Assembly: GCF_900172315.1 (NCBI RefSeq)
Contig: NZ_FWFV01000007.1
Location: 1 to 64,000, forward strand
Length of the DNA stretch: 64,000 nucleotides
From: Palleronia marisminoris
GTDB lineage: Bacteria; Pseudomonadota; Alphaproteobacteria; Rhodobacterales; Rhodobacteraceae
Reading direction: 5' to 3'
The notes under the pieces were generated by a model. It saw only the letters and a program-made list of their open reading frames with translations. It had not been told where the DNA came from and ran no database searches. Position numbers and translations under genes: made by a program. Below are positions 1-64,000 of the stretch, piece after piece; positions within the stretch are counted from its first letter, which is position 1; every line of letters begins with the position of its first letter.

Positions 1-78
1 AAGGACGTGAAGGCGTTCGAGCTCGACCTAAAGTCGGAGGAGGTCTCCGACGACGACTTCCATCGCTACGCCGGCTGA
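1..78 (+). CDS. C-terminal end of an unidentified gene (cut by window edge)
   Basis: An open frame enters from the left edge and ends at a TGA three bases before the next start codon. Only 25 residues are visible, acidic and ending in HRYAG; no domain can be recognised. Its tight spacing to the CheW-like gene suggests one operon, so a chemotaxis or signalling partner is a fair guess but is not shown by the sequence. Confidence 0.6.
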   Translation, partial: KDVKAFELDLKSEEVSDDDFHRYAG

Positions 79-81
79 TCC

Positions 82-600
82 ATGAAAATCAGCACTCGGC
101 ATGTGCGGGACGTGGCGGGGGAGGAGGATTCCTCCCCCGTCTACCTCACCTTCCACCTTGGCGAGCAGACGCTCGGAATAGATGTCCGCGATGTGCGGGA
201 GCTACTGGTCCCGGGGAAGATCACCCCGCTGCCCGATGCGCCCATCTGCGTTCTGGGAGTCGTCGATCTCCGCGGGACCCCTCTGCCGGTCGTCGACCTG
301 AAGGCGCACCTTGACATTCCTTCGACGGCGAGCACTCACGAGCCACAGATCCTGGTCGTGGAAGTTGCGGCGGGATCACATCGCAAGCTGCTAGGAATCC
401 TCGTCGACGGGGTGGGCCAGGTAGATGAAATTCCTGCGGACAAGATCCAGCCGTGCCCCAGCATCGGGATCAGCAATTGGGACAGCAGCATCATCGAGGG
501 CCTCAGCCTCCGCGAAGCTGAACTGGTTGTCTTGATCCGGATCGACCGAATTTTTGGCGACATGATGGACGAACTCGCGCTTGACGGGCCCCCCGCGTAG
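82..600 (+). CDS. cheW: CheW-like chemotaxis coupling protein
   Basis: A 172-residue protein, slightly longer than a minimal CheW (about 150-165). It is a single CheW domain: YLTFHLGEQTLGIDV (about residues 21-35) is the opening strand pair, followed by VRELL, then GVVDLRGTPLPVVDLK (about 61-76), the family's most typical stretch. CheW proteins link chemoreceptors to the histidine kinase CheA in the cytoplasm. The ATG lies three bases after the upstream stop, so it is probably translated with that gene. No cheA, cheY or receptor gene is visible in the window, so which array it serves is unknown. The acidic N-terminal 20 residues are outside the domain. Confidence 0.9.
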   Translation: MKISTRHVRDVAGEEDSSPVYLTFHLGEQTLGIDVRDVRELLVPGKITPLPDAPICVLGVVDLRGTPLPVVDLKAHLDIPSTASTHEPQILVVEVAAGSHRKLLGILVDGVGQVDEIPADKIQPCPSIGISNWDSSIIEGLSLREAELVVLIRIDRIFGDMMDELALDGPPA

Positions 601-777
601 TCTGGAGCAGTCTCTTATTCCGAAGTTGATCAAGGGCAGCGGCGCAAATTATCGATGGGTTTCGCACAGCTACCGGCTTCGCCCCAAAGTCCTCAACTTC
701 GCTGGGTCTCTCGCCCCCTGGGTGGCCCACGGCATAAACCTGCCCCAAGCCGCCCTGCTCGTGCACAGGGGATGCCC

Positions 778-1821
778 TCACGCCGCGCGTCTCTCGAGGT
801 CCGCGAGCAAGTGGGATGCGACGAGAAGCCCCGCCTTCGCGGCTTCTCGTTTCGCGGCCCGCCTGCGTTCAGATGGCAGCCTGGCGCCTTGGTCGGAAAT
901 CTCCTCGAAAAGGCGTTCGGCGGTTTCGAGGGAGACGCCGAAACGGCCCGGATCGATCGCGATGACCAGCTCGCCGTGCTGGACACCCTTCCGTGCGGAG
1001 CTGCCGGGCTCTGCCGTCTGGCAGCTCAGCAGGTCGCCGATCAACGGACCCGCCATAAGCTCGACCATCGTCGAGATGGCCGAACCCTTGTGGCGGCCGA
1101 AGGGAAGGAGAGCGCCCGCCAGCGCCTTGGTGCTGTCGGTCGTTGGCTGCCCCGCGTCGTCGATCGCCCACTCTTCGGGAAGGGCTTCCCCTTGCCGGCT
1201 GCGGAGCTCGACCTCGCCACGGGCAACCGCGCTCGTTGCGAAGTCGAAGGTGTAGGGCTCGCCATCGGGGCGCGGCCAGGAGAACGCGAGGGGGTTCGTC
1301 CCGAGAAGAGGCTGCGTCCCGCCAAAGGGGGCAACGTACGGATGGGTCGGCGTCATCGCGAGCGCCACCAGTCCCTGCGCGGACAGCTGCTCGACCTCCC
1401 ACCAGAGGGCCGAGTAATGGAAGCAGTCGTTGACGGCGAGTGCGGCGATACCGCTGGCCCGGGCCTTCTCGACCAACTGCCCGACACCGGCTTGGAACGC
1501 GAGGAGCGAATTGCCGCCCTTGGCATCCACGGCAACCACGCCCGGGGCCCGGTCCGTCACCTCCGGCGTGGCCGTCAGATTCACCAGCCCGCTCTCCGCC
1601 ACGGTCGAGCAGGAAACCAGGCGATAGAGGCCATGGGAATGACATTCCTGCGCCTGTGCCTCGACCATGTTGCGCGCCATGACCTCGACATGCGCCTGCG
1701 AATACCCGGCGCCACCGAGAATCTTCGTCGCGATATCTGCCGCATGCTGGCGAGGGATGCGCTCGTAAGGTCTGCTCTCGGTCAAATCTTCACCTGATTC
1801 GTATCCATGCTGTATCTCCAC
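778..1821 (-). CDS. Ldh2/malate-lactate dehydrogenase family NAD(P)H oxidoreductase (DpkA-like)
   Basis: A 347-residue protein of the Ldh2 / YlbC / ureidoglycolate dehydrogenase family, which is unrelated to classical lactate dehydrogenase. HSHGLYRL at residues 61-68 is the family signature and NDCFHYSALW (131-140) carries the likely catalytic His135. FGGTQPLLGTNPLAFSWPRP and PFGRHKGSA are also typical. The ALWWEVE stretch and the substrate region resemble delta1-piperideine-2-carboxylate/pyrroline-2-carboxylate reductases (DpkA), so an imine reductase in D-lysine or hydroxyproline catabolism is my best guess. Malate or ureidoglycolate dehydrogenase remains possible. It follows the hybrid kinase on the same strand after about 107 bases. 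Confidence 0.8.
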   Translation of the reverse strand: MEIQHGYESGEDLTESRPYERIPRQHAADIATKILGGAGYSQAHVEVMARNMVEAQAQECHSHGLYRLVSCSTVAESGLVNLTATPEVTDRAPGVVAVDAKGGNSLLAFQAGVGQLVEKARASGIAALAVNDCFHYSALWWEVEQLSAQGLVALAMTPTHPYVAPFGGTQPLLGTNPLAFSWPRPDGEPYTFDFATSAVARGEVELRSRQGEALPEEWAIDDAGQPTTDSTKALAGALLPFGRHKGSAISTMVELMAGPLIGDLLSCQTAEPGSSARKGVQHGELVIAIDPGRFGVSLETAERLFEEISDQGARLPSERRRAAKREAAKAGLLVASHLLADLERRAA

Positions 1822-1928
1822 CGGCGATGAGGCGAGAACCGGCCCGCCCGACCCGCCGCATCCACCAACGAGACCACCGCCACCTGCTTGAGCGCAAGGG
1901 CCCCGTCATCCTGGCTGGAAGCCATCCA

Positions 1929-3869
1929 TCATTGCCCGAGCGTGTCGCGGACAACGGATCGTAGCTCGTTAAAGCCGAACGGCTTGTCGAGCTTCGGCAG
2001 CCGGAGTTCACTGGCCTCGTCGAGATCGGCGTAGCCCGTGGCAAGTATCACCGGAAGATCCGGACGGATCTGTCGTGCTGCCTTCACAAGTTCGGTTCCG
2101 ACCATCCGCGGCATGTTCTGGTCCGTGATCAGCAGATCCACATGCTGCTTTTCGAGAACCTTGAGCGCCTCAGCCCCGCCACTGGCTTCGATGACGCAAT
2201 AGCCGAGATCCTCCAGCATGAGCGCGGTGTTCATCAGAATCAGGGCGTCATCATCGACGGCAAGCACCGTAACAGTCTTCCCGTCGCCGGTCTCCGACTC
2301 CGCGCCTGCCGCTGGTCCTGCCTTGGACAATCGCTGGGATTGGGCGGCGGGAAGCCAGAGTTCAGCCGTCGTACCTTCGCCCTTGCGGCTGCTCAGGACC
2401 AGGCGGCCGCCGGAGTCCTCAAGCAGTCCATGGACCAGCGAAAGCCCCAGTCCGGTGCCCTTGCCGGGACCCTTGGTCGTGAAGAAGGGATCGGCTGCCC
2501 GGCCGAGCGTCTCTTCGTCCATTCCCTCACCCGTGTCCGAAACGGAAAGACGCACATAGGCCCCGCCCTTGAGGCCCGTCACCTGCCCGTCCGAAACCTC
2601 CTCGCTCGACAGGGTGATGGTCAGCGTCCCGCCCTGGGGCATGGCGTCACGTGCATTGGCTGCCACGTTGAGCAAGGCAAGCTCGAGCTGTGTCGGATCC
2701 ACCATCGCCTGAGGCACCGAGAGAGGGGCCTGGGTTTCGACCGAGATATCGCTGCCAAGCGAGAGCCGCAGCAGATCACCGGCGCCTCGAATGAGCGCCG
2801 GAAGGTCCACCGCCTGCGGTTCGAGCGGCTGACGGCGGGAAAAGGCCAGCAGGCGGGAGGTCAGGGTGGCGCCCCGATGAACGCCCTGAACCGCGTTCTC
2901 GAGCAGGCGCGTGACCCGAGACTCGTCAGGCAGCCGGTTCTGGAGCAATTCGAGGCTGCTGGATATCGCCATCAGGAGGTTGTTGAAATCATGCGCGATC
3001 CCGCCGGCGAGTTGGCCCAGTGCCTCCATCTTGCGGGCCTGGAGTAACTCTTCCTGCGTCTCCTCGAGTGCGCGTTGTGCCTCCCGCTTCTCGGTGATGT
3101 CACGGGTGACCTTGGCGAAGCCGATCAGGTGGCCGTCATCGTCGCGGATCGGGTCCACCACCACGCTGGCCCAGAAGCGGGTCCCGTCCCGCCGCACCCG
3201 CCAGCCCTCGTGCTCGAAGCGACCTTCGCGTTCGGCAGTCGCGAGCGCCCGTGAGGGCAGCCCGTCATGCCGGTCTTCCTCGGTATAGAAGCGCGAGAAG
3301 TGCTGGCCGATGATCTCGGCGGGCGCGTAGCCCTTGATGCGGCGCGCGCCGGCGTTCCAGCTCGCCACGTGACCGGTGGGGTCGAGCATGTAGATGGCGT
3401 AGTCCGTGACGCCCTGGACGAGAAGCCGGAACTGCTCCTGACTCTTGCGCAGCGCTTCCTCTGTCGCCCTCCGTTCTGTCAGGTCGCGGGTGATCTTGGC
3501 GAAGCCCAGGAGGTCGCCCGAAGGCGATCGGATGGGGTCGATGACGACATGCGCCCAGAAGTGGCTGCCGTCTTTGCGGACGCGCCACCCCTCGTTCTCG
3601 AAGCGTCCCTCGGCATCGGCGGTCCGAAGCGCGCGCTCCGGCAACCCGCTATCCTTGTCGTCCTGGGTATAGAAGCGAGAGAAATGCTCGCCGAGTATCT
3701 CGGCCGCGTCATAGCCCTTGAAGCGCTGCGCGCCGGGATTCCAGCTTGAAACGTGGCCGCCGGGGTCCAGCATGTAGATTGCGTAGTCCGTGATCGATTC
3801 CAGCAGAAGTCGGTACCGGTCATCATCGCTCACCTGGTGTGCCAAGCTGTTCTCCTCGGTCTCTCTCAT
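1929..3869 (-). CDS. PAS-PAS hybrid sensor histidine kinase with C-terminal receiver domain
   Basis: A 646-residue soluble protein without membrane segments. Two PAS domains (about 18-135 and 146-262) are roughly 70% identical to each other by eye over 107 residues. A HisKA domain follows, with phospho-acceptor His293 in GGIAHDFNNLL, then an ATPase domain with N-box Asn401, DTGEGM and GTGLGLS, and a receiver domain with acidic DDD at 539-541 and phospho-acceptor Asp583. This layout resembles blue-light/PAS or redox-sensing hybrid kinases. No cysteine of the LOV type (NCR) is seen in either PAS. The frame is open further upstream without a family match. An ATG is at 3869 but with poor Shine-Dalgarno spacing; a TTG at 3845 has GAGGAG seven bases upstream and may be the true start. 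Confidence 0.9.
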   Translation of the reverse strand: MRETEENSLAHQVSDDDRYRLLLESITDYAIYMLDPGGHVSSWNPGAQRFKGYDAAEILGEHFSRFYTQDDKDSGLPERALRTADAEGRFENEGWRVRKDGSHFWAHVVIDPIRSPSGDLLGFAKITRDLTERRATEEALRKSQEQFRLLVQGVTDYAIYMLDPTGHVASWNAGARRIKGYAPAEIIGQHFSRFYTEEDRHDGLPSRALATAEREGRFEHEGWRVRRDGTRFWASVVVDPIRDDDGHLIGFAKVTRDITEKREAQRALEETQEELLQARKMEALGQLAGGIAHDFNNLLMAISSSLELLQNRLPDESRVTRLLENAVQGVHRGATLTSRLLAFSRRQPLEPQAVDLPALIRGAGDLLRLSLGSDISVETQAPLSVPQAMVDPTQLELALLNVAANARDAMPQGGTLTITLSSEEVSDGQVTGLKGGAYVRLSVSDTGEGMDEETLGRAADPFFTTKGPGKGTGLGLSLVHGLLEDSGGRLVLSSRKGEGTTAELWLPAAQSQRLSKAGPAAGAESETGDGKTVTVLAVDDDALILMNTALMLEDLGYCVIEASGGAEALKVLEKQHVDLLITDQNMPRMVGTELVKAARQIRPDLPVILATGYADLDEASELRLPKLDKPFGFNELRSVVRDTLGQ

Positions 3870-4089
3870 CCCTTCAGATCGCTCGTGAACGGTCTTTGGG
3901 CTTCTTCTTCTGAATCTTCGGGCACGATGTAGGCTGTCGGGCGCGAGGTCCAGAGGGCGATGAGGCACCCGTTCCTGGAAGCCAGTTCCCGACGATGTCG
4001 CCAACCGGGCGACCGAGCGGCATGGCGATGGACGCGCAGCGCGGTCGCCTGTCCGTGTAAGATCTGATGACGAGTCCCTAGCGCCGAGG

Positions 4090-5103
4090 CTACGTCTTCC
4101 GAGGCGCGGCAACCTTCTCGATCGCCGCCATGACCACACCCGTATCTGTCTGATGGATCATGTGTCCCGCGCCTGGAACGAGGTCGAAGCTGCTCTTCGC
4201 GATCTCCCGGTGAAGACGCGCTGACTGCGCCTTGGGATCGACGAGGCGGTCCTCGGCGCCAGCGACGATGGCGACGGGCATCCCGAGGCTGGAGTAGATG
4301 GCACGATAGGCGGCGGCATCGGGGATCATCAGCGCCGATTCCGCGGCGCTCGCCCGTATCTGGGACGGCCGAACGGCCATGGCCTTCGGGAAGCCCGCGA
4401 ATTTCGCCGGGACGCGCTGCGGGCCGAAGATCTTCCGCATCAGGAGCGGCCACATCAACCGGCTCAGGATCGGAGAGATGGTGTAGCGCATGAGGTCGCC
4501 CACCAGCGGTACCGCCGGGCCGGCCATGCCGATCACGTCGGGCCTCGCGGTCGGATAGTAGTAGCCCGAGGCGAGCACCAGCCCGCTGACCAGCCAGGGA
4601 TACTTGTGCGCAAGCGCCACAGCCACCGAGCAGCCCCAGGAGTGACCAAGGATCGTCGCACGCTCGATGCCGATCCGCGAGAGCGCCTCGTGGATCAGAT
4701 CCGCTTGCGCCTCGGGCGTCCAGACCCTGCTCCGTGGGCGTGCGCTGTGGCCGTAACCCGGGCGGTCGAATGCGATGACGCGATGAGTCCGGGTGGCGAG
4801 ATCGATGAGGCCGCTCGACTCGAAGTCCTGGATCATGCTGCCATTGCCGTGCAGCAGGACGATCGGATCCCCATCGCCGCGGTCCACGTAGTGCAGACGA
4901 ACGCCGTCGATGTTCAGAAACTCGCCGGCCGGGGGATTGTCGCGCTCGGCCTTCCGGGCGAGGCGGTGGTTCACGAAAGCAGATACCGCGAGGCCGGCAA
5001 TCGCAAGGCCAAGGACGTTGGACCCGCTGGACGGCCGCGGGGGTGCCGCACGCTTCCGGATTGCGTTGCGCCTACCAGGGTAACTGCTCAAGCGAAATGT
5101 CAT
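4090..5103 (-). CDS. Alpha/beta-fold hydrolase with N-terminal membrane anchor
   Basis: A 337-residue alpha/beta hydrolase. A basic N-terminus is followed by a short hydrophobic stretch (NVLGLAIAGLAVSAFV, about 29-44), probably a membrane anchor or uncleaved signal. The catalytic features are in order: HGNG oxyanion loop, nucleophile elbow GHSWG, the acid in AGAEDRLVD and the histidine in GAGHMIH. The substrate cannot be told; epoxide hydrolase, haloperoxidase-like and esterase members share these motifs. The gene sits alone between the kinase and map, with about 220 bases on each side that show no supportable gene. Confidence 0.85.
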   Translation of the reverse strand: MTFRLSSYPGRRNAIRKRAAPPRPSSGSNVLGLAIAGLAVSAFVNHRLARKAERDNPPAGEFLNIDGVRLHYVDRGDGDPIVLLHGNGSMIQDFESSGLIDLATRTHRVIAFDRPGYGHSARPRSRVWTPEAQADLIHEALSRIGIERATILGHSWGCSVAVALAHKYPWLVSGLVLASGYYYPTARPDVIGMAGPAVPLVGDLMRYTISPILSRLMWPLLMRKIFGPQRVPAKFAGFPKAMAVRPSQIRASAAESALMIPDAAAYRAIYSSLGMPVAIVAGAEDRLVDPKAQSARLHREIAKSSFDLVPGAGHMIHQTDTGVVMAAIEKVAAPRKT

Positions 5104-5342
5104 CAGGGTTTCCGTTCACTATGGCGCGTGACAGCCCGGCGGGCGGCTTCGTGGTGCAGGACATCTACGTTTCCCGGATGCAGTGGTTCCTCGCCCTGAA
5201 AGCGGGGTCCGCCCGAAGCAGCGATCCTTGGCGGCAAGCCACGAGAGATCGTGAAAGATTCCTGCACCAGCGGCAGCGCGAGGTCGCGGATCGGCCCTTC
5301 TGGGCCCGGAAGTCGAATTCCCGAGTGCGCCCGAAGTATGGA

Positions 5343-6092
5343 TCATCCCGGCAGTGTCACGATCGTCGCCCCGCGATCCGTCGCGACCACCGTATGTTCA
5401 TACTGCACGACCGGGGCCGCCGGCTCGCTGTAGAGCGTCCAGCCATCGCTCCCGCCGCTGGCCCAGAGCCCGCCCGTCGAGAGGAAGGGCTCGACCGTCA
5501 TGACAAGCCCCTTGTTGATGCGTCGCGTGTCGCCACGGGTCGGCCAGGTCGCGATCTCACCGGGGTACTCGTGCAAGGACCGGCCCACGCCGTGGCTGGC
5601 CAGGTTGCGGATCAGCGTGTAGCCCCGGCCCGAGGCGAAGCGGCCGATGGCCCGGCCGATACCCGCCAGCGGCTTGTCCCGACCGACCTGGGCGATCCCG
5701 ATCTGCATCGCGCGCCTCCCGTCGCGGCAGAGGCGGTGCAGCGACGGGTCTTCTGGCGCGAGATTGTACGTCGCCCCGGTATCGGCGAAGTACCCGTCCT
5801 TGGAGGCCGACACGTCGATGTTCACCAGGTCTCCGAGCGCGATGACCCGGTCGCCCGGTATGCCATGCGCAATCTCCTCGTTCACGCTGATGCAGGTGAA
5901 GCCCGGAAAATCGTAGGTCGATTGCGGGGCCGAAACGGCTCCCTCATGCTCCAGCAGATCGCGGCCGATCTCGTCCAGCTCGCGGGTGGTCATGCCGGGC
6001 TCCATCGCTTTCGCCATGGCCTGCATCGTGTTCGCGACGATCCGGCCGATCTCCTTCAGGCCGTCCAACTCGTCCTCGTGCGTGATCGTCAT
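5343..6092 (-). CDS. map: Type I methionine aminopeptidase
   Basis: A 249-residue enzyme that removes the initiator methionine from nascent proteins. All five metal ligands are visible: Asp93 (NIDVS), Asp104 (FADTG), His167 (ASHGVG), Glu201 (TVEPF) and Glu232 (QYEHT), with substrate-binding His76 in EEIAHGIPG. The length fits the short type I form without an N-terminal zinc or SH3 extension. It lies 33 bases downstream of the MalY/PatB gene on the same strand. A peptide deformylase gene, the preceding step of N-terminal processing, starts 1.3 kb away on the other strand. Many relatives carry a second map elsewhere, so this may not be the only copy. Confidence 0.95.
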   Translation of the reverse strand: MTITHEDELDGLKEIGRIVANTMQAMAKAMEPGMTTRELDEIGRDLLEHEGAVSAPQSTYDFPGFTCISVNEEIAHGIPGDRVIALGDLVNIDVSASKDGYFADTGATYNLAPEDPSLHRLCRDGRRAMQIGIAQVGRDKPLAGIGRAIGRFASGRGYTLIRNLASHGVGRSLHEYPGEIATWPTRGDTRRINKGLVMTVEPFLSTGGLWASGGSDGWTLYSEPAAPVVQYEHTVVATDRGATIVTLPG

Positions 6093-6125
6093 GTTCGGCC
6101 TTTCGCGGGTTCGGGGCAGGTGCGG

Positions 6126-7295
6126 TCACTGCAGGTCGGCGAAGGCGCTTTCCAGGCGGGCGCAGGCGTCCTCGATCTGGGCGCGGGGCATGCCGATGTT
6201 GAAGCGCAGGAAACTTTCGCCGCCCTTGCCGAAGGTGCCGCCGTGGTTGGCGGCGATGGACGCGTCCTGCTCGACCCGGCGCGTCGCCTCGGACAGGGCC
6301 ATTCCGGTGCCCGAGAAATCGACCCAGCTGAGATAGGTCGCTTCCAGAGGCATGGAGGACAGCCCCGGAATGGCGGCGATCGTCGCGTCGAAGATGCGGC
6401 GGTTCTCGTCCAGATAGGCCACCAGCCCGTCCACCCACTCCGCGCCTTCCGCCGAATAGGCGGCCTCGGTCATGGCGAGTCCGAACGAATTGGGCGAGAG
6501 GCCGAGCGCGCCCATCCGCCCGGCGAACCGCGCGCGCAGGTCGTCGTCGGCGATGATGACGTTGCCCGTATGGCTGCCGGCGATGTTGAACGTCTTCGAG
6601 GGCGCGTTCAGCGTCACCAGCCGATCCTCGACGCCCGGCGTCAGCGCCATGGGGCGGTGGACGTGGCCGGGATAGGTCAGGTCCTGATGGATCTCGTCCG
6701 AGACCAGCGCCAGGTTGTGGCGTATCGCGAAGTCGGCGATCGCGGCGTTCTCTTCCGCCGTCCAGACGCGTCCGCCGGGATTGTGGGGCGAGCACCAGAT
6801 CACCATGCTCTCGTTGCCCTGCATGGCGGCGTCGAAGGCGTCGATGTCGAGGACGTACTTGCCTTCGACGACCGGCATCTGAAGCTCGCGCACCTCGCGC
6901 CCCGCCGCGCGGATCACGCGGGCGAAGGCGTGGTAGACGGGGGTGAAGAGGACCACGGCGTCGCCGGGCTGCGTGTAGGCATCGACGCAGAGGCCGGTGG
7001 CGTTGACGAGGCCATGGGTCGTCAGGATGTGGGCGGGGTCGATGGACCAGCCGTGGCGCGTCTCCATCCACCAGCGGATCGCCTCGAGATAGGCGGTGTC
7101 GTCGCCGTAGTAGCCGTAAACCCCGTGGGCGTGCATCCGGGCGACGGCATCCTGTACGCATTGCGGCGGGCGGAACTCCGTGTCGGCGACCCACATGGCA
7201 AGGCCCGTCTCGGCGGGAACGCCGTAGATCGCCTCCATCTTGTCCCACTTTGCGCAATGGGTGCCGCGGCGGTCGATGATCTCGTCGAAACTCAT
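6126..7295 (-). CDS. MalY/PatB-type pyridoxal-phosphate C-S lyase
   Basis: A 389-residue fold-type I aminotransferase-like protein of the MalY/PatB group, enzymes that cleave cystathionine or cysteine conjugates to a thiol, ammonia and an oxo acid. Typical features are RRGTHCAKWDKM near the N-terminus, MWVADTEF (34-41), CSPHNPGGRVW (168-178), the cofactor-contacting Asp200 in SDEIHQDL and the Schiff-base Lys234 in APSKTFNIAG. FLRFNIGMPR near the end holds the carboxylate-binding arginine. It is the first gene of a probable two-gene operon with map. The precise substrate cannot be read from sequence; cystathionine beta-lyase activity is common in the group. Confidence 0.9.
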   Translation of the reverse strand: MSFDEIIDRRGTHCAKWDKMEAIYGVPAETGLAMWVADTEFRPPQCVQDAVARMHAHGVYGYYGDDTAYLEAIRWWMETRHGWSIDPAHILTTHGLVNATGLCVDAYTQPGDAVVLFTPVYHAFARVIRAAGREVRELQMPVVEGKYVLDIDAFDAAMQGNESMVIWCSPHNPGGRVWTAEENAAIADFAIRHNLALVSDEIHQDLTYPGHVHRPMALTPGVEDRLVTLNAPSKTFNIAGSHTGNVIIADDDLRARFAGRMGALGLSPNSFGLAMTEAAYSAEGAEWVDGLVAYLDENRRIFDATIAAIPGLSSMPLEATYLSWVDFSGTGMALSEATRRVEQDASIAANHGGTFGKGGESFLRFNIGMPRAQIEDACARLESAFADLQ

Positions 7296-7387
7296 GGGAT
7301 GCTCCTTTGGCCGCTTGGCTAGCAGGCAGGGCGCGGGAGGTGAAGCGGGGCGTTGCGAAGGGCGCGAGGCTCGCCTAAATCCCCTGC

Positions 7388-7906
7388 ATGATCCGCCCCA
7401 TCCTGATCCACCCCGACCCGCGGCTGAAGACCCGCGCGACCGAGATCGGCGCCCCCGACGCCGAGATCCGCGCCCTGGCGTCCGACATGCTGGAAACCAT
7501 GTACGACGCGCCGGGCATCGGCCTTGCCGCGCCGCAGATCGGCGTGATGAAGCGCCTGTTCGTCATGGACTGCATCAAGGAAGAGGGCGCCGAGCCGCGC
7601 CCGATGGCCCTGATCGATCCGGTGGTCGAGTGGTCCTCGGAGGCGCTGAACACCTACGAGGAAGGGTGCCTGTCGATCCCCGAGCAATATGCCGATGTCG
7701 AGCGCCCGGCCGAGGTCGAGGTGTCCTGGACCGACCTTGACGGCGCGCGGCAGCGCGAGCGGTTCGCCGGCCTCTGGGCGACCTGCGCGCAGCACGAGAT
7801 AGACCACCTCGATGGCAAGCTGTTCATCGACTACCTCAAGCCGATGCGGCGGCAGATGATCACCCGCAAGATGCAGAAGATGAAGCGAGAGCAGGCGCGC
7901 GCGTGA
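7388..7906 (+). CDS. def: Peptide deformylase
   Basis: A 172-residue enzyme that removes the formyl group from the N-terminal methionine of new proteins. The three family motifs are intact: GIGLAAPQ (43-50), EGCLS (92-96, metal ligand Cys94) and HEIDH (136-140, ligands His136 and His140 and catalytic Glu137). It is the first gene of a tightly overlapping three-gene operon and is therefore the active deformylase of the set. The family's usual methyltransferase partner (fmt) is not next to it here. Confidence 0.97.
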   Translation: MIRPILIHPDPRLKTRATEIGAPDAEIRALASDMLETMYDAPGIGLAAPQIGVMKRLFVMDCIKEEGAEPRPMALIDPVVEWSSEALNTYEEGCLSIPEQYADVERPAEVEVSWTDLDGARQRERFAGLWATCAQHEIDHLDGKLFIDYLKPMRRQMITRKMQKMKREQARA

Positions 7907-8349
7907 TGCCGCCGGTCTACGCTCCGCGCCCCGTGCGCCACCTGATGATGTGGCGGATCGGAGCCCTGCGCGTGAAGCCCTACCATATCGGCCATGCGGT
8001 GCCGACCGAGGCGCGCGTGTCTGCGGCACGGCTCGAGGCCGACCGGATGGCCGAGGCTGCCGCGACCGAAGGCAGTTCGCACGATCTTGGCTTCGCCGTG
8101 GTGCACGAGGGCGAGGCCGGGACGTGGCTGCTGATGGACTGGTGGGCGCATGGCGACATCCTGTGTCAGCGCCTCAGCCTTGACGATGGGGCCGGGTTCC
8201 GGGCCGTGGATGACCGCCCTCTGACCGCCTGCGTATGGGAGCTCCCGGTGCTGATGCACGAGCGCGACGCCTGGGTGCGGCACATGATGCACGCGCCCGC
8301 CTCGGCCGATCGCTACCTGTCGGACCGCCTGCCCGAGGGGGTCGTCTGA
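7906..8349 (+). CDS. Uncharacterised protein encoded between two deformylase-family genes
   Basis: A 147-residue protein (148 if translation begins at the GTG three bases earlier). Its start overlaps the def stop by one base (TGATG) and its own stop overlaps the next ATG in the same way, so translation of the three genes is probably coupled. It is not a deformylase: no GxGLAAPQ or HExDH is present. It is rich in Trp, His and Met (LMMWRIGALRVKPYHIGH near the start; TWLLMDWWAHGDIL around residues 76-89), has no signal peptide or membrane segment, and appears globular. I recognise no named family. The context suggests a role near nascent-chain processing, but that is inference. Confidence 0.8.
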   Translation: MPPVYAPRPVRHLMMWRIGALRVKPYHIGHAVPTEARVSAARLEADRMAEAAATEGSSHDLGFAVVHEGEAGTWLLMDWWAHGDILCQRLSLDDGAGFRAVDDRPLTACVWELPVLMHERDAWVRHMMHAPASADRYLSDRLPEGVV

Positions 8350-8843
8350 TGGCGGTCCGCCCGATCCTGCGCTGGCCGGACCGGCGGTTGCGCGTTTCTG
8401 CGGCCCCGGTCGAGGCGGTGACGGACGACATCCGCGCGATATGGCAGGACATGATTGACACGATGGACGCGATGCCGGGCGTGGGCCTTGCCGCGCCGCA
8501 GATCGGGGTGGGGCTGCGCCTTGCGGTGGTCGATGCCAGCGATGCGCGCGGGCAGGCGGTTCGAATGGCTAATCCGCAGGTGCTGCATGCGAGTGTCGAG
8601 GATCGCGTGCATGAAGAGGCCTCGCCCTGTTTGCCGGGTGTCTCGGCCAAGGTGGCGCGGCCGCGCGCGGTGACGGTGCGGTTCTTGAACGCCGAGGGCG
8701 CGGTCGTGGAGCGGGATTTCGTTCACCTCTGGGCGGCGAGCGTGCAGCACCAGATCGACCACCTGGATGGCAAGCTGTTCGTGGATCGCCTCAGCCGCAC
8801 CAAGCGCGAGATGCTGATCCGGCGGTCGGCCAAGGCGGGCTGA
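8349..8843 (+). CDS. Peptide deformylase-like protein lacking the catalytic glutamate
   Basis: A 164-residue deformylase homologue. The frame is open further upstream, but the ATG at 8349 overlaps the previous stop by one base and begins a normal family N-terminus (VRPILRWPDRRL). The first motif GVGLAAPQ (44-51) is perfect. The second is altered, ASPCLPG (91-97) where EGCLS is expected, although Cys94 is kept. The third is HQIDH (134-138), so both metal histidines remain but the catalytic Glu is Gln135. In characterised deformylases, replacing this Glu abolishes or nearly abolishes activity. It is therefore probably a non-catalytic or altered-activity paralogue of the first gene in the operon. 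Confidence 0.9.
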   Translation: MAVRPILRWPDRRLRVSAAPVEAVTDDIRAIWQDMIDTMDAMPGVGLAAPQIGVGLRLAVVDASDARGQAVRMANPQVLHASVEDRVHEEASPCLPGVSAKVARPRAVTVRFLNAEGAVVERDFVHLWAASVQHQIDHLDGKLFVDRLSRTKREMLIRRSAKAG

Positions 8844-8902
8844 TTGTTGCCACGCGGGGGTGGGGCGGCGTATGTCGGCGACGCCCGGACCCGGAGACGC
8901 CC

Positions 8903-10171
8903 ATGACCCTGACCTTCCGCAACGCCCGCCTGATCGATCCCGAAACCGGCGAGGAGCGCCGGGGCGACCTGCACGTCGCCGAGGGACACATCTTGGACGC
9001 GGCACCCGAGGCGGCCGAGGTGATCGACTGCCGGGGCAAGTGCCTTGCGCCGGGGATCGTGGATCTGGGCGTGAAGGTCTCTGAACCCGGCGAGCGGCAC
9101 AAGGAAAGCTTCGCCTCGGCCGGACGCGCCGCCGCCCGGGGCGGGGTGACGACGATGGTGACGCGGCCCGATACGAACCCCGCCATCGACACGCCCGAGG
9201 TGCTGGAGTTCGTCGCCAGACGGGCCGAGGCCGATTCGAAGGTGCGGACGGCCCATATGGCCGCGCTGACCAAGGGGCGGGACGGGCGCGAGATGACCGA
9301 GATCGGGTTCCTGATGGATGCGGGGGCTGTGGCGTTCACCGATTGCGACCGGGTGGTGGAGGATACGCGCGTGCTGTCCCGCGCGCTGACCTATGCCAAG
9401 GGCCTTGGTGCGCTGGTCGTGGGGCATGTGCAGGAGCCGGGGTTGAGCCGGGGGGCCGCGGCGACGAGCGGCAAGTTCGCGTCGCTTTACGGGCTGCCGG
9501 GGGTGTCGCCGATGGCGGAACGGATGGGGCTGGACCGGGATATCTCGCTGCTGGAGATGACGGGCGCGCGGTATCACGTCGACCAGATCACCTCTGCCCG
9601 GGCGCTGCCGGCGCTGGAGCGGGCCAAGCGCAACGGGCTGGATATCACCGCCGGGATCGGCATCCACCACCTGACGCTGAACGAGCTGGACGTGGCGGGC
9701 TATCGGACATTCTTCAAGCTGAAGCCGCCGCTTCGGGCGGAGGATGACCGGCAGGCGGCGGTCGAGGCTGTCGCCTCGGGGCTGATCGACGTTATCTGTT
9801 CGATGCACACGCCGCAGGACGAGGAATCGAAGCGCCTGCCCTTTGAAGAAGCCGCATCGGGTGCGGTTGGGCTAGAGACGCTGCTGCCCGCCGCGATGCA
9901 GCTGGTGCATGCGGGCAGCCTGACGCTGCCGCAGCTGTGGCGGGCGCTGTCGCTGACCCCGGCGCGGCGGCTGGGGCTGGAGGGGGGGCGGCTGTCGGCG
10001 GGCGCTCCGGCGGACCTGGTGCTGTTCGACCCCGATGCGCCCTTCGTGCTGGATCGCTCGACGCTGGCGTCGAAATCCAAGAACACGCCGTTCGACGGGG
10101 CGCGGATGCAGGGGCGGGTGCTGGGAACGTGGGTCGGCGGCGCGCAGGTCTATGCGCGCGAGGCGGCCTGA
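8903..10171 (+). CDS. Dihydroorotase-like amidohydrolase without the HxH metal motif
   Basis: A 422-residue member of the dihydroorotase family (PyrC/PyrX type I). The overall layout fits: an N-terminal urease-like strand, LAPGIVDL (48-55), a barrel, and a C-terminal NPA-like ending (ALSLTPARRLGL, then LVLFDPDAPFVLD). The usual DxHVHxREPG is here DLGVKVSEPG (54-63), with Gly56 and Lys58 in place of both metal histidines. The usual DHAPH is SMHTPQ. Later histidines in GHVQEPG and GIHHLTLNE survive. This pattern matches non-catalytic PyrX-like subunits, which in some bacteria support aspartate transcarbamoylase assembly. No pyrB is adjacent. It starts 59 bases after the deformylase-like gene. 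Confidence 0.85.
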   Translation: MTLTFRNARLIDPETGEERRGDLHVAEGHILDAAPEAAEVIDCRGKCLAPGIVDLGVKVSEPGERHKESFASAGRAAARGGVTTMVTRPDTNPAIDTPEVLEFVARRAEADSKVRTAHMAALTKGRDGREMTEIGFLMDAGAVAFTDCDRVVEDTRVLSRALTYAKGLGALVVGHVQEPGLSRGAAATSGKFASLYGLPGVSPMAERMGLDRDISLLEMTGARYHVDQITSARALPALERAKRNGLDITAGIGIHHLTLNELDVAGYRTFFKLKPPLRAEDDRQAAVEAVASGLIDVICSMHTPQDEESKRLPFEEAASGAVGLETLLPAAMQLVHAGSLTLPQLWRALSLTPARRLGLEGGRLSAGAPADLVLFDPDAPFVLDRSTLASKSKNTPFDGARMQGRVLGTWVGGAQVYAREAA

Positions 10172-10915
10172 TCAGATCGTCTCGAGGATTTCCTCGATCT
10201 CACGGATGCGGGACGCCGGGGTGGGGTGGGTCGCGAGGAACTCGGGCGCGCGGTTGGCGTTCGCGGCTTGCATCCGTTGCCACAGGGTGACGGCCTCTTG
10301 CGGGTTGAACCCGGCATCCGACATGGTGGTGAGGCCAAGGGCGTCGGCCTCGATCTCCTGGTCGCGGGAATAGGGCAGCAGCAGGCCGTAATCCAGGCCG
10401 AGGCCTAGGGCCGCGGCGATCTCGGCGCTGTATTCCACGCCGCCGACATTCAGGAAGAACGACACGATCCGCAGCCCCGCGTTCCGGGCGATCTGGGCCG
10501 ACATGCGTTTTTGCGCGTGCTCGGCCGAGAGGTGTCCGATCTCGTGCCCGACGATGGCGGCAAGCTGCGCCTCGTTCTGGACGACGTCGAACATGCCCTC
10601 GTAGACGCCGATCTTGCCGCCGGGCAGGGCGAAGGCGTTGATCTGGGGCGAGGCGAAGACCTCGATCTCCCACCCGTCATGCTCGACCGCCGACGCGTTC
10701 AGAAGCCGCATGGACACGCTTTGGAGCGCCTGTTCGTACGACCTGTTGCGGCTGAGGGGCGTGGTCTCGAGCATTTGCTCCCACGCCTCCTGGCCCATGC
10801 GCGCGGCCTCTTCGTCCGAGACGAGGTTCGGGGCCTCGTCACATCCCGAGAGCGCGACCGGGGCGGTGAGCGAGGCGCCCAGGAAAGCGCGGCGGGTGAA
10901 GCAGCTTTGGCACAT
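10172..10915 (-). CDS. M48-family zinc metalloprotease, predicted lipoprotein
   Basis: A 247-residue M48 peptidase. The zinc site HEIGH is at 124-128, with third ligand Glu187 in EIEAD. The N-terminus has a twin-arginine-like TRRAFLG (7-13) and a lipobox-like ALSGC (21-25), so it is probably exported and anchored to a membrane as a lipoprotein. This matches the periplasmic BepA/LoiP-type branch, which takes part in outer-membrane quality control, rather than the integral-membrane HtpX branch. Unlike BepA it has no C-terminal TPR region. Its stop codon directly abuts the stop of the convergent dihydroorotase-like gene with no spacer. Confidence 0.9.
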   Translation of the reverse strand: MCQSCFTRRAFLGASLTAPVALSGCDEAPNLVSDEEAARMGQEAWEQMLETTPLSRNRSYEQALQSVSMRLLNASAVEHDGWEIEVFASPQINAFALPGGKIGVYEGMFDVVQNEAQLAAIVGHEIGHLSAEHAQKRMSAQIARNAGLRIVSFFLNVGGVEYSAEIAAALGLGLDYGLLLPYSRDQEIEADALGLTTMSDAGFNPQEAVTLWQRMQAANANRAPEFLATHPTPASRIREIEEILETI

Positions 10916-10951
10916 GAAGCTCGAACGCGCGTCTTTGGCGGGCGTTCCGGC

Positions 10952-11890
10952 CTATCGTGGGGCGGCCGCGCGGCGCAGGCGGTCGTTGATCGCGCGGCCG
11001 ACGCCCCGTTCGGGGATGGGGCTGACGGCGATGCGGCGCGCGCCCATGCGGTCGAGGGTCTGGAGATGGCCGAAGAGCTGTGCGGCGGCCTCGGTCAGGT
11101 CGCCGGTGGGCGAGAGGTTCAGGTCGGCGTTGATGGGGCCGAAGCCCAGCAGGACCTCGTCCGGGTCGGGCTGCGTGACGTTCAACCGCACCCGGCCCTG
11201 CGGCGCGTAGTGCGAGGCGAGTTGGCCGGGCGCGGTGGGGGTGTCGCCGGGTGCTTCAAGGCTGATGGGGGTGCCCAGCAGCGCCTCGATCCGCTCGACC
11301 GGGAGGCCGCCGGGGCGGAGCAGGCGGACGGTGCCGTCCACGGGCATCAGGATCGTCGATTCGAGGCCGACCGGGCACGGGCCGCCGTCGAGGATCGCGT
11401 CGATCCGGTCGCCGAGGCCAGCCTCGACATGGTCGGCCGTGGTAGGGCTGACCCGGCCCGAGGGGTTGGCCGAGGGCGCGGCGACGGGACGGCCGGTGCG
11501 TTCCAGAAGGCGCAGGGCCAACGGGGCGGCGGGCACGCGGACGGCCAGCGTGGGAAGGCCCGCGGTGACAATGTCGGCGACGGGGGCGCCATCGCGCAGG
11601 GGCAGGACCAGCGTCATCGGGCCGGGCCAGAAGGCGCGGGCCAGTTGGCGGGCAAGGTCGTCGAAGTGGACGAGGTCTTCGGCCGCTTGAAGCGAGGGGA
11701 CATGCGCGATCAGGGGGTTGAAGCTGGGCCGGCCCTTCGCGGCGTAGATGCCGGCCACCGCGCGGGCATCGGTGGCGTCGGCGCCGAGGCCGTAGACAGT
11801 CTCGGTCGGGAAGGCGACGAGGGCGCCCTGCCGCAAGAGCTGGGCGGCGCGGTCGATCCCGGGCGTGTCGGCGGAGAGGCGCAACGTCAT
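10952..11890 (-). CDS. tsaC: L-threonylcarbamoyladenylate synthase (Sua5 architecture)
   Basis: A 312-residue protein that makes threonylcarbamoyl-AMP from threonine, bicarbonate and ATP for the t6A37 modification of ANN-decoding tRNAs. The catalytic YrdC domain occupies about 1-200: FPTETVYGLGADA, the KGRPSFNPL motif, WPGPMTLVL and AAPSANPSG. A linker containing SHYAPQG leads to a Sua5 C-terminal domain, so this is the long Sua5 form rather than short TsaC. It lies 36 bases upstream of the M48 gene on the same strand and is divergent from the acyl-CoA dehydrogenase gene. Confidence 0.93.
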   Translation of the reverse strand: MTLRLSADTPGIDRAAQLLRQGALVAFPTETVYGLGADATDARAVAGIYAAKGRPSFNPLIAHVPSLQAAEDLVHFDDLARQLARAFWPGPMTLVLPLRDGAPVADIVTAGLPTLAVRVPAAPLALRLLERTGRPVAAPSANPSGRVSPTTADHVEAGLGDRIDAILDGGPCPVGLESTILMPVDGTVRLLRPGGLPVERIEALLGTPISLEAPGDTPTAPGQLASHYAPQGRVRLNVTQPDPDEVLLGFGPINADLNLSPTGDLTEAAAQLFGHLQTLDRMGARRIAVSPIPERGVGRAINDRLRRAAAPR

Positions 11891-12010
11891 GGCGTCGGAT
11901 TAGGCCAGCCGGGGCGCCTTGGCCAGACGGGCAATAACGCCGCGTTCCGCTTGTCGGGCGGGGGGTGGCCCGCCATTCTGACGGTCACGCCAGTTGGAGG
12001 AGCCGCCGCC

Positions 12011-13714
12011 ATGCCCTATCGCGCCCCGTTGAACGACTATCGTTTCATCTTCGAGAATGTCGTCGGGTTCTCCCGCGTTGCCGAGACCGAGCGCTTCGCC
12101 GAGGCCACGCCGGAACTGGTCGAGCAGATCCTGACCGAGGCCGCACGGCTGAGCGAAGAGGTGATCGCGCCGTTGAACTGGCCCGGCGACCGCAACCCGG
12201 CCAAGCTGGAGAACGGCGTGGTGCGGACGTCTCCGGGCTTCGGCGACGGCTACAAGGCGATCGCCGAGGGCGGCTGGGTCGGCATGGCGGCCAACCCCGA
12301 TCATGGCGGCATGGGCCTGCCGATGGCGGTGACGACGGCGGTGAACGAGATGCTGTCATCGGCCTGCCTGTCGTTGCAGCTGTGCCCTCTGCTGAGCCAG
12401 GGCCAGATCGAGGCGCTGGAGCATCATGCCAGCGACGAGCTGAAGGCGCTGTACCTGCCCAAGCTGACCAGCGGCGAATGGTCGGGAACGATGAACCTGA
12501 CCGAGCCGCAGGCGGGGTCGGACGTGGGGGCGCTGCGGACGAAGGCCGAGCCGCAGGAAGACGGCAGCTACCGGATCACGGGGCAGAAGATCTACATCAC
12601 CTGGGGCGACGCGGATTTCCTGCCGAACGTCGTGCATCTTGTGCTGGCGCGCCTGCCGGATGCGCCCGCCGGGACCAAGGGGATCAGCCTGTTCCTCGTC
12701 CCGAAATACCTGCCGAACGAGGCGGGCGAGCCGGGCGAGCAGAACGACCTGCGGGTCGTCAGCCTGGAAGAGAAGATGGGCATCCACGCCTCGCCGACCT
12801 GCGTGATGGAGTTCGACGGCGCGACCGGCTGGCTGGTTGGTGGGCCGAACAAGGGCATGGCGGCGATGTTCACCATGATGAACAACGCGCGCCTCGGCGT
12901 CGGCGCGCAGGGCATTGGCGTGGGCGAGCGTGCGTATCAGCACGCGGTGGCCTACGCGATGGACCGGGTGCAGGGGAAGGCGAGCGGCTCGGGCGCGATC
13001 GTCGAACATGCCGACGTGCGGCGAATGCTGACCCAGATGAAGGCGGACTTGTTCGCCGCGCGCTCCATCGCGCTGATGAACGCGGTGGCGATCGACATGG
13101 CCGCGGCCACCGGCGAGGCCGGGTGGAAGGCACGTGCGGCGCTGCTGACGCCGATCACCAAGGTCTTCGGCACCGAAACCGGCGTGCAGGTCGCGCATGA
13201 GGGGGTGCAGATCCACGGCGGCATGGGCTTCGTCGAGGAAACCGGCGCCGCCCAGTTCAGCCGCGACGCCCGCATCACCCCGATCTACGAGGGGACGAAC
13301 GGCATCCAGGCGATGGACCTCGTGGCGCGCAAGATGATGGACGGGGGCGAGGCGGCATTCTCCCTGATCGACGAGATCCAGTCGCAGGCGGAAGAGGCCC
13401 GCGCGTCTCACGAGGCGCTGGCCCAGAAGGTCTGGGAGGCCACCGAGGCGCTGCGCGAGACGACCGAATGGCTGGCCGAGCAGGAGATGCAGGACCGCTT
13501 TGCCGGCGCCGTGCCCTACCTCTATGCCTTCGCCCGGGTGCTGGGCGGTGCCGCGCATCTGCGGGCCGCGCAGAAGGGCGACGCGGCGCGCGGGGCCTTC
13601 GCCGCGTTCTACATCGACCGGCTGCTGCCCGAACATCGCGCACTTCTGGCGCAGGCGCGGGCGGGGGCAAAGGGCCTCTATTCGATCAGCCTGGACGACC
13701 TGACGGCGGCCTGA
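12011..13714 (+). CDS. Acyl-CoA dehydrogenase (long form, DmdC-like)
   Basis: A 567-residue flavoenzyme. The frame is open far upstream, but the family N-terminus starts at this ATG (MPYRAPLNDYRFIFENVVGF). Middle-domain motifs NLTEPQAGSDVGALRT and KIYITWGD are clear, the FAD/CoA region IHGGMGFVEETGAAQFSRDARI follows, and the catalytic base is Glu427 in IYEGTNGIQ. The extra C-terminal domain of about 130 residues is shared with FadE-type enzymes and with DmdC, the 3-methylmercaptopropionyl-CoA dehydrogenase common in marine relatives. No dmdA, dmdB or dmdD is adjacent, so DMSP degradation is possible but not shown; medium- or long-chain fatty acyl-CoA oxidation fits equally. Confidence 0.92.
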   Translation: MPYRAPLNDYRFIFENVVGFSRVAETERFAEATPELVEQILTEAARLSEEVIAPLNWPGDRNPAKLENGVVRTSPGFGDGYKAIAEGGWVGMAANPDHGGMGLPMAVTTAVNEMLSSACLSLQLCPLLSQGQIEALEHHASDELKALYLPKLTSGEWSGTMNLTEPQAGSDVGALRTKAEPQEDGSYRITGQKIYITWGDADFLPNVVHLVLARLPDAPAGTKGISLFLVPKYLPNEAGEPGEQNDLRVVSLEEKMGIHASPTCVMEFDGATGWLVGGPNKGMAAMFTMMNNARLGVGAQGIGVGERAYQHAVAYAMDRVQGKASGSGAIVEHADVRRMLTQMKADLFAARSIALMNAVAIDMAAATGEAGWKARAALLTPITKVFGTETGVQVAHEGVQIHGGMGFVEETGAAQFSRDARITPIYEGTNGIQAMDLVARKMMDGGEAAFSLIDEIQSQAEEARASHEALAQKVWEATEALRETTEWLAEQEMQDRFAGAVPYLYAFARVLGGAAHLRAAQKGDAARGAFAAFYIDRLLPEHRALLAQARAGAKGLYSISLDDLTAA

Positions 13715-13774
13715 GTCGCGCAGTTGTCTACGGCTGGCCGAGGCGATACGGGTCCCCGGACAAAGGGGGCCGAC

Positions 13775-14806
13775 ATGAAAAGCGACGGCGGAACGATCCG
13801 GTACATTCACGAGACGCCGCCCGAATTCGGCGTGCCGACCGCGATCGCCAAGGGGGTGGAATGGCTGCGCTTGCCCCTGCCGATGGCGCTGGACCACGTG
13901 AATTGCTGGATCCTCGACGAGGGGGACGGCGCCGTCACAATCGTCGATACCGGCTTCGACAGCCGGAAGACGCGCGACCTCTGGACACGGGCGCTGGACG
14001 GGCGGCGGGTTGCGCGGGTCGTCGTCACCCACCACCACCCCGACCATGTGGGCCTTGCCGGCTGGTTCCAGGCCGAGCACGGGACCGAGTTGCTGATGCC
14101 ACGCACGGGCTGGCTGATGGCGCGGATGCTGACTCTCGACCTGCAGGAGCGTCCCGCGCCCGAGACGCTTGCCTTCTGGCGCGCCGCCGGGATGCCGTCC
14201 GAGATGATCGAGGCGCGCGCGGCCGAGCGGCCCTTCAACTTCGCCGACGTGGTGACGCCCCTGCCGCTTGGCTACCGGCGGCTGATGAACGAGGACATGA
14301 TCTGCCTCGGCGGGCGGTGGTGGCATATCCATTGCGGCGACGGCCATGCCCCCGAACATGCGACGCTGTGGGAAGAGGACGGGCCGCTCGTCCTTGGCGG
14401 GGACCAGTTCCTGCCCTCGATCTCGCCCAATCTCGGCATCTACGCGACCGAGCCCGAGGCCGACCCGGTGGGCGAATGGATGGCCTCGTGCGAGCGGTTC
14501 CGCGGGCTTGCGACGCCCGACAGGATCGTCCTGCCGGGTCACAAGCTGCCCTATCGCGGCCTCGACACCCGGTTGCGTCAGCTGATCGAGAATCACGATG
14601 GCGCGCTCGACCGGCTGAGATCGCACATGACCGAGCCGCGCAGCGCGGTCGAGTGCTTCCGCCCGCTGTTCAAGCGCGAGATCGGGACGGCGGAATACGG
14701 CCTCGCCCTGGTCGAGGCGGTCGCCCATTGCCAGCACCTGGTCCATCGCGGCGAAGTGCTGCGCGAAACCGGCACGGACGGCGTGTGGCGCTTCGCATTG
14801 CGGTGA
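13775..14806 (+). CDS. Metallo-beta-lactamase-fold hydrolase
   Basis: A 343-residue protein with the metal-binding THHHPDHVGLAGW (85-97), preceded by TIVDTGFD and followed by a typical HCGDGHAPEH and a late metal histidine in VLPGHKLPYRGL. The ATG at 13775 is preceded by AGGGGG at good distance; a TTG 51 bases upstream in frame is a weaker choice. The size and the GHKLPYRGL region resemble glyoxalase II-like or thioesterase-like members that sit with fatty-acid catabolism genes. It follows the acyl-CoA dehydrogenase by 60 bases and may be co-transcribed. The substrate is unknown. Confidence 0.88.
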   Translation: MKSDGGTIRYIHETPPEFGVPTAIAKGVEWLRLPLPMALDHVNCWILDEGDGAVTIVDTGFDSRKTRDLWTRALDGRRVARVVVTHHHPDHVGLAGWFQAEHGTELLMPRTGWLMARMLTLDLQERPAPETLAFWRAAGMPSEMIEARAAERPFNFADVVTPLPLGYRRLMNEDMICLGGRWWHIHCGDGHAPEHATLWEEDGPLVLGGDQFLPSISPNLGIYATEPEADPVGEWMASCERFRGLATPDRIVLPGHKLPYRGLDTRLRQLIENHDGALDRLRSHMTEPRSAVECFRPLFKREIGTAEYGLALVEAVAHCQHLVHRGEVLRETGTDGVWRFALR

Positions 14807-14825
14807 ATTCTGCGTCCACGGGGCG

Positions 14826-14854
14826 GTGACAGTCCCGCACACATGGGCTATCAG
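14826..14854 (+). promoter_or_regulatory. Predicted sigma-70-type promoter of the oxidase subunit IV gene
   Basis: GTGACA (14826-14831) and TATCAG (14849-14854) are separated by exactly 17 bases, matching the consensus at 5 of 6 and 4 of 6 positions. The expected transcript would start about 25 bases before the ATG at 14885. Found by eye only. Confidence 0.5.
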
Positions 14855-14884
14855 ACCGCGGAACTGTTTTCTTCGGAGCGGAAC

Positions 14885-15019
14885 ATGGCCAAGCATTCCC
14901 ACGGCTCGATGGATACCACGCATCACGAGAAGGTCTTCAACTCGTTCATCACGTGGATCACCCGCGGAACGATCGCAATCATCCTCGGCTTGATCTTCCT
15001 CTGGCTCGTCAACGGCTGA
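14885..15019 (+). CDS. aa3-type cytochrome c oxidase subunit IV (small bacterial type)
   Basis: A 44-residue protein with a hydrophilic, histidine-containing N-terminus (MAKHSHGSMDTTHHEKVF) and a single membrane helix ending in IIFL-like residues and WLVNG. It matches the short subunit IV found in Paracoccus and Rhodobacter aa3 oxidases (COX4_pro_2 type), which packs against the main subunits and is not essential for activity in those organisms. CGGAG lies seven bases before the ATG. No other oxidase subunit gene is nearby; separation of this subunit from ctaC/D/E is normal for the group. Confidence 0.85.
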   Translation: MAKHSHGSMDTTHHEKVFNSFITWITRGTIAIILGLIFLWLVNG

Positions 15020-15021
15020 TC

Positions 15022-15639
15022 GTGCCCCGCATCGTTATTGCGCTCGCCGCGCTCTGCCTTGCGCTGGCGGGCTGCGCCGTGGGCAATCCGCCGCCCTCCG
15101 ACCCGGCCGAGGTCGCCCGTCGCAGCTTTTCCGACAGCGGTCCTGCGCAGATCACGCTGTTCACGGTACGCGGCGTCGGCAAGGATAACGGCGCGCACAC
15201 GGCGCTGCTGGTGAACGGCAGCGAGCGGGTGCTGTGGGATCCGGCGGGTTCGTTCCTTCATCCGCAGGTGCCCGAGATCGGCGACGTCCTTTTCGGCATC
15301 ACCCCGATGATCGAGCGCATCTATACGGACTACCACGTCCGCCCGGATTTCTACGTCGTTCGGCAGGACAAGACCGTCACGCGCGAGACCGCCGACCGCA
15401 TTATCTCGGCAATGCGGGCGCATGGCGCGGCGGGGCAGGCGACTTGCGCGCTGTCGACCAGCGGTATCCTGCGGCAGGCGGGGTTCGATGTCGGGCGCAG
15501 TTGGTTCCCCAATGCCCTGGTGCGCGACTTCGGCGAGTTGCCGGGCGTCACGACCACGCGGATCGACACATCGAACGTGAACACGAACCACAACGTGATC
15601 TTCGGGCGCGGTGGCGTGCCGCTGCCGCCGGGCGCCTGA
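15022..15639 (+). CDS. Putative lipoprotein of unknown function
   Basis: A 205-residue protein starting with GTG two bases after the oxidase subunit IV stop. Starting here gives a clean lipoprotein signal: a short basic start, a hydrophobic stretch and lipobox LAGC ending at about residue 17. The mature part (HTALLVNGSERVLWDPAGSF; YTDYHVRPDFYVVRQDKTV) looks globular. A conserved-looking C-A-x-S-T-x-G-I-L patch near residue 140 and a late NTNHN motif could suggest an enzyme fold of the papain/NlpC kind, with VTRETA between. I cannot confirm that and assign no function. Confidence 0.8.
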   Translation: MPRIVIALAALCLALAGCAVGNPPPSDPAEVARRSFSDSGPAQITLFTVRGVGKDNGAHTALLVNGSERVLWDPAGSFLHPQVPEIGDVLFGITPMIERIYTDYHVRPDFYVVRQDKTVTRETADRIISAMRAHGAAGQATCALSTSGILRQAGFDVGRSWFPNALVRDFGELPGVTTTRIDTSNVNTNHNVIFGRGGVPLPPGA

Positions 15640-15766
15640 GCCGTCCAGGAAAGCCGGGCGACCCGGCGGCGGCGTTGCGCGGCTGGCCTCCGGTGCGAAC
15701 GGCCGCTCAACCTTCCGGCAAGTGCGTCGCGCGGATGGTCCGGGCGTTCATACACCCGAGGATCCC

Positions 15767-16114
15767 ATGTCCGACAGCTCCACCAACCTTGCCTTGCCGT
15801 TCATCCAGCCGTCGCAGGCGCAAAAGCACGTCACCCATAACGAGGCGATCGCGCGGCTCGACGTGCTGACCCAGCTTGCCGTCGTGGCCTTCGACGCCGC
15901 GACGCCCCCCGCCGCTCCGGTCGAGGGCGCGGCCTATGCGCTCGGCACCGCTCCGACGGGCGCCTGGGCCGGGCAGGGCGGCACCGTCGCCGCCTTCCAG
16001 AACGGCGGCTGGGTGTTCATCACGCCGCGCGCGGGCTGGATCGCGGTGGCCGCCGACACGGGGCGGCTGCGGGTGATGACCCCAACCGGCTGGCGCACAC
16101 CGATCTTCGACTGA
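15767..16114 (+). CDS. DUF2793 family protein
   Basis: A 115-residue protein beginning LPFIQPSQAQKHVTHNEAI, the signature of DUF2793, a family found near the tail end of gene transfer agent and phage structural clusters in Rhodobacterales. The upstream part of the open frame has no family match, so the ATG at 15767 is chosen. The C-terminal part (GGWVFITPRAGW, TGWRTPIFD) is tryptophan- and glycine-rich, as in fibre or adhesion modules. No other phage or transfer agent gene is present in the window, so this copy is an orphan. Confidence 0.85.
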   Translation: MSDSSTNLALPFIQPSQAQKHVTHNEAIARLDVLTQLAVVAFDAATPPAAPVEGAAYALGTAPTGAWAGQGGTVAAFQNGGWVFITPRAGWIAVAADTGRLRVMTPTGWRTPIFD

Positions 16115-16120
16115 GGCGAG

Positions 16121-16147
16121 GCGCCCGGGCCCGGACCGGGCGCTTCC
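16121..16147 (+). terminator. GC-rich hairpin after the DUF2793 gene
   Basis: An 8-bp perfect stem, GCGCCCGG (16121-16128) with CCGGGCGC (16136-16143), begins six bases after the stop codon. Only a short TTCCC follows, so it is a weak intrinsic terminator candidate, or a transcript-stabilising end that separates this gene from pheT. Confidence 0.4.
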
Positions 16148-16204
16148 CATTCCGCGCCGCCTGCGCTAGTCCCGCGGGCGACACGACAAGAGGCGCGGAC
16201 CGAC

Positions 16205-18601
16205 ATGAAATTCACGCTGTCCTGGCTGAAGGACCACCTCGAGACCGCCGCCACGGTGGACGAGATCGCCGAGGCGCTGACCGACCTGGGCCTCGAGGTC
16301 GAAGAGGTCTCCGACCCCTCCGCCGCGCTGCGCCCCTTCGTGATCGGCAAGGTTCAGACGGCCGAGCAGCACCCCGGCGCCGACCGCCTGCGCATCTGCA
16401 CGGTCGAGGCCGGCGAAGGCCCGACACAGATCATCTGCGGCGCGCCGAACGCGCGGGCCGGGATCACGGTCGTCGTCGCCAAGCCCGGCACCTATATCCC
16501 CGGCCTCGACACGACCATCGCCGTGGGCAAGATCCGTGGCGTGGAGAGCTTCGGCATGATGGCCTCCGAGCGCGAGCTGGAGCTGTCGGAAGAACATGAC
16601 GGCATCATCGAGCTGCCCTCGGGCGAGCCGGGCGAAAGCTTCGCCGACTGGCTGGCCGCGAACCGTCCCGAGGCAGTCGACCCGGTGATCGAGATCGCGA
16701 TCACGCCGAACCGCCCCGATGCGCTGGGCGTGCGCGGCATCGCCCGCGATCTGGCGGCGCGGGGGCTGGGCACGCTGAAGCCTCTGGCCGAGCCTGTGGT
16801 CGATGGTAGCTTCCCGTCCCCCATCGGCGTGGCCATCGACGAGGCCGCGTTGCCCCACGCGCCCCACTTCACCGGCCGGCTGATCCGTGGCGTGAAGAAC
16901 GGCCCCAGCCCGGCGTGGCTGCAGGCGCGACTGAAGGCGATCGGGCTGCGCCCGATCTCGGCCCTCGTGGACATCACCAACTTCTTCACCTTCGACATGA
17001 ACCGGCCCCTGCACGTCTTCGACGCGGCGCGGGTCAAGGGCGACCTGCGGGTGCACCTAACGGAGGGCGGCGAGACGCTCGAGGCGCTGGACGAGCGCAT
17101 CTACACATTCGGCGCGGGGCAGGTCGTCATCAGCGACGATCAGGGCGTCGAGAGCATCGCCGGCATCATGGGCGGCGCGCCCTCGGGCGTCGAGGAGGAC
17201 ACGGTGGACGTGTTCCTTGAATCCGCGTGGTGGGACCCGGTGACGATCGCGCGGACGGGCCGGGCGCTGAAGATCAACTCTGACGCGCGCTACCGGTTCG
17301 AGCGGGGCGTGGACCCGGCATGGACGCGCCCCGGCCTCGAGGCCGCGACGCGGATGATCCTGGACCTGTGCGGCGGCGAAGCGTCGGAGGTCGTCGAGGC
17401 CGGCGCGGCACCCGATCATGCACGTGCCTATTCGCTGGATCCCGCGCGGTGCTCGTCGCTGGTGGGCATGGACATCCCGTCCGGCCAGCAGCGCGAGACG
17501 CTGGAGGCGCTTGGCTTCCGACTGGAGGGCGACCTGGCCCACGTGCCAAGCTGGCGCCCCGACGTGAAGGGCGAGGCGGACCTGGTGGAAGAGGTCGCGC
17601 GCATCGCGTCGCTGACGCTGCTGGTGCCGCAGCCGATGGCGCGCCCCCAGCCCGGCGTGCCGAAGCCGATCCTGACCGAGGGCCAGCGGCGCGAGCAGAT
17701 CGCGCGGCGCACATGTGCCGCTCTCGGCTACAACGAGGCGGTGACCTATTCCTTCATCGACGCCGCTTCGGCCGCGCTGTTCGAGGGCGGGTCGGATGCC
17801 ACGATGCTCGAAAACCCCATCTCGTCCGAGATGAGCCACCTGCGTCCCGACCTCCTGCCGGGCCTTCTGCAGGCCGCCGCGCGGAACCAGAAGCGCGGGC
17901 AGGGTGACGTCGCGCTGTTCGAGGTCGGCACGACCTTCCAGGGCGGTGAGCCCGAGGAGTCACGTGTGCAGGTCGCCGGCCTTCTGACCGGGCGCACCGG
18001 GCCGAAAGACGTGCACGGCGCCTCGCGCGCGGTCGACGTGTTCGACGTAAAGGCGGATATCGAGGCGGTGCTGGCTGCCCTCGGCGCGCCTGCGAAAACG
18101 CAGATCTTCCGCGAAGGGGCCGCGTGGTGGCATCCCGGTCGCCACGGGCGCATCTGCCTTGGGCCGAAGAAGACGCTCGGCGTGTTCGGCGAGGTCCATC
18201 CGAAGATCCTGCGCGAGCTTGGGGTGAAGGGGCCTGCCGTCGCCTTCACCATCTGGCCGGACGAGGTTCCCGCCCCCCGCAACCAGGGCGCCGCCCGCCC
18301 TGCGCTGGAGCTGAGCGATCTGCAGGCGGTCGAGCGCGACTTCGCCTTCGTGCTGGACGACCGGATCGAGGCGCAGCAGGTCGTCGCGGCGGCTCAGGGT
18401 GCGGACAAGGCGCTGATCGACGAGGTGCGGGTCTTCGACCAGTTCGTCGGCGGCAGCTTGGGCGAGGGCAAGAAGTCCCTCGCCATCACGGTGCGCATCC
18501 AACCCACGGGCCAGACGCTGACGGACAAGGAGATCGAGGTCGTCGCGCAGAAGGTCGTCCAGAAGGTCGAAAGCGCCACGGGCGGCACCCTGCGCGGCTA
18601 G
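16205..18601 (+). CDS. pheT: Phenylalanyl-tRNA synthetase beta subunit
   Basis: A 798-residue protein, the normal length for bacterial PheT. The N-terminal MKFTLSWLKDHL and the tRNA-binding (EMAP-like) domain at about 40-150 come first. The B3/B4 editing region around 200-400 includes ALVDITNFFTFDMNRPLHVFDA, then the B5 DNA-binding-like domain (RYRFERGVDP region), the catalytic-like core, and an anticodon-binding FDX domain ending VVQKVESATGGTLRG. It forms an alpha2-beta2 enzyme with PheS. The pheS gene usually sits directly upstream, but here it is 9 kb away on the opposite strand. The stop codon shares a CTAG with the stop of the convergent plsC. Confidence 0.98.
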   Translation: MKFTLSWLKDHLETAATVDEIAEALTDLGLEVEEVSDPSAALRPFVIGKVQTAEQHPGADRLRICTVEAGEGPTQIICGAPNARAGITVVVAKPGTYIPGLDTTIAVGKIRGVESFGMMASERELELSEEHDGIIELPSGEPGESFADWLAANRPEAVDPVIEIAITPNRPDALGVRGIARDLAARGLGTLKPLAEPVVDGSFPSPIGVAIDEAALPHAPHFTGRLIRGVKNGPSPAWLQARLKAIGLRPISALVDITNFFTFDMNRPLHVFDAARVKGDLRVHLTEGGETLEALDERIYTFGAGQVVISDDQGVESIAGIMGGAPSGVEEDTVDVFLESAWWDPVTIARTGRALKINSDARYRFERGVDPAWTRPGLEAATRMILDLCGGEASEVVEAGAAPDHARAYSLDPARCSSLVGMDIPSGQQRETLEALGFRLEGDLAHVPSWRPDVKGEADLVEEVARIASLTLLVPQPMARPQPGVPKPILTEGQRREQIARRTCAALGYNEAVTYSFIDAASAALFEGGSDATMLENPISSEMSHLRPDLLPGLLQAAARNQKRGQGDVALFEVGTTFQGGEPEESRVQVAGLLTGRTGPKDVHGASRAVDVFDVKADIEAVLAALGAPAKTQIFREGAAWWHPGRHGRICLGPKKTLGVFGEVHPKILRELGVKGPAVAFTIWPDEVPAPRNQGAARPALELSDLQAVERDFAFVLDDRIEAQQVVAAAQGADKALIDEVRVFDQFVGGSLGEGKKSLAITVRIQPTGQTLTDKEIEVVAQKVVQKVESATGGTLRG

Positions 18602-19332
18602 GAGCGGGTCAGCTCGGCCGCCCTGAACCCGGCCTCGGCCATCAGTTCGTCCGACCGCCCCTCGACCGCGTTGCGCAGCCGTTCAACGAAGACGTCCTTG
18701 GACAGGCCCGGTGGGATGGGGTCGAGGAACTCGATCACCGCGTGGCCGGGCGTCTTCCGGATTCCCGTGCGGGGCCAGAAGACGCCCACGTTGACGGCCA
18801 CCGGGATCACCGTCTCTTGCAGTTGCTGATAAAGAACCGCCGTGCCGGTCTTGTAGGGTACCTGGACCCCCGGGACGACGCGGGTGCCCTGGGGATAGAT
18901 GATCAGCTGCCCGGGTCTCGCGCGGCCCTTCTGGACGTCGGCCATCATCTTGGCGATGGCTTGCCCCTTCTTGCCGCGATCGACCGGCACGCATCCCATC
19001 CGCTTGGCGAACCAGCCGAGGACGGGCGCGCGGGTCAGCTCTTTCTTCATGATGAACTTGGGCGCGGGCAGGACCGAGCAGAGCATGATGATGTCGAAGA
19101 ACGACTGGTGCTTGGCCGTGATCATCACGGCACCGTCCGGCACCTCGCCGCGCACCTCGGAGGTCAGGCCGATCATCCAGGCGGCAGACCAGCGGACATA
19201 GTTGCAGTAGGCGCGCACGCCCCGATGTGCGCCGTCGTCCTTGCGCATGGCGATCGGTGCCCAGTAGAGGCCCATCAGCGCCATGACGGCATACATCTGC
19301 ACGGTGAAGATCAGCGAGCGAAGGTACTGCAT
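18598..19332 (-). CDS. plsC: 1-acylglycerol-3-phosphate acyltransferase
   Basis: A 244-residue membrane-bound acyltransferase that makes phosphatidic acid from lysophosphatidic acid. Two hydrophobic N-terminal stretches precede the catalytic H(x4)D motif KHQSFFD (74-80). The second motif is YPQGTR (146-151), with Gln where the textbook FPEGTR has Glu; this variant occurs in alphaproteobacterial PlsC. The ATG overlaps the ftsX stop (TGATG) and has AGGAG nine bases upstream, so it is the last gene of an ftsE-ftsX-plsC operon. The longer open frame upstream overlaps ftsX and is rejected. Confidence 0.92.
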   Translation of the reverse strand: MQYLRSLIFTVQMYAVMALMGLYWAPIAMRKDDGAHRGVRAYCNYVRWSAAWMIGLTSEVRGEVPDGAVMITAKHQSFFDIIMLCSVLPAPKFIMKKELTRAPVLGWFAKRMGCVPVDRGKKGQAIAKMMADVQKGRARPGQLIIYPQGTRVVPGVQVPYKTGTAVLYQQLQETVIPVAVNVGVFWPRTGIRKTPGHAVIEFLDPIPPGLSKDVFVERLRNAVEGRSDELMAEAGFRAAELTRS

Positions 19333-20228
19333 CACGATATGCTCCTGAGCGCACGAAGCGCGGCTAGGCGGGTGGCCCAGAAGGCCGTGAGACCGGCGAC
19401 CGGCGGCACGAGAAGCGGCGCGAGCCATCCCGCTCCGGTAAAGCCCAGCCCGGTGAGAAAGCCACCCGCTTGTTCGACGGAGGGTAGCGCCCAGATCGCC
19501 AGCATCCCGGCGAGCGTGCCGAAAAGCGCCCCGCCCGCGGCACGGATGGTAAAACGGCGGACGAAGGCGCGGGCGATGAAAGTGTCGCGCGCGCCGATCA
19601 GGCGCAGGACGCGCATCACGTCGCGATTGGCGGCAAGGGCCGACATCGCCGCCAGCGTGATCATCGCGGCCATGGCGCACAGGATCAGGGCGAGCGCGCC
19701 GAGGCCCAGCACGTGCAGCCGCCCGGCCGCGCGCACCAGCGGCCGACGCCAGCGGGCGTGGTCGTCGAGGATCGCGCCAGGGGCCTCGGCGGCGAGGCGC
19801 AGGCGCAGGCCCTGCGCGTCATAGCCCTCGGTCGTCTCGACCACCTCGACCAGTTGCGGGATTGGCAGCGTCTCGACCGGCAGATCGGGGCCGAACCAGG
19901 GCTCGAGCAGGGCGCGCTGCTCGGCGGGGTCGAGCGCCCGAGACGACGCCACTCCCGGCGTCGTCTGCAGCAGCGCCAGCACCGCCCGGGTCTGCGCCTC
20001 TCGCTGGTCCAGCGGGGCAGAGATGCGGATGGTCGAGCTTTGCGCCAATGACGTCGACCATCGCTCGGCCAATCGGTGGGTTGCCAGAGACAGGGCCAGC
20101 GCAAAGACCGCGAGAAACGCCATGGCCGCGGCGGTGAAGGCCGTCAGCCGCGCCGTGAAGCCCGAGGGGGGCACGATCCGGTCGGCCTGTGCATCCCCGG
20201 CCAGCGTCTGCATGATCTCGCGGAACAT
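19332..20228 (-). CDS. ftsX: Cell division protein FtsX
   Basis: A 298-residue membrane protein, partner of FtsE in the ABC-type complex that regulates cell-wall hydrolases at the division site. A cytoplasmic N-terminus is followed by a first helix (AFTAAAMAFLAVFALALSLA), a periplasmic loop of about 120 residues, then three more helices including MAAMITLAAMSALAANRDVMRVLRLIGA, the conserved cytoplasmic stretch of the family. The ATG is two bases after the ftsE stop. The frame continues upstream, but only from this ATG does the product match the family. Confidence 0.93.
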   Translation of the reverse strand: MFREIMQTLAGDAQADRIVPPSGFTARLTAFTAAAMAFLAVFALALSLATHRLAERWSTSLAQSSTIRISAPLDQREAQTRAVLALLQTTPGVASSRALDPAEQRALLEPWFGPDLPVETLPIPQLVEVVETTEGYDAQGLRLRLAAEAPGAILDDHARWRRPLVRAAGRLHVLGLGALALILCAMAAMITLAAMSALAANRDVMRVLRLIGARDTFIARAFVRRFTIRAAGGALFGTLAGMLAIWALPSVEQAGGFLTGLGFTGAGWLAPLLVPPVAGLTAFWATRLAALRALRSIS

Positions 20229-20230
20229 CT

Positions 20231-20908
20231 TCACAGATCGGCGCCCGCCATGTCGAGCTGCCCGCGCCGCAGCCGCAGCACCCGCGCCTGCACCTGGCTT
20301 TTCGCGGCGCGGATCAAGTTCATGTCGTGGGTGGCGATCAGCACGGCCTTGCCCATGCGGTTCAGCTCGACCAGCAGGGTCAGAAGGCGCAGCGACATCT
20401 CCCAATCGACATTTCCGGTGGGCTCATCGGCAAGAACCACGTCGGGCGACAGGATCAGCGCGCGGGCGAGTGCTGCACGCTGCCTTTCGCCGCCTGACAG
20501 CTCGGCCGGGCGCGCCTCGGCCCGGTCCGTCAGGCCGACCCAGGCCAGAAGCTCGTCGATCTCGGCCGCGTGTTGGGCGGGATCCAACCCGGACGTCGCC
20601 AGCGGCATCGCGATGTTCTCACGCACCGACATGTGGTCGAGAAATCCGCAATCCTGGTGCACCACCCCGACCCGGCGGCGCAGCTTGGCCACGTCGTTTC
20701 GCCCCAACCTCGCGGCTGGCACGCCGAAGACGGTGATCGACCCGCGCGAGGGCGTCAGGTCCAGGTAGCACAGGCGCAGGAGCGTGGTCTTGCCCGCGCC
20801 CGAGGGGCCGGTCAGGAAATGGAAGCTGCCGGGCGACAGGGACAGGGAAATACCGCTCAGAAGCGCCGTGCCGTCGTATCCATATGTGATGTCGTTCAGC
20901 TCGATCAC
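20231..20908 (-). CDS. ftsE: Cell division ATP-binding protein FtsE
   Basis: A 225-residue ABC ATPase. Walker A is GPSGAGKT (34-41), the signature LSGGERQR and Walker B VVLADEPTGN are intact, and the H-loop is in IATHDMN. A GTG start at 20908 gives the standard family N-terminus (MIELNDITYGYDG) and length; the longer upstream frame adds 41 residues with no match. It is the first gene of the ftsE-ftsX-plsC operon, divergent from the zinc-ribbon gene across about 150 bases. Confidence 0.94.
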   Translation of the reverse strand: MIELNDITYGYDGTALLSGISLSLSPGSFHFLTGPSGAGKTTLLRLCYLDLTPSRGSITVFGVPAARLGRNDVAKLRRRVGVVHQDCGFLDHMSVRENIAMPLATSGLDPAQHAAEIDELLAWVGLTDRAEARPAELSGGERQRAALARALILSPDVVLADEPTGNVDWEMSLRLLTLLVELNRMGKAVLIATHDMNLIRAAKSQVQARVLRLRRGQLDMAGADL

Positions 20909-21057
20909 TGGGCGCCTCGTCAGCTCGCGGCCGTTTTGCCGCACCGGACGAGGCGTTTCAATCGCACCGGGTGGCAAAAGGCTTGCTTGGCTGGCCTCTA
21001 TTGCTACCAAAGGGAAGGATACCAATAACAAGACCTTGAGGGGGCGGCCACCTGAAC

Positions 21058-21795
21058 ATGCGGATCACCTGTCCCAATTGCGCGGCCCAGTACGAGGTCG
21101 GTGCAGGGCTCATCTCCGAAGACGGCCGCGACGTCCAGTGCTCGGCCTGTGGGCATACCTGGAAGCAGTTCGGCGATGGCCGGGTCGAGGAGATCCCCGA
21201 CGAGGACACCTCGGATGCCGCCGCCGACGAACCTGAGCCAGAGTACGAGGCGGATGACGCCGACGCCGAGGAACAGCCCGAAGGCGAGGTCACGGTCACT
21301 CGCGTGCCGCGGCGCGAGCTGGATCCCGACGCCCGCCGCATCCTGCGCGAGGAAGCGCAACGCGAAGCCGCCCGCCGCCGGACCCGCCACGTCACCGCCA
21401 TCGAGATGCAGCCCGACCCGGCTCTCGAGGTTGCGCCACCCGCGGAAGAGCCTGCCGCCCCGGCCTACAGCGCCCAGCGCCGCCGAAGCGGGGGCGGCGG
21501 CATGTTCCCGGACATCGAAGAGATCAACTCGACCCTTTCCGCCGGCACCGAGGCCGACCGTGACCTGACCGAGCCCGCCTCGGCGTCGGGCGCCTTTCGC
21601 AGCGGGTTCCTGCTGATGCTGGCGCTGGCGATCCTGATCATGGCGCTCTACCTCGCCGCGCCGTGGCTCGCGGCGCAGGTGCCGGCGCTGGAGCCCGCGC
21701 TGGCCGGCTATGTCGGCGGGGTCAACAGCTTCCGCATGGCGGTCGAGGGGCTGTTGCAGGGCGCGGCCGAGTGGATCGACGGCCTCTCGGCCTGA
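21058..21795 (+). CDS. MJ0042-type zinc-ribbon protein with one membrane helix
   Basis: A 245-residue protein with an N-terminal zinc ribbon, Cys5-x2-Cys8 and Cys28-x2-Cys31, of the kind often annotated zinc-ribbon domain / MJ0042 finger. A very acidic linker (about 45-78) and a basic arginine-rich segment (about 85-125) follow, then a helix near 183-208 (FLLMLALAILIMALYLAAPWL) and a short C-terminal tail. It is probably inner-membrane anchored with the zinc ribbon in the cytoplasm. The family lies beside ftsEX in many relatives, so a link to the division machinery is plausible but inferred. Only eight bases separate its stop from the convergent moeA. Confidence 0.82.
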   Translation: MRITCPNCAAQYEVGAGLISEDGRDVQCSACGHTWKQFGDGRVEEIPDEDTSDAAADEPEPEYEADDADAEEQPEGEVTVTRVPRRELDPDARRILREEAQREAARRRTRHVTAIEMQPDPALEVAPPAEEPAAPAYSAQRRRSGGGGMFPDIEEINSTLSAGTEADRDLTEPASASGAFRSGFLLMLALAILIMALYLAAPWLAAQVPALEPALAGYVGGVNSFRMAVEGLLQGAAEWIDGLSA

Positions 21796-21803
21796 CCTCC
21801 GGC

Positions 21804-23912
21804 TCAGAACAGGCCGAACCCTGCATAAGGCAGGAAGCGCACCGGATCGCCCGGCGCAATCTGCGCCGCACCGTCGGACAGTTCGACCAGCCCGTCCGCC
21901 CATGACAGGCCCGAAACCCGGCCCGACCCTTCGGAAGCGAAAGTCTCGACCCCCTCGGGGCCAAGGCGCGCGCGCAGGTATTCTCGGCGGCCCGGTTTCT
22001 TGCGCTTCTCGAACGCGGCCGGGACGGTCATGGCGAGCGGTTCGGCCCACCCGCCGCCAGCCATCAGCGACAGGGCGGGCCGCGCGAAGATCAGCGCGCA
22101 GACGAAGCTCGCCACCGGGTTCCCCGGCAGCCCGAAGACAGGCAGCCCGGCCCGCATCCCCAGCGCCAGCGGCCGCCCCGGCTTCAGGGCGATCCGCCAC
22201 GAGGTCAGCGCGCCTTCTTCGCGCAGCAGGGCCGAGACGTGATCCTCGTCTCCGGCCGACGCCCCGCCCGAGGTCAGGATCACGTCGGCCTCGGCCCCGT
22301 CGAGCCTGTCGCGCAGGGCGTTCCGGTCGTCCTCCACATGGCCCAGATCCACGGCCGCGTGCCCCCAGCGGGCGGCGAGGGCCAGGAGCATCGGGCGGTT
22401 GGCGTCGTAGGTCCGCGCGGGGTCCATGGTGCTGCCGGGAGCGGCCAGCTCGTCCCCCGTGGACAGGACGCCGACCCGGAGCGGGCGGCGCACGCTGACC
22501 TGCGCCACCCCTGCGGCGGCCAGCAGCGCAAGGTCGGGCGGCCTGAGCCGCGCGCCCGCGGCCAGCAGGGTGTCGCCCGCAGCCACATCCTCGCCCGCTT
22601 GGCGGGTGTTGGCGCGTGGCTTCACGGGGCCGTTGAAGGCGACCGTGGTGCCGTCGGTGCGGGTATCCTCTTCCAGCACCACGGTATCCACGCCTTCGGG
22701 CAGCAAAGCACCCGTCAGGATGCGGACCGCCTGACCCCGCGGAACCGTGCCGGCGTACGGTGCCCCGGCGGCGGCGCGGCCGGTGACGAGGGGCAGGGAT
22801 TGCGGTCCGTCGCCGGTCACTTCATGCGCGAAGCCGTAGCCATCCACGGCGGAGTTCGGCCCCGGCGGGTTCGCGCGGGTGGCCGTGGCGGGCGCGGCGA
22901 GGATGCGGCCGTCGGCGTCTGCAGCGGCAATTTGCTCGGCGCCCGTGACCGGCCGCAACCTGTCGCGCAGGAGGGCGAGGGCGTCGTCCACCGGCGTCCA
23001 CTCGATGCCCGGGGGCAGGGCGAAGCAATCGTTCGACAGGGGCGGAGGGGCGAGGGGCGCCTCGGCCGGCGCGGAGGCGGCGAGGTCCGTCAGCCGCCCG
23101 CGACGTCCGGCGCCAAGGATCCACCCTTCCTCGGGAGCGTCCACGTCCATCATCCGCGCCAGTTCATCGACGGGCAACGCCGCGAGCGCATGGGCGAGCA
23201 GGCGCACCTGGTGCCGGTCGCGGATGCCGTCTCCCTTGGGGGGCATGGCGTTTTCGATGAGGCCGGGCCAGATCTCGGTCAGCACGGCGGGCGCGTCCTG
23301 CCACGGCTCGAACGGCCAGGCGACGGTGCCGTCGATCCGGCGCAGGCGGGAGAGCATGGGCAAGCCCATCAGCGCCTGGCTACCGACCGTGGGGGGGAAG
23401 GCGAGTTGCCAGACGCTGGACGCCGCCGCCGCCGCGTCGCAGGCGCGTTTCTCGGCCATCCCGTGCCCGTCGCGCGTGCTGCCGCGGTAGGGGATGTCGG
23501 GCCAGTCGGTCTCGTTCGGCTTGCCCCAGAAGGGGCCGGTGCCGGGGAACAGGCGGTTCAGATCCGAGGCGACGGCGAAGCGGTTGTTGCGGCCGGTGTC
23601 GTCATCCTCGATCCGGTCGGCCAGCCAGTCCCAGAGGGCGAGCGTGTCGTCCTGCCCGGTGACGGCGCGGGCGAAGCCTTGCGGGTAGCCGAAGGGGAAG
23701 TCGAACGCGGCCATGACGCGGCGGCCGGCGGCGATCTCGGTGCGCAGGGTGTCGGCCAGCCATGCCTCGGCCGCGCGGCGCGTGGGCATGTGGCGGGGCG
23801 CTTCGGCGACCCCATCCCGGGCGATGCCGATCCAGATCGTGTTGGCGCGGGCGGCGGCGCGGCCTTGGGCGGCGGACCAGTCGACGACGAGGATCGTGTC
23901 GAAGGGTTTCAA
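21804..23912 (-). CDS. moeA: MoeA molybdopterin molybdenumtransferase fused to an N-terminal DUF429-like domain
   Basis: A 702-residue fusion, against about 400 for normal MoeA. Residues from about 300 onward are MoeA, which inserts molybdate into adenylylated molybdopterin: PPGPNSAVDGYGFAHE, GAPYAGTVPRGQAVRILTGA, RVGVLSTGDEL, VILTSGGASAGDEDHV and GLPGNPVASFV are all present. Residues 1-270 form a separate domain beginning ILVVDWSAAQG with FDFPFGYPQ and VGSQALMGLPML. This resembles the predicted nuclease-like DUF429 group and proteins annotated as molybdopterin guanine dinucleotide synthesis in relatives. Its role is unknown. It is the last gene of fdhD-mobA-mobB-moeA and overlaps mobB by four bases. 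Confidence 0.9.
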   Translation of the reverse strand: MKPFDTILVVDWSAAQGRAAARANTIWIGIARDGVAEAPRHMPTRRAAEAWLADTLRTEIAAGRRVMAAFDFPFGYPQGFARAVTGQDDTLALWDWLADRIEDDDTGRNNRFAVASDLNRLFPGTGPFWGKPNETDWPDIPYRGSTRDGHGMAEKRACDAAAAASSVWQLAFPPTVGSQALMGLPMLSRLRRIDGTVAWPFEPWQDAPAVLTEIWPGLIENAMPPKGDGIRDRHQVRLLAHALAALPVDELARMMDVDAPEEGWILGAGRRGRLTDLAASAPAEAPLAPPPLSNDCFALPPGIEWTPVDDALALLRDRLRPVTGAEQIAAADADGRILAAPATATRANPPGPNSAVDGYGFAHEVTGDGPQSLPLVTGRAAAGAPYAGTVPRGQAVRILTGALLPEGVDTVVLEEDTRTDGTTVAFNGPVKPRANTRQAGEDVAAGDTLLAAGARLRPPDLALLAAAGVAQVSVRRPLRVGVLSTGDELAAPGSTMDPARTYDANRPMLLALAARWGHAAVDLGHVEDDRNALRDRLDGAEADVILTSGGASAGDEDHVSALLREEGALTSWRIALKPGRPLALGMRAGLPVFGLPGNPVASFVCALIFARPALSLMAGGGWAEPLAMTVPAAFEKRKKPGRREYLRARLGPEGVETFASEGSGRVSGLSWADGLVELSDGAAQIAPGDPVRFLPYAGFGLF

Positions 23913-24403
23913 AGCCCGACCTCGGCGGCGATGAAGTCGGCGATGGCGGCGGTGTCGTCGAGGTCGAGGATCGGGCGGTCGTCGATGCCGGGGTCGCCCT
24001 TCGCCGCGACGGCGCGGATCGTGGGATCATCGGGGGCGATCAGGGGGCGGCCGGTCTCGGCGCGCCAGGCCTCGACCTTGGGGTGACGGTCGCGCTTCCA
24101 GCCCTCGACCAGGATCAGGTCGACGGGCGCCATCCGCGCCAGCAGCTCTTCCAGCGAGGGTTCGTCAGCCTCGCCCAGTTCCGTCATCAGCGCCCACCGG
24201 CTGCGCGAGGACAGGAGCACCTGGTGCGCGCCCGCGTCCCGGTGGCGGCGGGAATCCTTTCCCGGCTGGTCCACATCGAAGCTGTGATGCGCGTGCTTCA
24301 GGGTCGAGACCGTCAGCCCGCGATGCGTGAACTCGGCCACCAGACGCTCCATCAGGCCGGTCTTGCCAGCGTTCTTCCAGCCGGTCACGCCGAAAAGCCT
24401 CAT
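23909..24403 (-). CDS. mobB: Molybdopterin-guanine dinucleotide biosynthesis adaptor MobB
   Basis: A 164-residue P-loop protein. Walker A is GWKNAGKT (8-15), typical of MobB, with LKHAHHSFDVDQPGKDS after it and LILVEGWKR near residue 120. It binds GTP and assists MobA in adding GMP to molybdopterin. The ATG overlaps the mobA stop (ATGA), and its stop overlaps the start of the MoeA fusion, so the genes are translationally coupled. Confidence 0.95.
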   Translation of the reverse strand: MRLFGVTGWKNAGKTGLMERLVAEFTHRGLTVSTLKHAHHSFDVDQPGKDSRRHRDAGAHQVLLSSRSRWALMTELGEADEPSLEELLARMAPVDLILVEGWKRDRHPKVEAWRAETGRPLIAPDDPTIRAVAAKGDPGIDDRPILDLDDTAAIADFIAAEVGL

Positions 24404-25008
24404 GCCATTCCTCTCGCGGCGTCCAGATCCTCGGGCGTGTTGACGTTGAAGAACGGATCGCCCCGGTCGGTGGGGAAGGCGGCGAGCGCGGTGCCGTGCC
24501 GTTCGGTCCAGAGGACGACCTTGCGGACACCGTCTGCCAGCGCCTCGCGCAGATCCTCGCGCAGGTCGACGGGCCAGAGGCCGCAGGTGGGGTGGCGGAC
24601 GACACCATGCTCGGGATCGGGGGTCGAGGCGAGGGCGATCGGCTTGCCCTGCGCCTCGGCCGCGAGCAGCAGTTGCGGGACGAGGTCGCCGGGCAGGAAC
24701 GGCGTGTCGGCGGCGGCGGTGACGATGTGGCTCGCTCCCAGATGCGCGGCCCAGTCCATTCCTGCCAGCACGCCGGCCAGTGGGCCGGGATTCCCTTCGA
24801 TGCTGTCGGGCAGGACGGTCAGTTGCAGGTCCGCGAATCGCGCCGGGTCGCCGTTCGCCGACAGCGCGAGGCGGGGCACCTGCGGCGAGAGGCGGTCGAT
24901 GACCCGGTCGAGGATCGAGCGGTCGCCCATCATCATCCGGCCCTTGTCGCCCCCGCCCATGCGGGTCGCGCGGCCACCTGCAAGGATGACGCCGTAGGGC
25001 GCGATCAT
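24400..25008 (-). CDS. mobA: Molybdenum cofactor guanylyltransferase
   Basis: A 202-residue nucleotidyltransferase that attaches GMP from GTP to molybdopterin to form the bis-MGD cofactor of DMSO-reductase-family enzymes such as formate dehydrogenase. The nucleotide-binding LAGGRATRMGGGDKG (9-23) is perfect, followed by GPLAGVLAGM, TAAADTPFLP and FFNVNTPEDL. The ATG at 25008 overlaps the fdhD stop by four bases; the longer upstream frame runs antisense inside fdhD and is rejected. Confidence 0.95.
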   Translation of the reverse strand: MIAPYGVILAGGRATRMGGGDKGRMMMGDRSILDRVIDRLSPQVPRLALSANGDPARFADLQLTVLPDSIEGNPGPLAGVLAGMDWAAHLGASHIVTAAADTPFLPGDLVPQLLLAAEAQGKPIALASTPDPEHGVVRHPTCGLWPVDLREDLREALADGVRKVVLWTERHGTALAAFPTDRGDPFFNVNTPEDLDAARGMA

Positions 25009-25871
25009 GAGGCGGACCGCCGCTTGCGATCCTCGCCCGCCGATCCGGGTTCTGCGTCGCGGATCAGGCGATCTTCTCCAGCAAGGCAGACGAAGCGTTC
25101 GCCCCGCATCCGGCCGATCAGGGTCAGGTTCACCTGCCGCGCGATCTCGACCCCCCAGGCGGTGAAGCCCGAGCGCGAGACCAGCGCAGGGATGCCCATA
25201 TGGGCGCATTTGATGACCATCTCGGACGTCAGGCGCCCGGTGGTGTACATGATCTTGTCCGCGCCGTCTGCTCCTTCCGAGACCATCCACCCGGCGATCT
25301 TGTCCACCGCGTTGTGGCGGCCGACATCCTCCATGTAGACGAGCGGGCGGTCGTGGTGGCACAAGACGGTGCCGTGGATCGCGCCAGCTTCGAGGTAGAG
25401 CGACGGCGTCGTGTTGATCCGCTTGGCCAGCGCATAAAGCCAGCTGGTGCGCAGCTCGGCGTCGGGCAGGCGCAGGTTCTCCAGCCCCTCCATCATGTCG
25501 CCGAAGACGGTGCCGACAGCGCAGCCGCTGGTGCGAGTCTTCTTCTTCAGCTTTTCCTCGTGGCTGGTGGGGCTGTCGGTGCGGACGACGACGACCTCGA
25601 GATCCTCGTCGTACTCCACGCCCGTCACCGTCTCGCCCTCGCGCAGCATCCCCTGGTTCTTCAGGAACCCGAGCGCGAGGTACTGGGGATAGTCGCCAAT
25701 CGTCATGGCGGTGACGATCTCCTGCCCGTTGAGGTAGATCGTCAGGGGGCGTTCCTCGACCACCGGAATGGTCTGGGTCGCACCGGTCTGATCGGTGCCC
25801 GTGACGGCGCGGGTCAGGCGCGGGGCGGCCGGGTCGGGGGCGATCAGATAAGTGGTATCACGAGATTGCAT
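25005..25871 (-). CDS. fdhD: Formate dehydrogenase accessory sulfurtransferase FdhD
   Basis: A 288-residue protein that passes sulfur from a cysteine desulfurase to the molybdenum cofactor before it enters formate dehydrogenase. Conserved stretches include MTIGDYPQYLALGFL, YMEDVGRHNAVDK and TTGRLTSEMVIKC. The catalytic loop reads TSGCAVG with Cys117; the second cysteine of the E. coli CxxC pair is a glycine here, a known single-cysteine variant. It heads the operon of four cofactor genes. No formate dehydrogenase structural gene is in the window. Confidence 0.95.
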   Translation of the reverse strand: MQSRDTTYLIAPDPAAPRLTRAVTGTDQTGATQTIPVVEERPLTIYLNGQEIVTAMTIGDYPQYLALGFLKNQGMLREGETVTGVEYDEDLEVVVVRTDSPTSHEEKLKKKTRTSGCAVGTVFGDMMEGLENLRLPDAELRTSWLYALAKRINTTPSLYLEAGAIHGTVLCHHDRPLVYMEDVGRHNAVDKIAGWMVSEGADGADKIMYTTGRLTSEMVIKCAHMGIPALVSRSGFTAWGVEIARQVNLTLIGRMRGERFVCLAGEDRLIRDAEPGSAGEDRKRRSAS

Positions 25872-25927
25872 TTGCAGGCCACTCTGGGCTGGGGCAGTAG
25901 GCTTGGGCCATACCGTAGAGCGCGACC

Positions 25928-26632
25928 ATGCCAGCCTCCACCAAGAAATCCGTTTTCAGTCAGGGCGTCGTGCAGGGGCTGCCGTTCATCCTGGTGATCG
26001 TGCCGTTCGGGCTGCTGTTCGGAGTCGTGGGGACCGAGGCCGGGCTGAACCTGGCCGAGGTCATGGGGTTCACCCTGCTCGTCGTGGCCGGCGCGTCGCA
26101 GTTCACTGCCGTATCGCTGATGGTCGACAACGCGCCGGTCTTCCTGATCCTGGCGGCGTCGCTGACGGTGAACCTGCGCATGGCGATGTATTCGGCGAGC
26201 CTCGTGCCGTATCTGGGCACCGCGCCGCTGTGGCAGCGGGCGCTGGTTGCCTACATGCAGGTCGACCAGGTTTATGCCGCGTCCGTGGCCCGCTACGAGG
26301 CGCGGGACGAGCCGGTGGGCAAGCGCGTCGCCTTCTACTTCGGCGTGGCGGCGCCGATCATGCCGCTTTGGGTCTTGGCCACGTGGGTCGGCGCGGTGCT
26401 GGGGGCGAGCGTGCCGCCGGCCTTCGCGCTGGATTTCGCGATCCCGATCACGTTCCTGGCGCTGGTGGGGCCGATGCTGCGCACGGTCGCGCATGTCGCG
26501 GCGGCGGTCGTGTCGGCCGTGGTGGCGCTGAGCACGACGTGGATGCCCACGGGCACCGGCGTTCTGGTCGCGGCGGCCTGCGCCTGCGCCACCGGCGCGC
26601 TGGTCGAGACCTGGATGGAGCGCCGCACATGA
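25928..26632 (+). CDS. azlC: AzlC-family branched-chain amino acid exporter subunit
   Basis: A 234-residue membrane protein of the AzlC/YgaZ family, the large subunit of a two-part branched-chain amino acid exporter. The N-terminus GVVQGLPFILVIVPFGLLFGVVG and GASQFTAVSLM (the typical GAxQF) are clear, with about six hydrophobic segments. Its stop overlaps the azlD start (ATGA). It is divergent from fdhD across 56 bases. Confidence 0.93.
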   Translation: MPASTKKSVFSQGVVQGLPFILVIVPFGLLFGVVGTEAGLNLAEVMGFTLLVVAGASQFTAVSLMVDNAPVFLILAASLTVNLRMAMYSASLVPYLGTAPLWQRALVAYMQVDQVYAASVARYEARDEPVGKRVAFYFGVAAPIMPLWVLATWVGAVLGASVPPAFALDFAIPITFLALVGPMLRTVAHVAAAVVSAVVALSTTWMPTGTGVLVAAACACATGALVETWMERRT

Positions 26633-26955
26633 CGATGCCGACCGCCCAGATCTGGTTCATCATCGTCGTCCTCGGCGCGGCGACCTACCTGCTGCGTTTC
26701 TCGTTCCTGGGGCTGCTGGGCGACCGCGAGATGCCCCGTTGGGTCCTGCGGCTGTTGCGCTACACGCCGGTCGCGGTGTTCCCCGCACTGGTCGCGCCCC
26801 TTGTCATGTGGCCTGCCGCGACGGGCGGCACGTTCGACCCGGCGCGGGGCCTCGCGGCCTTCGCCACGCTGGCGGTCGGCTACGTGATGCGCAGCGTGCT
26901 GTGGGGCATCCTTGCCGGGGCGGCGACGCTGTATCTGGGCCTGTGGCTGATCTGA
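26629..26955 (+). CDS. azlD: AzlD-family exporter small subunit
   Basis: A 108-residue membrane protein with three to four helices, the AzlD/YgaH partner of AzlC. ATYLLRFSFLGLLG and LLRYTPVAVFPALVAPLV are characteristic. The ATG sits inside the azlC stop. An upstream extension of the frame is antisense or out-of-frame noise within azlC. Its stop is one base from the stop of the convergent YrhK gene. Confidence 0.92.
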   Translation: MTMPTAQIWFIIVVLGAATYLLRFSFLGLLGDREMPRWVLRLLRYTPVAVFPALVAPLVMWPAATGGTFDPARGLAAFATLAVGYVMRSVLWGILAGAATLYLGLWLI

Positions 26956-26956
26956 G

Positions 26957-27232
26957 CTAGTCGCGCTTCGCGAGGTCCTCCTCGTCGCCCATGGCGGCCA
27001 GCTTCACCTCGCGCAGGAACCGGATCGTCGGCTTCACTCCGAAGAGGAGCGAGCCCAGGACGAAGAACCAGATGGCGATCGTCTCGAGGCTGTTCCAGAA
27101 GAACAGGATCGACCCGACGAGGAACGCCACCGCCGCCGCGAAATCCACGCAGGTATGGGCGAGTTCGGAGGCGGCATAGAACCGCTTCGCGCGCTCGGAC
27201 CGCTGCCGGTTCTCGTGGCGGAAGAGGGTCAT
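26957..27232 (-). CDS. YrhK-family small membrane protein
   Basis: A 91-residue protein with two hydrophobic helices (FAAAVAFLVGSILFFW and IAIWFFVLGSLLFGVKPTIRF), matching the YrhK-like domain. The FxxGS...W...LF pattern in both helices is the family feature. The ends are charged and cytoplasmic. Function is unknown for the family. It follows pheS by five bases on the same strand and is probably co-transcribed with it. Confidence 0.8.
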   Translation of the reverse strand: MTLFRHENRQRSERAKRFYAASELAHTCVDFAAAVAFLVGSILFFWNSLETIAIWFFVLGSLLFGVKPTIRFLREVKLAAMGDEEDLAKRD

Positions 27233-27237
27233 CGGGC

Positions 27238-28314
27238 CTAGACTCCGGCCCTCAGGGTCGGCACCTGCAGCGCCGAGAAGCCGTAGTGGCGCAGCCAGCG
27301 CAGGTCGCTGTCGAAGAAGGCGCGCAGGTCAGGGATGCCGTATTTCAGCATCGCGATCCGGTCGATTCCCATGCCGAAGGCGAAGCCCTGCCACTGCGAG
27401 GGGTCGATCCCGCCGGCTTCCAGTACCTTGGGGTGGACCATGCCCGAGCCCAGAACCTCGAGCCAGCCGTCACCTTCGCCGACCTTCACGGTGCCGCCTT
27501 CGAAGCTGCACTGGATGTCGACCTCGGCCGACGGCTCGGTGAAGGGGAAATGCGAGGCGCGGAAACGGGTTTTGACCGACTTGCCGAAATAGGCCGAGAA
27601 GAACTCTTCCAGCACCCATTTCAGGTTCGCCATCGAGATGTTCTTGTCGATGGCCAGCCCCTCGATCTGGTGGAACATCGGCGTGTGCGTCTGGTCGTAA
27701 TCGGCACGGTAGACACGGCCGGGGCAGATGATGCGCAACGGCGCGCCCTGCGCCTGCATCGAGCGGATTTGCACGGGCGAGGTGTGGGTTCGCAGCACGT
27801 GGGGCGGGCGGTCGTCGCCGGCCGCGCGGTGCATGTAGAACGTGTCCATCTCGCCCCGGGCGGGGTGATGGTCGGGGATGTTCAGCGCGTCGAAATTGTA
27901 CCAGTCGGTCTCGACCTGCGGGCCCTCGGCGACGGCGAAGCCCATGTCGGCGAAGATCGCGGTGCATTCCTCCCACACCTGGCTGACCGGGTGGACGCTG
28001 CCGTCGGCGACGCCGCGCGGGCCGCGGCGCGCGGGCAAGGTGACGTCGAGCCATTCCTCGGACAGGCGCGCATCGAGCGCCGCGTCTTCCAGCGCCATCT
28101 TCTTGGCGGCGATGGCGCCGGTGATTTCGTCCTTCAGGGCGTTGAGCCGCGGGCCTTCGGTCTGGCGTTCCTCGGGCGTCATCTGACCGAGCTTGCGCAT
28201 TTCCAGCGCGACCTCGCCCTTCTTGCCGATGGCGGCCAGACGCACCTCTTCCAGCGCGGCCTCGTCGCCGGCCTCGTTCACGCGGGTCAGGTACTTTGCG
28301 CGCAAGTCTTCCAT
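27238..28314 (-). CDS. pheS: Phenylalanyl-tRNA synthetase alpha subunit
   Basis: A 358-residue class II synthetase subunit carrying the active site for phenylalanine and ATP. An N-terminal coiled coil (about 1-90, tRNA-binding) precedes motif 2 ([22 protein letters not shown] region) and motif 3 [17 protein letters not shown]. An in-frame ATG 18 bases upstream exists, but the one at 28314 has AGAGG at six bases and gives the family start. It lies downstream of rpmI-rplT in the same direction, the usual ribosomal protein neighbours, but with the CHAD, CYTH and hydrolase genes between. pheT is not next to it. Confidence 0.97.
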
Positions 28315-28456
28315 GGCGGGCCTCTCATCCATCGTCGCGGGCGGTGCTAGCGCGGGCGGGGCGCAGTGGCAAGCTGGCGCGCTGCTTCACGCAATGGTGA
28401 CCTTGCTTGGAGCCTTCGTCGCGTCACCTTTCCCCCATCCAATGGGAGAGACCGCC

Positions 28457-29194
28457 ATGCGACTGCTTGCGACCACCGCCGCCCTGGCCTTCACCGCCAC
28501 GGGGGCCTTCGCCGCTGACGTGACCTATGATTTCAACGGCGTTCAGCACACCGGCTATTACGCCGCTGGCGAGGGCGAGGTGTCGGGCCTCGTCCTGATC
28601 GTCCCCGACTGGGACGGTGTCGACGATTTCGAGACCGGCCGCGCCGACGAGCTGGCCGGGATGGGCTACGACGCCTTCGTCGTCGACATGTACGGCGCGG
28701 ACACGCCGGCCGGCACGGTCGAGGAAAACCGTGCCGCCACCTCGGAACTGTCCGAGGACCGCGACAAGATGCACGAGATCCTGCTGGCCGGCATCGAGGC
28801 GGCGCAGGGGCAAAGCGATGCGCAGAACCTCGTCGTCATGGGCTACTGCTTCGGCGGCGGCGTGGTGCTCGAGATGGCGCGGTCGGGATTTGCCGCTCAG
28901 GCCGCGGGCTACACCGTGTTCCACGGGACGCTGGCGACGCCCGAGGAGCAAAGCTACGACGGGGACGAGCCGCCGATCCAGATCCTGCACGGCGCGGCGG
29001 ACGAGTCGCAGACGATGGAAACCCTCTTCGCCCTCGCGCGCGAACTCGAAGAGGCGGGCAACACCTTTACGGTCGAGCTCTATTCGGGCGCGCCCCACGC
29101 CTTCACCGTCGAGGGCAGCGACCGCTACCAGGAGCGCGCGGCGGAAGAAAGCTGGGAGGCCTTCACCGACTTCCTCGGCGAACGCCTTGGCTGA
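28457..29194 (+). CDS. Secreted dienelactone hydrolase family protein
   Basis: A 245-residue protein with a cleavable signal peptide (likely cut after AFA at 17-19). The Cys-Asp-His triad of the family is complete: Cys131 in GYCFGGG, Asp182 in HGAADESQ, His214 in GAPHAF. Most dienelactone hydrolases are cytoplasmic and act on chloroaromatic pathway lactones; this one is predicted to be periplasmic, so the substrate is probably different. GGGAG eight bases before the ATG at 28457 supports that start over an ATG 15 bases upstream. The CYTH gene start overlaps its end by eight bases. Confidence 0.9.
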   Translation: MRLLATTAALAFTATGAFAADVTYDFNGVQHTGYYAAGEGEVSGLVLIVPDWDGVDDFETGRADELAGMGYDAFVVDMYGADTPAGTVEENRAATSELSEDRDKMHEILLAGIEAAQGQSDAQNLVVMGYCFGGGVVLEMARSGFAAQAAGYTVFHGTLATPEEQSYDGDEPPIQILHGAADESQTMETLFALARELEEAGNTFTVELYSGAPHAFTVEGSDRYQERAAEESWEAFTDFLGERLG

Positions 29195-29636
29195 GGAGAT
29201 CGAGCGCAAGTTCCTCGTGACCGGGGATGGCTGGAAGGAGGGCGTGTCGGATCGGCACGCCTTTCGCCAGTTCTACCTGTCGCATAGCAAGACGGCGACG
29301 GTGCGGGTGCGCATCACGGACGACGTGTCGGCCCGGCTGACGGTGAAGGGCAACCGCGAGGGCCCCGCGCGGCCCGAATACGAATGGGACATCCCGATCG
29401 AGGATGCCCGCGAGATGGAGGCGCTCGCAACCGGGCGTGTGCTGGTCAAGACGCGCCACGTGGTGCCGGCGGGCGACCTGGCGTGGGAGGTGGACGTCTT
29501 CGCGGACGGGCTGATCCTGGCCGAAATCGAACTGCCGTCCGAGGACGCCGCCTTCGAGCGTCCCGACTGGCTGGGAGAAGAGGTCACCGATGACCCGGCC
29601 TACTACAACGCGGCGATGGCGCTGGGCACGGGCTAG
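29187..29636 (+). CDS. CYTH domain protein (triphosphatase-like)
   Basis: A 149-residue protein consisting of one CYTH domain. The ExExK signature is EIERK (4-8), followed by alternating charged residues on the beta strands (RVRITDDVSARLTVKGN; YEWDIPIEDA; EVDVFADGLILAEIEL) that line the triphosphate tunnel. Members hydrolyse inorganic tripolyphosphate or thiamine triphosphate. The start is TTG at 29187, just before the stop of the hydrolase gene; no better start exists that preserves the signature. It converges on a CHAD gene, and CYTH and CHAD domains are often fused or paired. Confidence 0.9.
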   Translation: MAEEIERKFLVTGDGWKEGVSDRHAFRQFYLSHSKTATVRVRITDDVSARLTVKGNREGPARPEYEWDIPIEDAREMEALATGRVLVKTRHVVPAGDLAWEVDVFADGLILAEIELPSEDAAFERPDWLGEEVTDDPAYYNAAMALGTG

Positions 29637-30532
29637 GCTGCGTCCTCGCGCCAGATGCTCCAGTAGGTCGCCAGCCGACGCGCCGCCACCTTGGGCGGTT
29701 CGGCGAACACCGATCGACCCGACCGGAACGCCTCGGCCTCGAGCATCTCCTGCCGCGCGCGCATCAGTCCCCGGAAGGCGGCCATTGTGTCGGCATCGGC
29801 AATCTCGCCCGCCGCGTCGAGCGCCTCGCCCATGACGTGGATGTCGTGGTGGTCGCCCAGCAGGTCCGCAAGGTCGCTGGCGGGATCGACCTCGGCCTTG
29901 GCGACGGCCGACGTGTTTTTCAGAAGGCGCAGGTGGTACCAGTGGTACTTCGCCCGCTTGCGCCATTCGTGCAGGTTCTCGCCCGTAGGGGTCTTGCGTG
30001 CGGCCTTCATGGCGGCGCAGCCGCGCCCGTAGGTCTTTTTCACCCCGCCCGCGATGCTTTCCGCGCTGTCAGGGTCGATGGTCCAGAGGCAGGCCCGCTC
30101 GCGCGCGGCACGGAGCGTATCGGCGGCCTCTTCAAGGCGCTTGCCAAGGTCGGGGGCGGATTCGACCTTCTTCGCGCGTTTCTCGAAATGGCCCCGGATG
30201 GTCGAGAAGGCGTTGGCGTAGAGCTGGTCGTCGAACTGGGCTTTCAGCGCGTCACAGGTCTCGACCAGGGCGCGGGCGTCTCGCACGTCGGCAAGGCGGT
30301 GGGCGGTGTCCTGAAAGGCCGTGTTCTCGTGCGCATAGCCGTCGAAGCCCGGGCGCACCAGTCGGATGAGGCCGCGCAGCTTCTTGCAGCGCTTGCGAAG
30401 CTGGTGGATGCGCTCGGCCTCGGAGATGCCGTCATCCGCGGCCTCTTCCAGCGCCGTGTCGATCTGGTCGAGCGCGACGCGGCGGACCGCGGTCGTGAGG
30501 CTGTCGTCGTCGATCTTGAATGAATAGGCCAT
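29633..30532 (-). CDS. CHAD domain protein
   Basis: A 299-residue, highly basic, all-helical protein. The CHAD domain, rich in conserved His and Lys/Arg, is seen in IHQLRKRCKKLRGLIRLVRP (about 42-61) and LHEWRKRAKYHWYHLRLL (second repeat). CHAD proteins bind polyphosphate and associate with polyphosphate granules. It stands tail to tail with the CYTH gene; their TAG stops share the same CTAG at 29633-29636. The in-frame extension upstream of 30532 covers the terminator and rplT region and is rejected. Confidence 0.92.
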   Translation of the reverse strand: MAYSFKIDDDSLTTAVRRVALDQIDTALEEAADDGISEAERIHQLRKRCKKLRGLIRLVRPGFDGYAHENTAFQDTAHRLADVRDARALVETCDALKAQFDDQLYANAFSTIRGHFEKRAKKVESAPDLGKRLEEAADTLRAARERACLWTIDPDSAESIAGGVKKTYGRGCAAMKAARKTPTGENLHEWRKRAKYHWYHLRLLKNTSAVAKAEVDPASDLADLLGDHHDIHVMGEALDAAGEIADADTMAAFRGLMRARQEMLEAEAFRSGRSVFAEPPKVAARRLATYWSIWREDAA

Positions 30533-30570
30533 GTGCGACGAACGTTGGCGCAGGCGCCGCGTTCCCGCCA

Positions 30571-30600
30571 AAGAAAAGGCCGCCCGAGGGGGCGGCCTTG
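30571..30600 (-). terminator. Intrinsic terminator of rpmI-rplT
   Basis: Read on the minus strand, a 10-bp stem (arms 30590-30599 and 30576-30585 around a 4-base loop) is followed by TTTTCTT. It begins 22 bases after the rplT stop. This is a strong Rho-independent terminator and should separate the ribosomal protein genes from the CHAD gene. Confidence 0.85.
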
Positions 30601-30621
30601 CCATCTTCGATCGGCGCCGGT

Positions 30622-30996
30622 TCAGGCGGCCTGCTTGTCCAGTGCGGCCTTGGCCTGATCCACGATGGCGGCGAAGCCCTCGGGTTCGTGCACGGCGAGA
30701 TCGGCCAGAACCTTGCGGTCAACCTCGATGCCCGCAAGCGACAGGCCGTTGATGAAGCGCGAATAGGTCAGCGACTCGTCATGGGCGCGGACACCGGCGT
30801 TGATCCGCTGGATCCACAGGGCGCGGAACGTGCGCTTGCGGGTCTTGCGGTCGCGCGTGGCGTACTGGTTCGCCTTGTCGACGGCCTGCGTGGCGGTGCG
30901 GAAGGCGTTCTTGCGACGGCCGTAATAGCCTTTCGCAGCCTTGATGACCTTCTTGTGACGGGCGTGGGTGGTCGTTCCACCTTTGACTCGAGCCAT
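30622..30996 (-). CDS. rplT: 50S ribosomal protein L20
   Basis: A 124-residue, strongly basic protein beginning [19 protein letters not shown], with the typical [15 protein letters not shown] and [20 protein letters not shown]. It binds 23S rRNA early in large-subunit assembly and in many bacteria represses its own operon. It follows rpmI by 12 bases. The infC gene that usually heads this operon is not in the window. Confidence 0.98.
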
Positions 30997-31008
30997 GGGA
31001 GCGTCTCC

Positions 31009-31209
31009 TTACCGGTCGTAGGGCATGTATTGCTTGGCAAGCTTCTGGTCGGGCTTGCTGAGCACACGGGTTCCGCGGGCGTCGCGAATAAAATCGTTGG
31101 ACCGCTTGATCATGCCGTGCCGTTTACCGGCCGAGCCGCCGACGACCTTGCCGGTCGCGGTGACCTTGAAGCGCTTCTTGGCGCTCGACTTCGTCTTCAT
31201 CTTGGGCAT
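31009..31209 (-). CDS. rpmI: 50S ribosomal protein L35
   Basis: A 66-residue basic protein starting [20 protein letters not shown] with [10 protein letters not shown] following, standard for L35. AGGAGA lies just before the ATG at 31209; the frame upstream to 31290 adds residues that do not belong to the family. It is 123 bases downstream of pyk on the same strand and upstream of rplT. Confidence 0.98.
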
Positions 31210-31332
31210 TTTCGTCTCCTGTTGAGAGGGACAGTTCCGCAGCCTCGGCATGCCACACTGGCCGGACCACGCACGGATAGGCGGCCCCATTACAGCCTGG
31301 GGCGCGCTGGCGCAAGGGTGATCTGGCTGCGC

Positions 31333-32778
31333 TCAGCCCGGATCGGTGGCGAAGATCAGGCGTTCCTCGCAGGGGGCGACGCGCAGGATGTTGGTGGTGC
31401 CCGACTGGCCGAAGGGCACCCCAGCGGTGACGACGATCTGGTCGGTCGCGTCGGCGATGCCTTCGGTGCGGGCTGCGCGGGCGGCGTTGATCACGGCCTC
31501 CTTGAAGCGGGTCACCTCGCCGGTGCGGACGCAGTGCATCCCCCACGACAGGCAGAGCCGCCGCGCGGTGCCCATCATCGAGGTCAGCGCGATGATCGGC
31601 ACCATCGGGCGTTCGCGCGCCACCAGCGTGGCCGTCGTGCCGGACTGCGTGTAGCAGCAGATCGCCTTGATGTCGGTCGTCTCGGCAATCTCGCGGGCGG
31701 CCGAGACGATCGCGTCGGCCACCGTCTCTTTCGTGCCGCCACGGCTGGCGTTGATCACGTCGCGGTAGGTCGGGTCGCTTTCGACCTCGATGGCGACGGC
31801 GTTCATCGTCGTGACCGCCTCGATCGGGTAGTCCCCGGCAGCCGATTCGGCCGAAAGCATGACGGCATCGGCGCCCTCGTAGATGGCGTTCGCGACGTCC
31901 GAGACCTCGGCCCGGGTCGGCACGGGGCTTTCGATCATCGATTCCAGCATCTGCGTCGCCACGATCACCGGCTTGGCCGCGGCGCGGCACTTGCGGATCA
32001 GACGCTTCTGGATCGGGGGGACGTTCTGGACGGGAAGCTCGACCCCGAGGTCGCCGCGGGCGACCATGATGCCGTCCGAGGCCTCGAGGATCGACTCGAA
32101 GTTCTTGACCGCCAGCGGCTTCTCGATCTTCGACAGGACCGCGGCGCGACCCTGACAAAGCTCTCGCGCCTCTTCCACGTCGCGGGGGCGCTGGACGAAG
32201 GACAGGGCCAGCCAGTCGACGCCAAGGGCACAGACATATTCCAGGTCCGAGCGGTCCTTGGGGCTGAGCGCGGCGAGGGGAAGCTCCACGTCGGGGACGT
32301 TCACGCCCTTGCGGTTCGAGATCGTGCCGCCGACCATGACCTCGCAATCGGCGAAGTCCTCGCCGTGCTCCTTGACCTTGAGCCGGATCTTCCCGTCGTT
32401 GACCAACAGGCTCGCACCCTTCTCGAGCGCCTGGAAGATCTCGGGGTGGGGCAGCTGGACGCGCGTGGCGTCGCCCTCGGCATCGTCGAGGTCGAGCCGG
32501 AAATCCTGCCCCTCGACCAGCTCGGCGCTGCCGTCCTGGAACACGCCGACGCGCAGTTTCGGACCCTGAAGGTCGGCCAGGATGGCGATCGGCCGGCCCA
32601 GATCCTCTTCGATCTGGCGGATGATCTTGTGGCGGGCACCGATTTCCTCGTGGCTGCCGTGGCTCATGTTCAGGCGGAACACGTCGGCCCCGGCCTCGAA
32701 CAAGGCGCGGATCGTGTCGTAGTCGGAGGATGCCGGGCCGAGGGTGGCCACGATCTTGATCTTGCGCATGCGTCGCAT
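31333..32778 (-). CDS. pyk: Pyruvate kinase
   Basis: A 481-residue glycolytic enzyme converting phosphoenolpyruvate and ADP to pyruvate and ATP. Landmarks are KIVATLGPASSDYD, FRLNMSHGSHEE, a B domain at about 70-165, SKIEKPLAVKNF with the catalytic lysine, VARGDLGVELP with metal ligands, KPVIVATQMLESM and a C-terminal allosteric domain ending FATDPG. GGGAG stands six bases upstream of the start. It is read towards rpmI-rplT and is divergent from the DUF1244 gene, with its own predicted promoter. Confidence 0.98.
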   Translation of the reverse strand: MRRMRKIKIVATLGPASSDYDTIRALFEAGADVFRLNMSHGSHEEIGARHKIIRQIEEDLGRPIAILADLQGPKLRVGVFQDGSAELVEGQDFRLDLDDAEGDATRVQLPHPEIFQALEKGASLLVNDGKIRLKVKEHGEDFADCEVMVGGTISNRKGVNVPDVELPLAALSPKDRSDLEYVCALGVDWLALSFVQRPRDVEEARELCQGRAAVLSKIEKPLAVKNFESILEASDGIMVARGDLGVELPVQNVPPIQKRLIRKCRAAAKPVIVATQMLESMIESPVPTRAEVSDVANAIYEGADAVMLSAESAAGDYPIEAVTTMNAVAIEVESDPTYRDVINASRGGTKETVADAIVSAAREIAETTDIKAICCYTQSGTTATLVARERPMVPIIALTSMMGTARRLCLSWGMHCVRTGEVTRFKEAVINAARAARTEGIADATDQIVVTAGVPFGQSGTTNILRVAPCEERLIFATDPG

Positions 32779-32805
32779 GGTGGGCTCCCGTTAGCGTCGG
32801 ACGCG

Positions 32806-32834
32806 CTTATGGGACAAAGCCCGGCATCTGACAA
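32806..32834 (-). promoter_or_regulatory. Predicted sigma-70-type promoter of pyk
   Basis: On the minus strand TTGTCA (32834-32829) and CATAAG (32811-32806) are separated by exactly 17 bases, matching consensus at 5 of 6 and 4 of 6. The expected start of transcription is about 20-25 bases before the pyk ATG. Identified by eye. Confidence 0.5.
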
Positions 32835-32907
32835 CAAGGCGCGCCATCTTGCCTTGATCTTTCACGGGGCGCTGCACAGCTTTCGGGCAGACAACGGGAG
32901 AGAATCC

Positions 32908-33204
32908 ATGGACGACGCCACCCGCACGGAACTGGAAGCCGCGGCGTTTCGCCGCCTGCGCGATCACCTGCAGACGCGCACCGACGTGCAGAACATCGAC
33001 ATGATGAACCTCGCCGGGTTCTGCCGGAACTGCCTGAGCCGATGGTATCAGGAGGCCGCCACCGAGCGTGGCCTCGAGATGGGCAAGGAGGACGCGCGCG
33101 AAGCGTTCTACGGGATGCCCTACGCGGAATGGCGCGACCGCTATCAGACCGAGGCCAGCGACGCCCAGAAGGCGACGTTCGACACGGCGTCGAAGGGCCA
33201 CTGA
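32908..33204 (+). CDS. DUF1244 family protein
   Basis: A 98-residue protein. DVQNIDMMNLAGFCRNCLSRWY (about 31-52, with CRNC) and YGMPYAEWRDRYQTEAS are the DUF1244 signatures. It is small, acidic and soluble, with no known function. GGGAG seven to eight bases before the ATG fixes the start; the huge upstream open frame is antisense to pyk, rpmI and rplT. The gene is often next to pyk in relatives, as here. Its stop overlaps the next start by one base (TGATG). Confidence 0.88.
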   Translation: MDDATRTELEAAAFRRLRDHLQTRTDVQNIDMMNLAGFCRNCLSRWYQEAATERGLEMGKEDAREAFYGMPYAEWRDRYQTEASDAQKATFDTASKGH

Positions 33205-33797
33205 TGCGCGCGCGCTCTGACCTGGTGCGGTTCGTCCGCGACGCGCTGGCGGCGGGGCGGGGGCGTGACGAAATCCACCGCGCGATCCTAGGTGCCGGGT
33301 GGCGCGAGAAGGATGCCGACCGGGCGCTGGCCGCGTTCCATGCGGGGGATTTCGTGCCGCCGGTGCCGCGGCCGCAGGCCTTCGTCTCGGCCCGCGATGC
33401 GGTGATCTACGGGCTTGGCTTCTTCGCGCTCGGCGTCGTGGTGGTCTGCTTCGTCTCGCTTCTGTTCGACGCGGTGGAGGCACTGACCGATCCGATGTGG
33501 CGCGGCGGACTCGAGCAGCAGGCGTGGCGCGTGGCGGCGATCGTTGTCTTCGCGCCGCTCTTCGCCGCGACGGATTGGCGGGCGGACCGCGAAAGCCCGG
33601 TGCGCAAGATCTGCGCCTATGCCGCCTTGTTCTTCTCGGCACTGGTGATCCTGTTCACCCTGGTCAGCGTGATCGCGTTGGGCCTGTCGGGCGGGCTGAC
33701 CCTGGCGCTGGGGGCGAAGGCGCTTGTCGTGGCGGGAACAGCCGGTGGCATCATGGCGTATTACCGTGGTGATTTCCGTGCAGACAGGGAGGGTTGA
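33204..33797 (+). CDS. DUF5671-like membrane protein
   Basis: A 197-residue protein. An N-terminal helical segment (about 1-50, FVRDALAAGRGRDEIHRAILGAGW) resembling a short helix-turn-helix-like SHOCT/UBA fold is followed by four hydrophobic helices, the first beginning VSARDAVIYGLGFFALGVVVV, which matches DUF5671. The function is unknown. The start codon overlaps the DUF1244 stop. The small lipoprotein gene follows three bases later, so the three form one transcription unit. Confidence 0.75.
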   Translation: MRARSDLVRFVRDALAAGRGRDEIHRAILGAGWREKDADRALAAFHAGDFVPPVPRPQAFVSARDAVIYGLGFFALGVVVVCFVSLLFDAVEALTDPMWRGGLEQQAWRVAAIVVFAPLFAATDWRADRESPVRKICAYAALFFSALVILFTLVSVIALGLSGGLTLALGAKALVVAGTAGGIMAYYRGDFRADREG

Positions 33798-33800
33798 GAA

Positions 33801-34046
33801 ATGCGGACGCCGTTCATGCTGGGGGTCGTTCTGTTACTATCGGCCTGTGTGCCGGCGCAGCCTCCGATGGAAGAACGGGTTGCGGCGGGGGTGCGCTATT
33901 ACGGCATCGACGTGAGGCCGGAGGAACTGACCTTCGACCAGGCGGCGGCGATGAGCCTGACGCTCGACCAGGCCGGTCGTCACGGCTACCTCGACACGCG
34001 GCGCAGGCTGCGGGCGATCCTGCGCAATCCGGATTTCGCCGACTGA
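33801..34046 (+). CDS. Small predicted lipoprotein
   Basis: An 81-residue protein with a short signal and lipobox LLSAC (about 12-16). The mature part is about 65 residues, soluble and mildly acidic (VRPEELTFDQAAAMSLTLDQ). No family is recognised. It is the third gene of the DUF1244-DUF5671 unit and ends ten bases from the convergent DUF2252 gene. Confidence 0.7.
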   Translation: MRTPFMLGVVLLLSACVPAQPPMEERVAAGVRYYGIDVRPEELTFDQAAAMSLTLDQAGRHGYLDTRRRLRAILRNPDFAD

Positions 34047-34056
34047 CGCTGGCGAC

Positions 34057-35490
34057 TCAGCGATACACCATGTCGATGCTGTCATAGGCGCCGAGTTCGA
34101 AGTCGTCGATGAACTCGCGGTGGTCGTGCTTGATGCGGTCGGCGGTCGCGACGGTGAAGCGCAGGATGTCCTGCTTGAACAGCTCGCGCGGTTCGCAGGC
34201 GGCCATGATCGAGGGTTCCACGTCGTAGTCGATCTGGCCGAGGTCGTCCGACAGCGCATGGGCCTGGGCAAGCGCCTCGCCGCAGACATGCGCGTAGGCG
34301 CGCCATGTCTTTTTCGAAAGCTCGTCCAGGTCGATGTCGTCGCGGAAAGGCGCGCGCTCGCGGCTCATGTAGCTGTCGCCGTCGATCTCGACGGCCCCGT
34401 AGAAGATGTCGCCGTGGGCCAGTTGCACTGCCTGGCCGTGGGCGATGCGCGCGCCCTGGCTGCCGGCGTGGAAGTCCGATGGCGGCGTCAGCCCCTCGAG
34501 CGCCGAGGTGCGGGCCCGCTTGAACTCGATGATGAGGTCGTCCGTCGCGTTCTTCGACGGCCCCTCGATCAGCACGTAGTAGCGCGGCAGCCCCAGTGAC
34601 GCCGTGCCCTGCCCGTGACGCACGCAGACATCCTTGACCTTCAGTTCACCGGCTCGGTCGGGCGCGTCGATCCCGTTGGCCTTGGCAAGGTCGTCGACCG
34701 CCTTCTGGAATTTCTTCTTCTGCGTGGTGATCGGCTCGAGCTCGTCATCCGCCCTGAAGCCGCGGCCGTTGGGCTTGAGGTAATCCTCCCACAGCCAGTC
34801 CTTGCGCTCTTGCCAGGCATCCTCGAACAGCCGCTGCAGAACCTTGGGGGAGTTGTCCATCCGGAAGGCGTCGTTCTTCTCGACCTCGCTTTCGGCGAAG
34901 CGCTTCATGCCCGCCAGGTATCCATCCACGAAGGCGCACACGATCTTCCGGCGCTGTTTCCGGCTCAGGTCGCCTTCCTCTTGCGCGGCGATCCAGAAGC
35001 CGACGGCGCCGCGCTTGATGTCCCAGGTGAAGGGCGCATAGATCGCCTCGTCGAAATCGTTGACCGAGAAGATCGGCACGCCCTCGGCGTTCGGCATCAC
35101 GCCGAAGTTCTCGGGATGCACGTCGCCGAGCGCGAGGACCGAGGGCATGTGCGCGTCGGTTCCCACCATGTCGCGATAGAACAGCAGCGCGGTGCCGCGG
35201 AAGAAGCTGTAGCGCGAGCCGGCAAGCTTCTTGAACTTGTCGCGGGTTCCCGAGGCCTTCTCCTCGATTCGCGTCTGGTGGTCCTCGCGCAGGGTCGAGC
35301 GGACGTGATGGCGCCGGGGAAGGCCGGTCAGGTACGAGGGCGGGAGGATCTGCTCGCCCTCGGCGATTCTCGTGGCGAGACTATGGAACGATTCGACGCG
35401 GCCCGACGATTTGACCACCGGTTGGGCGACGGTCTTGTCGGCGGTCTTCTTCGTGGCCGTGCCGTTTGTGCGCTTCTTCTGGGTCGCCAT
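34057..35490 (-). CDS. DUF2252 family protein
   Basis: A 477-residue protein. After a lysine/threonine-rich, probably disordered N-terminus (about 1-35) comes the DUF2252 core: FFRGTALLFYRDM, LALGDVHPENFGVM (kinase-like catalytic loop, GDxHxxNFG), VNDFDEAIYAPFTWDIKR (metal-binding D). The fold is distantly like aminoglycoside phosphotransferases and atypical kinases, so a small-molecule or protein kinase role is possible, but no activity is established to my knowledge. A strong GGAGGG precedes the ATG at 35490. It is followed tail to tail by the small lipoprotein gene. Confidence 0.88.
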   Translation of the reverse strand: MATQKKRTNGTATKKTADKTVAQPVVKSSGRVESFHSLATRIAEGEQILPPSYLTGLPRRHHVRSTLREDHQTRIEEKASGTRDKFKKLAGSRYSFFRGTALLFYRDMVGTDAHMPSVLALGDVHPENFGVMPNAEGVPIFSVNDFDEAIYAPFTWDIKRGAVGFWIAAQEEGDLSRKQRRKIVCAFVDGYLAGMKRFAESEVEKNDAFRMDNSPKVLQRLFEDAWQERKDWLWEDYLKPNGRGFRADDELEPITTQKKKFQKAVDDLAKANGIDAPDRAGELKVKDVCVRHGQGTASLGLPRYYVLIEGPSKNATDDLIIEFKRARTSALEGLTPPSDFHAGSQGARIAHGQAVQLAHGDIFYGAVEIDGDSYMSRERAPFRDDIDLDELSKKTWRAYAHVCGEALAQAHALSDDLGQIDYDVEPSIMAACEPRELFKQDILRFTVATADRIKHDHREFIDDFELGAYDSIDMVYR

Positions 35491-35544
35491 GCAGTCCCTC
35501 CGGGTGTTGGTGGGGAACGCCGCCCGTGCGAGCGCCGTTCCCAC

Positions 35545-36111
35545 CTAGCCCATGCGCGCGACGGCGTCGTGGCGGATGCAGCCCGTCAGGTGGTCGTTGA
35601 CCAGCCCGCAGGCCTCCATCCATGCATAGGTGATGGTCGGCCCGCAAAATCGGAATCCCCGCGCCTTCAATGCCTTGGCGAGGGCCGTCGAGGTCGGCGT
35701 GGCCGCGGGCATGTCGGCGGCCGTATGAAAGGCGTTCTGCACCGGCGCGCCGCCGACATGGCCCCAGGTGAAATCCGCAAAGTCTTCATCCATCTCGATA
35801 AAGGCACGTGCGTTGCCGATCGTTGCCTGAATCTTGCCACGATGTCGGACGATACCTTCATTGCGCAGAAGGCGCTCGACCTCGGCATCGCCCCATCCTG
35901 CGATCCGCTCGGGGTCGAATCCGTCGAAGGCTTCGCGGAACGCATCTCGCTTCTTGAGAATGGTGATCCATGATAGACCGGCCTGAAACCCATCGAGGAT
36001 CAGTTTCTCCCATAGCGCGCGGGATTCGCGTTCGGGAACGCCCCATTCCGTATCGTGGTAGGCGACGTAGATCGGGTCGGTTCCGCACCAGGGACATCGT
36101 GTAGTCGTCAT
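35545..36111 (-). CDS. tag: DNA-3-methyladenine glycosylase I
   Basis: A 188-residue base excision repair enzyme removing 3-methyladenine from alkylated DNA. RCPWCGTDP (5-13) and His19 hold part of the structural zinc site, completed by HLTGC near the C-terminus. LILDGFQAGLSWITILKKR (37-55) is the helix-hairpin-helix and active-site region, with Asp40 where E. coli Tag has Glu38, a common substitution in the family. GGAGG five bases before the ATG at 36111 sets the start and excludes the longer frame. Confidence 0.95.
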   Translation of the reverse strand: MTTTRCPWCGTDPIYVAYHDTEWGVPERESRALWEKLILDGFQAGLSWITILKKRDAFREAFDGFDPERIAGWGDAEVERLLRNEGIVRHRGKIQATIGNARAFIEMDEDFADFTWGHVGGAPVQNAFHTAADMPAATPTSTALAKALKARGFRFCGPTITYAWMEACGLVNDHLTGCIRHDAVARMG

Positions 36112-36197
36112 GCGTCCTCCGCCTGTCAAAATGGTTTTACCCGATGTTAGGGCGCGCGGAATAAGAACGTAAGGGGTACAGAGGGGATGGTGGGAAT

Positions 36198-37031
36198 ATG
36201 GCGTGGGATTTTGACGAGATCGAGGTTTCGGATCAGGCACCCGATCCGCTCAGCTATGCGGTGGCGGAACGTGACCGCCACGTCATCGCCTCGGTAGAGC
36301 GGGCGCTGGACACGGACAACGTCGTGCTCGCCTATCAGCCGGTCGTGGTGGCGGGCGGTGGCGCCAAGCCGGTCTTCTTCGAGGGGCTTCTGCGGGTTCT
36401 CGACCCTAGCGGCCGTGTCATTCCGGCGCGGGACTTCATCAATGAGGTCGAGGCTACCGAAACCGGGCGGCGCCTCGACGTGCTCGCCCTGAGATGCGGG
36501 ATCGACGCCTTGATCCAGCGCCCCGAGCTGCGCCTGTCGGTCAACATGTCCGCCCGCTCGGTCGCCTATCCGCTCTGGATGAAGACGCTCGAGGATGGTC
36601 TCGCCGCGGATCCGTTCATCGCCGAACGCCTGATTCTCGAAATCACCGAAAGCACCGCGATCACCATGCCCAAACTGGTCAGCCGTTTCGTCGACGACCT
36701 GCAGATGCGCGGAATATGCGTGGCGATCGACGATTTCGGAACCGGCTACACCTCGATGCGCTACCTCAAGGACTTCTGCTGCGACATGATGAAGATCGAT
36801 GGAGAGTTCTGCCGCGGGGTCGCCTCGCAACCCGACAACCGCGCGCTCGTCTCGGCCATGGTCGCGATCGCACGGCATTTCGACATGGTAACCGTCGCCG
36901 AATGTGTCGAGACGGCCGAGGATGCCCGTGTCCTGACCGAGATCGGCGTCGATTGCCTGCAAGGCTACCTGTTCGGGGCCCCGACGATCAACCCGAGCTT
37001 CGTTCCTTGCGCGGTGCCGCGCGCGGGATGA
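36198..37031 (+). CDS. EAL-domain cyclic-di-GMP phosphodiesterase
   Basis: A 277-residue protein consisting almost only of an EAL domain, with no GGDEF, PAS or membrane segment. The signature is EGL (62-64). The other metal and catalytic residues are present: Asn116 (NMSAR), Glu151 (EITES), Asp178-Asp179 (DDFGTG), Lys199 (MKID), Glu235 and Glu238 (AECVE), Gln255 (QGYLFG). It is therefore probably active and linearises c-di-GMP. Loop 6 (DDFGTGYTS) is well conserved. It is divergent from tag and 87 bases upstream of phaA. Confidence 0.93.
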   Translation: MAWDFDEIEVSDQAPDPLSYAVAERDRHVIASVERALDTDNVVLAYQPVVVAGGGAKPVFFEGLLRVLDPSGRVIPARDFINEVEATETGRRLDVLALRCGIDALIQRPELRLSVNMSARSVAYPLWMKTLEDGLAADPFIAERLILEITESTAITMPKLVSRFVDDLQMRGICVAIDDFGTGYTSMRYLKDFCCDMMKIDGEFCRGVASQPDNRALVSAMVAIARHFDMVTVAECVETAEDARVLTEIGVDCLQGYLFGAPTINPSFVPCAVPRAG

Positions 37032-37062
37032 GTCTCCCGGTGGAATTCTGCCTCGCCGACCT

Positions 37063-37089
37063 TATACTCCTGCGGAACGCATGCATGCG
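37063..37089 (+). promoter_or_regulatory. Possible phaA promoter -10 with overlapping palindrome
   Basis: TATACT (37063-37068) matches the -10 consensus at 5 of 6, though the -35 region is poor. A perfect 12-base palindrome CGCATGCATGCG (37078-37089) lies where transcription would begin and could be an operator. It is 29 bases before the phaA start. Regulation is inferred only. Confidence 0.3.
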
Positions 37090-37118
37090 AGAACAGATCA
37101 CACCCCGGGGGGAACACC

Positions 37119-38294
37119 ATGACTAACGTCGTCATCGCTTCTGCAGCCCGCACCGCCGTCGGAACCTTCAACGGCTCCTTCGCGGACACGCCGGCCCACG
37201 ACCTGGGCGCTCACGTCCTGAAAGCTGTCGTCGAACGCGCTGGCGTCGATCCGTCGGAGGTGAGCGAGACCATCCTCGGACAGGTGCTCACCGCGGGCCA
37301 AGGCCAGAATCCTGCCCGCCAGGCGCATATAAACGCGGGCCTCCCGATCGAGGCCGCCGCATGGGGCATCAACCAGGTCTGCGGTTCGGGCCTCAGGGCC
37401 GTGGCCCTTGCCGCGCAGCACATCCAGTTGGGCGATGCCAAGATTGTCGCGGCCGGCGGGCAGGAAAACATGTCGATGGCCCCCCATGTGGCGAACCTGC
37501 GCAAGGGCCACAAGATGGGGGACCTCAAGTTCATCGACACGATGATCCGCGACGGTCTCTGGGATGCCTTCAACGGATATCACATGGGCCAGACCGCCGA
37601 GAACGTGGCCGAGCAATGGCAGATCAGCCGCGAAGAGCAGGACGCATTTGCGGTGAAGTCACAAAACAACGCCGAGAAGGCGCGTGCCGAGGGGAAATTC
37701 CAGGACGAGATCGTGCCCTACACGATCGCGACCCGGAAGGGCGACATCGTCGTCGATAGCGACGAGCACATCCGCGAGGGCGCGACGCCCGAGGGGATGT
37801 CCAAGCTCCGCGCCGTCTTCACCAAGGACGGCTCGGTCACGGCGGGCAATGCGAGCGGCATCAATGACGGTGCCGCCGTCGCCCTCCTGATGTCGGCCGA
37901 CGAGGCCGAGGCGCGGGGTATCGAGCCCATGGCCCGCATCGTCAGCTACGCGACGGTCGGCCTCGACCCGTCGATCATGGGCACGGGCCCCATCGGCGCC
38001 AGCCGAAAGGCGCTGGAGAAGGCCGGCTGGAAGCCCGGCGACCTGGATCTCGTCGAAGCCAACGAGGCCTTTGCCGCTCAGGCCTGCGCGGTGAACAAGG
38101 AGATGGGCTGGGACCCCGAGGTCGTGAACGTCAACGGCGGCGCTATCGCCATCGGCCACCCGATCGGCGCGAGCGGTGCGCGGATCCTCAACACCCTCCT
38201 GTTCGAGATGACGCGCCGCGGCGCCAAGAAGGGGTTGGCCACGCTGTGCATCGGCGGTGGCATGGGCGTCGCCATGTGCCTCGAGCGTCCCTGA
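37119..38294 (+). CDS. phaA: Acetyl-CoA acetyltransferase (beta-ketothiolase)
   Basis: A 391-residue thiolase condensing two acetyl-CoA to acetoacetyl-CoA. The acylated cysteine is Cys88 ([10 protein letters not shown]), the base Cys377 is in LCIGGGMG, and His347 is in IGHPIGASG. Length and ending are those of biosynthetic PhaA/AtoB. It heads a phaA-patatin-phaB unit with phaB 0.9 kb downstream, pointing to polyhydroxybutyrate synthesis. The polymerase phaC is not in the window, as is usual in this family of bacteria. Confidence 0.96.
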
Positions 38295-38334
38295 CGGAGA
38301 CAAGACCGCGCGGACCCTCGCGCGGTCGATCCCG

Positions 38335-39186
38335 ATGTCCGATACCTTTTTCGATCAGATCGTCTTCTCGGGCGGCGGCACGCGCTGCATGTGGCAGGGC
38401 GGCTTCGTCGACGTCCTGCGGCAAGAGATCCCGCTTAGCCCGGAGCGGGTGACGGGGGTTTCGGGGGGTGCGTGCTCGGCCTGCGGTTTCGTTACCCATC
38501 GCGGCAGGCATGTGCGGGACATCTTCATCGAGAGCTTCCAGAAGCACGACCGCAACATTCCGCTGCACGAACCCTTCGACGGCAAGTACGGTTATACGCC
38601 GCACCAGCAGATCTATCGCGAAGTGATCAAGGCCTGCTTCGACGATCCGGAGGCGACCGACGATATCGCCAAGGGGCCGCAGCTCGAGATCCTCATCGGG
38701 CGACCGCCGGACGACCAATGGGCAAAGCTGACCGGAGCCGCGATGACGCTGCTCTACGAGGCCGACACTGCCGTGCGATCGAACCCGCATCTCAGGTGGC
38801 CCAAGGCCGCGGGTCTAAAGGGCGAGATGATCGACGCCCGCGCCGCGGCGCGCGACGGGCGGATCATCGACCTGATCTGCGCCGCGGCGACGATCCCGCC
38901 CGCCTTCGAGCCGCCGCTTTGGAACGGCGAGCCGGCCATCGACGCCGGGATGGTCGATCAGGCGCCGTTTCCGACCGGCGATTCAGGGCGCACCCTTGTG
39001 CTGCTGACAAAAGCGTTCAACGATATTCCAGAGGTCGATGGGAGGGTCTACGTCGCGCCGTCAGAGGAGGTGCCGGCCGACAAGATCGACTTCACCGATC
39101 CGCAAAAGATGCGGGACACGTGGGCGTTGGGCGAGGAGGACGCGCGCAGCTTTCTACGCGACATCGGCAACATCGCCCGGAAGTGA
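38335..39186 (+). CDS. Patatin-like phospholipase between phaA and phaB
   Basis: A 283-residue patatin-family hydrolase. The oxyanion loop is GGGTR (13-17), the nucleophile elbow is GVSGG with Ser43, and the catalytic aspartate is probably Asp203 in [11 protein letters not shown] (DAG in place of the common DGG/DGA). No signal peptide is visible, so it acts in the cytoplasm. Its place between two PHB-synthesis genes suggests a role on granule lipid or polymer, or in turnover of acyl groups, but this is inference; plain phospholipase A activity is the family default. The ATG at 38335 is 40 bases after the phaA stop. Confidence 0.88.
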
Positions 39187-39205
39187 CACAGAGGAGGAGA
39201 CAGAC

Positions 39206-39928
39206 ATGGCACGTGTAGCGATCGTTACCGGAGGCAGTCGCGGCATCGGCGCGTCGATCTCTCGGGCGCTGAAGGAGGCCGGGCACGAGGTCGCCGCGAC
39301 CTATGGCGGCAACGACGAGGCCGCCGGCGCCTTCACCGAGGAGACCGGGATTCGCACGTTCAAGTTCGACGTAGGGGATTACGAGGCCTGCAAGGCCGGC
39401 ATCGCCGAGGTCGAGAACGCGCTCGGTCCCGTGGAGATCCTCGTCAACAATGCCGGGATCACGCGGGATGCGCCGTTCCACAAGATGACGCCCGACCAGT
39501 GGCGCGAGGTGATCGACACCAACCTGACGGGGGTCTTCAACATGACCCACAATGTCTGGGGCGGCATGCGCGATCGCGGATTCGGCCGGATCGTGAACAT
39601 CAGCTCGATCAACGGCCAGAAGGGGCAGTTCGGGCAGGCGAACTATTCGGCCGCCAAGGCTGGCGATATCGGGCTTACCAAGGCCCTGGCGCAAGAGGGG
39701 GCGCGCAAGGGCATCACGGTGAACGTGGTCAGCCCCGGTTATATCGCGACCGACATGGTCATGGCCGTCCCCGAAAAGGTCCGCGAGCAGATCGTGGCGC
39801 AGATCCCCGTGGGCCGCTTGGGCGAGCCGGAGGAAATCGCGCGCTGCGTTGCCTTCCTCGCCTCGGACGACGCGGGCTTCATCACCGGCGCCACTCTGAC
39901 GGCGAATGGCGGTCAGTACCTCGCCTGA
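39206..39928 (+). CDS. phaB: Acetoacetyl-CoA reductase
   Basis: A 240-residue short-chain dehydrogenase giving (R)-3-hydroxybutyryl-CoA, the PHB monomer, with NADPH. The cofactor motif is TGGSRGIG (8-15), then NNAGI, the catalytic Ser in NISSINGQ, and YSAAK. The GQFGQANYSAAKAGDIG and FITGATLTANGGQYLA endings are typical of PhaB rather than FabG. GAGGAGGAGA just upstream is a very strong ribosome binding site. It closes the phaA-patatin-phaB unit. Confidence 0.96.
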   Translation: MARVAIVTGGSRGIGASISRALKEAGHEVAATYGGNDEAAGAFTEETGIRTFKFDVGDYEACKAGIAEVENALGPVEILVNNAGITRDAPFHKMTPDQWREVIDTNLTGVFNMTHNVWGGMRDRGFGRIVNISSINGQKGQFGQANYSAAKAGDIGLTKALAQEGARKGITVNVVSPGYIATDMVMAVPEKVREQIVAQIPVGRLGEPEEIARCVAFLASDDAGFITGATLTANGGQYLA

Positions 39929-39941
39929 GCCGAGAATCGAG

Positions 39942-39967
39942 AAGGCCGGCCCCGGGGCCGGCCTTTG
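39942..39967 (+). terminator. Terminator-like hairpin after phaB
   Basis: A perfect 24-base palindrome (39942-39965; arms of 12 built on AAGGCCGGCCCC) begins 13 bases after the phaB stop and is followed by a short T tract. It is a strong hairpin with a weak U-run and probably ends the PHB operon. Being symmetrical it may also act on the other strand for the DUF465 gene, which ends 20 bases further on. Confidence 0.7.
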
Positions 39968-39988
39968 CGGTTCAGTACGGGTGGCGGC

Positions 39989-40153
39989 TCAGTGCGTGAG
40001 CCGCTCGATCTGTTCCTTTAGTCGGAGCTTCTGACGCTTCTTCTGTTTCACCTCGGACTCGTCGCAGGATGGTCGGCGCTGCGCGGCCTCCACTTCCGCC
40101 GATAGCGCCTGGTGTTTCCTGCGCAGTTCCTGAACGTGAGAGCTTACAGACAT
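39989..40153 (-). CDS. DUF465 (YdcH-like) small protein
   Basis: A 54-residue, highly charged, helical protein (SSHVQELRRKHQALSAEVE, then LRLKEQIERLTH), matching DUF465/YdcH, small coiled-coil proteins of unknown function. GGAGGTGACG just before the ATG supports the start at 40153; the longer upstream frame crosses a predicted promoter and is rejected. It is a single-gene unit. Confidence 0.82.
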   Translation of the reverse strand: MSVSSHVQELRRKHQALSAEVEAAQRRPSCDESEVKQKKRQKLRLKEQIERLTH

Positions 40154-40180
40154 CGTCACCTCCGTTGCTGTGAGACTCCA

Positions 40181-40209
40181 AAGATAAGCACTCTGTCGCC
40201 GGCTGTCAT
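40181..40209 (-). promoter_or_regulatory. Predicted promoter of the DUF465 gene
   Basis: On the minus strand ATGACA (40209-40204) and TATCTT (40186-40181) lie exactly 17 bases apart, 5 of 6 and 4 of 6 consensus matches. It is about 30 bases before the DUF465 start and after the end of the methyltransferase gene. By eye only. Confidence 0.4.
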
Positions 40210-40256
40210 GGTTTCGTTGCAAATATTGCCACGGCCCCGCGAAGATTTGCCGAAAG

Positions 40257-41015
40257 TTATTCCCAAGCTGCTCCGGCCCTGAGCAAGGCCCTTGCTTCGG
40301 CGCTGAAATCGTCGCCATCCGCGGTATGGCGAGCGCCGGCGTGCAGAATCAGCGGCGCCTCCATCCGGGCAGGGGAACGGCCCCCCTTTGTGCCTTCGAT
40401 CACGACGAGCACCGCCGGCCGCCCCTCTCGCGGCTGAACCGGGCGCAGGCGCAAGCTGCCGAGCGTCCCGTGCATCGCGGCCAGCAGGTCGGGCAGGCGG
40501 TCTGATTTCTGGATCACGCTCATCACGCCGCGGGGTTCGAGCCGCCGCGCACCGGCGGCGATCCAGTCGGCCAGCGCCACGCCCTCGCCGAATGCCGTTT
40601 CGCGAGGGGTATCGGGCGAGGGGGTGCCGGTGCGGCGGTCGAAATAAGGGGGGTTCGCGATGACCCGGTCGAACCGCCGCGCCCTGAGCGCCGGCGGCAT
40701 GCGCCCCACATCGCCCTCGTGTATCGTCGCGGCGATGCCGTTGCGCCCCGCATTCACGCGGGCGAGGGCGGCATAGGCTGGCTGCACCTCGAGCCCGTGC
40801 AGGTCGAGCTCCGCGATTCGGGTCCCCAGGCACAGCATCGCCGCCCCCGCGCCGCAGCCCAGATCCAGAACGCTCTGCCCGGGCCGGGCCTCCACACTCG
40901 CGGCCAGAAGAACGGGGTCCACCCCGGCACGGTAGCCGTGGCGGAACTGGCCGAGGATCAGCTGCCCGCCGAGGAAGGCGTCGTGCGTCGTGCTATCGTC
41001 CGAAGTCGACATCAT
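40257..41015 (-). CDS. TrmN6-like tRNA1(Val) adenine-N6 methyltransferase
   Basis: A 252-residue Rossmann-fold methyltransferase. The SAM-binding motif is VLDLGCGAGAAMLCLG (about 49-64), followed by GLEVQPAYA and the N6-adenine catalytic tetrad NPPYF. The N-terminus LGGQLILGQFRHGYRAGVDPVLLA is typical of the YfiC/TrmN6 group, which methylates A37 of tRNA1(Val). The start overlaps the end of the DUF2007 gene by 23 bases. The exact tRNA target is inferred from the family. Confidence 0.85.
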   Translation of the reverse strand: MMSTSDDSTTHDAFLGGQLILGQFRHGYRAGVDPVLLAASVEARPGQSVLDLGCGAGAAMLCLGTRIAELDLHGLEVQPAYAALARVNAGRNGIAATIHEGDVGRMPPALRARRFDRVIANPPYFDRRTGTPSPDTPRETAFGEGVALADWIAAGARRLEPRGVMSVIQKSDRLPDLLAAMHGTLGSLRLRPVQPREGRPAVLVVIEGTKGGRSPARMEAPLILHAGARHTADGDDFSAEARALLRAGAAWE

Positions 41016-41208
41016 TGTCGCGCAGAACGGCGGTTGCGAGGAAATGGTCGCGGTTCGCGACCATCAGGCGCCGTGGCAGGATGCCGAGGGATCCCTCGAT
41101 CATGCTCGTATGGACGTCGAACTCGAACACCTCTATCCCCTCGCCCGAAAGAAGGGCTTTGGCAAAGGCGATCGTCGCGGGATCGTTTGAGCGGAGGAGT
41201 TCCTTCAT
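40993..41208 (-). CDS. DUF2007 family protein
   Basis: A 71-residue protein matching DUF2007: MKELLRSNDPATIAFAKALLSGEGIEVF then EGSLGILPRRLMV. These resemble small ferredoxin-like signal-transducing (GlnB-like) folds of unknown function. It has a start at 41208; the very long open frame upstream is antisense to the polyprenyl synthase. It is the first gene of a pair with the methyltransferase and is divergent from the synthase gene. Confidence 0.85.
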   Translation of the reverse strand: MKELLRSNDPATIAFAKALLSGEGIEVFEFDVHTSMIEGSLGILPRRLMVANRDHFLATAVLRDNDVDFGR

Positions 41209-41253
41209 GGGGTCGAGGTAAACCCGACTGCCGCCCGGCGAAAGAGGCAAGAC

Positions 41254-42240
41254 ATGGATGTACAAGCGAAACCGCACGAGCAGCTGGCCGATGCCCTCTC
41301 GGTTCCGCTGGCCCAGGTTGACGCGCTGATCCGCGAGCGGATGGCCTCGGAGCACGCGCCGCGCATCCCCGAAGTCACGCAGCACCTCGTCAGCGCGGGC
41401 GGGAAGCGGATCCGCCCGATGCTGACGCTCGCCTCGGCGCGTCTGCTGGGATATCCGGGGCCCTACGACGTGCACCTCGCCGCGACGGTCGAGTTCATCC
41501 ATACCGCGACGCTGCTGCATGACGACGTGGTCGACGAATCGAGCCAGCGACGCGGGCGCCCGACGGCGAACCTGCTGTGGGACAACAAGTCGAGCGTGCT
41601 GGTCGGCGACTACCTCTTCGCGCGGTCGTTCCAGCTGATGGTCGAGACAGGCTCGATGCGGGTGCTCGACATCCTGGCCAATGCATCGGCCACCATTGCC
41701 GAAGGCGAGGTCCTGCAGCTGACCGCGATGAGCGATCTCAGCACGAGCGAGGAGACGTACCTGAAGATCGTGCGCGGCAAGACGGCGGCGCTGTTCTCGG
41801 CCGCGACCGAGGCCGGGGGCGTGATCGCCGATGCCTCCGAGGATCAGATCCGCGCGCTGCATGTCTATGGCGACGCGCTCGGGATCGCGTTCCAGATGGC
41901 CGATGACGTGATCGACTGGATGGCCGAGACCGGCAAGGGCGTGGGCGACGACTTCCGCGAGCGCAAGATGACCCTGCCCGTGATCCGCGCGGTGGCCGCG
42001 GCGCAGGGCGGCGACGACCGGGCGTTCTGGGCCCGCACCATCGGCAAGGGCCGCCAGGAAGAGGGCGACCTGGACCGCGCGCATCAGCTGCTGGTCGAGA
42101 CCGGGGCGCTGCACTCGACGCGGGAGACGGCGCTCGGGTGGTCCGGGACCGCCCAGGAGGCGCTGCGCGCCCTGCCGGAGAACCCGCTGCGCCACATGCT
42201 GCACGAGCTGGCGGATTTCGTTGTGGCGCGGCTGCGCTAA
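41254..42240 (+). CDS. ispB: Polyprenyl diphosphate synthase (octa/decaprenyl type)
   Basis: A 328-residue trans-prenyltransferase building the ubiquinone side chain from farnesyl diphosphate and isopentenyl diphosphate. The two aspartate-rich motifs are DDVVD (90-94) and the second in QMADDVIDW; GGKRIRPML (49-57) binds the homoallylic substrate. Chain length cannot be read reliably from sequence; alphaproteobacteria generally make Q-10. AAGAGG precedes the ATG. It stands tail to tail with ispE, another isoprenoid gene, with seven bases between. Confidence 0.93.
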   Translation: MDVQAKPHEQLADALSVPLAQVDALIRERMASEHAPRIPEVTQHLVSAGGKRIRPMLTLASARLLGYPGPYDVHLAATVEFIHTATLLHDDVVDESSQRRGRPTANLLWDNKSSVLVGDYLFARSFQLMVETGSMRVLDILANASATIAEGEVLQLTAMSDLSTSEETYLKIVRGKTAALFSAATEAGGVIADASEDQIRALHVYGDALGIAFQMADDVIDWMAETGKGVGDDFRERKMTLPVIRAVAAAQGGDDRAFWARTIGKGRQEEGDLDRAHQLLVETGALHSTRETALGWSGTAQEALRALPENPLRHMLHELADFVVARLR

Positions 42241-42247
42241 GCTGGCC

Positions 42248-43075
42248 TCAGCGCCGGATGGCCGAGGTCTCGACCCACCAGTCGGGGTGCTGCGAAAGGA
42301 TCGCGTCGGCAGCGGCGCGGGCCTCGGGCTCGGTCGCGTAGAGGCCGAAGCAGGTCGCCCCCGATCCCGACATGCGCGCCAGAAGGCAATTCTCCGTCTC
42401 GGCAATCCGCGCGAGCGTGACGCCCACCGCGGGTTCGAGTTCTCGCGCCGGACCCTCCAGATCGTTGCGGGTCCGCGCTAGCCAATCCGCGAAGGCGGGC
42501 GCGTCCGGCCAGTCCACGGGATCGGGCAGTGGCGCGTTGTTCTTGACCTTGGTCGCGGCATAGACGCGGCCGGTCGGGACGTGGCGCCCGGCATTGACGA
42601 GGACGAGGCACGCCGAGGGCAGGTCGGGTAGGGGAGAGAGCTCTTCGCCGATCCCGCGCATCCGCGCCGGCTGCCCGGCAAGGCAGACCGGCAGGTCGGC
42701 CCCGATGGGCAGCACATCGTCAGGTATCGCCCGCCCGTCGAGGAGGTTCAGCGCCTGCAAGGTCGCGGCCGCATCGGCCGAGCCGCCGCCGAGGCCCGCG
42801 GCGATCGGCAGGCGCTTTGTCAGGGTCAGCCGAGCTGGCGGCCCCTCGGTCAGCCGCGCTGCCTGCAACACCAGGTTCGACGGGTCCGGAGCGAGGCCGG
42901 CCGCGAAGGGTCCGTCCACCGTCAGCTGCCAGTCGTCCGCGGCCTCTGCACTGACGGTGTCGCCGACATCGGCGAAGACGACGAGCGAATCGAGCAGGTG
43001 GTAGCCGTCCGGTCGCTGCCCGGTGACATGAAGCGCCAAGTTGATTTTGGCAGGCGCAAAGGCCTCAGCCGCCAT
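42248..43075 (-). CDS. ispE: 4-diphosphocytidyl-2-C-methyl-D-erythritol kinase
   Basis: A 275-residue GHMP kinase of the non-mevalonate isoprenoid pathway. Landmarks are APAKINLALHVTGQRPDGYH at the start, the ATP-binding LPIAAGLGGGSADAAATLQALN (glycine loop) and MSGSGATCFGLY near the C-terminus. The ATG overlaps the end of the TPR gene by 11 bases, so expression is coupled to it. It converges on ispB. Confidence 0.96.
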   Translation of the reverse strand: MAAEAFAPAKINLALHVTGQRPDGYHLLDSLVVFADVGDTVSAEAADDWQLTVDGPFAAGLAPDPSNLVLQAARLTEGPPARLTLTKRLPIAAGLGGGSADAAATLQALNLLDGRAIPDDVLPIGADLPVCLAGQPARMRGIGEELSPLPDLPSACLVLVNAGRHVPTGRVYAATKVKNNAPLPDPVDWPDAPAFADWLARTRNDLEGPARELEPAVGVTLARIAETENCLLARMSGSGATCFGLYATEPEARAAADAILSQHPDWWVETSAIRR

Positions 43076-44753
43076 TTGCCATCATGAGCGGCGGCTCGCC
43101 TTCCTCGTCGAGCACCCGGTCGAGGCCGACTTCGATCTTGCGACGGACGCGCTCGGGGTCGACGTCCTCGGTGTCCTCGTCCATGAAGCTGAGGGCGCGT
43201 TGCCACTGGAAGCGCGCTTCGAGCTTGCGACCGACCGCCCAGAGCACGTCGCCCAGATGGTCGTTCACGACCGGATCGACGGGCATCAGCTCGACCGCGC
43301 GCTCCATGGGATCGACGGCTTCCTCGTACCGCCCCGCGCGATAGAGACCCCAGCCCAGGCTGTCGACGATGGCGCCGGAATTGGGCGCCGCGGCGACCGC
43401 GCGCTCGATCATGTCCAGCGCCTCTTCCAGATCGTCGCCCCGCTCGAGCATCGAGTAACCGAGATAGTTCAGCACCTGCGGCTGGTCTGGATTGAGCTCG
43501 AGCGCCGTCTCGAAATCGGCCTTGGCCGCCTCCCAGTCGTCGAGGCGCTCGGCGGTGATGGCGCGGGCGAAATAGACGATCCACTCGCCAGACTGGGCCT
43601 CGTCCAGTAGCGCGATTGCCTCGTCGTAGGCGGCGCGCGCCTCTTCGTAGCGCCCATCCTCGCGCAGCGCGTCGCCCAGCGTGATGTGGACGAGGGGCTG
43701 GTCGTCGTATTGTGCTGCAAGCTCCTGCATCACCTCGACGCCCGCGTCCGACTGCCCCTCGGCACGCAGCGCTTCGGCGCGGCCAAGCTCGGCGGTGAAG
43801 AAGGCGGGATCGTCGGCGGGCACGTTGCCGTAGGTCGAGATGGCGAGGCCGTGTTGCCCCATCTCTTCGAACAGAAGCGCCGACAGCAGCGTCGCGTGGG
43901 TATGGCTCGGACGCAGGAACTCGGCCATGCGGGAATAGAGCAGCGCGTAGCTCGAGGCGGTCTCGCCCACCACGGTGTTGGCGATGTCGAAGGCAAGTTC
44001 GGCCATGCCCGCGCGGGCGTCGGGCGCGACGGTGAACTCCACCGGCTCGCCGTCGGCCAGGGCGTCGAACGTGGCGCTGAGCGTGGCGTCGAGGGCGGAC
44101 CCGGCCTCGTCCTGGAGAAGGGCGCGGGCCTCGTCGGCGCGGCCGACCTGCGAAAGGATCTGAGCCTCGGCCATCAACCCGCGCCGGGTCAGGCGGATGC
44201 CGTCATTCGTCTCGAGAACCTCGGCGGCTTCCTCGAACCGGTCGAGCGAGGCGAGGGCGAGAGCCTTGTGGTAGATGCCGAACGCCTCGACCCCCTGCTC
44301 GCCGGAGACCTCGTCGAACGCGGCGAGCGCGTCTTCGGTCCGATCGAGGCCCATCAGCGACCATGCACGCGCCAGGCCGTCGAAGAGCGGCCCGACCGTG
44401 AGCCCTTCGTCGAGCGCGTCGAGGATGCCCTGCCAATCCTCGTTCCCCGCCCGGGCACTCAGAACGGCAAGGGCGGCGATCTGGCTGCTGCCGCCGTTCT
44501 CGACCAGGCGCTCGGCCACCGTCGCGGCGCGGTCGAAGTCCAGCAGCGACATCTGCGCGCCGGCCAGCGATTCCATCAGCGCGAGGTTGTCGCCATCCCG
44601 CGTCAGCGCTTGCGAGAGATAGCGTTCGGCGGCCGAGAAATCGTCGGCCAACTGCGCGGAGCGGCCGGCGAGATAGGCCCCCGCGTCCGGCTCGGCGACG
44701 CCGGGCAAGGCCAGGCCGGCCAGACCGGCGGCAAGAATGGCTGTGCGGAACAT
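43065..44753 (-). CDS. Exported TPR-repeat protein
   Basis: A 562-residue protein with a cleavable signal peptide (AILAAGLAGLALPGVAEP) and a repeat-rich helical body. Clear tetratricopeptide repeats occur throughout, including RYEEARAAYDEAIALLDEAQ, WEAAKADFETALELNPDQPQVLNYLGYSMLERGDDLEEALDMI (two repeats) and AGRYEEAVDPMERAVELMPVDPVVNDHLGDVLWAVGR. This form is widespread in alphaproteobacteria next to ispE and likely works in the periplasm as an assembly scaffold. No partner is evident in the window. Confidence 0.88.
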   Translation of the reverse strand: MFRTAILAAGLAGLALPGVAEPDAGAYLAGRSAQLADDFSAAERYLSQALTRDGDNLALMESLAGAQMSLLDFDRAATVAERLVENGGSSQIAALAVLSARAGNEDWQGILDALDEGLTVGPLFDGLARAWSLMGLDRTEDALAAFDEVSGEQGVEAFGIYHKALALASLDRFEEAAEVLETNDGIRLTRRGLMAEAQILSQVGRADEARALLQDEAGSALDATLSATFDALADGEPVEFTVAPDARAGMAELAFDIANTVVGETASSYALLYSRMAEFLRPSHTHATLLSALLFEEMGQHGLAISTYGNVPADDPAFFTAELGRAEALRAEGQSDAGVEVMQELAAQYDDQPLVHITLGDALREDGRYEEARAAYDEAIALLDEAQSGEWIVYFARAITAERLDDWEAAKADFETALELNPDQPQVLNYLGYSMLERGDDLEEALDMIERAVAAAPNSGAIVDSLGWGLYRAGRYEEAVDPMERAVELMPVDPVVNDHLGDVLWAVGRKLEARFQWQRALSFMDEDTEDVDPERVRRKIEVGLDRVLDEEGEPPLMMANGG

Positions 44754-44844
44754 GCGGGATCCTTCTGCGCTCGTTACCCCGCAGAGTAGAGCCCGCGCCC
44801 CCGAAGGGCAATCGCGGCGCCCCGTTCAAGACGCCGCAGATCGC

Positions 44845-46497
44845 TCACATGTTCGGGTAGTTGGGCCCGTCGCCGCCCTGGGGCGTGGTCCAGACGATGT
44901 TCTGCGTCGGATCCTTGATGTCGCAGGTCTTGCAGTGGACGCAGTTCTGGAAGTTGATGACGAAGCGGTCCTTGCCCGTGCTTTCGTCCTTCACGAACTC
45001 GTAGACTCCGGCCGGGCAGTAGCGCTGCGACAGGCCCGCGTATTTCGGCAGGTTCACCTGCACGGGGATGTCGGGATCCTTCAACTTCAGGTGCGACGGC
45101 TGGCTTTCCTCGTGATTGGTGTTCGCGAAGGACACATTCGTCAGTCGGTCGAAGCTGAGCTTTCCGTCCGGCTTGGGATACTCGATCACCTTGTGCTTCG
45201 CGGCCTCCTCGGTCGCCTGCGCGTCGGTCTTGCCATGCTTGAGCGTGCCGAACAGTGAGAACCCGAAGCGGTTGGTCCACATGTCGAATCCACCGAGCGC
45301 CAGCGACGCGTTCAGGCCATACTTGGACCAGATGGGCTTCACGTTGCGCACGGGCTTCAGGTCCTTGCCGATCGGTCCGTCGCGCACGTCGCGGTCGTAT
45401 TCCTCCAGCACGTCGCGGCTGCGCCCGGACTCGATCGCGCTGTGCGCCGCCTCGGCCGCCGACTTGCCCGAGAGCATGGCGTTGTGATTGCCCTTGATGC
45501 GGGGGACGTTGACCATTCCCGCCGCGCAACCCAGCAGCGCGCCGCCCGGGAAGGCGGTCTTCGGCAGCGACTGCCAGCCGCCCTCGGTGATCGCGCGGGC
45601 GCCGTAGCTGACGCGCTTGCCCCCTTCGAGCAGGTCCTTGACGTAAGGATGGTGCTTGAACTGCTGGAACGACAGGTAGGGGTTCACGTGCGGGTTGGCG
45701 TAGCCCAGGTGCACGACGAAGCCGACATAGACCTGGTTGTTGTCGAGGTGGTAGATGAACGATCCGCCGCCCGCGTTCGACCCCAGCGGCCAGCCCATCG
45801 TGTGGACCACCCGGCCGGGGGAGTGCTTCGCGGGGTCGATCTCCCACAGCTCCTTCATGCCCAGGCCGAATTTCTGGACGTCCGATGCCTTGTCGAGGGC
45901 GAAGCGTTCGATCACCTGCTTCGACAGCGACCCGCGCACGCCTTCGCCGAGGAAGACATACTTGCCGTGCAGTTCCATGCCCGGTTCGTATCCCGGCCCT
46001 TCGGTGCCGTCGGCGTTGCGGCCGAACTCGCCCGCGACGACGCCTTTCACGTTGCCGTCCTCGTCGAAGATCAGCTCGGAACAGGCCATGCCGGGAAAGA
46101 TTTCGACCCCCAGTTCTTCCGCCTGTTCTGCGAGCCAGCGGCACACGTTCCCCATCGAGACGATGTAGTTGCCGTGGTTGTTCATCATCGGCGGCATCAA
46201 CTTGGTCGGGACCGAGACCTTGCCGCCTTCACCCAGGTAGAAGAACTTGTCTTCCTTCACCGGCACGTTCAGCGGCGCGCCCTTGTCCTTCCAGTCCGGG
46301 ATCAGCGCATTCAGCCCCACCGGGTCCAGCACGGCGCCCGACAGGATATGTGCCCCGACCTCGGATCCCTTCTCCAGCACGACGACCTCGCGCGCGGGGT
46401 CGAGCTGCTTCAGGCGGATCGCTGCCGACAGCCCGGCGGGGCCGGCGCCGACGATCACCACGTCGTATTCCATCGCTTCGCGGGTCGTGTCGGTCAT
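44845..46497 (-). CDS. etfD: Electron-transfer flavoprotein-ubiquinone oxidoreductase
   Basis: A 550-residue iron-sulfur flavoprotein passing electrons from ETF to ubiquinone, the exit for fatty-acid and amino-acid dehydrogenases such as the acyl-CoA dehydrogenase at 12 kb. The FAD motif is VVIVGAGPAGLSAAIRLKQ (about 14-32); GGSFIYHLDNNQVYVGFVVH is in the quinone region; the C-terminal 4Fe-4S motif is in FQNCVHCKTCDIKDPTQ, ending NYPNM. GGAGGAG precedes the ATG at 46497, ruling out the longer frame. It is divergent from greA across 200 bases with no supportable gene. Confidence 0.96.
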   Translation of the reverse strand: MTDTTREAMEYDVVIVGAGPAGLSAAIRLKQLDPAREVVVLEKGSEVGAHILSGAVLDPVGLNALIPDWKDKGAPLNVPVKEDKFFYLGEGGKVSVPTKLMPPMMNNHGNYIVSMGNVCRWLAEQAEELGVEIFPGMACSELIFDEDGNVKGVVAGEFGRNADGTEGPGYEPGMELHGKYVFLGEGVRGSLSKQVIERFALDKASDVQKFGLGMKELWEIDPAKHSPGRVVHTMGWPLGSNAGGGSFIYHLDNNQVYVGFVVHLGYANPHVNPYLSFQQFKHHPYVKDLLEGGKRVSYGARAITEGGWQSLPKTAFPGGALLGCAAGMVNVPRIKGNHNAMLSGKSAAEAAHSAIESGRSRDVLEEYDRDVRDGPIGKDLKPVRNVKPIWSKYGLNASLALGGFDMWTNRFGFSLFGTLKHGKTDAQATEEAAKHKVIEYPKPDGKLSFDRLTNVSFANTNHEESQPSHLKLKDPDIPVQVNLPKYAGLSQRYCPAGVYEFVKDESTGKDRFVINFQNCVHCKTCDIKDPTQNIVWTTPQGGDGPNYPNM

Positions 46498-46697
46498 GGG
46501 GGCTCCTCCGATTGCCGTGGGGCGTCTGAGTGAATATCTGCGGTTCTCGTGCGGAATCAATTGCGACACGGCGTTACGGCGCAAGATGCGGCCTCGAGGC
46601 AGCGGGTGCTTTCGCCTCTGGAACGGCTGTGTCAGGATGCACCGAAGATCGTAAACCGACGCGCGCTTTGCGCGTGTCGTAGCTCCATTGGGGAAAC

Positions 46698-47168
46698 ATG
46701 GAAAAGATACCGCTGACCCGCAACGGACAGGCCGCGTTGAACGCAGAGCTGAAGCGCCTGAAGTCCAGGGATCGCCCCGAGATCATCCAGGCAATCGCCG
46801 AAGCGCGTGCGCATGGCGATCTGTCCGAGAACGCCGAGTACCATTCGGCCAAGGAAAAGCAGTCCTTCATCGAGGGCCGCATCAAGGAGATCGAGGGAAT
46901 CCTCGCCCGGGCCGACGTGATCGACACGTCGAAGCTGTCCGGCCCGATCAAGTTCGGCGCCACGATCAAGATCGTGGACGAGGATACCGACGAGGAAAAG
47001 ACCTACCAGATCGTCGGCGAGCCCGAGGCCGATCTCGAGAGCGGAAAGCTCAACATGAAGTCGCCCCTCGCCCGGTCGCTGATCGGCAAGGAAGAGGGCG
47101 ACAGCGTCGAGGTCCGCACCCCCGGCGGCGAGAAATCCTACGAGATCCTCTCGGTCAGCTATACCTGA
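46698..47168 (+). CDS. greA: Transcription elongation factor GreA
   Basis: A 156-residue cleavage factor that rescues backtracked RNA polymerase. The N-terminal coiled coil with the catalytic acidic tip shows as [18 protein letters not shown] (about 42-59), and the C-terminal domain as [22 protein letters not shown] and [14 protein letters not shown]. The coordinates give the exact family length. The next gene begins one base after its stop. Confidence 0.97.
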
Positions 47169-47169
47169 C

Positions 47170-48051
47170 ATGCGCATCGAGGACGATGGCGCCGAGGCGG
47201 CGCAGAGGGGCCAGCTTCTCGCGTGGGGTGCCACGATCGCGTGGCTGGCGATCTCGGCGCTTGTCCTGTTCGGCTTCACCGGCGGAGAGGCCGATCTCGA
47301 TCCGCTGCGGGTGCTGATGGTGCCGGTGGCGGTTCTCGGACCCATCGCGCTGATCTGGCTGGCGACGATCCTGGCGCGCCGGCTCGACGCGTTGACACGC
47401 GCGGTTGCGAACGGGCAGGCCGCGCCGGATCTCGCGGCGCTGGAGAAGAAGCTGGACGCCGTGCTGGCGACGCGGCCGCGCGCGCAGGTGGCGATGCCGG
47501 CCCCGCAGCAACCCGCCCGCGCGGCGGCACCCCAACAGCGGGCGCTCGCGCTCGAACCGGCTGAAAAATCCCCCGAGCCGGAGCTGACGGTCGACGAGCT
47601 GATCATCGCCCTGCATTTCCCGCAAGATGCTCACGACCAGGTCGGTTTTCGAGCGCTACGCCGCGCGCTTCGCGACCGCCAGAGCAAGGTCGTGGTGACC
47701 GCCGCGCAGGATCTCCTCACGCTTCTCAGCCAGGAGGGGCTCTACATGGACGACCTGACGGTCGAGCCGGCCCGGCCGGAACTGTGGCGACGATTCGCCC
47801 ATGGCGAGCGCGGGGCCCCGGTGGGTGCGGTGGGCGGCGTGCGCGACGACGACATGATCGCGCTCGTGACCCAGAGGCTGCGGGCGGACACCATCTTCCG
47901 CGACGTGGCGCTGCATTTCCTGCGGGTGTTCGACCAGCTTCTAGCGAAGCTCGAGCCGCACCTGAGCGATAGCGAAATCGTGGAACTCGCCGATACCCGG
48001 ACGGCCCGCAGCTTCATGCTGGTCGGCCGCGCGATGGGGACATTCGACTGA
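47170..48051 (+). CDS. Hypothetical membrane protein downstream of greA
   Basis: A 293-residue protein with two N-terminal hydrophobic helices (about 20-38 and 48-67: LMVPVAVLGPIALIWLATIL), a basic and proline/alanine-rich linker (about 85-130), and a soluble helical C-terminal domain (VDELIIALHFPQDAHDQVGFRALRRALRD). It begins one base after greA, so it is probably co-transcribed. Proteins of this layout occur in Rhodobacteraceae, but I know of no function. It converges on the TIGR02302 gene. Confidence 0.8.
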   Translation: MRIEDDGAEAAQRGQLLAWGATIAWLAISALVLFGFTGGEADLDPLRVLMVPVAVLGPIALIWLATILARRLDALTRAVANGQAAPDLAALEKKLDAVLATRPRAQVAMPAPQQPARAAAPQQRALALEPAEKSPEPELTVDELIIALHFPQDAHDQVGFRALRRALRDRQSKVVVTAAQDLLTLLSQEGLYMDDLTVEPARPELWRRFAHGERGAPVGAVGGVRDDDMIALVTQRLRADTIFRDVALHFLRVFDQLLAKLEPHLSDSEIVELADTRTARSFMLVGRAMGTFD

Positions 48052-48073
48052 CTCGAGGGGCGGCAGGGCGGTT

Positions 48074-50620
48074 CTAGAACCGCTCCAGCAACCGCCGCAG
48101 GTAGTCGAGCTCGCGCTCGGGACGCTGCTGCTCGCCCGAGCGGCGGCGGATTTCGCCCAGCAGCTCTTCGGCGCGGCGGCGCACGTCCTCTTGCCCCAGA
48201 AGCTGCTCGTCCGAGCCCGTCTGGCCACCCTCGCCCGCCTGCCGGCCCAGAGGGTCGCGGTTCTGACCGCCGGGCTGGCCCTGCGCCTGGTTCTGACCCT
48301 GGCCCTGCTGCTGTTCCTGCGCGAGCGCCTCGCCAAGGCTGCGCATCCCTTCGCGCAGGGCCTCCATCGCATCGGCCTGCCGGTCGAGCGCGCCGGGCGT
48401 GTCGCCCTGGCGCAGGGCCTCTTCGGCACCTTCCATGGCCCTGTCGGCGCGGCCCAGCGACTCGCGCGCCGCCTCGCCCTCTTCGGTGCCCGCGCCGGGC
48501 AGGTTGCCGCGCTGCCGGTTCAGTTCCTGCCGCAGGGCCTGCTGCCGGTCGGCGAGGCTCTGTTCGCCGCCCGGCCCCCCCTGCTGCGTGCCTTGGCCCT
48601 GGCCGGGTTGCTGGCCTTGGCCGGGTTGCTGGCCCTCACCGGGCTGCTGCCCCTGCTGACCTTGCTGGCCCTGCTGCCCTTGCTGGCCCTGCTGACCCTC
48701 CTGCATCCCGCGGAAACTGTCGTCCGACAGCTCCTGCTGGTCGCGCAGAGTCTCCTGCAGGCCGTCCATCGCCTGCTGGCCCTCGCCTTGCTGACCCTGC
48801 TGCCCTTGCGTGACACGCATGTTCTCGAGCATCCGGTTCAGCTGCTCCATCAGGCGCTGGGCCTCGGCCATGCGGCCTTCCTCCATCAGGCGCTGGATCT
48901 CGTCCATCATCTCCTGCAGCTGGTCGCCCGTCATCTCCTGCATCTCGCCTTGGGCCTGCTGCTGGTCGCCCTGCTCCTGCCCCTCGCGGGCGAGCTGTTC
49001 GATGTAGTCGTTCATCGCCTCGCGCATTTCCTGCATCAGCTCGGCGATTTCGGCCGCGTCGGCGCCGTTCTCCATCGCTTCGGACAAGCGCTCCTGCGCG
49101 CGCTGCAACCGTTCGCGAGCGTCGTTCAGGTCGCCGAACTCGATCTCCTGCGCGATTGCCCAAAGTTCGGCGGCGATCTCGTCCTGCCGCTCTGCGGTCA
49201 GCGGTGTCATGTCGAGCCCCGCCTCGAGCCGCCGGATCGCGACGCGCAGGCGCAGGTACAGCGTCTCGGACGGGAAGATCCCCTGCGGCTGCCACGAGAC
49301 CGCGCGCAGGACGTCGCCAACGCGCCGGGCATTGTCGCGGGACCATAGCAGGTCACGGCGCTGTTCGACGACGGCCTGCGCCAGCGGGTCGAAGAAACGC
49401 TGGCCGGCAAGATCCATCTCGTAGGGGTCCGAGGCGCCGGTTTGAGCGCGCTCGTCCTCGACTTCATAGGTGATGGTGACGGGCAGGTTGGCCCAGGGGT
49501 GTTCCGAGAACGTCTCGACCAGGGTGCCGGTGAACTCGGCCCGGTCACCGGAAATCGGCAGCGGCAGGTCGACCACGATGGGATCGCGGGGGTCGGGCTC
49601 GGTGGCAAGGCCGTAACGGCGGTCCATCCGGTCCATGTCGAGCGCGATCCGCGCCTGGCCCGTCACGACGCCGAAATCGTCGCTCGCGGCGAAAGCCTGG
49701 CGGAACTCGCCGCCCGAGGCGCGCTCCGGGTCGCCGGTGACTTCGACCGCGGGCGCGGCATCGGGGCTCATGGCAATCTGCCAGTCGCGGCCGCCGGGGC
49801 CGTCCACCTCGATCTCGCCCGATCGCGTGACCTGGAAGCTGTGCTGTGGCGCGCTCGCGGGGTCGGGTGTCGTGGTGCCCGAGACGGTTTCGGTCAGCGT
49901 CAGATCGCCAACCTCGCCGTAGAGGCGCAGGGTGACCTGGCTGCCTTCCGGGACGTCGACGGGATGGGCGGGAAGGTCCGCGAGGTAGAGCGAGGGAAGG
50001 CCTGTATACGCGGGCGGCTCGATCCAGCCCTCCCACGACGGGCCGCCGGCCGCGGCCTGTCCGCCGCCTGGCGCGATCTGCGTGACCGACCCGACCTGCC
50101 AGAACGAGCCGAACAGCACCGCCATGGCGAAGGCCAGAAGGCCGGCGTAGCGCAGGGCGAAGGGGTCGCGGGCGGCGATGCGCAGGTCGGGGCGCGCGGG
50201 ACGGGCGGCGCGGATGCGCTCGGCCATGCGGGTGACGTGGGCCTCCCACAGGGCGCGCGAGGCGGGGTCGTTGCCGCCGATCGCCATCTCGTCGGACAGC
50301 GCGGCGATCGGGCGGCCGGGCATCGTGGCGTCGAGTCGGGCGAGCGCCTCGGCCTCGGACGGCCAGCGGAACCGACGGATTCCGTACCACAGCGCCCAGA
50401 GCGTGCCCACGATCACCCCGAGGGACAGCATCCACGCCACCTCGAGCGGCAGCACGTCCTGCAGGCCCATCATCAGCACCGCGAGCGCGGCGAGGCAGAT
50501 CGTCCAGAGCGGCCAGAACGCATGACTGGCCCGTTCCGCGACCATGCCGGTGCGGGTCAGGATCAGCGGTCTGCGCAAGCCCTTGCGAGCCGCGTCAGGA
50601 AGGGGGTGTCTCGGGGTCAT
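48074..50620 (-). CDS. TIGR02302 (DUF4175) membrane protein with glutamine/glycine repeats
   Basis: An 848-residue protein. Two to three membrane helices lie in the first 180 residues (LWTICLAALAVLMMGLQ, VAWMLSLGVIVGTLWALWYG). A large extracytoplasmic region with beta-rich parts follows, then a long coiled-coil stretch (about 480-610) and a low-complexity Gln/Gly-rich segment at about 575-690. The family is conserved in alphaproteobacteria and unassigned, though often placed near lysA as here. It starts 52 bases after the lysA stop, so the two are probably in one operon. Confidence 0.9.
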   Translation of the reverse strand: MTPRHPLPDAARKGLRRPLILTRTGMVAERASHAFWPLWTICLAALAVLMMGLQDVLPLEVAWMLSLGVIVGTLWALWYGIRRFRWPSEAEALARLDATMPGRPIAALSDEMAIGGNDPASRALWEAHVTRMAERIRAARPARPDLRIAARDPFALRYAGLLAFAMAVLFGSFWQVGSVTQIAPGGGQAAAGGPSWEGWIEPPAYTGLPSLYLADLPAHPVDVPEGSQVTLRLYGEVGDLTLTETVSGTTTPDPASAPQHSFQVTRSGEIEVDGPGGRDWQIAMSPDAAPAVEVTGDPERASGGEFRQAFAASDDFGVVTGQARIALDMDRMDRRYGLATEPDPRDPIVVDLPLPISGDRAEFTGTLVETFSEHPWANLPVTITYEVEDERAQTGASDPYEMDLAGQRFFDPLAQAVVEQRRDLLWSRDNARRVGDVLRAVSWQPQGIFPSETLYLRLRVAIRRLEAGLDMTPLTAERQDEIAAELWAIAQEIEFGDLNDARERLQRAQERLSEAMENGADAAEIAELMQEMREAMNDYIEQLAREGQEQGDQQQAQGEMQEMTGDQLQEMMDEIQRLMEEGRMAEAQRLMEQLNRMLENMRVTQGQQGQQGEGQQAMDGLQETLRDQQELSDDSFRGMQEGQQGQQGQQGQQGQQGQQPGEGQQPGQGQQPGQGQGTQQGGPGGEQSLADRQQALRQELNRQRGNLPGAGTEEGEAARESLGRADRAMEGAEEALRQGDTPGALDRQADAMEALREGMRSLGEALAQEQQQGQGQNQAQGQPGGQNRDPLGRQAGEGGQTGSDEQLLGQEDVRRRAEELLGEIRRRSGEQQRPERELDYLRRLLERF
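48585..48715 (-). repeat. GQQGQQ/PGQGQQ-coding repeat tract
   Basis: Within the TIGR02302 gene, the DNA repeats units of 9 to 18 bases encoding GQQ-GQQ and PGQGQQ motifs (about residues 635-678). Such tracts can vary in length by slippage, so this length may differ between strains. Confidence 0.75.
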
Positions 50621-50671
50621 GGACCTCCGGGGGTCGTCCCGTTCAGCCGGCCCGATGCGGTGGATTCCGCG

Positions 50672-51937
50672 TTAGAGCCACCCGGGCAGCCTATCGCGCC
50701 CCAGCATCTCGTCAATCGTCGGGCGGGCACGTATGACGGCGAATTGATCGCCGCGGACCAGCACTTCGGGGACCAGCGGGCGCGAGTTGTACTCGCTGGC
50801 CATCACCGCAGCGTAGGCCCCGGCCGAGCGGAAGGCCAGCAGATCGCCCTCGGCCAAGGGCGGCATGGGGCGCGAGCGGGCAAAGGTGTCGCCGGATTCG
50901 CAGACCGGGCCGACGATGTCGGCCTCCTGCTGCTCGACGCCGGCCGCCGGTTCATTCAGCGGGACGATGTCATGATGCGCACCGTACATGGCCGGACGGA
51001 TCAGGTCGTTCATCGCCCCGTCCACGATCAGCCAGCGGCGGTCCGATTCTTCCTTCACGTAGAGCAGCTTGGTCATCAGGATGCCTGCGTTGCCAGCGAT
51101 CAGGCGGCCGGGCTCGATCTCGATCTCGCAGCCGAGATCGCCCACGGTGCGCTGGACCAGCGCGCCGTATTCGGCGGGAAGGGGCGGGGCTTCATTGCCG
51201 CGGGTGTAGGGGATGCCGAGGCCGCCACCGAGGTCCAGCCGGCGGATGTCATGCCCGTCTTCGCGCAGCTGGTGCGTCAGCTCGGCGACCTTCGTATAGG
51301 CCTGCTCGAACGGATCGAGAGAGGTCAGCTGCGAGCCGATATGGACGTCGATGCCGATAACCTCGATCCCCGGCAGCGAAGCGGCCAGCGCGTATATGTC
51401 GCGGGCGCGCTCCAGGGGCACGCCGAACTTGTCGGTCTTGCGGCCGGTCGCGATTTTCTCGTGCGTCCGCGCGTCCACGTCGGGGTTCACGCGCAGCGCG
51501 ATCGGGGCGGTGGCGCCAAGGCGGTCGGCAACCTCGGACAGGGCGCGCAACTCGGGCTCGCTTTCGACGTTGAACTGGCGGATGCCGCCCTGGAGCGCCT
51601 CGGCCATCTCCTCGCGGGTCTTGCCGACGCCGGAAAAGACGATGCGGTCGCCGGGGATGCCGGCCGCGCGGGCGCGGGCGTATTCGCCGCCCGACACGAC
51701 GTCCATGCCTGCCCCCAGATCGCCCAGAAGCTTCAGGATCGCCAGGTTCGACAGCGACTTCATCGCAAAGCACACGAGGTGGTCCATTCCCGACAGCGCG
51801 TCGTCGAACAGCTGGAAGTGGCGCGTCAGCGTGGCGGTCGAGTAGACGTAGCAGGGCGTGCCGACCGCGGCTGCGATTTCGGCCAGGTCGACATCCTCGG
51901 CATGGAGGCGGCCGTTCTTGTAGTTGAAATGGTCCAT
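50672..51937 (-). CDS. lysA: Diaminopimelate decarboxylase
   Basis: A 421-residue pyridoxal-phosphate enzyme, the last step of lysine synthesis. The Schiff-base lysine is Lys60 (CFAMKSL), with VHIGSQLTSLDPFEQ, GGGLGIPY, EPGRLIAGNAG for phosphate and substrate binding, and the dimer-contributed cysteine in GPVCESGDTFA. GAYAAVMASEYNSRP ends the active site. The start at 51937 matches the family; the upstream extension of the frame is rejected. It is followed by the TIGR02302 gene in the same direction. Confidence 0.97.
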   Translation of the reverse strand: MDHFNYKNGRLHAEDVDLAEIAAAVGTPCYVYSTATLTRHFQLFDDALSGMDHLVCFAMKSLSNLAILKLLGDLGAGMDVVSGGEYARARAAGIPGDRIVFSGVGKTREEMAEALQGGIRQFNVESEPELRALSEVADRLGATAPIALRVNPDVDARTHEKIATGRKTDKFGVPLERARDIYALAASLPGIEVIGIDVHIGSQLTSLDPFEQAYTKVAELTHQLREDGHDIRRLDLGGGLGIPYTRGNEAPPLPAEYGALVQRTVGDLGCEIEIEPGRLIAGNAGILMTKLLYVKEESDRRWLIVDGAMNDLIRPAMYGAHHDIVPLNEPAAGVEQQEADIVGPVCESGDTFARSRPMPPLAEGDLLAFRSAGAYAAVMASEYNSRPLVPEVLVRGDQFAVIRARPTIDEMLGRDRLPGWL

Positions 51938-52008
51938 GGTCGTCCTCGCGCGTCGAAGCGTGGATGCAGTACGGCCGCGCGGGGGCGGGAACAAGGGGCG
52001 GGGCCAAC

Positions 52009-52041
52009 GAAAAAACCCCCCGAACGGGCGTCCGGAGGGCT
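52009..52041 (-). terminator. Intrinsic terminator of rpsU
   Basis: Read on the minus strand, CCCTCCG and CGGGGGG arms (with one G-U pair) enclose a short loop, followed by a run of six T. It begins about 35 bases after the rpsU stop and separates it from lysA, which is read in the same direction. Confidence 0.8.
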
Positions 52042-52073
52042 TCGATCTTTCGGTTCGGCAATGCCGAGAGGGT

Positions 52074-52280
52074 TTACATCATACCCTCGCGCTGGGCCTT
52101 CTTCCGGGCGAGCTTGCGCTGCCGGCGGATAGCTTCAGCCTTCTCGCGCGCCTTCTTCTCCGAAGGTTTCTCGAAATGTTGCTTGAGCTTCATCTCGCGA
52201 AATACACCTTCACGCTGGAGCTTCTTCTTCAGGGCACGAAGCGCTTGATCGACATTGTTGTCACGAACGCTAACCTGCAT
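52074..52280 (-). CDS. rpsU: 30S ribosomal protein S21
   Basis: A 68-residue basic protein of the small subunit, beginning [25 protein letters not shown], with [20 protein letters not shown] typical of the longer alphaproteobacterial form. S21 helps mRNA base pair with 16S rRNA. It has its own predicted promoter and terminator, so it is a single-gene unit. A GNRA-type hairpin sits between the ribosome binding site and start. Confidence 0.97.
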
Positions 52281-52298
52281 GTGGTTTTCACCACCTTT
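52281..52298 (-). promoter_or_regulatory. Hairpin in the rpsU leader between Shine-Dalgarno and start
   Basis: Read on the minus strand, AAAGG (52298-52294) is followed by GTGGT-GAAA-ACCAC (52294-52281), a 5-bp stem with a GAAA tetraloop ending at the base before the ATG. Folding would bring the Shine-Dalgarno next to the start codon or hide part of it. Possible control of S21 translation is an inference. Confidence 0.5.
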
Positions 52299-52334
52299 CT
52301 AGTCTGGAGTTTCGGAACGTCTGCAGGAGGTGGC

Positions 52335-52363
52335 CTTATACGCAGGCCTCCCTAGTTTGTCTA
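52335..52363 (-). promoter_or_regulatory. Predicted sigma-70-type promoter of rpsU
   Basis: TAGACA (52363-52358) and TATAAG (52340-52335) on the minus strand are separated by exactly 17 bases, each matching the consensus at 5 of 6. It is the best promoter match in the window. The predicted leader is about 45-50 bases. Confidence 0.65.
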
Positions 52364-52388
52364 GCGAAACGAACGCCCCGGAGGTTCC

Positions 52389-53075
52389 ATGGACAATCCC
52401 CAAGACCCGCAGGACCGCATCCTCGACGCGGCACTGGCCCACGTTCCCTTCGACGGGTGGAGCGAACAGACCCTGAAGCGTGCTGCGTCCGACGCGGACA
52501 TTCCGTTGCCCGAGGCCCGGGCGCTGTTTCCGCGCGGCGCGGTGGACCTGGCGCTGGCCTTCCACCGCCGCGGCGACGAACGCATGCTGCGCCGCGTCCG
52601 CCAAGAGAGCATGGCCGACCTGAGCTATTCGGACAAGGTCGCGCGGGCGATCTGGCTGCGCCTCGATTCCGTGGACAAGGAGGCGGCGCGCCGCGCCACG
52701 ACGCTGTTCGCGCTGCCGAACCACGCCGCCGACGGAATGCGCGCCCTGTGGGGCACAGCGGACGCGATCTGGTCCGCGCTGGGCGACAAGTCGAACGACG
52801 GAAACTGGTATTCCAAGAGGGCGACGCTGACCGGGGTCTACGGCTCGGTCGTGCTGTTCTGGCTGGGCGATGCGTCGCTGGATCACGCGGACACGAAGGC
52901 CTTCATCGCGCGGCGGATCTCGGACGTGATGCGGTTCGAGCGGATGAAATCGTCGGTCAGCGCAAATCCGGTCGGGCGGGTGGTCATGGCGGGGCCGAAC
53001 TTCCTGATGTCCCGCCTGCGCGCCCCGATCCGCCCACCGAGAGGCTTTCCCGGAACGACCGGCACGCGGCCGTAA
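52389..53075 (+). CDS. coq9: COQ9 family protein
   Basis: A 228-residue protein of the COQ9 family, lipid-binding proteins that present ubiquinone intermediates to hydroxylases such as COQ7. The TetR-like helical start DRILDAALAHVPFDGWSEQTLKRAA and the C-terminal VLFWLGDASLDHADTKAFIARRI are the typical segments. It is divergent from rpsU and read with a quinone oxidoreductase gene three bases downstream. Confidence 0.9.
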   Translation: MDNPQDPQDRILDAALAHVPFDGWSEQTLKRAASDADIPLPEARALFPRGAVDLALAFHRRGDERMLRRVRQESMADLSYSDKVARAIWLRLDSVDKEAARRATTLFALPNHAADGMRALWGTADAIWSALGDKSNDGNWYSKRATLTGVYGSVVLFWLGDASLDHADTKAFIARRISDVMRFERMKSSVSANPVGRVVMAGPNFLMSRLRAPIRPPRGFPGTTGTRP

Positions 53076-53078
53076 CCC

Positions 53079-54071
53079 ATGACCGTGCCGACGAAGATGC
53101 AGGCCATTGAGATCGCGCGCCCCGGTGGCCCCGAGGTCCTGACCCCGACCGAACGCGACGTGCCCGTGCCCGGTGCCGGAGAGGTGCTGATCCGCGTGGC
53201 CTGGGCCGGGGTGAACCGGCCCGATGCGCTGCAGCGGGCCGGTGCGTATGACCCGCCGCCGGGCGCCTCGGACCTTCCGGGGCTGGAGTGTTCGGGCGAG
53301 GTCGTAGCGGTTGGCGAAGGTGCAGCGCGCCAGGTGGGCGAGCAGGTTTGCGCCCTGCTGCCGGGCGGGGGCTACGCGGAATATGTCGTGACCCCGGCGG
53401 CGCATTGCCTGCCGATCCCGCGCGGGCTGTCGTTGCAGCAGGCCGCCGCGCTGCCCGAGACGGTCTTCACCGTCTGGTCGAACGTGTTCCAGCGGGGCGG
53501 GCTGGAGGCGGGCGAGACGTTCCTGATCCACGGCGGCTCGTCCGGCATCGGGACGACGGCGATCCAGCTTGCCCGGGCCTTCGGCGCACGGGTGATCGCG
53601 ACAGCCGGATCGCCCGAGAAGTGCCGCGCCTGCGAGGAACTGGGCGCCGAACGCGCGATCAACTACCGCGAGGAGGATTTCGCCGCCGTCCTGAAGGAGT
53701 TCGGCGGCGCGGACGTGATCCTCGACATGGTCGGGGGCGACTACATCCCCCGCAACGTGAAGGCCCTGAAACTCGACGGGCGGCTGGTGATGATCGCCTT
53801 CCTTGGCGGACCGAAAGCCGAACTGAACTTTACGCAGGTCATGGTCAAGCGGCTCACGCTGACCGGCTCGACCTTGCGGCCGCAATCGGACGCGGCGAAG
53901 GCTGCGATCGCCGAGGCCGTGGCCAAACATGTCTGGCCGCTGGTCGAGGCAGGCAAGCTGCGCCCCGTGATGGACGAAAGCTTCGCCCTGCAGGATGCCG
54001 CGAAGGCCCATGCGCGGATGGAAGCGTCCGAGCATATCGGCAAGATCACTCTGGAAGTGGCGGGCGGCTGA
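53079..54071 (+). CDS. NAD(P)H:quinone oxidoreductase (PIG3/QOR type)
   Basis: A 330-residue zinc-independent medium-chain dehydrogenase. The start MQAIEIARPGGPEVL, WAGVNRPDALQRAGAYDPPPGASDLPGLECSG, the NADPH-binding GGSSGIGTTAIQLARAFGARVIATAGS and LTGSTLRP are all typical of the TP53I3/PIG3-like branch. It reduces quinones by one electron with NADPH, a role in redox stress. It follows coq9 by three bases and converges on the RNase T2 gene. Confidence 0.9.
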   Translation: MTVPTKMQAIEIARPGGPEVLTPTERDVPVPGAGEVLIRVAWAGVNRPDALQRAGAYDPPPGASDLPGLECSGEVVAVGEGAARQVGEQVCALLPGGGYAEYVVTPAAHCLPIPRGLSLQQAAALPETVFTVWSNVFQRGGLEAGETFLIHGGSSGIGTTAIQLARAFGARVIATAGSPEKCRACEELGAERAINYREEDFAAVLKEFGGADVILDMVGGDYIPRNVKALKLDGRLVMIAFLGGPKAELNFTQVMVKRLTLTGSTLRPQSDAAKAAIAEAVAKHVWPLVEAGKLRPVMDESFALQDAAKAHARMEASEHIGKITLEVAGG

Positions 54072-54074
54072 TCC

Positions 54075-54698
54075 TCAGCGGATGGGGTCCAGCAGCGCGT
54101 CCGCAAGGGTGCAGTCGCGGATGACGTCGGCACCGCAGCGGCGGGGCGTCAGGTCGTCGCGGGTCAGGCAGATCCGCGCCTCCTGCACCCGGCCCGACCG
54201 GCAGGTGATGGTGATCGCGTCGGGGAAGAGGCCGGGGTTCGCCTTGAGGAACGCCTCTTCCACCACGCGGGCGGGGAGACGAACGGGATCTTCCAGCTGG
54301 CGCAGCACCTCGGGGCGTTCGATCGCGGCATAGGCGTCGCGCGAGCGTTCAAAATACCCGTCGGAGGTCAGCCCCGAGCAGCGCCCGTGCTTCTGCCATT
54401 CGTGCCACGCCAGCCCGCCCGTGCCCATGATGTCGGCCATCGCGGCGGTCTCGGCGCGTGACGGATCGGCCGCATTGGTCGCGCAATATTCGGGATATCC
54501 GTTCTCGTGTTGCGGCCAAAGGCCATGCAGGATCCATCCCAGCGGCCGGTCGCATTGCGGCGAGCCCTGCGCGTCGCCTTCCAGCGCGCACCACGTCGGC
54601 GACCAGCTGAGCGACAGGACATAGTAGTCGAACGCGCCGGCTTCGTCGGCGCGGGCGGGCAGGGCGAAGGCAATGAGAACCGCAAGAACGCGAAGCAT
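54075..54698 (-). CDS. Secreted ribonuclease T2
   Basis: A 207-residue RNase T2 with a signal peptide (MLRVLAVLIAFALPARA, cut near residue 17). The two catalytic segments are WILHGLWPQ with His58 and HEWQKHGRC with His99, Glu100, Lys103 and His104. It would degrade RNA in the periplasm or outside the cell to release nucleotides, or act in stress. Several cysteines (Cys37, Cys49, Cys72, Cys107) probably form disulfides. The longer frame upstream overlaps trcR on the opposite strand and is rejected. Confidence 0.92.
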   Translation of the reverse strand: MLRVLAVLIAFALPARADEAGAFDYYVLSLSWSPTWCALEGDAQGSPQCDRPLGWILHGLWPQHENGYPEYCATNAADPSRAETAAMADIMGTGGLAWHEWQKHGRCSGLTSDGYFERSRDAYAAIERPEVLRQLEDPVRLPARVVEEAFLKANPGLFPDAITITCRSGRVQEARICLTRDDLTPRRCGADVIRDCTLADALLDPIR

Positions 54699-54836
54699 TT
54701 GGCTCTTTCCATGTTGCGCCACGGTGACTATATCCTCCGCGAGTTCCCCTACAATGCGAACTTGGCCCGTTTCCCGGGTCGGCCCCACCCGGGGCCACGG
54801 ACGAGCCATGTGCGCGCGACGAAGGAGACGAGAGAG

Positions 54837-55595
54837 ATGGCGGACAAACCGATCATGGCGAAGGCCACCGCGGTCTGGCTGGTGGACAACACGACCCTGA
54901 CCTTCAAGCAGGTGGCCGATTTCTGCGGCCTGCACGAGCTCGAGGTGCAGGGCATCGCCGATGGCGACGTGGCCACGGGCGTCAAGGGCTTCGACCCGAT
55001 CGCCAACAACCAGCTGACCCAGGACGAGATCGACAAGGCCGAGAAGAACCCGGCCTACAGTCTCAAGCTGAAGTTCAACCCCGCTTCGGTCGGCGAGGAA
55101 AAGCGTCGCGGCCCCCGCTACACGCCCCTGTCGAAGCGTCAGGACCGCCCCGCCGCGATCCTGTGGCTGGTCAAGTTCCACCCCGAGCTTGCGGACAGCC
55201 AGATCTCGAAGCTTGTCGGCACCACCAAGCCGACGATCCAGTCGATCCGCGAGCGGACGCATTGGAACATCAACCAGCTTGAACCCGTCGACCCGGTGGC
55301 GCTGGGCCTCTGCAAGCAGTCGGAACTGGACCTTGCCGTGCAGAAGGCCGCCTCCAAGCGGGCGCAGGACGGTCAGGTGATGTCCGATGACGAGCGTCGC
55401 AAGCTCGTCTCGACCGAGCAGAGCCTCGCGGGCGAGACCGAGCCCAAGATGCCCTCGGCCATTTCCGGGCTGGAGCAGTTCAAGCTGTCCGACACCGGCG
55501 AAGAGCTGGAAGAGGATGACGACCGCGACGTCAGCGACGCCGAAAGCTTCTTCAATCTGCCGAGCGACGAGCAGGACGAGGACGACAACGCCTGA
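54837..55595 (+). CDS. trcR: Cell cycle transcriptional regulator TrcR (DUF1013)
   Basis: A 252-residue protein of the DUF1013 family, named TrcR and described as a cell-cycle regulator in alphaproteobacteria. [19 protein letters not shown] and [18 protein letters not shown] are its start; [19 protein letters not shown] (about 124-142) looks like a helix-turn-helix. The acidic C-terminal tail ([15 protein letters not shown]) is probably disordered. GAAGGAGA lies before the ATG. A weak promoter (TTTCCA and TATATC 17 bases apart, 54706-54734) overlaps the start of the divergent RNase gene. A hairpin terminator follows. Confidence 0.9.
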
Positions 55596-55621
55596 AGGCG
55601 CGTCCTCAACTCGGAACAGGG

Positions 55622-55652
55622 ACGGGCGCCATTCGGGCGCCCGTTTGCGTTT
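55622..55652 (+). terminator. Intrinsic terminator of trcR
   Basis: An 8-bp stem, ACGGGCGC (55622-55629) with GCGCCCGT (55637-55644), is followed by TTTGCGTTT. It begins 26 bases after the trcR stop and separates the gene from acpS. Confidence 0.75.
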
Positions 55653-55725
55653 CTGCGGGGCGTGGCGCCCTTCCACCACCGGCCCAACCCCGGTATTCCC
55701 CAAGGCGGCAACAGGGAGGCGCAGG

Positions 55726-56139
55726 ATGATCCTCGGCATCGGCACGGATCTTGCGAATATCGACCGGATCGCCGGGACGCTCGACCGGTTCGGCGATCGC
55801 TTCCGCAACCGCGTCTTCACCGCGACCGAACAGCAGAAGGCCGAACGCCGCTCGGACGTCGCCGGAACCTACGCCAAGCGGTGGGCGGCGAAGGAGGCAT
55901 GCTCGAAGGCGCTGGGTACGGGGCTTCGCATGGGGATCGCGTGGAAGGACATGGCGGTGTCGAACCTGGCGACCGGCCAGCCCGTGATGGAGGTGACGGG
56001 CTGGGCCGCCGACCGTCTTGCGGCAATGACGCCTGCCGGTCACGAAGCCATCATCCACGTCACTCTGACCGACGATCACCCCTGGGCGCAGGCCTTCGTT
56101 GTGATCGAGGCGCGGCCCCTCGCCACACCGGGTGCCTGA
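55726..56139 (+). CDS. acpS: Holo-[acyl-carrier-protein] synthase
   Basis: A 137-residue enzyme transferring phosphopantetheine from CoA to acyl carrier protein. The start [15 protein letters not shown] holds metal ligand Asp8, and [15 protein letters not shown] carries the other, Glu, ligand. AGGGAGG precedes the ATG at 55726. In relatives pdxJ usually lies upstream and lepB directly downstream; here trcR is upstream and a deaminase gene intervenes before lepB. Confidence 0.95.
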
Positions 56140-56175
56140 GCGGAACCGGCAAAGCCCGGCCTCCGTTCTGGCCGC

Positions 56176-56661
56176 ATGAGCAAACACGAGATAGACCCGA
56201 CCGAGGCCGAGCTCGGCGCGCTTGGCCACGCCATCCGCCGCGCGCTGGAAGTCGCCAACCGCCACGACGACCGCGCGCCCATCGTCGCCGCCGTCCTTCT
56301 GGACGACGAGGTCGTCGCCTGGGGCGACAACGAGGTGCATGTGGCGAACGACCCCACCCGTCATGCCGAGATCGTCGCCATCGCCAATGCTTGCGCCGAT
56401 CGCCCCGAAGGGATTGCCGGTGCCACGGTCGTCACGTCGCTTCAACCCTGCGAGATGTGCCTTGGCGCCATGGGCATGGCCGGGGTGGAGCGGGTCGTGT
56501 TCGCCGCGGGCAAGGCCTCGGTCCGCGGCGGCTATTTCGCCTATCCGGACCTCGGAATCGACGATTTCGCCAAAGCCGCCAGCGGGTCCCTCGGCTGGGC
56601 CGGCCCGCTGATGGAGGCCGATGTCCTCAGGCTCTACGCCGACCCCGATCGCGAGCATTGA
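56176..56661 (+). CDS. Nucleoside/guanine deaminase of the CDA fold
   Basis: A 161-residue zinc deaminase. The zinc site has HAE (63-65) in DPTRHAEIVAIANA and PCEMC (91-95). DPTxHAE and the overall length are typical of guanine deaminase (GuaD) and related nucleoside deaminases rather than of TadA, whose NxxxxHAE and RNA-binding loop differ. It is inserted between acpS and lepB and shares their direction. The true substrate (guanine, cytosine, or other) cannot be settled by eye. Confidence 0.88.
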   Translation: MSKHEIDPTEAELGALGHAIRRALEVANRHDDRAPIVAAVLLDDEVVAWGDNEVHVANDPTRHAEIVAIANACADRPEGIAGATVVTSLQPCEMCLGAMGMAGVERVVFAAGKASVRGGYFAYPDLGIDDFAKAASGSLGWAGPLMEADVLRLYADPDREH

Positions 56662-56712
56662 CGCCGCCCGAGCCTTCGCTCATCTAGGCGCCGCACCAGC
56701 GGGAGAGCGGGA

Positions 56713-57498
56713 ATGGCGAAGCGCGAGAAGGAGGGCGGCATCCTCGAGACCGTCAAGACGGTAGTCTATGCGCTGGTGATCGCCGGGCTGTTCCGCACGC
56801 TGTTCTTCCAGCCGTTCTGGATTCCGTCGGGCTCGATGAAGGACACGCTGCTGGTCGGCGACTTCCTCTTCGTCAACAAGATGGCTTACGGCTATTCCCA
56901 GTATTCCTGCCCGTTCTCGATGTGCACCTTCATCGACGGTCGCTGGTTCGGATCGGAGCCCGACCGCGGCGATGTCGTGGTGTTCCGCCACCCGGTCACC
57001 GGATCGGACTTCATCAAGCGCCTGATCGGCCTGCCGGGCGACCGGATTCAGGTCCGCGACGGGGTTCTTTATATCAACGACGAAGAGGCCGTGCAGGAAG
57101 AGGCGGGCACCTTCGTCGAGACCTTCGACAAGCAGGGCCCCGTCGGCAACCTGCCGCAATGCGAGAACGCGGGCGTGGCATTGGGTCAGGACTGCCTCAA
57201 GTCGCGCTACATGGAAACGCTGCCCGGCGGCACGACCCACAGCATCCTGAACGTGCGCGACTCGCGCCTCGACGACACGCCCGTCTACACGGTGCCCGAG
57301 GGGCATTTCTTCTTCATGGGCGACAACCGCGACAACTCGACCGATAGCCGCGTCAGCCAGAACGCGATGGGCGTGGGCTTCGTGCCGTTCGAGAACCTCG
57401 TGGGGCGGGCAGACCGGGTGATCTTTTCATCCGCCGGACGGTCCATGCTGTTCTTCTGGACATGGCGCCTCGACCGCTTCTTCGAGGAGATCGTGTGA
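56713..57498 (+). CDS. lepB: Signal peptidase I
   Basis: A 261-residue membrane protease removing signal peptides. The single N-terminal helix is followed by catalytic Ser41 (PSGSMKDTL) and Lys102 ([13 protein letters not shown]), with [17 protein letters not shown] as the family's third box. Two cysteines near residue 66-71 (SCPFSMC) are an unusual insertion common in Rhodobacteraceae. The stop overlaps the rnc GTG start by four bases. Confidence 0.97.
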
Positions 57499-58172
57499 AG
57501 CTGTCGGCTCAGCAGCGCGCCTTTGCCGAAGAGCTGGGCCATGACTTCATCCGGCCGGAGCTTCTGATCCGGGCGCTGACGCACGGCTCCATCGCGACCG
57601 TGACCCGCCCCGACAACCAGCGGCTGGAGTTTCTGGGCGACCGGGTGCTTGGCCTCGTGATGGCCGAGGCGCTGCTGCAGGCAGATCCCGATGCGGCCGA
57701 GGGCGCGCTTGCCCCCCGCTACAACGCGCTCGTCCGGAAAGAGACCTGCGCCGAGGTCGCAAGCGATGCGGGCCTCGGCGACGTCCTGCGGCTGGGCCGG
57801 TCCGAGATGATGTCGGGTGGCCGCCGCAAGGAGGCGCTGCTGGGCGACGCGATGGAGGCGGTGATCGCTGCGGTCTACCTCGATGGCGGGCTCGAGGCGG
57901 CGCGGGCCTGCATCATGCGCCTCTGGGGCAGTCGGATCGACAGGGTCGAGGCGGACTCGCGCGATCCCAAGACGGCGCTGCAGGAATGGGCGCAGGCCCG
58001 CAAGCTGCCGCCGCCCGAATACCCCGAGCTGAACCGAACCGGCCCCGATCACGCGCCTGTCTTCACCGTCGAGGTGCGGCTGGCGAACGGCGAGTCGGCG
58101 CGGGCCACGGCGAAATCCAAGCGCGAGGCGCAGCAGGCGGCGGCGAAGGCCCTTCTGGATCGGCTGGAGTAG
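57495..58172 (+). CDS. rnc: Ribonuclease III
   Basis: A 225-residue double-strand-specific RNase for rRNA and mRNA processing. The signature [13 protein letters not shown] (42-54, Glu45 and Asp49) and [21 protein letters not shown] are the catalytic parts; a double-stranded RNA-binding domain (about 150-225) ends the protein ([16 protein letters not shown]). GTG start at 57495 inside the lepB stop with GAGGAG upstream. Part of the lepB-rnc-era-recO cluster. Confidence 0.97.
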
Positions 58173-58286
58173 GGCGCGGCCCCTTCGCGGATCGACGCGC
58201 CTCGCCTATATTGACGGGTGAAGGTGCCTCTGGTCAGCCGGGACAGACTGCCCTATGACACCGCGCCTGCAAGGAAAGGACCGTCC

Positions 58287-59189
58287 ATGACCACCCGCGC
58301 GGGCTTCGTCGCCCTGATCGGAGAGCCGAACGCCGGCAAGTCCACGCTGCTGAACCGAATGGTTGGCGCGAAGGTGTCGATCGTCACGCACAAGGTGCAG
58401 ACGACCCGCGCCCGCATCCGCGGTATCGCGATGGAAGGCGAAAGCCAGCTCGTCTTCGTGGACACTCCGGGCCTGTTCACGCCGCGCCGCAGGCTCGACC
58501 GGGCGATGATCGCCGCCGCCTGGGGCGGCGCATCCGATGCAGACCTCGTGGTCCTGCTGATCGAAGCGCATCGCGGCCTGACGGAAGGCGTGGAGCGCAT
58601 TCTGTCAACGCTGGAAGACCGCGAAGCCAAGGGCGTGATCCTGGCCATCAACAAGATCGACCGGGTCGAGGCCCCGAAGCTGCTGGGCCTGACCCAGAAG
58701 CTGAACGACCGCTTCCCCTTCGCCGAGACGTTCATGATCTCGGCCGAGAAGGGGCATGGGGTCGAGGCGCTGCGCAAGTACCTCGCCGCCGAACTGCCCG
58801 AGGGGCCGTGGCTCTATCCCGAGGACCAGATCGCGGACCTGCCCACCCGCATGATCGCCGCCGAGATCACGCGGGAGAAGCTGACCCTGCGCCTGCACCA
58901 GGAACTGCCTTACCAATTGACCGTCGAGACCGAGAACTGGGAAGAGCGCGAGGACGGCTCGGCACGGATCGACCAGGTGATCTATGTCATCCGCGACGGT
59001 CACAAGGGGATCGTGCTGGGCAAGGGCGGCGAGACGATCAAGGGTGTCAGCCAGGCTGCGCGCGAAGAGATGGTCGAATTCCTTGGCCGCCCCGTCCACC
59101 TGTTCCTTCAGGTCAAGGTTCGGCCGGGCTGGCTGGAAGAGGCCGCGCGCTATTCAGAGATCGGCCTCGACTTCAAGGACGGGGCCTGA
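58287..59189 (+). CDS. era: GTPase Era
   Basis: A 300-residue GTPase that binds the 3' end of 16S rRNA during small-subunit maturation. G1 is GEPNAGKS (12-19), G3 DTPGLF and G4 NKID are clear, and a KH domain ends it (DGHKGIVLGKGGETIKGVS). The ATG at 58287 gives the family start; an upstream GTG in frame is less likely. About 114 bases separate it from rnc. Confidence 0.97.
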   Translation: MTTRAGFVALIGEPNAGKSTLLNRMVGAKVSIVTHKVQTTRARIRGIAMEGESQLVFVDTPGLFTPRRRLDRAMIAAAWGGASDADLVVLLIEAHRGLTEGVERILSTLEDREAKGVILAINKIDRVEAPKLLGLTQKLNDRFPFAETFMISAEKGHGVEALRKYLAAELPEGPWLYPEDQIADLPTRMIAAEITREKLTLRLHQELPYQLTVETENWEEREDGSARIDQVIYVIRDGHKGIVLGKGGETIKGVSQAAREEMVEFLGRPVHLFLQVKVRPGWLEEAARYSEIGLDFKDGA

Positions 59190-59197
59190 GGCGGCTG

Positions 59198-59527
59198 ATG
59201 GCGAGGCTGGCCAGCGGCATCTGGGTCTCGGCCTACCTCATGCGCCTCGGGCAGGCGAACATTCCCGCCTACGTGACCGCACGGGGCGACGAGACGGCGG
59301 GCGCGATCTTCGTCAAATGTGCGACGCTGGACGGGCAAGCGCGGGTCTGGTCGCGCGCCTACGACTTTGAGGCCGACGCGCGGGTTTGGACCGAGTGGAG
59401 CGCCGGCCCCGAATCCGAGGTCGACGCGGCAATCCGGTCCGAACGAGGCCGCGACCGCGACCTCTGGGTGATCGAGGTCGAAAGCCGCGAGGGCCGCACC
59501 CTGCTGGATGAAGAGGGCCTCGCGTGA
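59198..59527 (+). CDS. DUF1491 family protein
   Basis: A 109-residue protein between era and recO, the usual location of DUF1491 in alphaproteobacteria. Features are [31 protein letters not shown] and a C-terminal [12 protein letters not shown]. It is soluble; the function is unknown, though its constant position suggests a role with Era or RecO. Its stop overlaps the recO GTG start. Confidence 0.88.
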
Positions 59528-60249
59528 TCGAGTGGCGGGAAGAGGGGATGGTCCTCTCGGTCCGCCGCCACGGCGAGAACGACGCCATTGTCGAGGCGCT
59601 GACCCGGGACCACGGCCGCCACGCCGGTATCGTGCGCGGCGGCGGCGGGCGGCGGCTGGCGCCCTTGATGCAGCCAGGCGCACAGCTTGCGCTGACGTGG
59701 CGCGCCCGGCTCGAGGATCACCTGGGCCACTTCGCAGTCGAGCCGGTGAAAAGCCGCGCCGGCCTCATGGCCGATCCGCTGGCGCTGTCGGGGCTGACTT
59801 CGCTGACCGCCCTCCTGGGCTTCGTGCTGCCTGAACGCGAGGCGCAGCACGGCCTCTACGAGGCGACGATGGCCGTGGTCGAGCTGATGGCGGAGGGCAA
59901 TCCCTGGCCGCTCGCCTATCTGCGGTGGGAGATGGGGCTGCTCGACAGGCTCGGCTTCGGCCTCGACCTCACGCGCTGCGCGATGACGGGGACGCGGGAC
60001 GATCTGGCCTACGTGTCCCCGAAATCCGGCCGTGCCGTGGGGCGGGATGCGGCGGGGGATTGGGCCGAACGCCTTCTGCCGCTGCCGCTGTGCATGATGG
60101 GACAGGGGCCTGCGACCACGTCCGAAATCGTGCAGGGCCTGCGCATTACCGGCCACTTTCTGGAAAAGCGCCTCGCCCCGTCCTTGGGCGACCGCCCGCT
60201 GCCGGTGGCGCGCGAGAGGCTGATGGGCCGGTTGTCGCGCGCGGTCTGA
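59524..60249 (+). CDS. recO: DNA repair protein RecO
   Basis: A 241-residue protein that helps RecR load RecA at gaps. The N-terminal OB fold opens [31 protein letters not shown], followed by a helical region and [16 protein letters not shown]-type residues. The usual zinc-finger cysteines are not obvious: one Cys occurs in LTRCAMTG and one in PLCMMG. The start is GTG, overlapping the previous stop (GTGA). Confidence 0.94.
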
Positions 60250-60357
60250 ATCCGACATCGCCGCTGTCGAAAACGGATCAGACCGTGCGGTCGCGCGCGC
60301 GCATGCTCTCGCCCATGACGTGCATTTCGCCCGTCGTACTGCGGAAAGGCCCGTCCC

Positions 60358-60465
60358 ATGGGCGACAAGAACCCCAAGAAGAAGCCGAAATCCCCGAAGC
60401 CGGCGCCCAAGGTCGAGATCGAGCCCACGGCGCCCCTGAAGCCGGTGAAAGGCGGCAAGCGCTAG
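60358..60465 (+). CDS. Small lysine/proline-rich protein
   Basis: A 35-residue open frame, MGDKNPKKKPKSPKPAPK then VEIEPTAPLKPVKGGKR, with GGAAAGG nine bases upstream. It is strongly basic and probably disordered. Similar short Lys/Pro-rich proteins are annotated in many proteobacteria. No function is known. It is 108 bases after recO and may have its own transcript. Confidence 0.5.
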   Translation: MGDKNPKKKPKSPKPAPKVEIEPTAPLKPVKGGKR

Positions 60466-60505
60466 ACGACCGACCGCCGCGCCCGTCCCAACTAGGCGCG
60501 GCGGT

Positions 60506-62785
60506 CTACCCGTAATGCGCGACCGGGGTGCCGGCGATGGCGCTCATGTTCAAGAGCCCGCGGGCGGTGATCGAGGTGGTCACGATATGCGCCCGGTTGC
60601 CGAACCCCATGAGGATCGGGCCGACTTCCAGGCCGCCGGCCTTCATCTTCAGGATGTTGCGCACGCCCGAAGCCGCGTCGGTATTCGCGAAGACCAGCAC
60701 GTTGGCCGAACCCTCGAGGCGCGAGTTCGGGAAGATGCGCTCGCGCGTCGCCGCGTCGAGCGCGGCGTCGGCATGCATCTCGCCCTCGTAGGCGAAGTCG
60801 CGGGGCTTGCTGTCGAGGATCTCCAGGGCCGCGCGCATCCGCGTTCCGGTGTCGCATTCGAGGTTGCCGAACTGCGAATGCGAGCACAGCGCCACCTTGG
60901 GCGCGATCCCGAACCGGCGCACGTGGCGCGCGGCGCCCATGACCGTGTCGGCGATCTGCTCGGGCGACGGCTCGGGGTTCACATGCGTGTCGGCGATGAA
61001 GAGCGGCCCGTCCTCGAGGATCATCAGCGACAGTGCGCCGATGGCGCGGCGCCCCTCGGTGGCGAGGACCTGCGTGATGTAGTTCAGGTGCCACAGGTAT
61101 TGGCCGAACGTGCCGCAGATCATGCTGTCAGCCTCGTCCCGGTGGACCATGACGGCGGCGATCGCCGTTGTGTTGGTGCGCATGATCGCCTTGGCGATGT
61201 CGGGGGTCACACCGCGCCGCTGCATGATCTCGTGGTAGGTCGTCCAGTAGTCGCGGTAACGCGGATCGCCCTCGGGGTTCACGAGGTCGAAGTCGCGCTC
61301 GGGCCGGATGGTCAGGCCGGCACGCTCGGCGCGCAGGGCGATGACGTCGGGGCGGCCGATCAGGATGGGGCGGTCAGTCGTTTCCTCGAGCATCGCGTGG
61401 GCGGCGCGCAGGACGCGCTCGTCCTCGCCCTCGGCGAAGACGATCCGGCGGCGGGCGGTGGCGGCGGCCTCGAACACGGGTCGCATCAGGAAGGCCGAGC
61501 GGAAGACGCTGGCGTCGAGGCGGCGCTTGTATGCGGCAAGATCGTCCAGCGGGCGCTCGGCCACGCCCGTCTCCATCGCCGCGCGTGCGACGGCCGAGGC
61601 GACCACGCCCATCAGGCGCGGATCGAAGGGCTTGGGGATCAGGTAATCGGCGCCGAAGGACAGCTGCTCGCCCTGGTAGGCGGCGGCGGCCTCGGCGCTG
61701 GTCGTCTTGCGGGCCAGCTCGGCGATGCCTTCGACGCAGGCGATCTTCATCTCGTCGTTGATCGTGCGGGCGCCCACATCCAGCGCGCCGCGGAAGATGA
61801 AGGGGAAGCAGAGGACGTTGTTGACCTGGTTCGGGAAGTCCGACCGCCCCGTGGCGATCAGAGCGTTCGGCGCGACCTTGCGGGCCTCGTCCGGGTCGAT
61901 CTCGGGCGTGGGATTGGCGAGGGCGAAGATGATCGGCCGCTCGGCCATGCGCTCGACCATCTCGGGCTTCAGCACGCCGGGTCCCGACAGGCCCAGGAAC
62001 AGGTCCGCCCCGTCGATCACGTCGCCCAGACCACGCGGCCCGCCCGGTTGGGCATAGGCCGCCTTCTGCTCGGTCATCGAGGTCTCGCGCCCCTCGTGGA
62101 CCAGCCCGTCGAGGTCGCAGAGCCACACGTTCTCGCGCTTGACGCCCAGCTTCAGCAGCATGTCGAGGCAGGCGATCCCGGCCGCCCCGCCGCCGGTCGA
62201 GACGACCTTGATGTCCTCGAACCGCTTTTCGGCGACGCGCAGCGCATTGGTGGCGGCGGCCCCGACGACGATGGCGGTGCCGTGCTGGTCGTCGTGGAAT
62301 ACCGGGATGTTCATGCGCTCGCGGCAGATCTTCTCGACCACGAAGCAATCGGGGGCCTTGATGTCCTCGAGGTTGATCGCGCCGAAGGTGGGTTCCAGCG
62401 CGCAGACGATCTCGGCCAGCTTCTCGGGGTCTCGCTCGGACAGCTCGATGTCGAAGCAGTCGATATTGGCGAACTTCTTGAAGAGGACCGCCTTGCCCTC
62501 CATCACCGGCTTCGAGGCGAGCGCCCCGATGTCGCCAAGGCCCAGCACCGCCGTGCCGTTGCTGACTACGGCGACGAGGTTACCGCGGGCGGTATAGTCG
62601 CGGGCGGCCGTCGGGTCGGCCTTGATCTCGAGGCAGGCTTCGGCGACGCCCGGAGAGTAGGCGAGCGCCAGGTCGCGCCCGTTCGCCAGGGGCTTCGTCG
62701 CCCGAACCTCGAGCTTCCCCGGCCGTGGCTCGCGGTGATACGCGAGCGCCGCATCGCGCAGGTTCGTCTGCTTGTCGTCGGCCAT
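60506..62785 (-). CDS. maeB: NADP-dependent malic enzyme (with phosphotransacetylase-like domain)
   Basis: A 759-residue protein converting malate to pyruvate with NADP. The malic enzyme part (about 1-430) shows [59 protein letters not shown] and the cofactor GGGAAG. The C-terminal part (about 430-759) is homologous to phosphate acetyltransferase but serves regulation (acetyl-CoA) in the MaeB type. It provides NADPH for processes such as PHB synthesis. It is followed by no gene on its strand within the window. Confidence 0.96.
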
Positions 62786-62842
62786 GTGCCTGTCCCCCGG
62801 CTGGTTCGGTCTATCCCGGCTCCGGTGAGATAACGGCAGAGG

Positions 62843-63064
62843 TCAGCCGCGGCCAGTCCGTTCCTGCAAGGTGTCGATCAGTTTCGAAGCCTCGGCCTTG
62901 GTGAGGTCGGGATTGAACTCTTCGCCGGCCTCTTCGCACATCGTCTTGAGATAGCTTGCCTGTGCGCCGGTCATCGCCTCGTCGCCCGTGGTCCATTGCT
63001 CGACCGGCTTGTCGGCGTTCGAAGGCGTCTCTCGCTTGGGATGTTCCATCGGATCGTCGCTCAT
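62843..63064 (-). CDS. DUF3072 family protein (copy 1)
   Basis: A 73-residue acidic protein whose C-terminal half, MTGAQASYLKTMCEEAGEEF then LTKAEASKLIDTLQ, is the DUF3072 motif. It is homologous to the next gene, sharing the T-x2-Q-A-x2-L-x2-(L/M)-C-E pattern. Function unknown. It is read towards maeB, with which it may be co-transcribed. Confidence 0.8.
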   Translation of the reverse strand: MSDDPMEHPKRETPSNADKPVEQWTTGDEAMTGAQASYLKTMCEEAGEEFNPDLTKAEASKLIDTLQERTGRG

Positions 63065-63121
63065 GGGCGTTCCCCTTGTGTTCCTTTCGAGGCGAACGCC
63101 GGAGGGTCCCCGCGGATCCCT

Positions 63122-63346
63122 CTACATCTTCTCCAACGCGTCGATGCGCTCATTTGCCTGGCGGCGGGTCAGGTTGGCGTCGAACGGCTCGTCGTGCTTT
63201 TCGCACAGCTGGCGCAGATGGGCGGCTTGCTCTTCCGTCATCTGCTCGTCGTCGCCGCGCACCTCGTCGGTGCCCACGACCGCTCCGGCAATGGGGAAGC
63301 TGGCGGTTCCGGTGCCCTTGTCACCCGGGATGGTATCGTCTGACAT
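63122..63346 (-). CDS. DUF3072 family protein (copy 2)
   Basis: A 74-residue protein with the same motif (MTEEQAAHLRQLCEKHDEPF, LTRRQANERIDALEKM) and start MSDDTIPGDKG, close in style to copy 1 (MSDDPMEHPK). The two are tandem paralogues 57 bases apart. Divergent from cdd across 87 bases. Function unknown; I chose the ATG at 63346, as the longer frame adds an unrelated N-terminus. Confidence 0.8.
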   Translation of the reverse strand: MSDDTIPGDKGTGTASFPIAGAVVGTDEVRGDDEQMTEEQAAHLRQLCEKHDEPFDANLTRRQANERIDALEKM

Positions 63347-63433
63347 GGTGTATCTCCCTTCCGCCGGAAAACGAGCGGCGGCCCCGCCTTGTTCCCGCTT
63401 GCCAATCGGGGGGCGGCGTACCAGTTTCGCGTC

Positions 63434-63829
63434 ATGGATGATCTCATTGCCGCCGCGGCCACCGTCCGCGAGAACGCCCACGCCCCCTATTCCCGCTTCA
63501 AGGTCGGTGCGGCGATCCGCACGCCCGACGGGCAGGTCTTTGCGGGATGCAACGTGGAGAACGTGGCCTACCCCGAAGGCACCTGTGCCGAAGCGGGCGC
63601 GATCGCGGCCATGGTCGCCGCCGGGCAGACGCGCATCGCCGCGGTCGCCGTGATCGCCGACAGCCCGTCCCCCGTGCCCCCCTGCGGCGGATGCCGTCAG
63701 AAGCTGGCCGAGTTCGCCGCGTCGGACGTTCCGGTGGTCATGGCCACCACGGCCGGCGGACGGCAGGAGGTGACGGTGGCCGACCTGCTGCCCGGCGCCT
63801 TCGCGGCCGGGCACATGGAGGGAGCGTGA
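63434..63829 (+). CDS. cdd: Cytidine deaminase
   Basis: A 131-residue homotetrameric-type cytidine deaminase of pyrimidine salvage. The zinc site is Cys51 with the catalytic Glu53 (CAEAGAI) and PCGGC (83-87, Cys84 and Cys87). FKVGAAIRTPDGQVFAGCNVENVAYP is the substrate-binding start. The stop overlaps the deoA GTG start. Confidence 0.96.
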   Translation: MDDLIAAAATVRENAHAPYSRFKVGAAIRTPDGQVFAGCNVENVAYPEGTCAEAGAIAAMVAAGQTRIAAVAVIADSPSPVPPCGGCRQKLAEFAASDVPVVMATTAGGRQEVTVADLLPGAFAAGHMEGA

Positions 63830-64000
63830 GCTTCCGCGCCCTCCTCTCGCAGCTTCGGGCCGGCCAGAGGCCCGATCCCGCGGGCCTGATCGCCTTCGCG
63901 ACCGGCCTTGCCAGCGGCGCGGTCAGCGACGCGCAGGCCGGTGCCTTCGCCATGGCCGTGTGCCGCGGTCCGGGCCTTGGTCCAGAGGGGCGCGTCGCGC
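63826..64000 (+). CDS. deoA: Thymidine phosphorylase, N-terminal part (cut by window edge)
   Basis: A GTG start inside the cdd stop (GTGA) opens a frame running off the right end. The visible 58 residues (VSFRALLSQLRAGQRPDP; FATGLASGAVSDAQAGAFAMAV) match the N-terminal helical domain of thymidine/pyrimidine-nucleoside phosphorylases. Pairing with cdd gives a nucleoside salvage operon. Confidence 0.85.
   Translation, partial: MSFRALLSQLRAGQRPDPAGLIAFATGLASGAVSDAQAGAFAMAVCRGPGLGPEGRVA

Follow-up and report, generated by a model that had tools for sequence, protein, structure and literature searches.

A probable pseudo-deformylase with a uniformly replaced active site and a preserved ribosome-contact tail in the Rhodobacterales

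Introduction

Positions 8349..8843 (+) of the window, which is the whole 64,000-nucleotide stretch of Palleronia marisminoris DNA analysed here, encode a 164-residue paralogue of peptide deformylase (PDF), PDF-C (P0001), in which the metal-binding cysteine, the leucine that follows it and the catalytic glutamate of the family are all replaced. The same replacements are fixed in all 148 PDF-C copies compared. As judged from its sequence, PDF-C has very probably lost deformylase chemistry, and it keeps basic C-terminal residues at places where the E. coli enzyme contacts the ribosome. The explanation that we favour, with moderate confidence, is that PDF-C is a ribosome-docked pseudo-deformylase, which would engage or shield the formyl-Met end without cutting it and would tune the timing of the active deformylase, PDF-A, and of methionine aminopeptidase (MAP).

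Protein maturation in bacteria includes deformylation as an essential step, one that antibiotics target. PDFs are clustered in 98.1% of Rhodobacterales reference species, and 62.5% carry three (PMC12690207, 2025). From the accessible text of that study, its clusters are the same as the one described here, and the rationale of the clustering was termed elusive (PMC12690207). The type 3 PDFs are accessory copies whose conserved motifs carry substitutions. They occur in archaea and trypanosomatids and as the second PDF in S. aureus and in S. pneumoniae, and are described as mostly weak or inactive (PMC5591237, PMC12690207). PDF clustering and inactive accessory PDFs were therefore already known. 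What appears to be new is the order-wide fixation of an active-site replacement: a fixed C90S/L91P/E133Q combination in an order-wide clade was found neither in the accessible text of PMC12690207 nor in the open-licence literature searched.

Gene context of PDF-C

PDF-C was assigned by a PF01327 match, an alignment of orthologues and a fold model. It is one of two PF01327 matches in the P. marisminoris genome; the other is PDF-A (7388..7906, +), a canonical deformylase whose motifs (EGCLS and HEIDH) are intact when aligned with E. coli PDF. The original prediction placed PDF-C in a coupled operon with a normal deformylase. The normal deformylase is present, but the two genes are not adjacent, as a 148-residue open reading frame, P0003, lies between them on the same strand (from 7903 with a GTG start or 7906 with an ATG start, to 8349). 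Coupling itself fared better: both junctions are TGATG stop/start overlaps on the plus strand, at 7904..7908 between PDF-A and P0003 and at 8347..8351 between P0003 and PDF-C, so that a coupled three-gene unit is plausible.

P0003 was assigned to no family, having no Pfam match and an NCBIfam match at chance level only. It is conserved in relatives, in or beside the PDF cluster of the window's genus, of Roseivivax halodurans and of Palleronia aestuarii (nine aligned, 47-69% identity), and its AF2 model (pLDDT 88.4) had no fold match in the PDB at E <= 0.001. A scan of 7250-8950 gave no sigma-70-like promoter; its single terminator-like hit, near chance level, falls within PDF-A on the minus strand. 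The minus-strand frames overlapping PDF-C (8174-8650 is an example) come from mechanical ORF calling.

Two genes read from their translations lie divergently on the minus strand near PDF-A: a MalY-like aminotransferase (6126-7295) beside it, which adjoins PDF-A in most relatives, and a MAP-like gene (5343-6092), which is rarely present in the stretches fetched from relatives. On the other side, the gene directly after PDF-C, in the same orientation, is fmt in 137 of 148 clusters. In the window genome fmt does not adjoin PDF-C; a dihydroorotase-like ORF (8903-10171, translation reading) comes next. The genome has five formyltransferase loci, of which the one on contig C11 is the best fmt match.

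For comparison we assembled 161 loci, namely 80 of 570 candidates encoding a relative, 80 from further relatives and the window. Some genomes entered twice from two collections (for example L039 and L128, L065 and L132), and the 148 PDF-C copies therefore amount to 143 distinct sequences. PDF-A comes first in 161/161 loci (one split), and in the 148 loci with PDF-C this copy is always the final PDF. A middle copy with intact motifs is termed PDF-B, and its group of 80 rows takes in one split PDF-A fragment (L072). The gene order is A-B-C in 78 loci, A-C in 69, a split A followed by B and C in one (L072) and A alone in 13. A record named Enemella evansiae TN21-6 (L065, L132 and G015) carries A-B-C under an actinobacterial name that looks wrong.

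Active-site residues

PDF-C was aligned with the E. coli PDF from NC_000913 and with its orthologues; against the E. coli reference there is no gap through motif II or motif III. Motif II is remodelled to ASPCLPG (residues 91-97; 8619..8639, +) within EEASPCLPG, and motif III, HQIDH (residues 134-138; 8748..8762, +), lies within QHQIDHLDG. Cys90 of the E. coli enzyme is replaced by Ser92, Leu91 by Pro93, Ser92 by Cys94 and Glu133 by Gln135; Cys129 is also replaced by Ser. His132, His136 and Gln50 are all kept. Among the features of an active PDF, PDF-C has the motif I Gln50 but neither EGCLS with its metal Cys in motif II nor HExxH in motif III. The glutamine at the catalytic position, the altered motif II and the retention of both metal histidines (His134 and His138 in 148/148 copies) are all as originally predicted. 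The prediction erred in taking the cysteine as retained: the visible Cys94 occupies the place of E. coli Ser92, and the metal Cys90 place is held by Ser92.

Glu133 of PDF is the general acid/base, and the backbone NH of Leu91 helps to hold the formyl oxygen in the PDF family; a proline offers none. With the metal Cys, Leu91 and the catalytic Glu lost together, PDF-C is not expected to carry out deformylation at any useful rate.

Every one of the 148 copies combines E-A/G-S-P in motif II with HQxDH in motif III. The glutamine is thus fixed across the relatives, and a single-strain change or sequencing error is ruled out. Trp32, Gln51, Glu90, Ser92, Pro93, Arg104, Ser131, His134, Gln135, Asp137, His138 and Gly141 are invariant in 148/148 copies; position 94, at the E. 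coli Ser92 place, is Asn in 130, Cys in 15 and His in 3. A shifted alignment that would keep Cys as the ligand was rejected, since the flanking Glu and Leu-Pro-Gly align gap-free, Asn stands at position 94 in most relatives, and Asn and Cys alternate there within the window's own genus. The reading as a pseudoenzyme, proposed from the loss of Glu133, is strengthened because Cys90 and Leu91 are replaced as well, all three family-wide.

PDF-A has CLS together with HE in 160/161 rows. The exception is L072 (3978-4471), where the gene is split into two overlapping frames by a frameshift or sequencing error. At the place of E. coli Arg97, 83% of the 161 PDF-A rows carry Tyr.

Fold and family membership

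PDF-C scores 137.7 bits against PF01327 (cut-off 22.8). An AF2 model built from 27 orthologues (pLDDT 96.3, pTM 0.91) has the full PDF fold, including a C-terminal helix at residues 150-163 as expected for type 1B. In the PDB it matches best the PDFs of E. coli and other PDFs, and Foldseek gives a TMq of 0.93-0.95 to E. coli PDF entries. PDF-C resembles E. coli Def, a type 1B PDF, with an rmsd of 1.1-1.4 Å to top-ranked E. coli entries such as 1icj, 1bsj and 1lru at about 38% identity, and the two share the motif I Gln50, both metal His and K/R at positions 150, 157 and 160. They differ at Cys90 (Ser), Leu91 (Pro), Glu133 (Gln) and Cys129 (Ser), and the PDF-C tail is shorter.

PDF-C is also like the type 3 PDFs in being an accessory copy with substitutions in conserved motifs, which is the criterion for that type. 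It differs from them in forming one clade among alphaproteobacterial PDFs, in a tree without type 3 sequences, in the uniformity of its replacement and in being clustered with an active PDF and fmt. PDF-C passes the NCBI peptide deformylase models TIGR00079 (equivalog, 133.3 vs 103.95) and NF001159 (131.1 vs 125), so that name-based counts of active PDFs are probably inflated. Its naming as a peptide deformylase would be an annotation error.

C-terminal tail and ribosome contacts

In E. coli PDF, L149, K150, R153 and K157 contact uL22, and K160 and R163 contact 23S rRNA, according to the accessible text of PMC12690207. PDF and MAP are reported to compete for one ribosome site (PMC8712518). The basic tail of PDF-C (residues 142-164; 8772..8840, +) carries K152, R159 and K162 at the places of E. 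coli K150, K157 and K160, and K/R is found at each of these three places in 148/148 copies. The corresponding counts for PDF-A are 159, 159 and 160 of 160, and those for PDF-B only 2, 4 and 8 of 79 (rows that include one PDF-A fragment). The median tail after motif III is 29 residues in A, 21 in B and 24 in C, with a mean net charge of +7.8, -1.0 and +7.0, respectively.

Outside these three places the contacts are less uniform. At the E. coli R153 place PDF-C has K/R in 7/148 copies and Met in 139, and PDF-A has K/R in 0/160 and Met in most. V. cholerae Def2 likewise has Met there; it is active, and its motifs, unlike those of PDF-C, are intact (PMC12690207, accessible text). At the R163 place, K/R occurs in 60/148 copies of PDF-C, and 41 end before it.

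The preserved tail contacts, together with the invariant pocket, favour a role for PDF-C at the ribosome, although the tail could be kept for solubility or fold alone. The roles named in the original prediction, binding of nascent N-termini or regulation of the active copy, are candidates. PDF-B and PDF-C form a complementary pattern, as PDF-B has an intact site without the docking tail and PDF-C has the docking tail with a seemingly dead site.

Distribution among relatives

PDF-C is absent from 12 of 80 sampled relatives. Among the 13 genomes with PDF-A alone at the locus, 12 have no PDF-C anywhere and one of the window's own genus (G009) has it elsewhere, at C1:2679129-2679605, about 2.15 Mb from PDF-A; clustering is therefore not obligatory. 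Across the order, 237/244 genomes match the C profile at E <= 1e-60, a count that rests on profile scores read by eye rather than on residues. The other seven match at 1e-45 to 1e-52 and have PDF-A only, except for G681, in which an intact tail-less PDF-B adjoins PDF-A and PDF-C is absent.

PDF-C is present in all 79 PDF-B loci (Fisher p = 0.0003, relatedness ignored), but a phylogenetically paired sign test on the tree is not significant (median p 0.25). A rule that PDF-B never occurs without PDF-C was dropped on the strength of this test and of G681. G681 also shows that PDF-C is no strict requirement for PDF-B, and it weakens the idea that PDF-C may dock on behalf of the tail-less PDF-B.

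A codon pattern for Q-H-Q-[FILMV]-D-H occurs in 37 of 385 genomes of the class, five of them in the window's family. Among the loci fetched from pattern-bearing genomes, only those of the five family members gave PDFs with HQ. In a profile search the 32 non-family genomes reached no more than 177 bits, compared with 288 for a true PDF-C in the same search. The same replacement outside the family is thus not supported. A scan of viral_contigs with profile A1, directed at a phage origin, gave 167 pattern matches and no relative. Of 72,556 plasmid records, 1013 match PDF-C, and 1012 of these fall below 60% identity; the one above it is a 1.58-Mb replicon of Pseudorhodobacter turbinis. Plasmid spread, judged by identity and not by motifs, was therefore dropped.

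Evolution and selection

A tree was built from 106 PDFs (27 C rows and 24 B rows) of Rhodobacteraceae and other alphaproteobacteria. The 27 PDF-C rows make up one side of a branch with an SH-aLRT of 100, and their stem is 1.0 changes per column long; the branch of the 24 PDF-B rows also has an SH-aLRT of 100. On an 80-locus tree (from PDF-A, MalY and Fmt), the gain and loss of PDF-C takes at least nine changes, which suggests that the family acquired it long ago and that some lineages can do without it. Deformylase is not named in the main text of a report on essentiality in R. sphaeroides (PMC5513736).

PDF-C is evidently under purifying selection about as strong as that on the active PDF-A, as far as sequence comparison can tell. 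Mean pairwise identity is.692 for A,.516 for B and.689 for C. When only the 79 loci carrying A, B and C are counted, the values are.718,.518 and.696, respectively; of the 3081 locus pairs, 98.6% show greater similarity in C than in B, but only 35.3% show greater similarity in C than in A. Median dN/dS, taken over pairs with 0.1 < dS < 1.0 that are non-independent and subject to GC bias, is.277 for A (4888 pairs),.536 for B (822) and.319 for C (3735).

Discussion

A site fixed in a presumably non-hydrolysing form, together with a fixed docking tail, makes a ribosome-docked, non-catalytic PDF the simplest account of PDF-C. By its model the protein folds as a type 1 PDF, and the substrate strand, Gln50 and the two metal-binding histidines are preserved. 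Its basic C-terminal helix would dock it at the shared PDF/MAP site beside the tunnel exit, where it may read or shield the formyl-Met end without cleavage. In doing so it would compete with PDF-A or MAP and thereby set when PDF-A and methionine aminopeptidase act. The fixed replacements, the purifying selection and the tail are seen in the sequences; the loss of chemistry is strongly inferred from them, and docking, ligand binding and the regulatory effect are more tentative. That most sampled Rhodobacterales keep a presumably dead PDF with intact ribosome-contact residues suggests an unrecognised non-catalytic tunnel-exit factor, and makes the question of why these bacteria cluster PDF genes directly testable.

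The invariance of the pocket can also be read in another way. Ser92, Pro93, Gln135, His134 and His138 stand in 148/148 copies, invariant rather than drifting, as though the pocket itself were in use. PDF-C might then be a remodelled enzyme, in which a Ser/Pro/Asn/Gln pocket and two His, with another metal or none, act on another N-terminal or small formyl/acyl substrate. We consider this rather unlikely. The metal Cys, Leu91 and the general base have all been lost, and apart from Ser92 no conserved acid or nucleophile has taken their place; position 94, which would supply the Asn, also varies. A pocket that only binds would show equal invariance.

It is more doubtful still that PDF-C remains a weak or conditional deformylase in vivo. 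The fold, both His and Gln50 are kept, and motif conservation is described as no safe test of activity, with type 3 PDFs of T. brucei cited as active despite their altered motifs (PMC12690207, accessible text). Against this, all three catalytic elements are replaced in 148/148 copies, and a canonical PDF-A occurs in 161/161 loci (one split), so that PDF-C is not needed for the essential reaction.

Two further possibilities are both improbable. One is that PDF-C serves as an inhibitor decoy, which would bind actinonin-like compounds made by competitors and so spare PDF-A. Hydroxamate inhibitors bind PDF via the metal, whose Cys ligand PDF-C has lost. Accessory PDFs can confer inhibitor resistance, as the accessible text of PMC12690207 describes; the same source reports that an Arg-to-Tyr change at the Arg97 place lowers actinonin susceptibility in V. 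cholerae Def2. As most PDF-A copies themselves have Tyr at this place, the Def2 resistance signature, a decoy seems unnecessary. The other, to which we give similarly little weight, is that the cluster shares out a single task, with PDF-C as a ribosome-docked receptor or brake that would gate how PDF-A, and any PDF-B in the locus, reach nascent formyl-Met ends. The complementary pattern of tail and site in PDF-B and PDF-C, and the presence of PDF-C in all 79 PDF-B loci, speak for it; G681 and the non-significant paired sign test speak against it.

That PDF-C is a decaying duplicate without function is hardly credible: it has been lost in several lineages, but a median dN/dS of 0.32, an identity like that of PDF-A, open frames throughout and fixed residues all stand against decay.

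A separate loss was seen in one PDF-B (L043:4516-4980), which itself has neither the metal Cys (EENALS) nor HE (QQVMDH) and appears to be an independent dead deformylase.
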